Virus record (IMG/VR): IMGVR_UViG_3300024505_000010
Location: 1 to 33,516 of that record
DNA length: 33,516 nt
Source: a virus
Reading direction: 5' to 3' (one strand)
Notes under the pieces: generated by a model
The model's input: only the letters and a program-made list of their open reading frames with translations
The model's database searches: none
What the model was told of the DNA's origin: nothing
Translations under genes and position numbers: made by a program
Shown here: positions 1-33,516 of the stretch, one piece after another
How positions within the stretch are numbered: the first letter of the stretch is position 1
How the letters are laid out: every line of letters begins with the position of its first letter

Positions 1-127
1 CGGATAGCACGAGTCTGTATTTAGACAGCGGCGGCGCATATCCTATCGTGTTCTACACAGGAGCCACGTCCACCGAACGCGCCCGTATTACGTCTGGTGG
101 TGACGTGTATGTGGGTTCGACATCGGC
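1..127. repeat. Left copy of the 127-bp terminal overlap
   Basis: Bases 1-127 are identical to bases 33390-33516. The giant tail gene stays in the same reading frame on crossing from one copy to the other, so the contig is circular or circularly permuted, with a unit length of 33,389 bp. A length of exactly 127 equals the largest k-mer commonly used by short-read assemblers. I therefore read it as an assembly overlap and not as a biological terminal repeat. The second inference depends on the assembly method, which I cannot see. Confidence 0.95.
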
Positions 128-647
128 GTGGGCGTCCAGCCGATTTGTGTCCCAGACCGCCAGCACGTCGGCTCCGGCGGCCGAGTTCAACACGACGGGT
201 TCCACGAGCGGCTTGGCCCCGGTCTATATCTGGAACAACGCGGAGTCGGGTGACCCGTACTTTATCCAGTTCTACGACCGTGGCAATTCGCTGGCGCGGC
301 GCAACCTTGGGTACATCAACTACAAAGCTGGCCCCGGTCAGCTTCAGCTGGTTACGGTTTCCGACTACCGCATCAAGCGGGTCATCGGCACCTATGACAA
401 GTCGGGAAGCGTGTTTGACAAGATTCACGTCCACGAGGGCCACATTTACGACTCGCCAATGGCGGTGCCGTTCGTACTGGCCCACGAGTTGCAGGAGGCC
501 GTCCCCTACGCGGTGGATGGCGAGAAGGATGCGGTCAACGAGGACGGGACGGACAAGTTGCAAATGGTCGGCTATGCCTCGCTGATTCCGCTAATGCTGG
601 CTGAAATCAAATCCCTACGGGCGCGGGTCGCCGCGCTGGAGAGCTAA
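1..647 (+). CDS. Tail-tip/fibre protein, C-terminal part with S74 self-cleaving chaperone (continues from 26861)
   Basis: This is the 3' end of the gene that starts at 26861 and crosses the contig join. The frame is continuous: base 1 is the second base of a codon, and the last 214 codons plus stop lie here. The C-terminus is a Peptidase_S74 intramolecular chaperone. It has the catalytic motif SDYRIK, with Ser codon 360-362 (residue 2297 of the whole protein) and the Lys five residues later. This is followed by the usual helix-rich tail, including PFVLAHELQEAVPYAV and a last coiled-coil stretch IKSLRARVAALE. In this family the domain guides trimerisation of the fibre and then cuts itself off before the Ser, here releasing 95 residues. 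A short GTG-started ORF at 48 is only part of this frame and not a separate gene. Downstream neighbour starts 3 bases after the stop. Confidence 0.93.
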   Translation, partial: DSTSLYLDSGGAYPIVFYTGATSTERARITSGGDVYVGSTSAWASSRFVSQTASTSAPAAEFNTTGSTSGLAPVYIWNNAESGDPYFIQFYDRGNSLARRNLGYINYKAGPGQLQLVTVSDYRIKRVIGTYDKSGSVFDKIHVHEGHIYDSPMAVPFVLAHELQEAVPYAVDGEKDAVNEDGTDKLQMVGYASLIPLMLAEIKSLRARVAALES

Positions 648-650
648 CCG

Positions 651-1001
651 ATGGCCTTGACGTACTGGTGGGAGTACCCCGCGTTCGATTGCTACCCCGA
701 CAAGGACGGGTATATGGACGTGGTCTTTACGGTGCATTGGCGGTACAACGCCAAGGACGATGCTGGGCATACGGCGGTCGTGTATTCGACGCAGGCCGTC
801 CAGTATCAGGAGGGCGACCCGTTTGTCCCGTTTGCCGACCTGACGCCGGAAGTTGTGACGGGGTGGATGGTGGCGACAATGGGGGACGAGCGGATCGCCG
901 AGCTTCAGGCCAGCCTTGCGGCCCAGATTGAGCAGCAGATCAATCCATCGCAGGTCACCCTTCCTGCGCCGTGGGCATCCGCAAACACGCCAGCGGTGTA
1001 A
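651..1001 (+). CDS. Small phage protein following the fibre gene
   Basis: A 116-residue protein starting 3 bases after the fibre stop codon, so surely co-transcribed. The N-terminal half is aromatic and beta-like (MALTYWWEYPAFDCYPDKDG, then DVVFTVHWRYNAKDD). The C-terminal part is helical (ATMGDERIAELQASLAAQIEQQ). Small proteins with a similar pattern, an N-terminal YxW..MDCYP..DG..DVVFTVHWR and a helical tail, are common next to tail-fibre genes in environmental phages and are annotated only as domains of unknown function. The position suggests a role in fibre assembly or as a minor tail component, but nothing in the sequence proves it. Confidence 0.85.
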   Translation: MALTYWWEYPAFDCYPDKDGYMDVVFTVHWRYNAKDDAGHTAVVYSTQAVQYQEGDPFVPFADLTPEVVTGWMVATMGDERIAELQASLAAQIEQQINPSQVTLPAPWASANTPAV

Positions 1002-1040
1002 CTTGTCATTCTACGCGTGACATCTCTCCACCGAGGATTT

Positions 1041-2156
1041 ATGCGACTGCACTTGTTGGGCATTCCGCACACGTTGACGACCAAGGCGTTCGCGCATTGT
1101 GCGTTTACACAGAAAGTGTATAAGTTTCCCCGGATGCTGCGGCCTTTGGGGTACGAGGTCATCCACTACGGCGTGGCGGGATCGGATTCTGGGGCCGACG
1201 TGGATGTGGTCCTTATGGAGCAGGACGAACACCTGAACCTGCTCGGCCACTCGTACCACGCGCACGGCGGCGGGTTCTACGGGGACGATGCCAACTCGGA
1301 GTCCCCGCTTTACAAGCAATGGAACCTGTACGCTCGGGACGCGCTGAAGGAGTACGTCCAGCCGGGGGACTGCATCCTGCTTCCGTTCGGCCACGCTCAC
1401 GCGGCGGCGATCCGTGGATTGTCAGTGCTAAAGGCCGGAGCGTCCGCGATCGAGTCTGGCATCGGCTATTACGACACCCTGCTGCCGTGGCGCATCTACG
1501 AGAGCGAGGCCGTCCGGCACGGCTGTATGGCGAAGGAAGGGCGGCACGGGGTGACGATGGAGAGCCAGCGGCTGGAGTTCGTGGTGCCGAACAGCTATGA
1601 CGTGGACGAGTGGCCCGAGGGTCCGGGTGGGGACGAGGTGGTGTTTCTCGGGCGGCTGACCGAGGGCAAGGGTATCCGGCTCATTCTGGAACTGGCCCGG
1701 ATGCGGCCAGACCAGCGGTTTGCGCTGGCGGGGCAGGGGGACGTGTCGCTCTTTGGCGATGTGCCATCCAATGTCCGGGTGCTGGGACCGCTGACGGCAG
1801 AGCGGGCGGCGTACTTGGGGAACGCCAAGGCGATCATCGCGCCGAGCCGGTACGTCGAGCCGTTCTGCGGCACGGTGGTCGAGGCCGCGCTGTGCGGGAC
1901 GCCAGCGATTACGTCGGCGTTCGGGGCGTTCACGGAGACCGTCGCGCACAATCGGACGGGGTATCGGTGCCAGACGATGCGGGAGTTCTCCGATGCGCTT
2001 GACAAGGTTGGTGACCTGAACCGCAAGGACATCCGCGCTCGGGCGCGTCGGCTCTACGGCTTGCGGTCAGTTGGGCGGGCGTATGACGCGGTGTTTCAGG
2101 TTGTCAAGGAGCGCACCGAGGCGGGGGCGTTTCCGACCAGCGGGTGGAGTGTTTGA
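1041..2156 (+). CDS. GT-B fold glycosyltransferase (GT4-like)
   Basis: A 371-residue protein. I chose ATG 1041, which has an AGGA just upstream, over a GTG in frame at 1017. The C-terminal half carries the GT4 signature: VVFLGRLTEGKGIRLILELA for the nucleotide-sugar domain, LGPLTAERAAYLGNAKAIIAPS, then EPFCGTVVEAALCGTP with the E-x7-E motif (Glu273, Glu281). The N-terminal half (about residues 1-185) would be the acceptor domain and is divergent. Retaining glycosyltransferases of this family move a sugar from an NDP-sugar to an acceptor. Between the fibre and lysis genes, likely acceptors are a virion protein, host surface sugar, or modified DNA; the sequence does not decide. The methyltransferase at 6440 makes a C5-methyl base, not a hydroxymethyl one, so DNA glucosylation is not supported. 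Confidence 0.88.
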   Translation: MRLHLLGIPHTLTTKAFAHCAFTQKVYKFPRMLRPLGYEVIHYGVAGSDSGADVDVVLMEQDEHLNLLGHSYHAHGGGFYGDDANSESPLYKQWNLYARDALKEYVQPGDCILLPFGHAHAAAIRGLSVLKAGASAIESGIGYYDTLLPWRIYESEAVRHGCMAKEGRHGVTMESQRLEFVVPNSYDVDEWPEGPGGDEVVFLGRLTEGKGIRLILELARMRPDQRFALAGQGDVSLFGDVPSNVRVLGPLTAERAAYLGNAKAIIAPSRYVEPFCGTVVEAALCGTPAITSAFGAFTETVAHNRTGYRCQTMREFSDALDKVGDLNRKDIRARARRLYGLRSVGRAYDAVFQVVKERTEAGAFPTSGWSV

Positions 2157-2203
2157 CGGCTGTTTATTACTTTTGGGTATGACTTGACTTCCGGGAGTTG
2201 ACA

Positions 2204-2488
2204 ATGACACAAGACAAATCGAGCGTGATGCTCGTGGTGGCGGGGTTCTTCGGATCGCTCATTGCGGTCGGAAAGGCCAGCCACGGGAACCTGCGCGATA
2301 ACCTTCTGGCGGTGTCGGCGGGTACGTCGAGTGCCTATTTCCTGACCCCGGTCGTTTTTCAGGTCACGGGCGTCGAAGCCACGCAGCAAACGATGAGCGC
2401 GATGGCGTTCCTCCTCGGTGTCCTCGGACAACGTGGCGTCGAGATTGTCATTGGCAAGATTTTCCCGGAGGCGAAGCCCGATGCTTGA
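2204..2488 (+). CDS. Putative holin (small membrane protein)
   Basis: A 94-residue protein with three hydrophobic stretches (about residues 8-24, 34-52 and 60-76) and a charged C-terminus. ATG 2204 is preceded by GGGAG at 2193-2197 with good spacing; a TTG two codons earlier is less likely. It is the first gene of a cluster that continues with another membrane protein, an amidase and a coiled-coil membrane protein, which is the normal order of a lysis cassette. Holins form the lesions in the inner membrane that let the endolysin out. Family assignment rests on size, topology and position, not on a diagnostic motif. The 47 bases between the glycosyltransferase stop and this start hold a poor promoter-like sequence only. 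Confidence 0.65.
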   Translation: MTQDKSSVMLVVAGFFGSLIAVGKASHGNLRDNLLAVSAGTSSAYFLTPVVFQVTGVEATQQTMSAMAFLLGVLGQRGVEIVIGKIFPEAKPDA

Positions 2489-2822
2489 CCGACTGAACGT
2501 TCTCTCGAACGCGGTGATGGCGATTGGCTCCGGCGCGTTTTACCTGATGATCTTCAGCAACGCCGCCCCCGGCTTTGATGCGAGCAAGCAGTTCAGCAGA
2601 GTGTCCTACTGGACGGTGCGCGTCGGCCTGTCGTTCTTCGTGGCCGGGAGCCTACTGGCAACCCTGACGATGCCGCAGGTCACGCTGTCGCAGTTCATTC
2701 GGAATTTCGGCACCGCCATTCTGTTTGCGTGGGCCGCGCTCTACCACGCCAGAAAGTGGGGCGCGGTGGCTGGGATTGGCGCAAAGCATCGGGCCACGCA
2801 GACCTTCCGGGTGCCCAAGTAA
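2481..2822 (+). CDS. Small membrane protein of the lysis cassette (possible antiholin or second holin)
   Basis: A 113-residue protein with three likely membrane segments (about residues 9-27, 43-62 and 72-88) and a basic C-terminal tail. Its ATG overlaps the end of the holin-like gene by 8 bases, and GGAGG at 2467-2471 supplies the ribosome site. Its stop overlaps the amidase start by one base (TAATG). Two adjacent small membrane proteins before an endolysin often act as a holin/antiholin pair; I infer this from context only. I do not recognise a family motif. Confidence 0.75.
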   Translation: MLDRLNVLSNAVMAIGSGAFYLMIFSNAAPGFDASKQFSRVSYWTVRVGLSFFVAGSLLATLTMPQVTLSQFIRNFGTAILFAWAALYHARKWGAVAGIGAKHRATQTFRVPK

Positions 2823-3277
2823 TGCCGCCCGTCACGCATCCGTCCCCGAACCACAACACCCGTGGGACCAAGAAGATTCGGCTGGTCGTGCTTCACGCCG
2901 ACGCGTCCCCGAATGAGAAGGGGTGCCTGTCGTGGCTCCAGTCGAGCGAGTCCAAGGTCAGCTATCACGTCCTGATTGGGCGCGACGGGGCCGTGTATCG
3001 CTGCGTCCCGGATGACCGGCGGGCGTGGCACGCTGGCAAGGCGGTCTGGGAAGGCGAGAAGGATGTGAACGGTATTTCGCTTGGCATCGCGTTCAGCAAT
3101 CGCAACGACGGCATCGAAGCCTTGACGATGAAGCAAATCGCCGCCGCGCAGTCGGTCATCAAGGACTGGCAAAAGACCTACGGGCCGATGCCGGTGACCA
3201 CCCACGCGCAGGTCTCGCCGGGGCGTAAGAACGACCCCGAGAAGGTGCCGGGGTTCAAGCTGTCGGACTATGCCTAA
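2822..3277 (+). CDS. N-acetylmuramoyl-L-alanine amidase (endolysin, Amidase_2 / T7 lysozyme type)
   Basis: A 151-residue protein, the usual size for a single-domain T7-like lysozyme. It cuts the amide bond between N-acetylmuramic acid and L-alanine in peptidoglycan. Visible zinc-site and catalytic features are His25 in VVLHADAS, Tyr48-His49 in SYHVLIGRDGAVYRCV, His70 in AWHAG, His128 in THAQVSPGRKNDP, Lys136 and Asp138. His25, His128 and Asp138 are the expected zinc ligands and Lys136 matches the conserved lysine of the family. There is no signal peptide, so it would need a holin to reach the wall. The gene starts inside the preceding stop (TAATG) and overlaps the next gene by 8 bases, so lysis proteins are translationally coupled. 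Confidence 0.93.
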   Translation: MPPVTHPSPNHNTRGTKKIRLVVLHADASPNEKGCLSWLQSSESKVSYHVLIGRDGAVYRCVPDDRRAWHAGKAVWEGEKDVNGISLGIAFSNRNDGIEALTMKQIAAAQSVIKDWQKTYGPMPVTTHAQVSPGRKNDPEKVPGFKLSDYA

Positions 3278-3839
3278 AGGGTTGTGGGCCGCGATCCTCT
3301 TGGTCGCGGTCGTGGCGTGGGCGTTGGCGTCGGGGGTCGGGATGCGGAAGCGGCAAGCGGCGTGGCAGCGCACCGTGGACAGCTTGACGGTCACGCTGGA
3401 TAGCACCCGAGCGCAATACAGCATCGAAAAACGCCGCGCTGACTCGGTCACCCACGCGGTGCGTCAAGCGGGCCACAAGGTCGCTGAAGCCTCCGAGGAC
3501 TTGCGGGGGCGGCTTGATACGGCCCGAGCCGTCTTGGGCGATTCTGCGGCCAGCCAGACCCGTTTACGGCTGACCCTCGCGGCCACGATCACGGCGTCGG
3601 AGCGACTTCGGGCCGAGGTCTTGACATATCAGGAAAAGATTGACACCCTTGTCGCAGCGCACCTTTCCGAGCGTCAAGCCGCCGAGCGTCAGATGCAGAC
3701 GTTGCAAGCGGTGGTGGACGTACAGGCGAGGGCGTTGGAGGAGGGGCGTTGTTCGAGCTTCGTCGGGCAATGTCCGACCCGATGGCAAGCGTTCGGGATT
3801 GGCGTGGTGGTCGCCGTCGTGGTCTCGGTGCTATTGTGA
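3270..3839 (+). CDS. Spanin-like coiled-coil protein with membrane segments at both ends
   Basis: A 189-residue protein with an N-terminal membrane segment (about residues 4-24), a long charged heptad-rich middle (about 28-160), a Cys161/Cys168 pair and a second hydrophobic segment at the extreme C-terminus (about 174-189). It overlaps the amidase gene by 8 bases, the usual place of Rz-like spanins, which disrupt the outer membrane at the end of lysis. An ordinary i-spanin has one N-terminal anchor and a partner lipoprotein. A unimolecular spanin has an N-terminal lipobox and a C-terminal anchor. This protein has neither arrangement: no lipobox Cys is seen near the N-terminus, and no embedded lipoprotein gene is seen in other frames. 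Spanin function is inferred from topology and position. Confidence 0.8.
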   Translation: MPKGLWAAILLVAVVAWALASGVGMRKRQAAWQRTVDSLTVTLDSTRAQYSIEKRRADSVTHAVRQAGHKVAEASEDLRGRLDTARAVLGDSAASQTRLRLTLAATITASERLRAEVLTYQEKIDTLVAAHLSERQAAERQMQTLQAVVDVQARALEEGRCSSFVGQCPTRWQAFGIGVVVAVVVSVLL

Positions 3840-3842
3840 GGG

Positions 3843-4061
3843 ATGCCGTGTATGCCTCATTGTGTCCGGGTATTCTGCCCCGCGTGTCTGGGCGAGAGTA
3901 CCGATCCAGCCAAGCCCCCGTGCCTCGCGTGTCTCTGCGGCGGCCACATCGACATCAATCGTAACCCTGACGGCTCGGTCCCGGCGTACCACCCGGACGG
4001 CGCGGTGGTGCAAGAGTGGGTCGATGCGCTTCTCCCCGAATGGCCGCTCGCAACGACCTAA
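3843..4061 (+). CDS. Small cysteine-rich (zinc-ribbon-like) protein
   Basis: A 72-residue protein starting 3 bases after the preceding stop. It has closely spaced cysteines (PCMPHC near the start, then CPAC and CLACLC before GGHIDINRNPDG), which look like a zinc-binding knuckle, followed by PAYHPDGAVVQEWVDALLPEW. The end overlaps the start of the metallophosphoesterase gene by 22 bases in another frame. No family is recognised. Phages often carry such mini zinc proteins in early or accessory blocks, and a protein- or nucleic-acid-binding role is only a guess. Confidence 0.7.
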   Translation: MPCMPHCVRVFCPACLGESTDPAKPPCLACLCGGHIDINRNPDGSVPAYHPDGAVVQEWVDALLPEWPLATT

Positions 4062-5392
4062 TCCAATGGACCGAGCGCGAGGTCTTGCGCCTCGCCGCCC
4101 TCTCCGCACAAGGGGTCGCCGCTCCCGTCGTCGCTGATACGCTCAACGCCGAGTTCCACGGCGGGAAGCAGGTCCGCACGGTCAGCGCGGTACAACTGAA
4201 ACGGGGCAAGCATCGCATCAAGGTGGGCGAGAAGCCCGTCCGCGTGGTGCCGGTCCCGGAGCGGGAGCAGTCGGTCGAGCAGACCGCAGGGCCGGATGGG
4301 ATCGAAGCCCGCGCCAACGGATCGCGCATCAAGACGGTGGACGACCTGTTGGCGCATATCGACGCGGACTTGTTGCGGTTCGAGGTGGCCGAGAGTCAGG
4401 CGACCAAGTACGAGGTGGCGACCCGCAATCCTGTGGACGGGAAGGTGTCGGTCACCGAACTCCACCGCGTGTACGTCAAGCTCAAGCCCAAGGCGGGGCC
4501 GACGCTTGAGGAGCGGTTGGAGGCGGTCATCGCTGGGGCGTTCGCGATCCGCAAGCCGATGGCTGCGCAAGCCCCGATCAGCGGAAAGGCGCGGCCTGAC
4601 CTGTTGCAGGGCGTGGTGATTGCTGACCCGCACGTGGCAAAACTGGCGTGGGGTGATGGGACAGGGAGCCAGAGCTACGACACAAACATCGCCATTCGGA
4701 CCATCCGCGACGGCGTCACGGCTTTGCTTGACGCGGGCCGGGAGCGGCGTATCGGGGTCCGGCATCTCTGGTTGTTGGGTGATTATTTCCACCACGACGG
4801 GCAGGGCGCGACGACCAAAGGTACCGCGCTCGATTACGACACCCGCGTCCAACAGATGCTCACACGCGGGTCCGAGGTGCTATTCGACCTGATTGCGGCC
4901 AGCGCGGAACAGGTGCCGACGCGGGTCATCTTGGTCCCCGGCAACCACGATCGAACGCTGACGTGGGCTTTGCAACGGATCCTGCTGTCCGAGTTCAAGC
5001 GGCACAAAGGCGTGTCGATTGACGACTCAGCAACCACGACCAAGTACGTTCAGCACGGCAAGGTGCTGATTGGCTTGGATCACGGCGACAAGGGAAAGAA
5101 GCGGCTGGCCGAGGTAATGGCCGCGCAATGTGCCGTGGAGTGGGGTCAGACGATCTACCGCGAGATGCACACCGGCCACCTGCACGGCAAGGCGGCGATT
5201 GAGACGTTCGGCGGGGTGACGGTACGGACCCACGCCGCGCTGTGCCCGCCGGACCAATACCACGCAGATGAGAAGTTTTCGGTCTCCCCCCGGATGATTG
5301 AGGGGTTTATATATCACGCCGGGGGTGCGTTGGTGGGGTCGGACGCGTGGAGTCCCGACCTCCACGCCAAGCCGAGGCGGGGGACGATATGA
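4040..5392 (+). CDS. Calcineurin-like metallophosphoesterase with N-terminal HTH-like region
   Basis: A 450-residue protein (ATG 4040 chosen; a GTG at 4016 would add eight residues). The C-terminal half has the full set of metallophosphoesterase motifs: Asp196-x-His198 in IADPH, Gly247-Asp248 in GDYFHHD, Gly301-Asn-His-Asp304 in VPGNHD, an LDHGD, and Gly379-His-x-His382 in HTGHLHG. These residues hold two divalent metals in enzymes that cut phosphodiesters, such as Mre11/SbcD-type nucleases and phosphodiesterases. The first 60 residues (TEREVLRLAALSAQGVAAPVVADTLN, split here as a motif) look like a helix-turn-helix; about residues 60-190 are of no known type. A DNA-processing role is plausible, but the substrate is not shown. 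Confidence 0.88.
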   Translation: MAARNDLIQWTEREVLRLAALSAQGVAAPVVADTLNAEFHGGKQVRTVSAVQLKRGKHRIKVGEKPVRVVPVPEREQSVEQTAGPDGIEARANGSRIKTVDDLLAHIDADLLRFEVAESQATKYEVATRNPVDGKVSVTELHRVYVKLKPKAGPTLEERLEAVIAGAFAIRKPMAAQAPISGKARPDLLQGVVIADPHVAKLAWGDGTGSQSYDTNIAIRTIRDGVTALLDAGRERRIGVRHLWLLGDYFHHDGQGATTKGTALDYDTRVQQMLTRGSEVLFDLIAASAEQVPTRVILVPGNHDRTLTWALQRILLSEFKRHKGVSIDDSATTTKYVQHGKVLIGLDHGDKGKKRLAEVMAAQCAVEWGQTIYREMHTGHLHGKAAIETFGGVTVRTHAALCPPDQYHADEKFSVSPRMIEGFIYHAGGALVGSDAWSPDLHAKPRRGTI

Positions 5393-5637
5393 CCGAGTCA
5401 GTTGACAAGGACAGCCAGCCCCGGCCCAAGTGCGGGTCGGGTCATCCCATCCCGTGCCCGGAGCGGAAGGCCGAGATGTTGCGCGGCCAGTTCTTCTACC
5501 TCTGGGGCATCGGCTGGCTCTGGCTCCGATCCAAGGACGTGGCGACCCCGTGGGAGCGGTGCCCGTGGTGCTGGGGCAAGCTGCCGACGATGGAGCAGGC
5601 CGTCCTGCGCTTGATGCTTGGCAAGGAGTGGGAATGA
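5389..5637 (+). CDS. Small protein with two Cys pairs (zinc-ribbon-like)
   Basis: An 82-residue protein whose ATG overlaps the metallophosphoesterase stop (ATGA). Cysteines fall as CGSGHPIPCPE near residue 15-25 and CPWC about residue 60, separated by a Trp-rich hydrophobic stretch (FFYLWGIGWLWLR). This fits a small treble-clef or ribbon zinc site, but the tryptophan-rich segment could also touch a membrane. No known family is recognised. It is coupled to both neighbours. Confidence 0.75.
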   Translation: MTESVDKDSQPRPKCGSGHPIPCPERKAEMLRGQFFYLWGIGWLWLRSKDVATPWERCPWCWGKLPTMEQAVLRLMLGKEWE

Positions 5638-5927
5638 GCCGCCGCCGCCAAAAGCCCAATGTGTTCGCCAACCGCACCGCCGAGGTCGCGATCCAGCGGA
5701 ACGGGTTGTCCATCAGCATCGGCTCGGTCCCCGCGAGTGACGCCGGGGTGGTTGCCAAGGAGTTGCTTGACCTCCTGCGGACGTTGGAGCGAGCCGGATA
5801 CGAGGAGTTGGTGATTGACGCCGGGGCGTTGCACGGGGGCGGGTTTGACACCCCGGACGAGGACGGTGTTGAGGATTGGGTAATGCCGCCGGAAGCCAAA
5901 AAGCGCGGGATTGGTTTTCACGCTTGA
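5634..5927 (+). CDS. Hypothetical protein, last gene of the 651-5927 block
   Basis: A 97-residue protein starting in an ATGA overlap. It begins with a basic segment (MSRRRQKPNVFANR), then a strand/helix region (ISIGSVPASDAGVVAKELLDLLRTLERAGYEELVIDAG) and an acidic tail region (FDTPDEDGVEDWVMPPEAKK). No family is recognised. It ends directly at a candidate promoter (5924-5952) and a long non-coding region, so it is probably the last gene of the transcript that comes from the tail genes. Confidence 0.75.
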   Translation: MSRRRQKPNVFANRTAEVAIQRNGLSISIGSVPASDAGVVAKELLDLLRTLERAGYEELVIDAGALHGGGFDTPDEDGVEDWVMPPEAKKRGIGFHA

Positions 5928-5952
5928 CCTGTGGTGATGCGTAGTGTATCGT
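5924..5952 (+). promoter_or_regulatory. Candidate sigma-70-type promoter ahead of the structured non-coding region
   Basis: TTGACC at 5924-5929, a 17-base spacer, and TATCGT at 5947-5952. Transcription would start near 5959, right at the first hairpin of the structured stretch. The -10 box is imperfect (TAT then CGT), so this is weaker than the promoter at 6381. The -35 box overlaps the last codons of the preceding gene. It lacks the CAAG spacer motif shared by the promoters at 6381, 7946 and 11767. Confidence 0.45.
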
Positions 5953-5955
5953 AGA

Positions 5956-6128
5956 GCAACGCGATGTTAGGGCATTGCGTACAGCAGTAAAAACAGAGGC
6001 CCCACCGATTCCGATGCCACGCGCTTGATCGCCGTGGACCCTACTCGGAACACGGGGGGCTTCGCTGTTTTTGTGAAACGCTGCGGGCCTACTCTCGGTC
6101 TCCCGCAGGTCGGTAAAACGGATTACCG
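5956..6128 (+). ncRNA. Candidate structured RNA (four consecutive hairpins)
   Basis: No convincing gene covers 5928-6439. Within it, 5956-6128 folds almost entirely. Hairpin I pairs 5956-5962 with 5972-5978 (one mismatch). Hairpin II is an extended rod: 5989-5996 with 6065-6072, 5997-6003 with 6056-6062, 6005-6007 with 6053-6055, 6009-6014 with 6045-6050, 6017-6021 with 6033-6037, and two inner pairs, about 31 pairs in all. Hairpin III pairs 6081-6087 with 6102-6108 (7 bp, perfect). Hairpin IV pairs 6111-6116 with 6123-6128 (6 bp, perfect). The foot of the rod is A-rich on the left and ends in TTTTT on the right. I do not recognise a known RNA family. A DNA element such as an origin is an alternative. 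The rest (6129-6380) has further short stems but nothing decisive. Confidence 0.45.
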
Positions 6129-6380
6129 GCGCACAATCCTGACCGTGCCAGTTGGACCCGATAAACAAATCCACGCTCTGTCAGCCTACAACGTGGTCGG
6201 TCGTCTTGGGTCATTGCTGGGAGCTACACGGGGGCACAGCGGCCCCGCAGGTCACCCGTCGAGGGGATCTCACCACAGCCGGGGTGAGCATCGCAGACGG
6301 CCCCACCGCTGGCCTTCCGTCCCGCGCAGGACCGCTACCCCCGTTGACGACCGGGAATGGCCCCGGCAGAACCATAAGCA

Positions 6381-6409
6381 TTGACACGCGCCAAGGGATA
6401 GTGTACAAT
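6381..6409 (+). promoter_or_regulatory. Strong sigma-70-type promoter for the methyltransferase
   Basis: TTGACA at 6381-6386 (consensus -35), a 17-base spacer, and TACAAT at 6404-6409 (five of six matches to TATAAT). The start site would be near 6416, giving a short leader before the methyltransferase ATG at 6440, which has an AAGGGA ribosome site at 6429-6434. The spacer contains CAAG nine bases after the -35 box, as in the promoters at 7946 and 11767. Confidence 0.85.
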
Positions 6410-6439
6410 GGGCTCGCCACCTTCTATCAAGGGAAACCA

Positions 6440-7963
6440 ATGAAGTTGACGTACGTGGAGTTGTTCGCCGGGGCCGGGGGAATGAGCCTCGGCCTCGAAA
6501 CCGCTGGCTGGCGGTGCGTGGCTCACGCGGAGATTGAACCTCACGCCCGCGCTGTGTTGCGCCATCATTGGCCGGAGGTGCCGCTCTTTGGCGATGTCGC
6601 GGAACTTGACGGCACCCAGTTTCGCGGGGTCACGATGGTCACCGGCGGGTCGCCGTGTCAGGACCTGTCCATCGCTGGAAAGCGCAAGGGGATGACCGAA
6701 GGATCGGGCACCCGCTCGTCGCTGTTCTTTGAGCAGGTCCGCATCTGGAATGAATCCGAAGCCCCCTACATCCTCTGGGAGAACGTTTATGGAGCCTTCA
6801 GCAGTAATGCCGGACGGGATTTCGCCGCCGTCCTATCAGCCATCGTGGGAGGAGCCGTCCCTGTTCCCTCGGACGGATGGGTCCGTGCAGGTGTGGTTGC
6901 AGGACCGACCGGAATCGCCGCGTGGCGGGTATTGGACGCTCAATACTTCGGGGTGCCACAACGCCGTCGCCGTGTCTTTGTCCTCGGTGTTAGAGGCGGA
7001 GGGGTTGATCCCGCAGAAGTACTATCTCTCGCCGAAAGCCTGTCAGGGCATCTTGCGGCGAGCGGAGAAGCGCGGGAAAGCATTGCCACCGATGCTGGAG
7101 AGGGCGCTTCAGTCACGCGCACAGGATTCAGCACTACCGGGTCAGTCGGATACGTCCACGACGTGATGCCAACGCTTCCGCACAAGACGGGATTGGGATG
7201 CGCTGGAGCGCAGATGGTTGGCGTGTTAGAATCGCCCAATGTTCTTGCGCTTGACATATACAACCAGAGCATCAGCCCGAATGGTGTCGCACACACCATT
7301 CGGGCAATGAATACTGGTGAAGGCATTCCGCATACATTGACGGTTGAAGCCATTCCGTTACAGAACCCGACCATCGTCGGCAAGGCACAGAATGGACTCG
7401 GTATCGGGCAATCAGGAGATCCAATGTACTCACTTGAATCGGTGGGGCACGGCGTATTTACCTATGACGCTCGAGGCAACGGCCAAGGTGTTGGCGACAA
7501 CACCTTGGCTGGCGACCACCAGAACCGCGTGACGGATTACACCGCCATCGTTCTTCGTAATCGGGAAGGCAAGCCCGGCGGCGGCAAGGGGCCGCTCCTC
7601 TCTGCCGAGCGTTCGCTGACGCTCGGCACCGCCAACGATCAGGTCGTGTTTACGAAGCAGCAGTTCGGCAGATTTGAGGAAGGTCCAAGCGTTGCGTCAA
7701 CGCTTGGCGCACGGGACCACGCCGCTCAGCACACGGATGTCGCCATTGGTTCGGTTGGCGTCCCCCGTCGCCTGACACCGGTGGAGTGTGAGCGGTTGAT
7801 GGGATGGCCGGACGAGCACACCGCCCACGGCATCAGCGAGGCTGGCAAGGCTTACGCGCTCGCGGACACCGCCCGCTACAAGCTCTGCGGCAACGGGATT
7901 GCCAGCCCCGTGACCGCGTGGATTGGATTTCAACTGGCTGGCCTATTGACAGGCGGCAAGTAG
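6440..7963 (+). CDS. C5-cytosine DNA methyltransferase (Dcm-type)
   Basis: A 507-residue enzyme that transfers methyl from S-adenosylmethionine to C5 of cytosine. ATG 6440 is preceded by AAGGGA and a strong promoter; the frame stays open upstream to 6152, but that part has no family features. Motifs in order: I, FAGAGGMSLGLE (9-20); IV, GGSPCQDLSIAG with nucleophile Cys73; VI, ENV (Glu114); VIII, QRRRR (174-178); IX, RRLTPVECERLMGWPD (443-458); X, YKLCGNGIASPV near the C-terminus. The recognition region between VIII and IX is unusually long (about 185-440) and full of short related segments such as PNGVAHTIRAMNTGEGIPHTL, as in multispecific phage enzymes. The likely role is protection of phage DNA from host restriction. 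A separate gene is overprinted at 6789-7166. No partner nuclease is seen. Confidence 0.95.
   Translation: MKLTYVELFAGAGGMSLGLETAGWRCVAHAEIEPHARAVLRHHWPEVPLFGDVAELDGTQFRGVTMVTGGSPCQDLSIAGKRKGMTEGSGTRSSLFFEQVRIWNESEAPYILWENVYGAFSSNAGRDFAAVLSAIVGGAVPVPSDGWVRAGVVAGPTGIAAWRVLDAQYFGVPQRRRRVFVLGVRGGGVDPAEVLSLAESLSGHLAASGEARESIATDAGEGASVTRTGFSTTGSVGYVHDVMPTLPHKTGLGCAGAQMVGVLESPNVLALDIYNQSISPNGVAHTIRAMNTGEGIPHTLTVEAIPLQNPTIVGKAQNGLGIGQSGDPMYSLESVGHGVFTYDARGNGQGVGDNTLAGDHQNRVTDYTAIVLRNREGKPGGGKGPLLSAERSLTLGTANDQVVFTKQQFGRFEEGPSVASTLGARDHAAQHTDVAIGSVGVPRRLTPVECERLMGWPDEHTAHGISEAGKAYALADTARYKLCGNGIASPVTAWIGFQLAGLLTGGK
6789..7166 (+). CDS. Overprinted gene inside the methyltransferase (conserved LSPKACxGILRRAEKRGK family)
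   Basis: A 125-residue ORF in a different frame from the methyltransferase, lying fully inside it over the motif VI-VIII part and the start of the recognition region. ATG 6789 has GGGAGA at 6777-6782 with 6-base spacing, a good ribosome site. The ORF is open further up to a TTG at 6729. The protein has the pattern GYWTLNTSGCHNAVAVSLSS, then VLE, then IPQKYYLSPKACQGILRRAE, then KRGKALPPMLERAL. From general knowledge, this pattern belongs to a small protein family often found overlapping Dcm-type genes in phages; its function is unknown. Both frames look like real protein at once: the methyltransferase frame keeps QRRRRVFVLG here while this frame keeps its own motif. No frameshift is needed to explain either. 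Confidence 0.7.
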   Translation: MEPSAVMPDGISPPSYQPSWEEPSLFPRTDGSVQVWLQDRPESPRGGYWTLNTSGCHNAVAVSLSSVLEAEGLIPQKYYLSPKACQGILRRAEKRGKALPPMLERALQSRAQDSALPGQSDTSTT

Positions 7964-7974
7964 GGTAGTACCCT
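7946..7974 (+). promoter_or_regulatory. Promoter with overlapping palindrome, ahead of the DNA-metabolism operon
   Basis: TTGACA at 7946-7951, 17-base spacer, TACCCT at 7969-7974. The -35 lies inside the last codons of the methyltransferase. A 13-base perfect palindrome, AGGGTAGTACCCT (7962-7974), covers the spacer end and the whole -10 box, a typical position for a repressor operator. The spacer shares CG and CAAG with the promoters at 6381 and 11767. The leader holds CTCCCATCGGAG (7993-8004), in which CTCC can pair with the GGAG ribosome site. Confidence 0.65.
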
Positions 7975-8010
7975 TGTCATCGCTGGTTCACTCTCCCATC
8001 GGAGGTAGCT

Positions 8011-8208
8011 ATGCAGCACGGACGTGAGAAGCTGGTGCAGGTGTTGTATGACCCGCGATTCGGGATGCTGGCATTCCACGCGGACGGCTCGGTCGCCCAG
8101 ATGGTGACGCTCCCGAACGGGAAGCGGACGTGGCGGTTTGCCGAGGTCATTTGGGACGAATGCGTGATGAGCGATCACGAGGCCGACCTCGCTGCGGGGG
8201 CCAAGTGA
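8011..8208 (+). CDS. Small hypothetical protein, first gene of the DNA-metabolism operon
   Basis: A 65-residue protein with a strong ribosome site (GGAGG at 8001-8005) and the promoter at 7946 just upstream. The sequence looks like a small beta-rich fold (EKLVQVLYDPRFGMLAFHAD, then GKRTWRFAEVIWDE). No family recognised. The stop overlaps the next start (GTGA). Being first in an early operon, it may be a host-takeover protein; this is inference from position only. Confidence 0.8.
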   Translation: MQHGREKLVQVLYDPRFGMLAFHADGSVAQMVTLPNGKRTWRFAEVIWDECVMSDHEADLAAGAK

Positions 8209-8564
8209 CCGAGGATTACTACAACTGGACGTTCGAGGAATACACCCGGAAGCAGATGGGTGACCTCGACCTCGCGCTCAAGTATCTGGCGAACGCGTCG
8301 GAAATCATAAATGCCATTACATCGGACGCATACGACGGAACGGCGTTGAAGTTGGATACGTATGCTCGCAAGAATGGGATGCTGACTCGTCAGGAATCCA
8401 TTCAGCACGAACAAGCGGCGTTTGCGTTGACGAACGCTGAAATGTCTCTCCTCGACGCTGTCGAGGCGATCACGGGGTCACGGGCGAGATTCGCTCGGCT
8501 CCTCCCGCACGACGGCGGGATCACTTCACCGGGGACGCGTCCCCAAGGAATGACCAATGGCTAA
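8205..8564 (+). CDS. Hypothetical helical protein upstream of the SSB-like gene
   Basis: A 119-residue protein starting with GTG in a GTGA overlap. It is mostly helical and acidic (DYYNWTFEEYTRKQMGDLDL, ALKYLANASEIINAI, ESIQHEQAAFALTNAEMSLL) with a flexible Gly/Pro-rich end. No family recognised. Its end overlaps the SSB-like gene by 8 bases, so it is translated together with it, which suggests a part in recombination or replication. Confidence 0.78.
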   Translation: MTEDYYNWTFEEYTRKQMGDLDLALKYLANASEIINAITSDAYDGTALKLDTYARKNGMLTRQESIQHEQAAFALTNAEMSLLDAVEAITGSRARFARLLPHDGGITSPGTRPQGMTNG

Positions 8565-9231
8565 CAAGCTGACGCTGGACAACGCAGGAGACGAGGCGAC
8601 CTTCACGGTCTCGTCGTGCAAGACCATCAACACCAAGTTTGGGGATCGAATTGTGTTCGGTGGGACGATGGACGATGGCGTGGAGGTCGAGACGCCGTTG
8701 ATGCCGGAGGCGACGGCGCAGAAGCAGTTGTCCCGGCTCGGGCTGGACGCCGAGACCTGCGTTGGTGAGACATTGCGCTTCTCGCGGGCCGCGAACCCAA
8801 GTGGCAAGCCGTACTGGAACATCGACCCCGCTGGCCCCAAGGCCGCGCCGACGAAGCGGCTGGCCCCGCCCACGGCCACTACGCCGTCGGCCCCGGTCCA
8901 GCCCGCGACCTCGGATGTTGCGGCGCGGCGTGAGGCGATGCTCGGGCAGTACGCCCTGCTCTGGGGCGCGGTCGCGGGACACCTCGCCAAGACGTGCAAG
9001 GCGCACGGCATCGCGCTCGACGCCTCGGCGGTACAAGCGGCGACGGCCTCGGTGTGGATCGCGTGGAAGGACAAGGGCATCCAGCCCGACACGCCCGCTG
9101 TGCCGAGTGCAAGCACGGCTCCGGCCACCAAGCGTATTCAGCCGCCGACCGCCGCCGCCGCGCACGCGCCGGATTACAGCACGTTTCCGCCGCCGTCGGA
9201 TGCGGACGCCACGGATGATCTCCCGTTCTGA
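8557..9231 (+). CDS. Single-stranded DNA-binding protein-like
   Basis: A 224-residue protein. ATG 8557 has AAGGAA at 8545-8550. The N-terminal 90 residues form a beta-rich region (TVSSCKTINTKFGDRIVFGG, DGVEVETPLMPEATAQKQLS) followed by a Pro/Ala/Thr linker, a helical segment (about 120-170), another Pro/Ala linker and an acidic tip ending DADATDDLPF. The acidic tip with terminal aromatic residue is the hallmark of bacterial-type SSBs, where it binds partner proteins. The OB-fold part is divergent, so the call rests on the tail, the layout and the neighbours (RusA, HNH nuclease). The extra helical segment between two linkers is unusual for an SSB. Confidence 0.65.
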   Translation: MANKLTLDNAGDEATFTVSSCKTINTKFGDRIVFGGTMDDGVEVETPLMPEATAQKQLSRLGLDAETCVGETLRFSRAANPSGKPYWNIDPAGPKAAPTKRLAPPTATTPSAPVQPATSDVAARREAMLGQYALLWGAVAGHLAKTCKAHGIALDASAVQAATASVWIAWKDKGIQPDTPAVPSASTAPATKRIQPPTAAAAHAPDYSTFPPPSDADATDDLPF

Positions 9232-9596
9232 TGTCTGACATCGAGACCCGCATTGGGATTGCCCCGCTTGACCTTCTGCTCGCTGAACGCGAGCAGTTGG
9301 TCGCGGAGGCCGCGTCCCTCTACGCCCTATACGGGCCGTTCGGTACCTCGGAGCATCGCCGGAAGGTCGCGCTCGCGCTGGCCGAGTTGCAGGTTCGCTC
9401 GACGGCGACGGAAAAGATGACCGAGGGCAAGGTGGACGCGCTGGCCCGGACGCATCCGACGTACCTCTCCTTCCTCGACGCGATGGAGGAGGGCCGCGCC
9501 AAGTGGCTGGTCACGGAGACCGCCATCCAGTCCATCACAGACCGCATCAATCGTGGGAATCACCTCACCCGCTACGCCGCCTCGGAGCCACGATGA
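9231..9596 (+). CDS. Hypothetical helical protein
   Basis: A 121-residue protein that starts in the stop of the SSB-like gene (TGATG). Almost entirely helical, with a likely coiled-coil in the first 60 residues (LLLAEREQLVAEAASLYALY; HRRKVALALAELQVRSTATE) and a second half with KVDALARTHPTYLSFLDAME. It ends in an ATGA overlap with the winged-helix gene. No family recognised; a helper in DNA metabolism is suggested only by the operon. Confidence 0.78.
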   Translation: MSDIETRIGIAPLDLLLAEREQLVAEAASLYALYGPFGTSEHRRKVALALAELQVRSTATEKMTEGKVDALARTHPTYLSFLDAMEEGRAKWLVTETAIQSITDRINRGNHLTRYAASEPR

Positions 9597-9985
9597 AACA
9601 CTTCCCGGATGAGACCGAACTCTACTTGCAACGCAAGCGCACGGCGGTGGACTTTGGCTTGTTTGCCGTCGAGCAACAGAAGGCCCGCCTGACCGATCCC
9701 GAGACCAGCCATCGTGCCGCCAAGCAGGTCGCGCCCAAGTCGGGGACGGCCAAGGCAAAACTGCTTGCGGCTCACCGCGCCAATCCCGATGGCCTAACCG
9801 ACCGGGAGGCTGCGGAACTGGCGGGGCTGGATTTGCGCTCCGAGTATGCCACCCGTTGTTCCGAACTGGCTCGGATGGGCTGGCTTACGAACACGGCGAC
9901 CAGCCGCCCGGACCCTGACACGCGCACCGACCGAATGGTTCGGCGCATTACTGACCTTGGAATGGAGGTGGCCCGTGGCCGGTGA
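9593..9985 (+). CDS. Winged-helix DNA-binding protein
   Basis: A 130-residue protein (ATG in an ATGA overlap). Residues about 33-100 form a winged-helix domain: DPETSHRAAKQV, then AKAKLLAAHRANPDGLTDRE, AAELAGLDLRSEYATRCSEL and ARMGWLTNT. This layout is common in small phage proteins found near replication genes, where it may load or regulate replication proteins. It is one of the few candidates here for a replication initiator or regulator, since no polymerase, primase or helicase is seen. Confidence 0.75.
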   Translation: MKHFPDETELYLQRKRTAVDFGLFAVEQQKARLTDPETSHRAAKQVAPKSGTAKAKLLAAHRANPDGLTDREAAELAGLDLRSEYATRCSELARMGWLTNTATSRPDPDTRTDRMVRRITDLGMEVARGR

Positions 9986-10145
9986 CTTTGACCTTGCCGA
10001 TGGCGATTGGGAAAACAGCGGCGTGGATGATTTTTACCGCCACCACGCCAAAGTCTGCCGCTACTGCGGGGACGATGTGGACGATGAGGGCACAACCTGC
10101 GCGTCTTGCCGCGCCCAACCCACGAGGCTCAACGATGCAGATTGA
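9975..10145 (+). CDS. Small zinc-ribbon protein
   Basis: A 56-residue protein beginning at GTG 9975, with GGAGG at 9964-9968 as ribosome site. It overlaps the winged-helix gene by 11 bases. The acidic N-terminus is followed by CRYCGDDVDDEGTTCASC, a CxxC-x10-CxxC zinc ribbon. The function is not known; such mini-ribbons usually bind nucleic acid or protein. Confidence 0.75.
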   Translation: MAGDFDLADGDWENSGVDDFYRHHAKVCRYCGDDVDDEGTTCASCRAQPTRLNDAD

Positions 10146-10350
10146 TTTGACCACCACCGCCGAAACCGAGGCCTTTGACGCTTTGGTTACCAATCGCTGG
10201 ACGTTGGAGTGCGAGACCGAGACCAAGTGGCGCATCTGGATTGAGGAGTTCCGTGGCTATGCGGAGGGCGACACGCCGCTCAAGGCTATCCAGATGGCGG
10301 TGCGGTGCCTGACGTGGTGGGCCGACCACGGAGCGACCGATGCCGATTGA
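10135..10350 (+). CDS. Small hypothetical protein
   Basis: A 71-residue protein overlapping both neighbours by 11 bases in other frames. It is acidic and rich in aromatics (VTNRWTLECETETKWRIWIE, YAEGDTPLKAIQMAVRCLTW). This could be a compact alpha/beta fold. No family recognised. Confidence 0.72.
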   Translation: MQIDLTTTAETEAFDALVTNRWTLECETETKWRIWIEEFRGYAEGDTPLKAIQMAVRCLTWWADHGATDAD

Positions 10351-10543
10351 CGAAATCGAAGCACGACTGGCGGCGATGACGTGGCAGGACCGCGTACAGG
10401 CCAAGCAGGAACCGACCGCCTTGACGCTGCCGACACAGTACCGAGGCAACCGCGTGATTTCGCGGTTCTACCCGGAGCATTGGGCCAAGGTGCAGGTGGC
10501 GCGGTGGACTACCGCTCGGTACGGGGCGTCCGATGTGGCCTGA
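10340..10543 (+). CDS. Small hypothetical protein
   Basis: A 67-residue protein overlapping the neighbours by 11 bases on both sides. The sequence (MPIDEIEARLAAMTWQDRVQ, then LPTQYRGNRVISRFYPEHWA) is amphipathic then basic/aromatic. No family recognised. Start chosen because it is the first ATG and matches the overlap pattern of the operon. Confidence 0.7.
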   Translation: MPIDEIEARLAAMTWQDRVQAKQEPTALTLPTQYRGNRVISRFYPEHWAKVQVARWTTARYGASDVA

Positions 10544-10790
10544 CGATCCCGTGAATCACCCCGCGCATTACACGGCGGGGAGCATCGAGTGTATTGCGGC
10601 TATCCGCGCCGCGCTGGGAGACAAGGGGTTTGTGGCCTACTGCCGTGGCAACGCCATCAAGTACCTGTGGCGCGTGGATCGGAAGTGGGACGGCGAACAA
10701 GACCTTCGCAAGGCGGCGTGGTATGCGGAACGGGCTGCCGAAGTCCTCAAGGAACTGCGAACCCCAGCCAAGGTGGGGGAAGGGCGGTGA
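10533..10790 (+). CDS. DUF3310 family protein (T7 gp1.7-like)
   Basis: An 85-residue protein with the family pattern NHPAHYTAGSIECIAAI, LGDKGFVAYCRGNAIKYLWR and QDLRKAAWYAERAAEV. DUF3310 proteins are widespread in phages. The T7 member, gp1.7, is reported as a nucleotide kinase that works on thymidine nucleotides, but most members, like this short one, have not been tested. It fits a nucleotide-metabolism role in this operon. Ends in a GTGA overlap with the HNH gene. Confidence 0.9.
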   Translation: MWPDDPVNHPAHYTAGSIECIAAIRAALGDKGFVAYCRGNAIKYLWRVDRKWDGEQDLRKAAWYAERAAEVLKELRTPAKVGEGR

Positions 10791-11158
10791 AGCGCACCCC
10801 GATGAAGCGCAAGACCAAGCTGGTCAGCAAGACCAAGCCCAAGGCCAAGAAGCGGACCACGGCTGACTTCGCTCGCGTGTATGGGTCCAAGGCTCGGGTC
10901 GAGTGGATGCGGGCACAACCGTGCGTAGCCTGTGGGCAGGGGCCGTGCGAGACGGCGCATACCAAGTCCGGCGGGGTGGGCCGAAAGGCCGACTACCACG
11001 ATACGGTTCCGCTCTGCTCGCCTTGCCACCGGCTCCAACACGCGAAGGGGTGGGGATCGCTGGGCCTTCCTGTGTCCAAGCTCCCGTACCTCGCCTACGT
11101 GACGCAGTTTCGCTGGGCGCAAACCCAACCAGCGGGGGCCGATGAAAGTCAGCCTTGA
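10787..11158 (+). CDS. HNH-type endonuclease
   Basis: A 123-residue protein starting at GTG in a GTGA overlap. The N-terminal 30 residues are highly basic (many Lys/Arg), then CVACGQGPCETAHTKSGGVG, then HDTVPLCSPCHRLQHAKGWG. The CxxC, AH and CxxCHxxxH elements fit an HNH/treble-clef nuclease with structural zinc, similar to NinG or DUF1364-type phage recombination proteins. It sits directly before RusA, as NinG-like genes often do. It may process recombination intermediates or assist packaging, though the head genes with their own terminase are 3 kb away. Confidence 0.85.
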   Translation: MKRTPMKRKTKLVSKTKPKAKKRTTADFARVYGSKARVEWMRAQPCVACGQGPCETAHTKSGGVGRKADYHDTVPLCSPCHRLQHAKGWGSLGLPVSKLPYLAYVTQFRWAQTQPAGADESQP

Positions 11159-11510
11159 GCTTCCCGAGCCGCCCTCGACCAACCGCTACTGGCGGGTCGG
11201 TCGGGGCCGGACCTACCTGTCCCCGGAGGCGCAGGGGTACAAGGCGGCGGTCCTGCTGCGGGCGACCAAAGCGGGCTACCGGCTGGGGGGTCTCTTTCCC
11301 TTTCCGGCTGGGAAGCCTATAATCGTCACCCTTGACTGGTTCCGGTCCCGCCGGTCTGGGGACTTGGATAACCGCGCCAAGGTCGCCTTGGATGCCCTGA
11401 ACCGCGTCCTGTGGGCCGACGACGACCAGATTGTGGAGTTGCACCTGTACCGGCACGACCGCCCCAAGCACGGGGCATTACTCATCACCGTAGAGGATTG
11501 GAAGCAATGA
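11142..11510 (+). CDS. rusA: RusA-like Holliday junction resolvase
   Basis: A 122-residue protein, normal length for RusA. Visible features are LPEPPSTNRYWRVGRG at the N-terminus and GDLDNRAKVALDALNRVLWA followed by DDDQI. Asp74, Asp76 and one of Asp93-95 match the acidic residues that bind magnesium in the E. coli enzyme. RusA dimers cut four-way DNA junctions symmetrically, resolving recombination and replication intermediates before packaging. The gene overlaps the HNH gene by 17 bases and the next HTH gene by ATGA. Confidence 0.93.
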   Translation: MKVSLELPEPPSTNRYWRVGRGRTYLSPEAQGYKAAVLLRATKAGYRLGGLFPFPAGKPIIVTLDWFRSRRSGDLDNRAKVALDALNRVLWADDDQIVELHLYRHDRPKHGALLITVEDWKQ

Positions 11511-11746
11511 CGCAGACCCCGTGGATGTCCGTCTCTGACGCTGCCCGCGCCATCGGCATCTCCCGCCAAGCCGTCCACCAGCGCATCAAGGCCGGGACCA
11601 TTGAGGCCCGACAGGAGCCGACCAGCCGCACCGCCCGTGGGTATTTCTGGGCCGTCAGCCCCGAGGCCGTGGCCGACCTCCGGGCCGCTCGAGTTGCATA
11701 TGCAGGGGATATGCAGTCCCCGGCCACGGAGCCGGTGCCCGTTTGA
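11507..11746 (+). CDS. Helix-turn-helix protein (excisionase/MerR-like)
   Basis: A 79-residue protein with SVSDAARAIGISRQAVHQRI followed by KAGTIEARQEPTSRTARGYF, a small helix-turn-helix with wing. Last gene of the operon that starts at 8011; its ATG lies in the RusA stop. Such proteins bind DNA as excisionases or regulators. With no integrase in the genome, a transcription regulator is more likely. It may act on the promoter 20 bases downstream, but this is inference. Confidence 0.75.
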   Translation: MTQTPWMSVSDAARAIGISRQAVHQRIKAGTIEARQEPTSRTARGYFWAVSPEAVADLRAARVAYAGDMQSPATEPVPV

Positions 11747-11766
11747 CCTTGTGGGATGGGGGGGGG

Positions 11767-11795
11767 TTGACAGCCGACAAGCCACCCCCTATCCT
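11767..11795 (+). promoter_or_regulatory. Promoter for the small-gene train
   Basis: TTGACA at 11767-11772, a 17-base spacer, and TATCCT at 11790-11795. A run of G precedes the -35. Shares the spacer pattern with the promoters at 6381 and 7946: two G/C bases, CG, any base, then CAAG directly after TTGACA. Start site expected near 11802, which places the hairpin at 11801-11820 at the 5' end of the transcript. Confidence 0.7.
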
Positions 11796-11800
11796 TCACG

Positions 11801-11839
11801 GGTCGGCAATGACGCCGACCTCCCATCGGAGACCAAGCT
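11801..11839 (+). promoter_or_regulatory. Structured 5' leader
   Basis: GGTCGGC (11801-11807) pairs perfectly with GCCGACC (11814-11820) across a 6-base loop. It is followed by CTCCCATCGGAG (11820-11831), where CTCC can pair with GGAG, the likely ribosome site for ATG 11840. The same CTCCCATCGGAG occurs before ATG 8011. A 5'-terminal hairpin may protect the mRNA, and the second one may regulate translation. Confidence 0.5.
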
Positions 11840-12025
11840 ATGCGCGAGATTTACAAGCAACACGAGAACGGGCGGCACGGGCACATCCGGCAGTACGAGG
11901 ACCGCTGGCTGCTTCAGGTTTACGCTTCGGAGTCCCGCAAGCGTGGCGAGCCGATGGTTCAGCAGTTCTTCTTCGACACTTTGCAGGACGCCCGCTATAC
12001 CCTCCGGCGCGAGTTGGCAAAGTAA
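11840..12025 (+). CDS. Small hypothetical protein
   Basis: A 61-residue protein right after the promoter and leader. The sequence (MREIYKQHENGRHGHIRQYE, RWLLQVYASESRKRGEPMVQ) suggests a small beta-sheet with a C-terminal helix and many charged residues. No family recognised. Small proteins expressed first from strong phage promoters are often host-takeover or anti-defence factors; nothing here proves it. Confidence 0.75.
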   Translation: MREIYKQHENGRHGHIRQYEDRWLLQVYASESRKRGEPMVQQFFFDTLQDARYTLRRELAK

Positions 12026-12030
12026 TTGCC

Positions 12031-12057
12031 ACCACATCGGGCCGCGTGGTGCGGCCC
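12031..12057 (+). promoter_or_regulatory. Hairpin between small genes, with possible pseudoknot
   Basis: GGGCCGC (12039-12045) pairs perfectly with GCGGCCC (12051-12057) around the loop GTGGT. The loop is itself complementary to ACCAC at 12031-12035, so a pseudoknot or an alternative hairpin is possible. There is no U-run after it (TTCCC only), so it is a weak terminator at best. It may slow polymerase or control the next gene. Confidence 0.45.
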
Positions 12058-12081
12058 TTCCCATATCAGGAGACCAACGCA

Positions 12082-12291
12082 ATGCAACGTCAGGAACGGA
12101 TTGCCCGTCAGATGGTCGTCAAGTACGGAATGACCACGGCCCGCATCAAGGCTGGAAGCCGTGCCGCTCGTGCGCTGTACATCGCCCCAGCCATCGAACG
12201 GCGCACAATCACCGAGTCCGATGTGTTCAAGTGGACGTTCTGGCATTGCGTCTCGGCCTCGCTCAACAAGCTTGAACGGACGGCCCACTAA
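12082..12291 (+). CDS. Small basic protein
   Basis: A 69-residue protein with AGGAG at 12068-12072 as ribosome site. Strongly basic and helical (MQRQERIARQMVVKYGMTTA, then RIKAGSRAARALYIAPAIER), ending with DVFKWTFWHCVSASLNKLER. The charge pattern fits a nucleic-acid-binding protein. No family recognised. Its stop is shared with the start of the next tiny gene (TAATG). Confidence 0.72.
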   Translation: MQRQERIARQMVVKYGMTTARIKAGSRAARALYIAPAIERRTITESDVFKWTFWHCVSASLNKLERTAH

Positions 12292-12392
12292 TGCGCGACC
12301 CCCTTTCTGCCGGGGAGTTCCGGCTGGTCGGCCTGACCGTGTTCGCCATCGGTCTCGCTGCCATCTGGTTTCTTTCGCGGATTACGCGATGA
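12291..12392 (+). CDS. 33-residue single-span membrane peptide
   Basis: A tiny gene starting in the TAATG overlap and ending in an ATGA overlap, filling the gap between its neighbours exactly. The product has a short charged N-terminus (MRDPLSAGEF), one membrane helix (about residues 11-28) and a basic C-terminal tip (SRITR), so it would sit with its C-terminus inside. No family. The coupled overlaps on both sides are the main support that it is translated. Confidence 0.55.
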   Translation: MRDPLSAGEFRLVGLTVFAIGLAAIWFLSRITR

Positions 12393-12928
12393 ACTGGCAC
12401 CTGCTTGCCCACGACGGGACGATCAAGCGCACGGTGACCGCGCCTGACAAGCCGACCGCCCAGCGGCTCCTCGGCCCCGGCCCCGTCGTCTCTGCCGCGT
12501 CCTACCGCTTGGATCGCCGCTTCATCCCACCCACGCCGCCGCCTGAAGCTCGGCCCGAGCGGGAAAAGGAGATTCCGCGCACGTCCGTCCGGCCCGAGGG
12601 GTACCTGACCACCAGCGAGATCGCCCATAAACTCGGCACCAAGGAGTCCCAAGTCCGGCGATACGGGGAACAACTCATCACCGCCCCGTTGATGCTGAAC
12701 GAGGACAACACGCGACGCGCCTACTGGTCACCGCATCAGGTCCGGCGCATCGCCCGACTGCACTACACGAAGCCAATCATCGGCCAGTCCCCGGCCAGCA
12801 TCGCCAAGCGTCGGCTCACGTACCTCGAACAGGTCATCCGGCCCCGCTACCTAAAACGCGCTGCCGAACGCCTCGCCAAGAAGTCCACCAGCCCCACCAC
12901 TCGCCCCAGCACCCCGGAGTCCGAATGA
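12389..12928 (+). CDS. MerR-like HTH protein with basic C-terminus
   Basis: A 179-residue protein (ATG in an ATGA overlap). An N-terminal part (1-50) resembles a small beta-rich module (NWHLLAHDGTIKRTVTAP). A Pro-rich linker follows, then a MerR-like DNA-binding segment about residues 70-130: GYLTTSEIAHKLGTKESQVR, RYGEQLI, and RRAYWSPHQVRRIARLHYTK. The last 40 residues are strongly basic. Likely a DNA-binding regulator or part of phage replication. Exact role unknown. Confidence 0.75.
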   Translation: MNWHLLAHDGTIKRTVTAPDKPTAQRLLGPGPVVSAASYRLDRRFIPPTPPPEARPEREKEIPRTSVRPEGYLTTSEIAHKLGTKESQVRRYGEQLITAPLMLNEDNTRRAYWSPHQVRRIARLHYTKPIIGQSPASIAKRRLTYLEQVIRPRYLKRAAERLAKKSTSPTTRPSTPESE

Positions 12929-13125
12929 CTGGCATTGTCACCGCAATCATCTGCGCCTACGGCCTCGGCCTCCTCTCCGGGATGCTTTGGTCCTACGGGG
13001 CCTCACCGACCCGCGAAAAGGCCATTTACGAGCAGGGCTTCAACGCGGCGATGGCCGTCATCCGTAAACGCAACTCCGAGCGTGGCAAGAAAGCCGCCGC
13101 CCGCCGCCGGTCGGCCCAGCCGTGA
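12925..13125 (+). CDS. Small single-span membrane protein
   Basis: A 66-residue protein in an ATGA overlap. Residues about 4-24 form a membrane segment (IVTAIICAYGLGLLSGMLW); the rest is cytosolic and ends in a very basic tail (KRNSERGKKAAARRRS). No family recognised. It is one of three small membrane proteins in this train. Confidence 0.7.
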   Translation: MTGIVTAIICAYGLGLLSGMLWSYGASPTREKAIYEQGFNAAMAVIRKRNSERGKKAAARRRSAQP

Positions 13126-13277
13126 TCCTCCATTGCCCCGTATGCCACGACGGACGCTCCGATGCGGAAGCCGTCAAGGTCCATAACCTTGAATGCGCAC
13201 TGACCGGGGAACGCGCCTACCCGCCACCACAGGACCACCGAAATGCCCCGTCTCGCCCGATTGCACCGCGCCGCTGA
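13122..13277 (+). CDS. 51-residue zinc-finger-like peptide
   Basis: A GTG-started gene in a GTGA overlap. The product starts MILHCPVCHDGRSDAEAVKV and continues with HNLEC, giving a CxxCH...HxxxC arrangement that could hold one zinc. The rest is Pro/Arg-rich. Support is the overlap, the coding frame without stops, and the cysteine pattern. The next small gene overlaps its last 35 bases in another frame. Confidence 0.5.
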   Translation: MILHCPVCHDGRSDAEAVKVHNLECALTGERAYPPPQDHRNAPSRPIAPRR

Positions 13278-13395
13278 TACTACGCTCACCGTGGCGATGC
13301 TTGTCGTCACGCTGCCGTTTCTGATCGCCTTGTCGTCAATCCTGACGATCCGAACGGCCTACCGCACCGCCTTCAAGCCAAACCGCGACCAATGA
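13243..13395 (+). CDS. 50-residue single-span membrane peptide
   Basis: Starts inside the preceding small gene (overlap of 35 bases) and ends in an ATGA overlap with the next. The product has a basic N-terminus, one membrane helix about residues 14-36 (TLTVAMLVVTLPFLIALSSI) and a basic C-terminal tail. No family recognised. Confidence 0.5.
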   Translation: MPRLARLHRAADTTLTVAMLVVTLPFLIALSSILTIRTAYRTAFKPNRDQ

Positions 13396-13565
13396 CCAAC
13401 GGCAAAGGCGACACCCCGCGCCCCTTATCCATCCCAGCCGACCGCTTCAAGGCGAATTGGGATGAAACGTTCCACGGCTATGTTGACACGCCGGGATACG
13501 CGCCGACCGAAGATGACCTTCCCAAGCCCAAGCCACCCGAAACACTTGGCAACCCCGAAGAATAG
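13392..13565 (+). CDS. 57-residue acidic/proline-rich peptide
   Basis: ATG in an ATGA overlap. The product is MTNGKGDTPRPLSIPADRFK, then NWDETFHGYVDTPGYAPTED, then a Pro/Lys/Glu end. Probably largely unfolded. Last gene before the non-coding region ahead of the terminase, so it closes the early transcript from 11767. No family recognised. Confidence 0.5.
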   Translation: MTNGKGDTPRPLSIPADRFKANWDETFHGYVDTPGYAPTEDDLPKPKPPETLGNPEE

Positions 13566-13744
13566 CATTCACGATTGACAAGCTGACGCGTGGTGGGGTG
13601 TAACCGTCCCGACTGCATTCGGTCGCCACTACGCTCGTAAGGCCGGTGAGGGCACGTCTCCTCCGAGCATACCCGCCCGTTGACCCGACCTCGCATCACG
13701 CGTCACGCTTGCCAAGTGTCCAATCCGTCATAGATTGACTGCAT
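13566..13744. promoter_or_regulatory. Non-coding region before terminase: inverted repeats, candidate packaging site
   Basis: About 180 bases with no supportable gene. GCGTGGTGG (13588-13596) pairs with CCACTACGC (13626-13634), nine pairs with one G-T. Within it CGAC (13610-13613) pairs with GTCG (13622-13625), directly stacked on the outer stem, and a small GGT/ACC hairpin lies beside it, giving a three-way-junction shape. TTGACA at 13575-13580 lacks a clear -10 box at normal distance. Position next to the terminase genes is where cos or pac sites usually lie. It could also be an RNA or a late-promoter region. I could not match it to a tRNA. Confidence 0.4.
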
Positions 13745-14014
13745 ATGGCACGACCGAAAGGACTACCCAAGACCGGGGGCCGGAAGAAAGGCACCCCGAA
13801 CAAGGCCACCAAGACCGTGCGCGAGGCGTGGATCGAAGCCTTCGCGCTGGTCAACGAGCGCATCCCGCTTCACGAATGGGGCGCAGCCAACCCAGAGAAG
13901 TTCTACCCGCTTGCCACCAAGCTCATCCCGATTGATGTGACTAGCGGCAACCAACCGATTGCGCCATCCGCGATCCGCGTTGAGCTTGTCGCGCCAGTAA
14001 GCGATACGGAGTGA
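13745..14014 (+). CDS. terS: Putative terminase small subunit
   Basis: An 89-residue protein immediately before the large terminase. It starts with a basic MARPKGLPKTGGRKKGTPNK, then helices (EAWIEAFALVNERIPLHEWG) and ANPEKFYPLATKLIPIDV. Short proteins of this type, with a GRKKGTPNKAT start and FY.LATKL.P end, are common upstream of phage large terminases. Small subunits bind the packaging site and feed DNA to the motor. It is short for this class, and the family call rests on pattern plus position. GTGA overlap with terL. Confidence 0.7.
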   Translation: MARPKGLPKTGGRKKGTPNKATKTVREAWIEAFALVNERIPLHEWGAANPEKFYPLATKLIPIDVTSGNQPIAPSAIRVELVAPVSDTE

Positions 14015-15210
14015 CCGCGCTTTCGGTCCCCACGCCCAAGGCGTTCGGGTTCCTCTACACGCCGACGCTGGGCCACCTCCGCTACCGCGTGGCCTACGGG
14101 GGGCGTGGATCGGCCAAGTCGTGGCAATTCGCCCGCGCTCTGCTTATCCACGGTCTGTCAACGCCGCTGCGGATTCTTTGCGCCCGCGAGTATCAGGCGA
14201 GCATCCGCGACTCGGTGCATCGCGTCTTGGCCGACCAGATTGACCTGCTCGGCATTTCCGGGTTCTACACGATCCAAGAGTCGGCCATCCTCGGCGCGAA
14301 CGGGACCGAGTTCCTGTTCAAGGGGTTGCGACGGGACATCGCCCAAATCAAGTCCACGGAAGGCATCGACATCTGTTGGGTCGAGGAGGCCGAGGCTGTC
14401 TCCGACCATAGCTGGCGCACCCTCGTCCCCACCATCCGCAAATCGGGGTCCGAGATCTGGGTGACGTTCAACCCCGCGCTGGAGTCCGACCCGACGTATC
14501 AGCGGTTCGTCAAGTCGCCACCCGAGCGGTCGGTCGTCCGGCTCGTCTCCTACCTTGACAACCCGTGGTTCCCGTCGGTCCTGAAGGAGGAAGCCGACGC
14601 CCTGCTCAAGGCGGACCCCGAGGCCCACGCGCACGTGTGGGGTGGCAAGCCGTGGGCGCGGTCGGACGCGCAGGTGTTGGCTGGCAAGTGGCGCGTGGCC
14701 GAGTTCACCCCCGGTGACGGCTGGCAAGGCCCGTACTTTGGCGCGGACTGGGGCTTCGCGCACGACCCCACGACCCTCGTCAAGCTCTGGCTCCACGACG
14801 GGCGGCTTTACGTCGAGTACGAGGCTGGCGGCGTCCAGCTTGACAGCGATGCAACGGCCAAGGCGTTTGACACGATCCCAGATGCTCGGGCCTATGTTAT
14901 CCGAGCGGACGCGGCACGGCCCGAAACGATTGCCGAGATGAAAAAGCGCGGGTTCCGCACCGAGGCTGCGCCCAAGTGGTCCGGCTCGGTACAGGACGGC
15001 ATCCAGCACCTTCGCACCTACACCGACATCGTGATTCATCCCCGGTGCCGACGGGCGATCGAGGAGGCCCGTCTCTGGCGGTACAAGACCGACCCGCGTA
15101 CCGAGGAAGTCCTGCCCCACTTGGTCTCCGGCAACGATCACATCTGGGACGCCGTGCGCTACGCCTTGTCACCGCTCATCAAGAAAGGCCCGAGCGTGTT
15201 TGTCGTCTGA
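14011..15210 (+). CDS. terL: Terminase large subunit
   Basis: A 399-residue packaging motor starting at GTG. The N-terminal ATPase has Walker A GGRGSAKS (30-37) and Walker B with catalytic Glu in IDICWVEEAE (119-128), followed by the coupling motif region VTFNPALESD. The C-terminal RNase H-like nuclease starts with YFGADWGFAHDP (Asp246) and ends with GNDHIWDAVRYAL. The layout fits the PBSX/Terminase_3-like group. It pumps DNA through the portal and cuts it. It is followed by an 80-base gap with a candidate promoter. Confidence 0.95.
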   Translation: MTALSVPTPKAFGFLYTPTLGHLRYRVAYGGRGSAKSWQFARALLIHGLSTPLRILCAREYQASIRDSVHRVLADQIDLLGISGFYTIQESAILGANGTEFLFKGLRRDIAQIKSTEGIDICWVEEAEAVSDHSWRTLVPTIRKSGSEIWVTFNPALESDPTYQRFVKSPPERSVVRLVSYLDNPWFPSVLKEEADALLKADPEAHAHVWGGKPWARSDAQVLAGKWRVAEFTPGDGWQGPYFGADWGFAHDPTTLVKLWLHDGRLYVEYEAGGVQLDSDATAKAFDTIPDARAYVIRADAARPETIAEMKKRGFRTEAAPKWSGSVQDGIQHLRTYTDIVIHPRCRRAIEEARLWRYKTDPRTEEVLPHLVSGNDHIWDAVRYALSPLIKKGPSVFVV

Positions 15211-15221
15211 CACGCCAACCC

Positions 15222-15250
15222 TTGCGCGGTTGCTTCCTTTCGCGTAGGCT
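15222..15250 (+). promoter_or_regulatory. Candidate promoter for the head gene cluster
   Basis: TTGCGC at 15222-15227, a 17-base spacer and TAGGCT at 15245-15250, in the only sizeable gap between terL and the portal gene. Both boxes are imperfect. Transcription would begin just ahead of or within the hairpin at 15253-15272. It lacks the CAAG spacer of the early promoters, which would fit a different (late) class. Confidence 0.4.
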
Positions 15251-15252
15251 TG

Positions 15253-15272
15253 TGGGTGGCGGGTTCCACCCA
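15253..15272 (+). promoter_or_regulatory. Hairpin in the leader of the portal gene
   Basis: TGGGTGG (15253-15259) pairs perfectly with CCACCCA (15266-15272) around a CGGGTT loop. It is followed by TTATAG, too poor in T for a clear terminator. It lies 18 bases before the TTG start of the portal gene and could act on mRNA stability or translation, or mark the end of the terL message. Confidence 0.45.
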
Positions 15273-15290
15273 TTATAGCGGGGCGCACGT

Positions 15291-18272
15291 TTGACACCTC
15301 CCAAGCGCAAGCCGTTTCTGGTTCGCGTGAGCGATGCGCTCCGCGTCCTCTCTGATACGACCGAACGCGGTGAGGAGACCCGCGCCATTATTCAGACCAC
15401 GTACCCCAACTTCCCTGCTGGTCAGCAGCAGATGGCGTTGGTGCGGACGGCGAACCCCGGCGAGTACCGATACGACGGCGCGACCATTCGCAATCAGGGG
15501 TTTAGCCGTCACCCCGTGGTTCACGCGTGTATCCGAGCGGTGGCCGACATTGTGGCGTCGGTGCCGCTCGTTGTGTTGCAGGAGCGCGGCAACTACGAGT
15601 CCCGCGTTGGCGAGGACAACCCGTTGCAGAAGCTCCTCGACTATCCCGGCCCGCGATTCACGGCCCGTCAGTTCCGATCGCGTTTCGCCGTGGATTACCT
15701 CGGGTACGGAAACGCGTTCTTCCAGATGGATCGCACCGCGCCGGGACGTGCGCCAGTTGGTCTTCGGCCCGTCAATCCCGAGTCAATGCAACAGGTCTGG
15801 ATTGACCCCGAGGGCGACCCGCGCCGGTACGACTACTCGAATTGGGCGGGTATCGTCGTGCAGGTGCCGGTGGAGGATATGCTCCATTTCCGCGACCTCG
15901 ATATGCCGCGTCCGTTCCAAGCGGACGTGTTCGGGTATCCCCGTGGCGCGACGGCCATCGGGTCGATGCTTGCGGACAACGAGGCGACGCAGTACGTCCG
16001 GCAGGTCGTGACGAACGACGGCACCCCGACGTTCGCCGTCCTGATGGCTGACGAGGCGACCAGCGAGGACGCCAGCGCGATGCAGGACCGCTACCGCGCC
16101 CGCGTGGTGGATCGTGGCAAGCGCGGCACCCCGGCGTTCTTTGGCGCGGTCAAGGACATCAAGCCGCTCGGGTTCACGCTCTCGGACCTTGAGTTCCCCG
16201 ACCTTCGGCGCGTGTCCCGCGAGGACATCTGCGCCGCGTTTGGCGTGGACCCGCGAATGGTCGGTATCGCCTCCGCGTCGAGTGACGGAGGGCTGTCTGG
16301 CGTCCAGTATGCCGAGGCTCGGGCGCGGCTCGTCCAGCATACGATCGAGCCGATGTTCTCCGCGTTGGAGGACGAACTGAACCATTGGCTCGCGCCCGAG
16401 TTTGGCGACGTGTGGATCACCTACGACCACGACAAGCTCCGCGACCTCGTTGAGAACGACACCGAGACCTCGACCCGCATCCGGGCCGAGTACGATATGG
16501 GCCTCCGCACGTGGGAGGAGAGTCGGTCGGCCATCAAGCTGTCGCCGCTCCCGGAGCCGACGGACAGCATCCTCAAGACCGCTGGCAAGGACTTGATTCC
16601 GGCAGCGGTGGCGGTCATCGACCCCTCCACCATCCTCGACCAGCCCCCGGCGACTGACAACGAGACGCCGATGGTCGGTGGGGACACGAACGCGCCCAAG
16701 CAAATCGCCGCCGAGTCGGTAGATGACGTGCCCGGAGAAGGGGCCACGCCGGACGTGGTGGAGCCGCCGACGCGCCGCATTGATCGCGTTCAGGTCCGTG
16801 CCTACTTCGAGGACGCACTTGACGGCGACCAGATTGAGCAGTTGGTCGAATTGCTGGAAGCCCTTGTTGAGAAGGAACTCCCGCCGCAGACGGTCAAGGC
16901 TGCGCTGTTGGCCGCGTTCCCTAACGTGGACCCCGAACTGATTGACGAGATGGTGGCGGGGCTTGAAGGCTTCGAGGTGCCCGAGGAAGAGCCGGAAGCC
17001 CCGGAGATGCCGGAGATGCCCGAGGATACCACCGAGGAGTCTCGGGCCGCTGGCGTGACGAACTTCCCGAACGATGGCGACGATAAGGCTGTCTCGCTTC
17101 GGTCATCGCAATGGGCGCAGTTCCCGGTCGATGAGGCCGAGGACTTGAAGGAGAACTGGCCCGAGATTTGGCGAAAGGGTGGCAACGTCAAGGGCAACGA
17201 GCAGTTCCGCAAGCTGGCCCCAATCGCCAAGCGTGGCGGGAAGCCGGACGGACTGGCCGAGGAGAACGCCATTCGCCTCCGCGAGGCGTGGGTTGCTCGG
17301 CACCGGGGTGACTTCCAGTTGGCCGGAGTGATTGCACAGGTCAAGTGGCTTGCCGTTGGGGATCGCGGCCTCTCGCATATGCGAAAGGTTATCCGCGAGG
17401 CCAAGGCCGCGCTGGAAACGAAGTCGGCCCGCAGCCAGCCGATAACGGGCGGCGAGATGACGCCGACGATGGACCCGCAGATTGACCCCGCGCTCGACCG
17501 CAAGCGGGCTATCTGGGAGCGGGCGATGCAGGAACTCGACCGCACCGAGCAGACCTATCGGGCGACCGCCGAGGCCCTGTTCCGCGCCGAGCGGCCCAAG
17601 ATGACCAAGTCCATCGCGTCCGCTGGCGACTTCGCGACTGCCCGCGCTCGGGTGCTTGACGCCTATCGCACGGGTGGCGAGATGGATGCCGCGTGGCAGG
17701 AGTCATTTACGCCGCTGGTCGCCAAGAGCTATTCGTTCGGGGCGACCGAGGTGGCTGGCAGCGGGGCCGACTTGAAGGCCGATGTGCAGGAGTCAGGCCT
17801 GACCGAGCGGTCGGTGGCGACGGTGCGCGAGGCGATCCGTAAGCGCACGGCGCGGCTGGCCGAGCTAATCGGTGACACGACGGCCCGTGAGGTGATGGCG
17901 GTGATTGAGGCGTCCGAGCGGGCTGGCCTGACCGTGACGGAGACCTCGCGACTGGTCGGCCGTGCGGTCTATGGCGAAAAGCGGGTGACCACGCGTTCGA
18001 CGGCGATTGCCCGTACCGAGTCGGCTGGTGCGCTCTCGCAGGGATCGTGGGACCAAGCGAAGGAGATGGGCGACCTCTATCGCTCGAAGGAGTGGCTGGC
18101 GTTCTCCGACGCCGAGACCCGCGAGACGCATACCGCGTGTATGGCGCAGGGACGCATCGGAATCAACGATGTGTTTACCAATGGCCTGATGTATCCGCTC
18201 GATCCGAGTGGTCCGGCTGATGAAGTCATCAACTGCCGGTGCGTGTTAGCTTACTCGGATGAGCCGGTGTAG
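15291..18272 (+). CDS. Portal protein fused to a Mu F-like head morphogenesis protein
   Basis: A 993-residue protein. A stop in frame at 15276 limits the start; TTG 15291, with GGGG upstream, is the best choice. Residues about 1-430 are an HK97-type portal (IRNQGFSRHPVVHACIRAVA, YLGYGNAFFQMDR, ASASSDGGLSGVQYAEARAR). An acidic linker follows, with a run of Glu/Pro/Met about 565-585. Residues about 599-709 form a compact module (LRSSQWAQFPVDEAEDLKEN, WPEIWRKGGNVKGNEQFRKL) also seen in other phage head proteins. The C-terminus (about 900-990) is a Mu F/SPP1 gp7 domain (ARTESAGALSQGSWDQAKEM; HTACMAQGRIGINDVFTNGL; VINCRCVLAYSDE). The portal dodecamer is the DNA gate; Mu F proteins are minor head proteins. 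These are usually separate genes. Confidence 0.92.
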   Translation: MTPPKRKPFLVRVSDALRVLSDTTERGEETRAIIQTTYPNFPAGQQQMALVRTANPGEYRYDGATIRNQGFSRHPVVHACIRAVADIVASVPLVVLQERGNYESRVGEDNPLQKLLDYPGPRFTARQFRSRFAVDYLGYGNAFFQMDRTAPGRAPVGLRPVNPESMQQVWIDPEGDPRRYDYSNWAGIVVQVPVEDMLHFRDLDMPRPFQADVFGYPRGATAIGSMLADNEATQYVRQVVTNDGTPTFAVLMADEATSEDASAMQDRYRARVVDRGKRGTPAFFGAVKDIKPLGFTLSDLEFPDLRRVSREDICAAFGVDPRMVGIASASSDGGLSGVQYAEARARLVQHTIEPMFSALEDELNHWLAPEFGDVWITYDHDKLRDLVENDTETSTRIRAEYDMGLRTWEESRSAIKLSPLPEPTDSILKTAGKDLIPAAVAVIDPSTILDQPPATDNETPMVGGDTNAPKQIAAESVDDVPGEGATPDVVEPPTRRIDRVQVRAYFEDALDGDQIEQLVELLEALVEKELPPQTVKAALLAAFPNVDPELIDEMVAGLEGFEVPEEEPEAPEMPEMPEDTTEESRAAGVTNFPNDGDDKAVSLRSSQWAQFPVDEAEDLKENWPEIWRKGGNVKGNEQFRKLAPIAKRGGKPDGLAEENAIRLREAWVARHRGDFQLAGVIAQVKWLAVGDRGLSHMRKVIREAKAALETKSARSQPITGGEMTPTMDPQIDPALDRKRAIWERAMQELDRTEQTYRATAEALFRAERPKMTKSIASAGDFATARARVLDAYRTGGEMDAAWQESFTPLVAKSYSFGATEVAGSGADLKADVQESGLTERSVATVREAIRKRTARLAELIGDTTAREVMAVIEASERAGLTVTETSRLVGRAVYGEKRVTTRSTAIARTESAGALSQGSWDQAKEMGDLYRSKEWLAFSDAETRETHTACMAQGRIGINDVFTNGLMYPLDPSGPADEVINCRCVLAYSDEPV

Positions 18273-18304
18273 TTCCTTTTTCACCATACCAACCCACCCA
18301 ACGT

Positions 18305-18469
18305 ATGACCTCCATCGAGTTCACGAAGGACGAAGCCACCGCCCTGCTTCAGCTGCTCGACATCGCCGTCAAGTCTGGCGGTCTCAATGTGGCCGAAGTG
18401 GTGACCGCGCTGGCGCGGAAGATTGCCCCCGCCGCGCAGACCCAGCCGGATATTGCCCCCAAGGAGTAA
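18305..18469 (+). CDS. 54-residue hypothetical head-cluster peptide
   Basis: A small gene between portal and protease. Product: MTSIEFTKDEATALLQLLDI, then AVKSGGLNVAEVVTALARKI, then an Ala/Pro tail. Two amphipathic helices. Similar short LLxLLDxAVKxGGLxVAxxxxxLxxKI peptides occur in phage genomes without assigned function. The stop precedes the protease ATG by 3 bases, and AAGGAG at 18461-18466 in its end is the protease ribosome site. Confidence 0.7.
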   Translation: MTSIEFTKDEATALLQLLDIAVKSGGLNVAEVVTALARKIAPAAQTQPDIAPKE

Positions 18470-18472
18470 CCA

Positions 18473-19258
18473 ATGTCGAAGCCCGTCCGCGAGAAGCTGT
18501 GGCACCTGACCGACGCGACCCTCGAGGTTCGCGCCGAATCCGACCTGCCGCCGGGAATCGCCGGACGGGTGTCTGGGGTCGCGCTGACCTATGAGGTCGT
18601 CGATTCCTACGGCACGATGTTCTCGCGCAAGTGCGCCAAGCGGTCCATCGACGGGCGCGTGGCCGCTCGGAAGGTGCCGCTGCTGATGGATCACGAGCGG
18701 ACCTCCAAGGCGCACGTCGGCGTCATTACGTCAATGACCGATGCCGGAGACGCCCTCGTGATGACCGCTGACGTGTTCGACACCGCCGAGGGTCGGGCGG
18801 CGTTGGAGTACGTCAAGGCGGTGCTTGCCTCTGGTGCCTCGACGGGGTTCTCCATCGGGTTCATCCCTCGGGCCTCCGAGATGGTGACCATCGACGGCAA
18901 GCCGGTCGAGCGGTTCACCGAGATTGAGTTGCGCGAAGTGTCAATCACCCCGATGCCCGCTGTGCCGGGGGCCGAGATTGCGTCGGCCCGGAACGAGGCA
19001 TCGTCCCCTGTCGAGGAGGTCGTGGCCGAGCGCACGGACACCGACCTGCTCACGCTGGCCGCTCGCGTCGCTTTGGATGCGCTTTCCGAAGCCGATCGCC
19101 ACGCGGTGTTGTCCCGCTACCTGCCCGAGACGCGCTCCGAGACGGCTACCCCGGTCGCCCCTGTGGTCACCGAGACGCCCACCTCGACTGCGTCCACGGT
19201 TCGGTATGCCACGTTGGAGGAACGCGCCACGGCGGTGCGTTCGACCTTTACTCTCTGA
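18473..19258 (+). CDS. HK97-family prohead protease
   Basis: A 261-residue serine protease (Peptidase U35 type) with AAGGAG six bases before ATG. It cleaves scaffold and capsid N-termini during prohead maturation. Visible catalytic elements are His74 in LLMDHERTSKAHVG, Ser123 in SGASTGFSIGF, and Glu155 in LREVSITPMPA, in the family order. Residues about 185-261 form a Thr/Ala/Pro-rich and helical extension that may serve as scaffold. It lies directly before the major capsid gene as usual. Confidence 0.93.
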   Translation: MSKPVREKLWHLTDATLEVRAESDLPPGIAGRVSGVALTYEVVDSYGTMFSRKCAKRSIDGRVAARKVPLLMDHERTSKAHVGVITSMTDAGDALVMTADVFDTAEGRAALEYVKAVLASGASTGFSIGFIPRASEMVTIDGKPVERFTEIELREVSITPMPAVPGAEIASARNEASSPVEEVVAERTDTDLLTLAARVALDALSEADRHAVLSRYLPETRSETATPVAPVVTETPTSTASTVRYATLEERATAVRSTFTL

Positions 19259-19275
19259 AACAAGGAATACAAACA

Positions 19276-20628
19276 ATGAAGTCCCCGCTGGTTTCCAAGA
19301 ATCGCGCCGCGAACGAGCTTCGCGAGCAGGCGCACAAGCTCCGTGGCGAGCTGATGGACCCCTCGATGCAGTTCTCTGCCGAGGAAGTGGAGAAGCGTAC
19401 GGCTGACATCCGCGCCCTTGAGATGCGGGCCGCTGCCGCCGCCGAGTTTACCGGCGACGCCGAGATCGCCCGTCAGGGTGGCGATGAGGGCCTCGTCCGC
19501 GTGGACGCTGGTGCCGATCGCGGCGAGTTTGCCGGGATGAAGGACGCGCAGGACGAGGTGCGGAAGGAGCTTGCCAAGGGCTTCAAGAACGTCGGTGCGT
19601 TCATCCGCGCCGTCGCCAAGGGTCCGGCCAACCAGAAGGAGGCCGATACCCTCCGTCGCGTTGACCTGATGACCCGCACCATCACCGGCTCGACCAACGG
19701 CGGCGAGTACCTGCTCCCGCTGACGCAGGTGCCGGAGATCTTCTCGACCTCGAACATTCAGCCGGGCCTGTTCCAGTACGCCCGCCGCTACAACGTTCCG
19801 GGCCGGTCGCTCCGCATCCCGTACCTCATTCAGGACGAGGGCACCACGGTCCTCAACCGCCCGATGGCCGGTAAGATTGCCAACGTGACCATCGTGGGCG
19901 AGGGCGAGACCAAGCCCAGCCGTGAGCCGTCGTTCGGCCAGCGCGTCCTCACGATGTACAAGTACGCCGCCATCACGGAGTTCGGTGACGAGCTTCTGGG
20001 CGACGACTTCACCGGCGAGCTTCCGTCCGAGGTCACCTCGGCGGTGGGCGGGCAGGTGGTCAATAAGATCAACGAAGACATCACTATTGACGGCACGGGG
20101 TCGTCCCAGCCGCTCGGCGCGTTCAACACGAACAACGGTGCGCTTATCAAGGTGCCCCGCGCCACGGCCTCGACGTTCACCGCTGCGGATGCGTTCAAGA
20201 TGTACGAGTCGCATACGCACGGCCCGAACTCGGTCTGGATGATCAGCCGCAAGGTGCTGGCCCAGCTGTTCGCGATGCAGACCACGAATAACACGATGGT
20301 GACCTTCCTCCCGAACCTTCGGGACAAGGCCCCGGCGACCCTTCTCGGTCTCCCGGTCATCGTGTCCGACCTGCTTCCCGCGCTCGGCACCGAGGGCGAT
20401 GTGGCCCTTGTCAACGGCGACTTCTACGCGATGGGCCTCCGTCAGGCCCTCACGGTCGAGTCGTCGATTCACTACAAGTTCGTCAACGACATCACCACGT
20501 ACCGCTTCGTGGCTCGCGCCGGTGGCATCCCGCTCCCGACCAGCACGTACGCGTACAAGGTTGATGGTTCGGGCAACAAGGTGAACCCGCACTCGCCGTT
20601 CGTGGTGCTGGATGAGCCGGCGGCGTAA
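19276..20628 (+). CDS. Major capsid protein (HK97 fold)
   Basis: A 450-residue protein with AAGGAA upstream. Residues about 1-120 are a helical, charged delta-domain/scaffold region (AANELREQAHKLRGELMDPS; EEVEKRTADIRALEMRAAAA), likely removed by the protease. The core follows: NGGEYLLPLTQVPEIF, YLIQDEGTTVLNRPMAGKIA, MYKYAAITEFGDELLGDDF, and WMISRKVLAQLF, then LLGLPVIVSDLLPAL, typical of HK97-type major capsids. It forms the icosahedral shell. A very stable hairpin lies just after its stop, at 20650-20671. Confidence 0.95.
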   Translation: MKSPLVSKNRAANELREQAHKLRGELMDPSMQFSAEEVEKRTADIRALEMRAAAAAEFTGDAEIARQGGDEGLVRVDAGADRGEFAGMKDAQDEVRKELAKGFKNVGAFIRAVAKGPANQKEADTLRRVDLMTRTITGSTNGGEYLLPLTQVPEIFSTSNIQPGLFQYARRYNVPGRSLRIPYLIQDEGTTVLNRPMAGKIANVTIVGEGETKPSREPSFGQRVLTMYKYAAITEFGDELLGDDFTGELPSEVTSAVGGQVVNKINEDITIDGTGSSQPLGAFNTNNGALIKVPRATASTFTAADAFKMYESHTHGPNSVWMISRKVLAQLFAMQTTNNTMVTFLPNLRDKAPATLLGLPVIVSDLLPALGTEGDVALVNGDFYAMGLRQALTVESSIHYKFVNDITTYRFVARAGGIPLPTSTYAYKVDGSGNKVNPHSPFVVLDEPAA

Positions 20629-20848
20629 GCCTGCTGGTGAGGGTGAGGTCGTGGGGGGGACGCCCCCCACGGCTTCGTCCGTCCCGGTCACGCTGATTGC
20701 CAACTGCTACATCGGTGGCGTTCGGCGGTTTACCGGGGACGTGGTGGAAGTCGAGGCTGGGTTGGTGCCAGTCTTGAAACACAAGCGTGTGATTGACGAT
20801 CCTGACAACCCGCTGCCCTCGGAGTTCGCGTGGCTCTCCCGACCGTAA
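20612..20848 (+). CDS. Small head-associated protein
   Basis: A 78-residue protein starting 17 bases inside the capsid gene in another frame. A basic and flexible N-terminus is followed by VPVTLIANCYIGGVRRFTGD and VVEVEAGLVPVLKHKRVI. Short proteins with this VxxxANxYIGGxRxxxGxxVxV pattern are frequent between capsid and connector genes; they may decorate the head or cap the connector. Its 5' coding part contains a strong GC hairpin. It overlaps the connector gene by 19 bases. Confidence 0.75.
   Translation: MSRRRKPAGEGEVVGGTPPTASSVPVTLIANCYIGGVRRFTGDVVEVEAGLVPVLKHKRVIDDPDNPLPSEFAWLSRP
20650..20671 (+). promoter_or_regulatory. Strong hairpin just downstream of the capsid gene
   Basis: Bases 20650-20658 (CGTGGGGGG) pair with 20663-20671 (CCCCCCACG), nine consecutive Watson-Crick pairs around a GACG loop. 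It lies 22 bases after the capsid stop and inside the next coding region. There is no U-run after it, so it is not a classic terminator. A stabiliser of the capsid mRNA 3' end or a partial attenuator of downstream genes is possible. Confidence 0.5.
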
Positions 20849-21393
20849 CCGACCTCAAGAGTTACCTCCGCATTGAGTCGAACGCGGAGAACACGCTCCT
20901 CGCCGCCCTGCTTGCTCGGGCACAGGCGCAGGTGGAGTTGTGGATTGACTGCCCCATCACGGCAGTCTCGCAGACCTACATTGACCAATGCGACAACGAC
21001 GCGGATCATCCCGTCGTGTCGATGGTGTTTCCCCGTCGCCCAATCACCAACGTCAGCATTGTGGACGTGGACGGGGTGACGGTTTCGACGGACGAATATT
21101 GGGTGATGGAGTCCACCGGGGTGATTTACTCCGAGGCGACCTACAGCTTCAGCAACCCGCGCTATACCATCACCGCTGACTGCGGCCTGTCGCTGTCCCA
21201 GCACTACACGCTGTGGGAGCCGGTCATTAGCCAATGCATCCTCGATTTGGCGGCTGACCTATACCAGAAGCGGACGCCGAACGCGGCCTCGGAAACCGGC
21301 GCGGCCACGAGCATCACGTGGGACGTGTCGCGGGATACCGCCGCCCGTGTCCTCAAGACGCTGCGGGCGTTGAAGCTGCCGGTGGGTCTCTGA
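20830..21393 (+). CDS. Head-tail connector protein (gp6-like)
   Basis: A 187-residue protein starting at GTG. It opens MALPTVTDLKSYLRIESNAE, then NTLLAALLARAQAQVELWID and a beta region (FPRRPITNVSIVDVDG), ending with a helical segment (EPVISQCILDLAADLYQKRT). This matches the HK97 gp6-like connector family (Phage_connect_1), which forms a ring below the portal. Stop overlaps the next ATG (TGATG). Confidence 0.85.
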   Translation: MALPTVTDLKSYLRIESNAENTLLAALLARAQAQVELWIDCPITAVSQTYIDQCDNDADHPVVSMVFPRRPITNVSIVDVDGVTVSTDEYWVMESTGVIYSEATYSFSNPRYTITADCGLSLSQHYTLWEPVISQCILDLAADLYQKRTPNAASETGAATSITWDVSRDTAARVLKTLRALKLPVGL

Positions 21394-21836
21394 TGTACGT
21401 CGCCCCCGGCCTCCTCGATCGCCGCATCGGGTTCTACACGCGCTCGGACGACGGGGCCGATGGGTTCCAGCGTCCGCTCTACACCAAAACTGGGGTGTAT
21501 TGGGGGCGCATCGACGCCACCGCGAACGCCTTTACAGTGGCTGGTGCGCCGCAGGGCCATACGGACAGCCGCACCACGTTGATGGCGACGGTGGCCGATT
21601 ACGTCCCGGTGGACCCGTTTGGCGTGGTCAAAGAGGAAGGCGCGTCGGTGATTTATTTTGTGCGAAGTGTGGTGCCGGTGCGCCAGTTGATGTGCAAGCA
21701 GTTGATGTTGGAGGAAGTGGACCCGACGGCCTATGCCGAGTTTATCGCGTCCGATCCTGACGCGGTGGCTGACGGGGTGCATCTGGTGGACGCGGCCAGC
21801 GCGTTCACAACTGGCTTTGACGAGGGATACGACTGA
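21393..21836 (+). CDS. Head-tail joining/stopper protein
   Basis: A 147-residue protein beginning MYVAPGLLDRRIGFYTRSDD, with YTKTGVYWGRIDATANAFTV and a middle strand region. This layout (LxxRIxFYTR, WGRIDA, VVPVRQL near the middle) fits the SPP1 gp16/HK97 gp7 head-tail joining family, which seals the portal after packaging. The C-terminal 30 residues are acidic. Coupled to both neighbours by TGATG overlaps. Confidence 0.8.
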   Translation: MYVAPGLLDRRIGFYTRSDDGADGFQRPLYTKTGVYWGRIDATANAFTVAGAPQGHTDSRTTLMATVADYVPVDPFGVVKEEGASVIYFVRSVVPVRQLMCKQLMLEEVDPTAYAEFIASDPDAVADGVHLVDAASAFTTGFDEGYD

Positions 21837-22381
21837 TGGCCGAGACCCCGAAGGTTCTTTCCGCGCTGCTCGCGCAGTTGCCGGACAACACGACTGGCCT
21901 GATTAGCCCAGAGGACATCCGGGACGTGGTCGTGAGTCTGTTCCCGAGTCGCGGCCAGTTGGACCTGACCGCCTCGGCGCAGACCACGTTTGCGGCCACG
22001 AACACGTGGTACAAGCTCGCCGGTACGACCGCGCTCGATACGTCGCTCGGTCAGGACGGGTTCAGTCAGGCATCGAACAACGAACTGCGGGCGACCAAGG
22101 CTGTCAATCAGGTGTTGCTGGTCACGGCAAACGTTGAGTTGGTCTGTGGGTCCAACAACAAGACATTCGGCCTGACGTTTGCCAAGAACGGGACCGCCAT
22201 TACGGGGATTCACGTCTCGGCTATCCTGTCCAACTCGAACAATGGGTATGGATTCTCGGTGACTGGTCTTATCCCGACGGCGGCCAACGATACCATTTCC
22301 GTCTATGTGCGGAACGAAACGGACACGACGGCGGTCACGGCAACCAGCCTGACGCTTTCGGCGGTGGGGTTCATTCGATGA
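21836..22381 (+). CDS. Head or neck decoration/fibre-like protein
   Basis: A 181-residue protein. A helical N-terminal 40 residues (LISPEDIRDVVVSLFPSRG) leads into a beta-sandwich: TTFAATNTWYKLAGTTALDT, NNELRATKAVNQVLLVTANV, NKTFGLTFAKNGTAITGIHV, NDTISVYVRNETDTTAVTAT. Similar jelly-roll-like modules occur in phage head fibres, decoration proteins and tail appendages. The first part (ISPEDIRDVV) resembles domains that attach such modules to the virion. The place among connectors suggests a neck or head appendage. Confidence 0.75.
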   Translation: MAETPKVLSALLAQLPDNTTGLISPEDIRDVVVSLFPSRGQLDLTASAQTTFAATNTWYKLAGTTALDTSLGQDGFSQASNNELRATKAVNQVLLVTANVELVCGSNNKTFGLTFAKNGTAITGIHVSAILSNSNNGYGFSVTGLIPTAANDTISVYVRNETDTTAVTATSLTLSAVGFIR

Positions 22382-22626
22382 TCCACGGCCTTGATGCGCG
22401 GCAGATGTGTGGTCAGGATATTCGGTCACGTGGTGTCTGGCCGTCCGATTCGTCGCGTCTTGAGGCATTTGTGGGCCAGCACGGGGGCATTGTGGAGGCG
22501 TACCCGATTGGCAACGTCGGCGTGGCCCTGCGCTGGATTGACGGCGAGCGCAGCGTGACGCGCTCCGGGCCGACCTTTGCGGACGCCTTGCAGAGCCTTC
22601 AGGCCAGCTTGACGGGGGCCGCGTGA
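22378..22626 (+). CDS. Small hypothetical protein in the neck cluster
   Basis: An 82-residue protein in ATGA and GTGA overlaps with both neighbours. Sequence: DIRSRGVWPSDSSRLEAFVG, QHGGIVEAYPIGNVGVALRW, then a short helix. It looks like a small alpha/beta fold. No family recognised; the position suggests a structural or assembly role. Confidence 0.72.
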   Translation: MIHGLDARQMCGQDIRSRGVWPSDSSRLEAFVGQHGGIVEAYPIGNVGVALRWIDGERSVTRSGPTFADALQSLQASLTGAA

Positions 22627-23099
22627 GCGTCAAGGTCACCGATATGTCGCCGCAGTTCCTGAAGGCGTACCGGGACGCGTCGCGGAAGGCGTTGGACGCC
22701 GCCGCCAACGTGTACGAGGGCAACCTCAAGCGGCGGTTTATGAAGGGCTACTACACGAGTCAGGCGTTCCGCTCGACCGCCCAGATCGTCCAGCACGTGC
22801 AGCGAGAAGAGCCGATGTTCACGGGCAACGGCTGGTCCAGTAAGGTCGGCATTCCCGACGGCATCCCGGCGGTCGCCAAGGCCAAGCGCGGCAAGAAGGT
22901 CAGCAAGTCGGCGACTCCTCGGACGATGGTTGGCAAGATTGCGCTGGCGTGGGAGATGGGGCACCACAACCTGTTCTCGCGCAAATGGGAGCGGGTCGAG
23001 ATTTTCAAGCCGGTCGCAATAGAGTCAGCAAAGCAGATGGTTGACACGTACAACCGCGTCCTGAATCGGTTCCTTGAGCGTGGGAGGGCTGTCAAGTGA
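22623..23099 (+). CDS. HK97 gp10-like neck/tail protein
   Basis: A 158-residue protein starting at GTG. It has helical ends (LKAYRDASRKALDAAANVYE; SAKQMVDTYNRVLNRFLERG) and a middle region with LAWEMGHHNLFSRKWERVEI, then FKPV, reminiscent of the EyG....m...PF.. signature of HK97 gp10 proteins, which sit between connector and tail terminator genes. The order here is the same. Function in neck assembly is inferred from the family. Confidence 0.75.
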   Translation: MSVKVTDMSPQFLKAYRDASRKALDAAANVYEGNLKRRFMKGYYTSQAFRSTAQIVQHVQREEPMFTGNGWSSKVGIPDGIPAVAKAKRGKKVSKSATPRTMVGKIALAWEMGHHNLFSRKWERVEIFKPVAIESAKQMVDTYNRVLNRFLERGRAVK

Positions 23100-23587
23100 C
23101 CCTGCCGAAATACGTGGTGCCGTCGAGCTTGACGTTGCCGTCCACGGCCTCGACAACGCAAATCTACGGCACCCTGCGGAAGCACCTGATTGACTACGTC
23201 TCGCCGTCCACGGACACGCTGGCGGGCTTTGTTGGGACGCGCATTTGGGTCAGGGCGGCCCCGGCTGACCCCGTGTTTCCGTACCTGACGCTCCGGCTCG
23301 ACCGCACCAGCCTTCCAGCGTACAACGGCTACCGCGAGACCGCCATCCTTGAGGTGCAGGGGGTTGGCAAGCCGGACAGCCAGTTGCCGCTTGTCGAGTC
23401 CGCGATGGACATTGTGGATCAGGCGATGACTTCGTTGACGGCGCGGTCCTCTGGTCTGATTGTTGGCCGGGGACGGACGCGGCAGACGGTTCCGCAGTTG
23501 ACGGACCCCGCCGATAGCTCGGTTGTGGCGGTAGTTGCCAACTACGAGTTGTACCTGTGGCCTGTTGTTCTCACTTCTCGCGCTTAA
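23096..23587 (+). CDS. Tail terminator/completion protein (DUF3168-like)
   Basis: A 163-residue protein starting at GTG in a GTGA overlap. It begins STASTTQIYGTLRKHLIDYV, then RIWVRAAPADPVFPYLTLRL and ETAILEVQGVGKPDS, typical of tail terminators and DUF3168 proteins, which cap the tail tube and stop its growth. It precedes the tube gene, as in related phages. The 37 bases after it are non-coding and hold no clear promoter. Confidence 0.78.
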   Translation: MTLPKYVVPSSLTLPSTASTTQIYGTLRKHLIDYVSPSTDTLAGFVGTRIWVRAAPADPVFPYLTLRLDRTSLPAYNGYRETAILEVQGVGKPDSQLPLVESAMDIVDQAMTSLTARSSGLIVGRGRTRQTVPQLTDPADSSVVAVVANYELYLWPVVLTSRA

Positions 23588-23624
23588 CTTTCCCGTGTAC
23601 CACCTCCATCCGTAGGATACCCCA

Positions 23625-24215
23625 ATGACTGCACCGCTGACTGGCTTTTCCACCACGTTCCCAGATGACGTTGTCATCGACTCCGGCGTCCTGTACGCCG
23701 GGGCCAACAAGTTTGGCGCGTTCGCCGGGGGCCTGAAGTTTGATCCGGGTCTGACGTACCGCAACATCGACTTTGACGGCAAGCGGTCGCCCGTCAAGCT
23801 CCTTGACCGCAAGATGACGCAGATGCCGAAGATTTCCGGCACCGTCATTCAGCTTTCGACGACCAACGTCACCCAGATTGAGCCGGGGGCCGATGGCGCG
23901 ACGGGGTCCGTGGCGATTCTCGCCGCCGGTGGCTGGTCTGGCGCGAGCGTGTCCTACGCTCCGCAGCGGGCCGGAAACCTCCTCGTGGCTGGCGACTACC
24001 TGACCGACGTGCGGGCCATCTGGCTTCGCGGCAACGGGAAGTTCGTGCAGGTGTTCCTCAAGTCTGCCCTGTGCACCAAGTACGACATCACCTCGCAGGA
24101 TGGGGCCGAGATCGCCATCGCCATCGAGATTGAGGCGAGGCTCGATACCAGCGTGACCGGCTACACCAACGTCGGTGACGCCCCGTACCGCATCGAGTAT
24201 CTGGACGCCGTCTGA
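23625..24215 (+). CDS. Major tail (tube) protein
   Basis: A 196-residue, beta-rich protein: SGVLYAGANKFGAFAGGLKF, RNIDFDGKRSPVKLLDRKMT, ISGTVIQLSTTNVTQIEPG and DGAEIAIAIEIEARLDTSV. Size, strand pattern and position between the tail terminator and the frameshifted chaperone genes identify it as the tube subunit that stacks in hexameric rings. TGATG overlap with the chaperone gene. Confidence 0.87.
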   Translation: MTAPLTGFSTTFPDDVVIDSGVLYAGANKFGAFAGGLKFDPGLTYRNIDFDGKRSPVKLLDRKMTQMPKISGTVIQLSTTNVTQIEPGADGATGSVAILAAGGWSGASVSYAPQRAGNLLVAGDYLTDVRAIWLRGNGKFVQVFLKSALCTKYDITSQDGAEIAIAIEIEARLDTSVTGYTNVGDAPYRIEYLDAV

Positions 24216-24529
24216 TGACCATCCTCGATCTTGACGCCCTGACAAACCCGAGCCGCCTTCCGCGAGTGAAGCTGTTCGGGCGCGAGATTGTCGTGAAGCC
24301 GCTGACCGGGGCCTCGGCCCATCGCATCGCCGCCCTGCAATCCGTCGAGGATAATGGGGAGGCGATGCTTGGTGCGCTCCTTGACATTATCAAGGGGTCG
24401 TGCCCGGAGTTGACGGCAGAAGAGATTGCCAGCTTGTCCGTGGATCAGGTGGCTGCGCTGGTGCAGTTGAGCCGTGGGCAGGTGGTTGAGGTTGAGGCGT
24501 TGCTTGCGGAGCGGTCGGAAAAAAACTGA
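24215..24529 (+). CDS. Tail assembly chaperone, short form (G-like)
   Basis: A 104-residue protein (KLFGREIVVKPLTGASAHRI; DIIKGSCPELTAEEIASLSV), the size and position of lambda gpG. It ends ERSEKN at a TGA just after a slippery heptamer (24520-24526). It coats the tape measure during tail assembly and is not kept in the virion in known cases. A -1 shift gives the longer form described next. Confidence 0.85.
   Translation: MTILDLDALTNPSRLPRVKLFGREIVVKPLTGASAHRIAALQSVEDNGEAMLGALLDIIKGSCPELTAEEIASLSVDQVAALVQLSRGQVVEVEALLAERSEKN
24520..24526 (+). other. Programmed -1 ribosomal frameshift site
   Basis: A AAA AAC in the chaperone frame, a canonical -1 slippery heptamer, immediately before the TGA at 24527-24529. 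After the shift, reading continues from 24526 with CTG ACC GAG. A downstream hairpin is possible: GAGGC (24532-24536) with GCCTC (24550-24554), starting five bases after the slip site. Confidence 0.88.
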
Positions 24530-24915
24530 CCGAGGCGGCGGGAGCTTCGGCCTCCGTCGCGGTACGCTGGGACGCGGAGCAGTACATCCGGCGGGTGGTG
24601 GTCGAGACGGCCACCTGCACGGGTCGCGGGGTTGAGGCGGTTGCTGGAGAGTCGTTCGCGTTGACGCTGTGGACGTGGGCCGAGTTGCGGACGATGGAGC
24701 GCGAGGCATCGGTTAGGCGGCTGGGCGATCGCACCGATTTGGCAGGGATGATCGCCGTCGCGTTCCATCAGCCGCAGGACTTGCAGAAGATGGAGATGCG
24801 GTACCTCAAAGCGGCGGGTGCGTTGTCGCAGATGTTCGACCAGACGCGGGAGCGACTGACCGCGCTGTCTCAACGGATGGAACAGGCCCTCGCCAAGGCC
24901 GAACACAAGGAGTAA
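24526..24915 (+). CDS. T part of the G-T tail chaperone fusion (made by -1 frameshift)
   Basis: The -1 frame is open for 129 codons and has no good start codon of its own near the beginning. The joined product would be 233 residues. Its T part begins LTEAAGASASVAVRWDAEQY and includes FALTLWTWAELRTMEREASV and a helical end (DQTRERLTALSQRMEQALAK). In lambda and many siphoviruses the G-T fusion is essential and binds tail tube and tape measure. The stop is 3 bases before the tape measure start. An ORF beginning at 24595 is only part of this frame. Confidence 0.85.
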   Translation: MTEAAGASASVAVRWDAEQYIRRVVVETATCTGRGVEAVAGESFALTLWTWAELRTMEREASVRRLGDRTDLAGMIAVAFHQPQDLQKMEMRYLKAAGALSQMFDQTRERLTALSQRMEQALAKAEHKE

Positions 24916-24918
24916 GGG

Positions 24919-26409
24919 ATGCGAGTATTCTCCGTTGAGATGCTGGTCAAGGAAGAAGGCGCGGCGGTCGTTCAAGCCGCGCTTGGGCGTCTGCGGAAGG
25001 AAGCCGCTGCGACCGCCACCGACCTGAAAGCCACGACGCAGTCCGTGACGCAGACTGGGCGGGCGATGCAGGATGCTGGTCAGGCCACGGAAATCAGCGG
25101 TTCAAGAGCGGCCAAGGCAGCGATTGGGTTTGCGGCTGTTGGCAACTCGATGGCTCGCACGGGATCGCTCACGGCTGATGCCGGAACGCGCATTGTTGAG
25201 GCAGGTTCGCAGATTGCAATGATGTTTGGTCCAACGGGCTTGGCGGTTGGTGCTGTCCTCGGATTCGCGGTTGCGGCGGCTACCTCGTTTAGCAGGGCCA
25301 GAGACGAAGCCAAAAAGTTGGCCGAGGAGACGCAGAAGGCATTGCGCTCAATGGTCCTCGGCGGTGACATCGCCGGAATCAATAAAGAACTGCGAGATGT
25401 GCAGCAGGGTATTCTGGACCTGACCAGCGGTGAGTTTGTTGGTGGTCTGGACGACCTGCGCGAAACGTATGCGCGGCTGAAGAAACAGCTTGACGAGTTT
25501 GTCATCACCGAGCGTGGGCATCTCGGTGCTGGACAGAATGCGGTGTACGTGGCGTCCGCGCAGGAACGCGCCTACAATCAGTTGACCGTGCAGGTGTCCA
25601 GCCTTGCGTCCCAGATTGCCAATTTGGAGGCCAAGGAGCGCAGTCTCCTCCGGGCGCGTCAGTTGGCTGGGCGTTTTGAGGCAGGAGCGGAGATTGGTGC
25701 CGGATCGCCGCTCGCCGGTGGTCGCCTTCGTCAGTTACCCGGAGGGGGTGCTGGCGCGGGCGGTATTGGGCGGCGTCCTACCGAGACCGCCGAGCAGATG
25801 CGGAAGCGCATTCCAGAGGCAATCGGGCCGGTTTTATCAGAAGCGCAGCGAGCGGCGGCTGAAGCGGCGATGCAGTTGGAGCAGACGTTGGCGATGAGCA
25901 TTAGCACCGCGCTGACCACGGGCATTGTGGCGGGTATCGAGAACGCGGTCGCCACAGGTAAAATTGGCGAGGGGTTCAAGGCGTTGTCCGGGACGCTATT
26001 GGCTGGTCTTGGTGACGCAATGATTCAGTTCGGGACGCAGAGCGCGGTGTTTGCCAACCTGATGAATAGCATCGTGACAAGTTTGGCGAGCCTGATTCCC
26101 GGTGGTGCGCTGACCGCATCCTTGGCGATGATCGGCATCGGCGCGGCCCTGAAGGGGGCGGCGCGTGGGATGTTCGGTGGTGGAAGTCGTGGTGGAGGGT
26201 CGGCATCCTCGTTCGTGAGCTTTGGCGGCGGGATGGGAAGCGGTCAGACCACGCAGATTGTGTTTGGTTCGACCTCTGCCACGACCGCCGCTGGGATGAC
26301 GCCGCGCTCATCCACGAACGTGACTATCATCGGCCCGAACGATCCGACGGCGCAGCGGGCGATGCAGGAGTTGATTACGAAGGCAAATAGCCGTGGGAGG
26401 GTGGGCTGA
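24919..26409 (+). CDS. Tape measure protein
   Basis: A 496-residue protein with AAGGAG and AAGGG ahead of ATG 24919. Mostly helical and Ala-rich (ALGRLRKEAAATATDLKATT), with hydrophobic segments about residues 105-125 and 375-420 (SIVTSLASLIPGGALTASLA), then a Gly/Ser-rich part and a short beta end. It sets tail length and helps DNA entry. At about 1.5 angstrom per residue, 496 residues suggest a tail of some 70-75 nm; that ratio is general knowledge and not measured here. Stop shared with the next start (TGATG). Confidence 0.9.
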   Translation: MRVFSVEMLVKEEGAAVVQAALGRLRKEAAATATDLKATTQSVTQTGRAMQDAGQATEISGSRAAKAAIGFAAVGNSMARTGSLTADAGTRIVEAGSQIAMMFGPTGLAVGAVLGFAVAAATSFSRARDEAKKLAEETQKALRSMVLGGDIAGINKELRDVQQGILDLTSGEFVGGLDDLRETYARLKKQLDEFVITERGHLGAGQNAVYVASAQERAYNQLTVQVSSLASQIANLEAKERSLLRARQLAGRFEAGAEIGAGSPLAGGRLRQLPGGGAGAGGIGRRPTETAEQMRKRIPEAIGPVLSEAQRAAAEAAMQLEQTLAMSISTALTTGIVAGIENAVATGKIGEGFKALSGTLLAGLGDAMIQFGTQSAVFANLMNSIVTSLASLIPGGALTASLAMIGIGAALKGAARGMFGGGSRGGGSASSFVSFGGGMGSGQTTQIVFGSTSATTAAGMTPRSSTNVTIIGPNDPTAQRAMQELITKANSRGRVG

Positions 26410-26849
26410 TGGCAAGTATCACGTTCAATGACGGCACCTCGGCCACGCTTGATAACGGCACGACGGCCATCGCCAGCGGGGTGGGGTCGCGGTTTGCGGA
26501 TTGGGTGCCGTTCCAGCGGCCCGTCGGTGCGGCGGCAGTTGCGCTCGGAACCGGGGCGCGGTCGATGTTCACGTTCCGCACAGATTACGGGGCGTCCTTC
26601 ACGATGAACGACATCCCCAATACGTCGATGGCAACGATGCTCCGCTGTCAGGCGCACCTGCTTGGCGGTGGGACGGTGTCGGTGGCGACTGGCGACAACG
26701 CCTCGCGGACCTATGCAACCTGTTGCCTCGCGCCCGATGGTGACGTGACCATCACGCTGACGGACAAGACGGCCCTGCTGTATTCGATGTCGTTCACGCT
26801 GATCAACATTGCGGGCAGTCCGTCCGCGATGCTTTGCATTTACGACTGA
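26409..26849 (+). CDS. Tail protein of unknown type (possible distal tail/hub component)
   Basis: A 146-residue, beta-rich protein (ITFNDGTSATLDNGTTAIAS, ARSMFTFRTDYGASFTMNDI, SVATGDNASRTYATCCLAPD, ALLYSMSFTLINIAGSPSAM). It is the only gene between the tape measure and the giant tail-tip gene, where other siphoviruses keep several (M, L, K, I or Dit/Tal). No family recognised. The position suggests a distal tail or adhesin-side subunit. Confidence 0.78.
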   Translation: MASITFNDGTSATLDNGTTAIASGVGSRFADWVPFQRPVGAAAVALGTGARSMFTFRTDYGASFTMNDIPNTSMATMLRCQAHLLGGGTVSVATGDNASRTYATCCLAPDGDVTITLTDKTALLYSMSFTLINIAGSPSAMLCIYD

Positions 26850-26860
26850 CCAGATAACTG

Positions 26861-29800
26861 ATGCCAGCACAAGCCTATCGCTTACGGATTCGCAACGCGG
26901 CCAATACTGCGGACGCGCTGACCTTTACCTCGGTTCGTGGTGGCACAAACCCGTACATCGCCGCGCCACCGAATGGGGATGGGCAGGAAGTGGACCTGCT
27001 CACGGGATCGGTGCGCACCGGGGCGTATGTCGTCGAGGTGGTTGACGTAGTCACCGGCTCGGACGCTACTGGCACCCTGCGGGCCATCACCAGCCAGCTA
27101 TACGACTCGTCGGCGTCAAGCGGCCGTCCGCATCTGCTTTCGCGTCGGGCCTTCGTGGAGGTGTCCACGGATGACGGCGCAACGTGGCCGACCGTCTGGC
27201 AAGCGGGCTACCTGACGGGGATTGAGCAGGTTGACGCGGTGCGGTACGCGTTTACGATCTCAGACACGCGCCGTATCGAGACCAGCTATCAGGCGTTTAC
27301 GTGGTCCACGCTGGCCGAGCAGACCGCGTTCCCGCAGCGTGGGTGCCTGTTTGGTGGGCCGGTCATCAACGGGTTTGGTGGAACGCCGCTCGGTGCTAAT
27401 CAGGTCGCCATCGACTCGGGCGGCTTTGAGTTCAAGTTCCTCGAAAAGCAGGGCAGCGTCGTCGCGTTGGAGTTTGTCGCCGGATACCTACCGCCGAAGT
27501 TTCAGCGCACGACGGTGGTCGGGACGTATATGTGGGACGCGATGCGCGACTTCCTTGAGATGGCGAATAAGGACGCCAGCCTGACGGGGACGAACTTCAA
27601 CGGCATTAATGACCGCGACACGGTGATGTCGTATCCAATGGTTACGGCGATCATCGAGGACATCTCAACAGGCGTCAAGTGGAACGGCACCATCCGGGGA
27701 TGGGCCAGTCCCAAGTACAACCCGGACGCGGCGTTTGGTGAGCAGACGTATGACGCCACGCAGAAGCGGATGTTTGTCCAGTTGAATGCGACCGCGCCGA
27801 CGTGGACGCCAACGGCTGGCGCGTATCTGCGGGTGCGCGGCATTCAGGCCGAGGTGTCAGATGTGTCCCCGGTCTATTTTGACCTGCATCCCGTCGAGTT
27901 GGCGACCAAGCTGTTTACGTGCGCGGGAATCGCATACAACGCGGCATCGGCAACGACTATCACCAATGCGCTCGGGCCGACAACGCGACTGGCTGGCCGC
28001 ATCTCCGAGGCGCAGCCGCTGGCCGATTTCCTGACCAGCGCGGTCTTTGGACCGTTTGGCTTTGCCACGCGGACCAATACGTCGGGGGAGCAGGAGTTCT
28101 TCCTGACCCGTCGGCGCACGGATACCCTGCCGACGTACACGATCAACACGGCTGACGTGCAGGGGGACAGCCCGCCGCCTATCTGGTCGATTGACGAAGG
28201 CACGGTGGTCACGGCTTTTGCAATTGCCCAGCAGACGTATGCGCCGTTCATCTCGGTCAAGGATTCGACCGAGACTCCTCCACCTGACGGCATACGTATT
28301 GGACGTAAACGCGTCGTGCTTGAGACGGGCGATACGTCTACGTATTCGACTCGGGTTGTGGACTACGACATTCCCGGTATGGTCCACGATGCGGCGTCGT
28401 TTACCCCCGACACGCAATCTTTCGGGCGTTCTATCGCTCTGGAAGGGTTTGATCGCTTCGGGCGCGGTGCGCCAAGCATCGAGATCCCCGTTCTACGGAC
28501 CAGCGCAGCGGCGGCGGCGCAGGTCGGTGACGAGGTGTATGTCAACGTCGGCTACTACCCGAACCTGAACTATCGGATTGGGGAGTCCACGATTGGTTCG
28601 CGGATCGCACAAATCGTCCGGCGTGTTGAGCGTCCCGAGGGGCCGGTGTTCAAGCTGGTGGACTCGGGAGCCGCAAGCCAGCCCGCGACGGCGGCCACGG
28701 TCAGCCTTGCGGCATCAACCATCGACCCACGCCGGATCGCGCAGTTCACCATTACGAATGCGGCCACGCTCAATACGGCGGGGAACATCGCCGTTGCCGT
28801 CGAATACGCGGCGTCCAGCACGACGCCGACGACCAACGGCGTAGCATTTACGCGGTACGCGCCGGGGGCGATCCCGACGGGTGCGGTCCAGTTGCCGGCA
28901 ATGGTGCCGGGGACCACGGTCTGGGTGCGGGTGCGGTCGGAACAGGCCAGTCTCCGGCCGTCGGCGTGGACGGCGTGGACCAGCGTGGCCCTGACCGCGT
29001 GGAGTGCGCCCAGCGCGGTGTCAACGGCCAATATCACGAGCCAGTCGGTGGACGTGTCGTGGTCGATTGGCAGCAACACGACGGATGATGTGGACGTGTT
29101 TGTCGCGCCGGGGTCGGTCGCCCCGAGCAACTGGAAGCCGTACCGCCTGAATACGTTCCCGCGCCAGACGACCTCGACGACGGTGCGGAACCTACTTGGG
29201 TCCACGGCCTACATCGTTGGGGTCGCGTTTCGCGATCGCGTGAGCGGGGCCTATGGGACCATCGCCACGACGACCTTCTCAACGACCGCCGTGGCGTCTG
29301 GAACTGCCCTGCGTCCTGCTGGTGTTGCGCTGATTGAGGGGGCCAATGATGCCTCGCTTCAGCAGGGGATTGTATTGGCGTTGTGGGCCGCAGAAGGGGA
29401 GGTCAATATTGTGGTCGAGCGGGCCACAAGTCTTGGCGGCACATATGACGAAATTGCCGTGGTCCCGTCGGCTACCCAATTGTATATCGACTCCCTGCCT
29501 AATACCGGCACCACGTACTATTACCGGCTGCGGCATCGCACGAGTGGCAAGGCTGATTCGTCACCGACCGCTGTAGTTTCTGGTGTGGCAACTGGCGTGT
29601 TGTCAAATGTGATGCGTCCTCCGGCTGTTGCGCCAACAATTACCCCCAGCACAACCGGTCAAGCATCAAGTGTCACCGTTACGTTGACGCTTGATGATCC
29701 GCAAAATCGTGTGGAGGCGGTGCAGTTCCGCACCCAATACCACGGCGGCTCGTGGTCGGCTTGGGCAACGGATAGCACGGTGCCTTATAGCGCATCTGTC

Positions 29801-32800
29801 AACGTACTCAACGATGGCATTACGTCATCTGTTGGCTGGCGCATTACCGGATACGACAACGATGGTATCTATTACGATACGAGCAACCCGTATCGGCAAG
29901 GTGAATCATCGTGGCCGCTCAATCTTGGTGTCAATCCGACAATCAACAAGTTGACGCGTTCGCGATATAACAGCGGAACTGGAAAGTACGAGATTTGGTA
30001 TCGCTTTTATATCGAGATTGGCAACGATGAACTACTTGAGGATCCGATTCTCGGATTTGTGACGTCAAGTGGACCTGTTCCGGCCAGCATTATTGACCAA
30101 AATGGAAACGCGGCTACAGGGTTGTATTACGACCCGGTCAAGCAATCGGATGGATGGCGCGTTGAATGGAACTCCACGTCCTCGCAGCAATGGACGTTCG
30201 AGCTTGCTTCGTATGGAACATACGAGGATTTGATTTTTCCGTACCAAGACAGCGACAATCAGACGACCCCATTCCCAGTCACAACTGGATCGGCCACGTT
30301 TGTTGTTCCCGCTGGTGGTTCAACGGGTAGCATTGGTGACGTGGTCGGCCCTGCGTCCGCGACCGACAACGCCATCACGCGGTTTGACGGAACGACTGGC
30401 AAGCTTATTCAGAACTCGACCGCTACGTTGTCGGATACCGGGACGCTGAATATCCCGACAGGCCAGACGTATCAGATCAACGCCACGGATGTCTTGTCAG
30501 CAACTACGCTTGGCAGCGGAGTAACTGGTTCTTCGCTGACCTCGGTTGGAACGCTGACTGGCCTGACGGTGAGCGGGGCTACCCCGTTGTTTAATACCGT
30601 CAATTCGACTGGCACATTGACACTCGGATCTACGGCGGCAGTTTCGCAGGAACAGCGGTTCCGGCTTATTAACAGCAACGTCACAAATGGCGTTGATTTT
30701 GTTCTGAACGGGGCTGGCACCGCGTGGGGTCTGTACGATCGTACGGCGTCAAAGTGGGCAATGTCGGTTACCCGTGGTGCCACAGATGCGACCAATTTTC
30801 CGGGTTCTGTATCCGTAACTGGTGCGCTATCGACCAGCAGTACGTTGTCGGCAACTTCGACGTTGCAGGTTTCAAGTTATGCTGCCATCGGTGGTTCGTT
30901 GTCGGCAAACGCGCAGTTGTATGTTCGTGGTACAATGGTTGGCGCAGGTGTAAATCAGTACGGCGTAATTTCGCAAATGACGTTCCCGGTTGTTGCGACC
31001 AGTTCGATGCAAGGTATTTATGTTGCGACGACTGGTGCGGATGGAACATACACAACGTCTGATGCGGTTGGCATCAATATTCAGCCGCACACGCTTGGGG
31101 TTGGTCAGACGGTCAATATTGCGTCTGGATTGTTGCTGGCAGCATCCTCGTATGCAGCAACGACCAAGTACGGCATCAATATTGGCAGCGTGAGCGGTGG
31201 CTCAACCAACTATTCAATCTTTACGGGTTCTGGTCAGGCGCGGTTTGGCGACGACATTCGGATTGTCAGCGGTTCGTTGAGTGTGACAACCACGCCAAGC
31301 AAGACTGCGGTTGCCATCCAAGTTGGCACGGATCACGCGCAGCTTACGTCAGCTACGTCCTACGGAATGCTGATGCAGCCGACGGCACAGGCTGGGGTGA
31401 CCAACTATCGGGCAATCGAATCCCGTGTAGTGATTAGCGCAACGACCGCGTTGACGGCAGCGATGGGTGCGTATATCCGAACGCCAACTATCACGGCTGG
31501 CGGGACGATTACCACCAATTACGGCCTGTTGATTGATCCGCAGACTGGCGGCTCGACCAACTACGCGATTTACACCGGCACGGGGCTGGTGCGGTTTGGC
31601 GATGCGGTCGATGTGGTTGGCAACGTCAACCTCTCAACTGGCTCGGCGTTCCGTATCAATAGCACCAACGTCCTGACGGCGACGGCCCTCGGGACCGGCG
31701 TCACCGGGTCGTCGCTCACGAGCGTCGGCACGATTGGCACCGGGGTCTGGCAGGGCACGAAGGTCGGCATCGCCTACGGCGGCACGAACGCCACGAGCTA
31801 CACGACAACTGGTACTGGCACCAGAGTGCTGGTGTATAGTCAGGTGTCAGGAGCGTTTGAGGTAGTCACCGCAGGTGGGTCTGGTCAGTTTTTGCAGTCG
31901 TCAGGGACGACAGGCGATGTGCTATGGGCAACACCGCCAAACTTCAGCACGACGACAACCACGGCTGGATACGTCCCCGGCTCTAATGGCGTCGGCTCGA
32001 CCTATTTTCTCCGGGCCGATGGCACGTGGGCGATCCCGAGCGTCGGCTCGGTATCGGCAAATAGCGTTACACAGGGCACGTTTAGCGGGGCGAACTACTA
32101 CTTTACAAACAACGTCCGCTTTGACAGCGGAGCGCGTGTTGCCTACAACTATGGCTACACGATTGACAACGTTGGCGGTACACCTGTTAGCGTCCTTACG
32201 GCGACCACGCTTGGAAGCGGCGTCACAGCGTCCTCGCTCACATCGGTCGGCACCCTGACCTCGCTGACGGTCAGCGGCGACCTGACGGTAGACACCTCCA
32301 CGCTCAAGGTCGATAGCACGAACAACCGGGTGGGCATTGGAACGGCGAGTCCGACGTACGCGCTCGACGTACAGGGTGGTCGTATCCTCGGCACGGCGAA
32401 TAGCGAGACGTATTCCGTCGGCGTTCGCAATCGTGCATCGCTGGCCCCGAACGGGAATTACTGGATTGGTGCGACGAACGCAGTCAGTCCCGATATGGTG
32501 TTCAGCAATAACGCTGGCACTGAGAATATGCGGCTGACGGATGGCGGCAACCTCGGCCTCGGGGTGACGAGTCCTTCTGAAAAATTGCACGTTGCTGGTA
32601 ACGTTTATCTTGGCGGCGGCAACCAGTTTATTCGGTATCGTACGGCATCAAATTGGGATTATTATCTCGCGGCGTCTGGAGATAATTTTACGATGTACGA
32701 TTCGAATGGCACTGGGTTCATCAATTTCATTTACAATGGCGGTGGCACGAGCAAGTACACAAGCATCTTGGGAGCGATGTATGTGTACCTCAATGGCAAC

Positions 32801-33516
32801 GTCGGTATCGGCACGACGAGTCCGCAGTCGCTATTGCACATTAATGCCAACGTTGCGGCGGCATCATCGCCATCAACAACGTTGCGCTTGGGCAATTCGT
32901 CAGACGGTGGGCATCGCATTCTGTTTTCCAACTCGGTTGCTGGTACGCTTGCGGCTATCGATGGGGATATTACCTCTACTGGCGCTGGGACAGATGATGG
33001 TGTCTTAAAGTTTTGGACAGCGACCAATGGGGCTATGTCCGAGCGGATGCGCATTGACGCCTCCGGCAACCTTGGCATCGGAACGACGAGTCCGCAGTCG
33101 CTATTGCACCTATATGGCGCGAACCCAATTTTGCGGTTGCAGGACTCTGACGGCGGGGACGTGTTTGGCTTGTACACGTCGAACACGCTTGGGTTTGGGG
33201 TGTTCAACTTTACGGACTCTCGTCAAGATTTGACGATTTCTAACGACGGCAACGTTGGCATCGGGACGACCAGTCCGGCGCAGAGGCTGCACGTTTACGC
33301 AAGCGGAACGGCGGTTGCTCAAGTCGAGGGGTCTGGTAGTTACGGCATCTTGCGTCTTAAGAACTCAACGCATTCGTCGGACGTTGGCGCGGATAGCACG
33401 AGTCTGTATTTAGACAGCGGCGGCGCATATCCTATCGTGTTCTACACAGGAGCCACGTCCACCGAACGCGCCCGTATTACGTCTGGTGGTGACGTGTATG
33501 TGGGTTCGACATCGGC
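26861..33516 (+). CDS. Giant tail-tip plus fibre protein (continues at 1-647)
   Basis: Starts at ATG 26861 with a weak ribosome site and reads without a stop to the contig end, then on to 647: 2391 residues in all. Approximate layout: 1-600, a tail-tip/hub-like region (LLSRRAFVEVSTDDGATWPT; LYDSSASSGRPH; FLTRRRTDTLP); 600-900, fibronectin-III-like beta repeats (DVSWSIG, TAYIVGVAFRDRVSGAYG; TYYYRLRHRT); 900-1150, unassigned beta-rich; 1150-2200, fibre repeats such as TGSSLTSVGTLTGLTVSG and VGIGTTSPQSLLHI; 2290-2391, S74 domain. Such proteins bind the host receptor and trigger DNA release. Here the hub and fibre functions seem to be fused in one chain. The repeats VGIGTxSP are common in environmental phage fibres. 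Confidence 0.9.
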   Translation, partial: MPAQAYRLRIRNAANTADALTFTSVRGGTNPYIAAPPNGDGQEVDLLTGSVRTGAYVVEVVDVVTGSDATGTLRAITSQLYDSSASSGRPHLLSRRAFVEVSTDDGATWPTVWQAGYLTGIEQVDAVRYAFTISDTRRIETSYQAFTWSTLAEQTAFPQRGCLFGGPVINGFGGTPLGANQVAIDSGGFEFKFLEKQGSVVALEFVAGYLPPKFQRTTVVGTYMWDAMRDFLEMANKDASLTGTNFNGINDRDTVMSYPMVTAIIEDISTGVKWNGTIRGWASPKYNPDAAFGEQTYDATQKRMFVQLNATAPTWTPTAGAYLRVRGIQAEVSDVSPVYFDLHPVELATKLFTCAGIAYNAASATTITNALGPTTRLAGRISEAQPLADFLTSAVFGPFGFATRTNTSGEQEFFLTRRRTDTLPTYTINTADVQGDSPPPIWSIDEGTVVTAFAIAQQTYAPFISVKDSTETPPPDGIRIGRKRVVLETGDTSTYSTRVVDYDIPGMVHDAASFTPDTQSFGRSIALEGFDRFGRGAPSIEIPVLRTSAAAAAQVGDEVYVNVGYYPNLNYRIGESTIGSRIAQIVRRVERPEGPVFKLVDSGAASQPATAATVSLAASTIDPRRIAQFTITNAATLNTAGNIAVAVEYAASSTTPTTNGVAFTRYAPGAIPTGAVQLPAMVPGTTVWVRVRSEQASLRPSAWTAWTSVALTAWSAPSAVSTANITSQSVDVSWSIGSNTTDDVDVFVAPGSVAPSNWKPYRLNTFPRQTTSTTVRNLLGSTAYIVGVAFRDRVSGAYGTIATTTFSTTAVASGTALRPAGVALIEGANDASLQQGIVLALWAAEGEVNIVVERATSLGGTYDEIAVVPSATQLYIDSLPNTGTTYYYRLRHRTSGKADSSPTAVVSGVATGVLSNVMRPPAVAPTITPSTTGQASSVTVTLTLDDPQNRVEAVQFRTQYHGGSWSAWATDSTVPYSASVNVLNDGITSSVGWRITGYDNDGIYYDTSNPYRQGESSWPLNLGVNPTINKLTRSRYNSGTGKYEIWYRFYIEIGNDELLEDPILGFVTSSGPVPASIIDQNGNAATGLYYDPVKQSDGWRVEWNSTSSQQWTFELASYGTYEDLIFPYQDSDNQTTPFPVTTGSATFVVPAGGSTGSIGDVVGPASATDNAITRFDGTTGKLIQNSTATLSDTGTLNIPTGQTYQINATDVLSATTLGSGVTGSSLTSVGTLTGLTVSGATPLFNTVNSTGTLTLGSTAAVSQEQRFRLINSNVTNGVDFVLNGAGTAWGLYDRTASKWAMSVTRGATDATNFPGSVSVTGALSTSSTLSATSTLQVSSYAAIGGSLSANAQLYVRGTMVGAGVNQYGVISQMTFPVVATSSMQGIYVATTGADGTYTTSDAVGINIQPHTLGVGQTVNIASGLLLAASSYAATTKYGINIGSVSGGSTNYSIFTGSGQARFGDDIRIVSGSLSVTTTPSKTAVAIQVGTDHAQLTSATSYGMLMQPTAQAGVTNYRAIESRVVISATTALTAAMGAYIRTPTITAGGTITTNYGLLIDPQTGGSTNYAIYTGTGLVRFGDAVDVVGNVNLSTGSAFRINSTNVLTATALGTGVTGSSLTSVGTIGTGVWQGTKVGIAYGGTNATSYTTTGTGTRVLVYSQVSGAFEVVTAGGSGQFLQSSGTTGDVLWATPPNFSTTTTTAGYVPGSNGVGSTYFLRADGTWAIPSVGSVSANSVTQGTFSGANYYFTNNVRFDSGARVAYNYGYTIDNVGGTPVSVLTATTLGSGVTASSLTSVGTLTSLTVSGDLTVDTSTLKVDSTNNRVGIGTASPTYALDVQGGRILGTANSETYSVGVRNRASLAPNGNYWIGATNAVSPDMVFSNNAGTENMRLTDGGNLGLGVTSPSEKLHVAGNVYLGGGNQFIRYRTASNWDYYLAASGDNFTMYDSNGTGFINFIYNGGGTSKYTSILGAMYVYLNGNVGIGTTSPQSLLHINANVAAASSPSTTLRLGNSSDGGHRILFSNSVAGTLAAIDGDITSTGAGTDDGVLKFWTATNGAMSERMRIDASGNLGIGTTSPQSLLHLYGANPILRLQDSDGGDVFGLYTSNTLGFGVFNFTDSRQDLTISNDGNVGIGTTSPAQRLHVYASGTAVAQVEGSGSYGILRLKNSTHSSDVGADSTSLYLDSGGAYPIVFYTGATSTERARITSGGDVYVGSTS
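32813..32839 (+). repeat. 27-base exact repeat in the fibre gene, copy 1
   Basis: Identical to 33083-33109. It encodes part of GTTSPQSLLH in both places. Exact identity in DNA, where other copies of the same protein motif have drifted, suggests recent duplication or gene conversion within the fibre. Confidence 0.9.
33083..33109 (+). repeat. 27-base exact repeat in the fibre gene, copy 2
   Basis: Identical to 32813-32839, 270 bases further along and in the same reading frame. Unequal exchange between the two copies would remove or add 90 codons without breaking the frame, changing the fibre length. Confidence 0.9.
33390..33516. repeat. Right copy of the 127-bp terminal overlap
   Basis: Identical to bases 1-127 and read in the same frame of the giant tail gene. 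It shows that the sequence continues at base 128. Confidence 0.95.

Follow-up and report, generated by a model that had tools for sequence, protein, structure and literature searches.

A predicted promoter-driven, two-module non-coding RNA from a narrow group of siphovirus-like phages

GOLLD, ROOL, and OLE are large ornate RNAs of bacteria and phages with extensive covarying secondary and tertiary structure, and RNAs of this type form homo-oligomeric assemblies composed of RNA only. GOLLD and ROOL are larger than ~410 nt. Other structured RNAs are accompanied by protein-coding sequences, and proteins sit in intron loops or beside HEARO RNAs. The phi29 packaging RNA is a phage RNA from a short genome and is confined to a single phage group. 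Riboswitches and other cis-regulators of one gene class have a constant downstream gene. Finally, the HK022 put RNA has two stem-loops at or near the transcription start, ahead of phage genes (PMC9378689); it is ~70 nt long and brings about antitermination by direct contact with RNA polymerase.

The window analyzed here is a complete virus record of 33,516 bases. The phage is siphovirus-like and encodes a terminase large subunit, portal, capsid protein, head-tail adaptor, major tail protein, and endolysin. A single ORF of 993 codons at 15291-18272 combines a portal domain with a Mu-F-like head domain (a portal-head-morphogenesis fusion). The RNA locus lies between a conserved small gene ending at 5927 and the C5 DNA methyltransferase gene that starts at 6440. 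At the gathering score, the Rfam 15 models (4227 curated families) give no match in the window and none in ten relatives (105,570 bases), and permissive scans at E<=10 of window 5850-6500 and of the relatives L103 and L095 return only sub-threshold, chance-like matches. GOLLD, ROOL, OLE, HEARO, raiA, introns, riboswitches, tmRNA, 6S, and pRNA are presumably all included in Rfam 15. The phage RNA is likewise large with extensive covarying secondary and tertiary structure; its likeness to GOLLD, ROOL, and OLE is one of kind and not of family. As with HEARO and intron-type RNAs, a protein gene can lie beside or between the RNA modules, but here the adjoining ORFs differ between phages, encoding DNA methyltransferases, a DUF5843-like protein, or a replication initiator, and no interrupted host gene is seen. 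The phage RNA shares with the phi29 packaging RNA a short genome and a single phage group, whereas its locus in the window precedes the ORF of the terminase large subunit (14011) by ~7.6 kb.

The preliminary description had proposed, at 5956-6128, an undescribed structured RNA that is not simply the leader of the methyltransferase gene, and this proposal is supported. A rough, non-exhaustive gene caller agrees with its view that the first 13 kb contain no other long non-coding stretch, and folding recovers all four of its hairpins in place (H1, the rod, P1, and P2 in Table 1). The rod, with its 31 pairs in dot-bracket notation, reaches an MFE of −39.7 (z −4.72; 0/200 shuffles as low), and the four hairpins together (5956-6128) reach −73.5 kcal/mol (z −3.78), a value equaled by none of 200 shuffles. 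For the entire 512-nt gap, the folding energy stands out only slightly from that of shuffles (z −1.97; 4/100 as low), so that on its own it would not have revealed the structure. The proof is the comparison between relatives. This comparison confirms a predicted structured RNA of ~410 nt at about 5959-6367, of which the original four hairpins are the 5′ part; the structure of the proposed element thus stands, while its extent was too short, as conserved structure continues to ~6367. Beyond the first description, the last two of the four hairpins belong to a core of far greater size, a pseudoknot joins the first hairpin to the rod in a 5′ module, and in other phages this module stands immediately ahead of protein genes. 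The promoter-like sequence that had been noticed before the hairpins matches 9/12 consensus letters, and the methyltransferase gene's own promoter matches 11/12, with 0.2 expected per shuffle. ARAGORN finds no tRNA or tmRNA in the window.

Table 1. Predicted features of the RNA locus and its flanks (window coordinates).
Feature	Position	Strand	Basis or remark
Sigma70-like promoter TTGACC-17-TATCGT, predicted for the RNA	5924..5952	+	Sequence match
5′ module hairpin H1	5959..5980	+	Loop UAGGG 5968-5972 complementary to rod bulge CCCUA 6039-6043; interaction covaries
5′ module rod, GC-rich, 31 pairs, type I allele	5989..6072	+	Folding, relatives
Core, multi-pseudoknot RNA domain, ~290 nt	6081..6367	+	26 distinct full-length sequences and two diverged
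Core helix P1	6081-6087/6102-6108	+	Double changes in 5/7 pairs
P1 loop, possible pairing	6096-6100 with 6141-6145	+	One double change (CG/UA, 6 sequences)
Core helix P2	6109..6130	+	Double changes in 7/8 pairs; six pairs individually significant
P2 loop pseudoknot	6119-6122 with 6316-6319	+	Double changes in 3/4 pairs; one individually significant
Core helix P3	6148-6151/6217-6220	+	Alignment counts
Core helix P4	6157-6160/6207-6210	+	Alignment counts
Core helix P5	6171-6175/6192-6196	+	Alignment counts
Long-range helix P10	6197-6205 with 6346-6354	+	Double changes in 3/9 pairs
Core helix P6	6229-6233/6243-6247	+	Alignment counts
P7 pseudoknot (P6 loop)	6237-6242 with 6306-6311	+	Double changes in 5/6 pairs; two individually significant
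Core helix P8	6256-6260/6296-6300	+	Alignment counts
Terminal pseudoknot	6278-6282 with 6363-6367	+	Alignment counts
Separate promoter of next gene, TTGACA-17-TACAAT	6381..6409	+	Sequence match
C5 cytosine DNA methyltransferase gene	6440..7963	+	Pfam PF00145, E 2.4e-45; homologue in L029 sits between 5′ module and core

Relatives have been gathered from viral contigs that encode homologues of the methyltransferase or of the exonuclease upstream, and then by blastn and nhmmer, which delimit a conserved non-coding stretch corresponding to window 6081-6371. Two pattern scans using different parts of this stretch return largely identical contig sets. Altogether 28 distinct cores have been obtained, from 35 IMG/VR contigs besides the window; 26 are full and two have a diverged 3′ part. 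In these two (L020 4543-4703 and L032 9072-9232) the 5′ half is the shared one, while the 3′ half differs, still looks structured, and may represent a second type of core. Of two pattern scans run against bacterial and archaeal genomes, one gives no match and the other a single chance match in coding DNA, and blastn finds no core in plasmids and no convincing core in named phages. Several candidate members have been rejected: three loci found by pattern only, with no HMM match (L093, L094, and L098), are regarded as chance loci, two others (L081 and L087) match an 18-nt pattern only, and the one match from the bacterial and archaeal scans (L104, Bifidobacterium) is, by eye, coding DNA. In two isolated Vibrio phages, helene and eugene, the matches cover 39-54 nt with E 0.01-0.04, score 10.7-12.5 bits against the model, and are at chance level. 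The annotations of these two phages contain gaps of 1.6-1.8 kb with large non-coding stretches (L106 1660-3433 in helene 12B3; L107 1660-3274 in eugene 12A10). The family is thus narrow, with one phage group and no isolates in the collections searched.

The helices of the core come from an unsupervised stem search on an alignment of 26 distinct core sequences (A3). The resulting structure has 67 pairs in 12 helices, and 98.6% of the 1739 cells are paired. Double changes are found in 40 of the 67 pairs. Shuffles give 24.8 such pairs, and sliding the partner by 1-3 columns gives 9-15, the latter control being biased in favor of the structure because the structure was derived from the same alignment. 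Counted by cell, 256 are double-changed as against 73.6 in shuffles. RNAalifold, run on its own alignment of 19 sequences, gives compensatory support to 24 of 58 pairs. A structure-blind test of all column pairs against a tree-based null (our own R-scape-like code, 8 null replicates only), which is independent of the 67-pair structure, yields 11 pairs at E<0.05. Ten of them are in the model, including pairs from P7 and from the P2 loop with 6316-6319, both pseudoknots, and the 11th (columns 108/115, UA to CG) extends P5. Compensatory changes among relatives, on which the preliminary description had made its proposal depend, are therefore abundant, and the comparison shows that the predicted core helices and pseudoknots are maintained by them.

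Some pairings have been left out of the model. RNAalifold joined the P1 loop to the 3′ end, a pairing that was dropped in favor of P10 and the pairing of the P1 loop with 6141-6145, because both of these show compensatory changes; the P1 loop probably pairs with 6141-6145. Another RNAalifold helix (73-77/161-165 of alignment A2, CCGUG/CACGG) conflicts with P6, has zero double changes, and was omitted. P9 (about 6263-6288) can be seen by eye, but the alignment register shifts there and it has been excluded from the counts.

The core has 96 cells with G-U wobbles and 9 with A-C mismatches, an excess which indicates that the plus strand is the RNA strand. It could also be asked whether the locus encodes a short protein, for example from ORF 6025-6384, whose 119-codon frame is open in the window. 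This has next to no chance of being correct, since no frame is stop-free in more than 4 of the 26 cores and the anchor-to-anchor lengths span all three classes modulo 3; the coding conservation that would have spoken against a structured RNA is not found among the relatives.

Most relatives carry an H1-like hairpin and a rod ahead of the core, and the rods are of two types. Type I occurs in the window and in L038, L006, and L023, while type II, found in most relatives, has a conserved AGUA...GAAC internal loop that we take to resemble the bulged-G (loop E) motif. Whichever the type, the rod has a single-stranded bulge whose sequence is complementary to the hairpin loop. For type II rods this complementarity is complete in 20/20, over 8/8 or 7/7 nt and in 11 sequence combinations, with loop and bulge boundaries fixed by regular expressions and with G-U allowed (one such pair, in L037). 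When the partners of the nine 8-nt combinations are permuted, the observed 72/72 is never reached in 50,000 trials (mean 57.3, maximum 70). The pairing is also the top covarying helix in an unsupervised scan of an independent rod alignment. An automatic count over the whole rod, in which G-U is allowed and three hairpins are misread, gives a mean of 6.25 for own helices, barely above the 5.25 for crosses. In the window and in the relatives with type I rods the pairing has just 5 bp, and it is kept in distant members (GGUCAA/UUGACC in L101 and L103; GGGAAC/GUUCCC in L011 and L007). L023 has a type I rod (7862-7982) and its relatives L026 and L027 have type II rods, with the downstream gene and the core alike; because these rods differ before the same gene and core, rods are exchanged between phages.

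A TAnnnT −10-like box lies 4-8 nt upstream of the first hairpin in 26/27 loci, the exception being L103, and the promoter boxes vary between 6 and 10 of the 12 consensus letters in total. The comparison shows that the 5′ module begins at the predicted transcription start. These observations bear on the last part of the preliminary description, which had offered a small RNA, a regulatory element, or a DNA structure such as an origin. The RNA is borne out, and an origin or other DNA-only structure is disfavored because the promoter spacing is fixed and pseudoknots are present. A replication origin, packaging site, or recombination site acting as DNA would fit the long inverted repeats, the location at a boundary of gene exchange, and the DNA replication and repair neighbors. 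The fixed spacing, the compensatory changes in several pseudoknots, and the occurrence at two genomic positions with one inversion make it very improbable, G-T tolerance alone being insufficient as an argument against single-stranded DNA.

The position of the 5′ module also suggests a comparison with the HK022 put RNA, in which the module would be a cis-acting transcription antiterminator working on RNA polymerase, with the core or the ORFs as its cargo. With its two stem-loops, the module stands at the predicted transcription start, ahead of varied genes or the core, and putL likewise lies just past its promoter with two stem-loops (PMC9378689). On the other hand, the 5′ module (5959-6072) is 114 nt long as compared with about 70 nt, is usually followed by a non-coding core, and contains the loop-bulge pseudoknot, whereas the passages covered here mention no pseudoknot in put (PMC9378689). 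Furthermore, no terminator has been found in the window unit. The module resembles put in kind and not as a family member, and we regard this reading as rather unlikely.

The 5′ module accompanies 25 of the 28 distinct cores. It lies directly upstream in 19, with about 10 nt between 5′ module and core in the window, and is separated from the core by one ORF in six. The intervening ORF encodes a C5 methyltransferase in L029, an N4/N6 methyltransferase in L008 and L032, and a DUF5843-like protein (below the Pfam cut-off) in L023, L026, and L027. Regulation of the methyltransferase gene in cis, by a leader or a riboswitch, would agree with the rods that abut a methyltransferase start codon in L029 and a methyltransferase gene in L008 and L032. 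This explanation is quite unlikely, since the window gene has its own, better promoter past the core, the core comes after the gene in L029, and at other loci the module is followed by the core itself or by an ORF for a DUF5843-like protein or a replication initiator, so that there is no constant downstream gene.

A further possibility is a single, inseparable RNA that has the 5′ module and the core as its domains and the intervening ORFs as inserted passengers. Such an RNA would explain the frequent association of the two modules, directly or across one ORF. It would also explain why two independent rod-pattern scans return 10 and 9 contigs, every one with a core, and why the ORFs fit tightly between the modules, with a start codon ~10-25 nt past the rod and a stop ~10 nt ahead of the core. 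However, no rod-core covariation is found in 16 sequences, no rod is recognized with the cores of L016 and L088, and three rods (L012, L011, and L007) precede ORFs on contigs in which neither blastn nor covariance model R1 finds a core. Because of the missing rod-core covariation and the three coreless rods, the unity of the two modules is unproven, and we consider their inseparability doubtful, though an alternative of some weight.

The coreless 5′ modules (L012 8682-8817, L011 7880-8013, and L007 6352-6483) stand directly before a replication-initiator-like ORF. In L009 (6110-6180) the rod lacks its 5′ side and the core is otherwise L010-like, which may reflect a deletion or an assembly error. 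The RNA unit occupies two genomic positions. In L016 and L017 the strand of the core is opposite to that of its neighbors, and the core is therefore taken to be an independent gene there. The rod-core insert of L101 and L103 (minus strand, upstream of 373 and 7802) contains a tRNA T-arm-like stretch, GGTTCGATTCC; a tRNA is called in this insert by neither ARAGORN nor Rfam. An ArdC-like anti-restriction protein gene follows directly after the core in L103 (6481-7356). In L025 and L023, a GC-rich hairpin with a T-run and then a TTGACA-like promoter can be seen by eye ~100-200 nt past the core. In the window, the region past the core has yielded no intrinsic terminator, so that transcription may run on into the methyltransferase gene.

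As a prediction, a discrete non-coding RNA of two modules, driven by its own promoter, has good support from sequence comparison. Our preferred reading, with a probability of roughly 0.6, is a phage non-coding RNA of ~410 nt with its own promoter, composed of a cis-acting 5′ cap or leader module and a trans-acting core. Transcription would start at the base of H1, and the 5′ end would fold at once into H1 and the rod, tied together by the loop-bulge pseudoknot. The 5′ module would act in cis on the downstream transcript, as a cap protecting the 5′ end and/or by keeping RNA polymerase processive. The core would work in trans: early in infection it would fold into a compact body and associate with a partner from phage or host, or with additional copies of its own kind. 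The cis role of the module and the trans role of the core are suggested by the arrangement. Sequence comparison shows that an ORF can separate the two modules and that rod alleles are swapped between phages. The neighborhood, with DNA methyltransferases, an ArdC-like anti-restriction protein, an exonuclease, and a replication initiator, hints at genome protection or replication and is a weak clue only.

A bolder and rather speculative extension of the preferred reading is that the core is an RNA machine, such as a ribozyme, a homo-oligomer, or a protein-binding scaffold directed against host defense. The 5′ module of the transcript would then be an exchangeable device that acts on the polymerase or on transcript stability from the first nucleotide and drives the RNA core in some cases and a protein cargo, for instance a DNA methyltransferase, in others; the whole would constitute a new functional class of phage RNA. 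A literature search, largely outside subscription journals and bioRxiv, found no description of the two-module RNA. It appears to be new as an RNA family; as a kind, large phage RNAs of unknown function are already known.

Few RNAs have so much maintained tertiary structure, and many of those that have been studied well turned out to be catalysts, sensors, or assemblies. The present RNA comes from a compact phage of ~33 kb with little spare DNA, and natural variation suffices to fix its secondary structure ahead of experiment. The rod swaps and the exact placement of DNA-modification genes between the RNA modules raise the question of how RNA might serve phages in organizing their early gene expression.

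Follow-up and report, generated by a model that had tools for sequence, protein, structure and literature searches.

M.AquI and M.EcoHK31I each divide the function of a cytosine-5 DNA methyltransferase between two polypeptides. M.AquI is interrupted in the variable region that follows motif VIII (PMC3404938), and complementation of split C5-methyltransferases is known to work best with a C-terminal piece that begins between motif VIII and the target-recognition domain (PMC3404938). In M.EcoHK31I the beta polypeptide is translated from a second frame within the alpha gene. The overlap described here, in which a phage methyltransferase gene appears to encode a small protein in a shifted frame, resembles these systems in principle, but differs from them in that motifs I-X reside on one polypeptide and the second protein bears no methyltransferase motif. 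Because all motifs lie in a single open reading frame, the locus does not qualify as a two-polypeptide C5-methyltransferase of the M.AquI type; that description is met only in relatives such as L365, L366 and L409. Split relatives are confined to the fused and overlap-free forms discussed below, which carry an extra N-terminal domain. The bifunctional Dam/Dcm-like methyltransferase of phage P1, Dmt, has the same overprinted frame in the same place, but contains an added Dam domain, and the small frame is unannotated in the P1 record. We found no earlier report of the methyltransferase/small-protein overlap in the open-access literature searched.

The window, the whole stretch of DNA that was analysed, is a 33.5-kb virus record with tailed-phage genes (terminase, portal, major head protein). 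Its plus strand encodes a cytosine-5 DNA methyltransferase of 507 aa (6440..7963), which matches Pfam PF00145 (DNA_methylase; E 2e-45) and NCBIfam TIGR00675 (dcm; E 1e-46) and qualifies as a C5-cytosine methyltransferase (PF00145) by displaying motifs I, IV (PCQ), VI (ENV), VIII and IX in order. A preliminary description of the sequence had considered this host frame intact, motif VIII included, and this held: the frame is uninterrupted from the ATG at 6440 to 7963 and includes motif VIII, FGVPQRRRR (6947..6973, plus strand, placed by sequence and alignment and overlapped by the small protein), together with the downstream RRLTPVECERLMG. In the AlphaFold2 model residues 1-205 and 441-507 are ordered and 207-440 are of low confidence; the variable region between motifs VIII and IX (7058..7759, plus strand) has pLDDT values mostly of 30-44, and its start underlies the core of the small protein. 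Over 7170-7760 (methyltransferase residues about 245-440) this region seemingly consists of ~30-residue modules, e.g. DARGNGQGVGDNTLAGDHQNRVTDYTAIV and GGGKGPLLSAERSLTLGTANDQVVF. Such modules reappear in unrelated phage methyltransferases (e.g. L012, L328), and it is possible that they are target-recognition modules. Elsewhere in the window, a single 993-residue ORF (15291-18272) matches a portal protein towards the N-terminus and a head-morphogenesis protein towards the C-terminus, and is inferred from sequence alone to be a portal/head-morphogenesis fusion.

The overprinted ORF lies on the plus strand in the +1 frame of the methyltransferase (6789..7166) and runs for 125 codons from an ATG at 6789 to a stop at 7164-7166; its assignment to a small protein of 125 aa rests on the open frame, on hundreds of loci with a homologue at this position and on the selection tests presented below. 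A likely ribosome-binding site, GGGAGA (6777..6782, plus strand), is found six bases upstream of the ATG, and both are conserved in eight of nine close relatives, one of those eight having GGGAAA. The preliminary description had reported this frame together with its ribosome site, which stands with one correction: the small frame opens earlier, at about 6697, giving 156 codons with a TTG at 6729, so that ATG 6789 is the most likely start and not the sole candidate, its exact position being inferred. Start codons of the small protein vary among lineages. Alternative-frame ATGs show a modest enrichment of ribosome sites (29% versus 21% and 14%, all alternative-frame ATGs being counted), a mildly positive result on which we do not rely.

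Several independent features of the alignments bear on selection in the two frames. Synonymous recoding of 77 methyltransferase genes introduced a stop into the small frame in 94% of simulations, against 0/77 real genes, and lowered the median small-protein profile score from 123 to 27 bits (some of the test sequences had also trained the profile). When both members of a pair have the same methyltransferase residue, its codon is also the same in 47.7% of cases ahead of the small frame, in 86.0% over the small-frame core, in 58.5% over the tail and in 48.8% beyond the stop; the 674 pairs, drawn from 310 loci, are not independent, but the contrast is large. In the last 45 alignment columns (125 non-redundant rows) amino-acid entropy amounts to 1.54 bits in the small frame versus 2.51 in the methyltransferase frame, and nucleotide entropy at the three codon positions of the small frame is 1.06, 0.84 and 1.61, that is, the least variable position over the core is the wobble position of the methyltransferase and the most variable one is that of the small protein. 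Loci selected by methyltransferase motifs yield amino-acid entropies of 1.65 versus 2.61 and codon-position entropies of 1.14, 0.91 and 1.64. The relation is reversed in the first 35 columns, upstream over motif VIII, where the methyltransferase frame is more conserved. Among close relatives of the window, a comparison that includes the more distant L010 and L085, third positions of the methyltransferase differ at rates of about 23-49% upstream and 8-11% over the core; its first positions, which are the wobble positions of the small frame, are equally or more variable over the core than upstream.

The recoding simulation, the codon-identity test and the codon-position entropies, the last also in the methyltransferase-selected subset, exclude a chance frame. 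Both defining properties of an overprinted gene are present: the two frames are open and conserved over the same DNA in diverged relatives, and synonymous change in the host frame is reduced over the overlap (0.860 in the core vs 0.477/0.488 outside). We are therefore highly confident that the ORF at 6789-7166 is a real protein-coding overprinted gene, its translation in the window phage being inferred. The earlier suggestion that both proteins are selected in one stretch of DNA is upheld by the recoding, codon identity, codon-position entropies and absence of stops, and the synonymous-site check proposed with it reveals strong constraint on the methyltransferase over the small-protein core.

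The N-terminal part of the small protein (6789..6977, plus strand) is weakly conserved and overlies the ordered, conserved region of the methyltransferase up to motif VIII; its pLDDT in the AlphaFold2 model is about 56, residues 1-62 being of low confidence. The core that follows (residues 64-113; 6978..7127, plus strand), delimited by entropy and by pLDDT of 96-97 over most of its length, contains helices at 64-69, 82-95 and 101-113. The model thus predicts a disordered or flexible N-terminal part and a core of three confident helices. The core consensus, of about 50 residues, is LSxxLE..KYYLSxKACxGILRRAxKRGKxLPxxLxxAL, and the core is basic, with the stretch RRAEKRGK and invariant R/K columns. 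Helices 2 and 3 fall mostly over the edge or start of the methyltransferase variable region and the disordered N-terminus over the conserved catalytic region, which indicates that the two proteins share out the DNA between them. No significant match to the small protein was obtained in Pfam, NCBIfam or PADLOC, a PDB sequence search with two small-protein profiles retrieved no solved structure, and a Foldseek search against the PDB returned insignificant matches only (best E 3.8). In the absence of a sequence match to solved structures or a significant fold match, the biochemical role of the protein rests on gene fusion only. A resemblance to sigma-factor helices was set aside as chance, the Foldseek matches being insignificant, and membership in the DNA-mimic antirestriction proteins of the Ocr/ArdA type is not met, the core being basic and not strongly acidic.

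A tblastn search with the small protein retrieved 131 phage records, mostly labelled methyltransferases, from Vibrio, mycobacterial, Escherichia (P1), Streptococcus and Ruminococcus phages; plasmids supply 529 records, most of them P1-like, and the protein is also encoded in the genomes of Pseudomonadota, Bacillota, Acidobacteria, Nitrospirota, Bifidobacterium and other bacteria. We infer that it is maintained by evolution in phages of many bacterial phyla, phage P1 included. A census by pattern recorded 334 nested loci and 15 fused-in-overlap loci, with more of both recognized on reading and some loci overlapping or repeated. In the first regular-expression census 19 loci lacked a recognised methyltransferase frame over the core; on reading, all but L113 have one. 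All copies inspected lie inside methyltransferase genes, except that of Mycobacterium phage Thibault and the fused beta proteins. As the first collections had been chosen with small-protein patterns, sampling was redone with methyltransferase motifs I/VIII only. Every one of the loci so selected (75/75, motif VIII being located by pattern) has an open small frame, ending 57-85 codons past motif VIII; the strict core pattern is present in 64 and the remaining 11 are recognisable variants. None of 28 control bacterial C5-methyltransferase loci from 57 Pseudomonadales genomes, some of them pieces of one gene, contains the small frame, the sole matches in that search lying in a prophage already known to carry it. 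The small frame is a feature of a phage-type methyltransferase subfamily. The preliminary description had stated that the pattern recurs within Dcm-type genes, and would have been refuted by a lack of homologues or by frequent stops in relatives that keep the methyltransferase. This statement held, homologues being abundant and situated inside methyltransferase genes, and neither refuting outcome was seen, the small frame of relatives being free of stops.

Some observations concern the margins of this family and its annotation. Clostridial methyltransferases (L367-L374, some with FGVPQSRKR) have a +1 frame with a similar N-terminal part and a KYxLSP motif and a different C-terminal end, possibly a second subtype of the small protein. 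In Faecalibacterium phage Lelie (L329, 2289-3531) the methyltransferase appears circularly permuted, with the order VIII, IX, X, then motif I; its start resembles a small-frame start (MECIQLSLSGKM), and the small-protein core is retained in the +1 frame of motif VIII. The family phrog_16143 ('DNA methyltransferase', 139 positions) is matched, weakly, by 11 of 15 small-protein family members, and its name was probably borrowed from the overlapping gene. As it matches the frame of the small protein, it is a possible annotation trap; another is phrog_864 ('DNA primase'), which contains a C5-methyltransferase stretch at positions 668-933.

In a number of relatives the small protein is physically joined to the methyltransferase. 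The small frame of L012/L013, L067, L170, L171, L222 and others continues in frame into the C-terminal half of the enzyme (variable region, motifs IX-X), and the catalytic half terminates in the other frame. Such fusions occur in Pseudomonas, Clostridia, freshwater phage and Myxococcales loci, and the fused form is common in Oscillospirales genomes; L410 and L411 exhibit the nested and fused states in close relatives. In L365, L366, L339 and L409 the overlap is resolved: an alpha gene stops just past motif VIII, and a beta gene consists of the small-protein domain, then the variable region, then motif IX/X. The competing frame of these beta genes is open for 28-49 codons only, and the old overlapping copy in alpha has acquired stops (L365, L339) or lost the core (L366, L409). 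The four sequences probably represent one lineage, a gut-Clostridia clade, and come from draft assembled genomes and an unverified faecal phage record. Frameshift sequencing errors may underlie single fused cases, but error alone is inadequate, since fusions are seen repeatedly in unrelated lineages, with a gradation towards overlap-free genes. Whether fused or overlap-free, the beta genes require a start in the small frame, which is indirect evidence of translation only. The fusion of the domain to the C-terminal half, and its persistence without an overlying methyltransferase frame in the overlap-free clade, show that selection acts on the peptide as a protein and link it to the C-terminal half; the small frame therefore encodes a real protein connected with the methyltransferase. 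The in-frame fusion in several lineages and the overlap-free separation in one gut-Clostridia clade are new. In a further twelve viral loci (L089, L094, L099, L100, L114, L118, L119, L137, L142, L151, L152, L158) motif IX is in a different frame from the catalytic half, and the methyltransferase is likely split into separate ORFs just past the small frame.

Thibault presents a different situation. Its methyltransferase (L083, 1820-3621) is disrupted by an HNH gene and frameshift(s), unlike that of the window, and a methylase is listed as absent from this phage in the cluster J paper (PMC3706429). The small-protein core nevertheless survives there with its own ATG as gp104, which, like the small protein of the window, has the family core; it is annotated, with function unknown. 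Either the small protein functions alone in Thibault or the decay of the methyltransferase is recent; both are possible.

What could be the role of the small protein? We propose that ribosomes initiate on it within the methyltransferase message, in the window probably at ATG 6789, and that its synthesis from this shared mRNA would keep pace with that of the enzyme. The product would have a flexible N-terminal stretch followed by a basic domain of three helices, about 50 residues long, which would sit where the catalytic half (motifs I-VIII) meets the half with target recognition and motifs IX-X. There it may help to assemble the methyltransferase, position it on DNA or regulate it, and its basic helices could contact DNA or the catalytic half. 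A functional link to the methyltransferase is likely, with binding to the enzyme and an effect on methylation inferred. The more specific reading of an accessory subunit at the domain junction is favoured because the split site preferred in complementation (PMC3404938) coincides with the site at which the domain is joined in the fused forms; with expression and biochemistry untested, we hold this inference only slightly, if at all, more probable than its negation. The explanation as a whole, a genuine second protein overprinted on a phage-type methyltransferase and serving as its accessory subunit, has in our judgement a modest advantage. The preliminary suggestion that the small protein acts on the methyltransferase is thus supported by natural fusions to the enzyme's C-terminal half, the action itself not being shown.

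Among the alternatives, the small protein might have a function of its own, unrelated to the methyltransferase (antirestriction or host takeover, for instance), with the overlap providing co-expression only. Phage methyltransferases do serve antirestriction, Thibault retains the small protein despite a broken methyltransferase, and the basic core could bind nucleic acid. This is nonetheless unlikely, given that inspected copies, save those of Thibault and the fused beta proteins, all lie inside methyltransferase genes and that recurrent fusions join the methyltransferase C-terminal half; the particular proposal of an action on host restriction is neither shown nor excluded. It is likewise improbable that the small protein regulates methyltransferase synthesis, by binding the mRNA or promoter or through translational coupling. 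The basic helical domain, the nested position and the autoregulatory DNA-binding domains of known methyltransferases (PMC12707154) speak for such a role, but fusion to the C-terminal half is more readily reconciled with a structural contribution to the enzyme. A conserved RNA or DNA signal would, like any embedded signal, lower synonymous change, but is all but excluded as the cause of the frozen sites, since variation tracks the shifted-frame codon positions across the core, no stops interrupt the small frame, and the overlap-free clade retains the peptide on unrelated DNA. The notion of an untranslated shadow frame, conserved as a by-product of the methyltransferase protein, draws on similarity before and at motif VIII that is partly forced by methyltransferase motifs (the first 35 columns), but can be practically dismissed, as 94% of synonymous recodings destroy the small frame, the core leaves methyltransferase wobble positions almost no freedom to vary, and the domain persists without a methyltransferase frame over it where the overlapped copy has lost its core.

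A bolder version of the accessory-subunit reading would regard the small protein as an unrecognised family and an obligatory methyltransferase partner, encoded nearly always in the shifted frame in many phyla, with independent splits and one escape; the case for and against it appears to us evenly balanced. The methyltransferase and the small protein are apparently among the most widespread overprinted gene pairs in bacteria and phages, present even in P1, and gene callers overlook the small protein because it lies inside a long gene. The nested, fused-in-overlap and overlap-resolved states constitute a rare natural series for following how an overlapping gene becomes bound up with the enzyme that hosts it and is then released. 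Should the small protein prove to be a subunit, a component would be missing from many phage methyltransferases produced from codon-optimised genes, since recoding removes the second frame.
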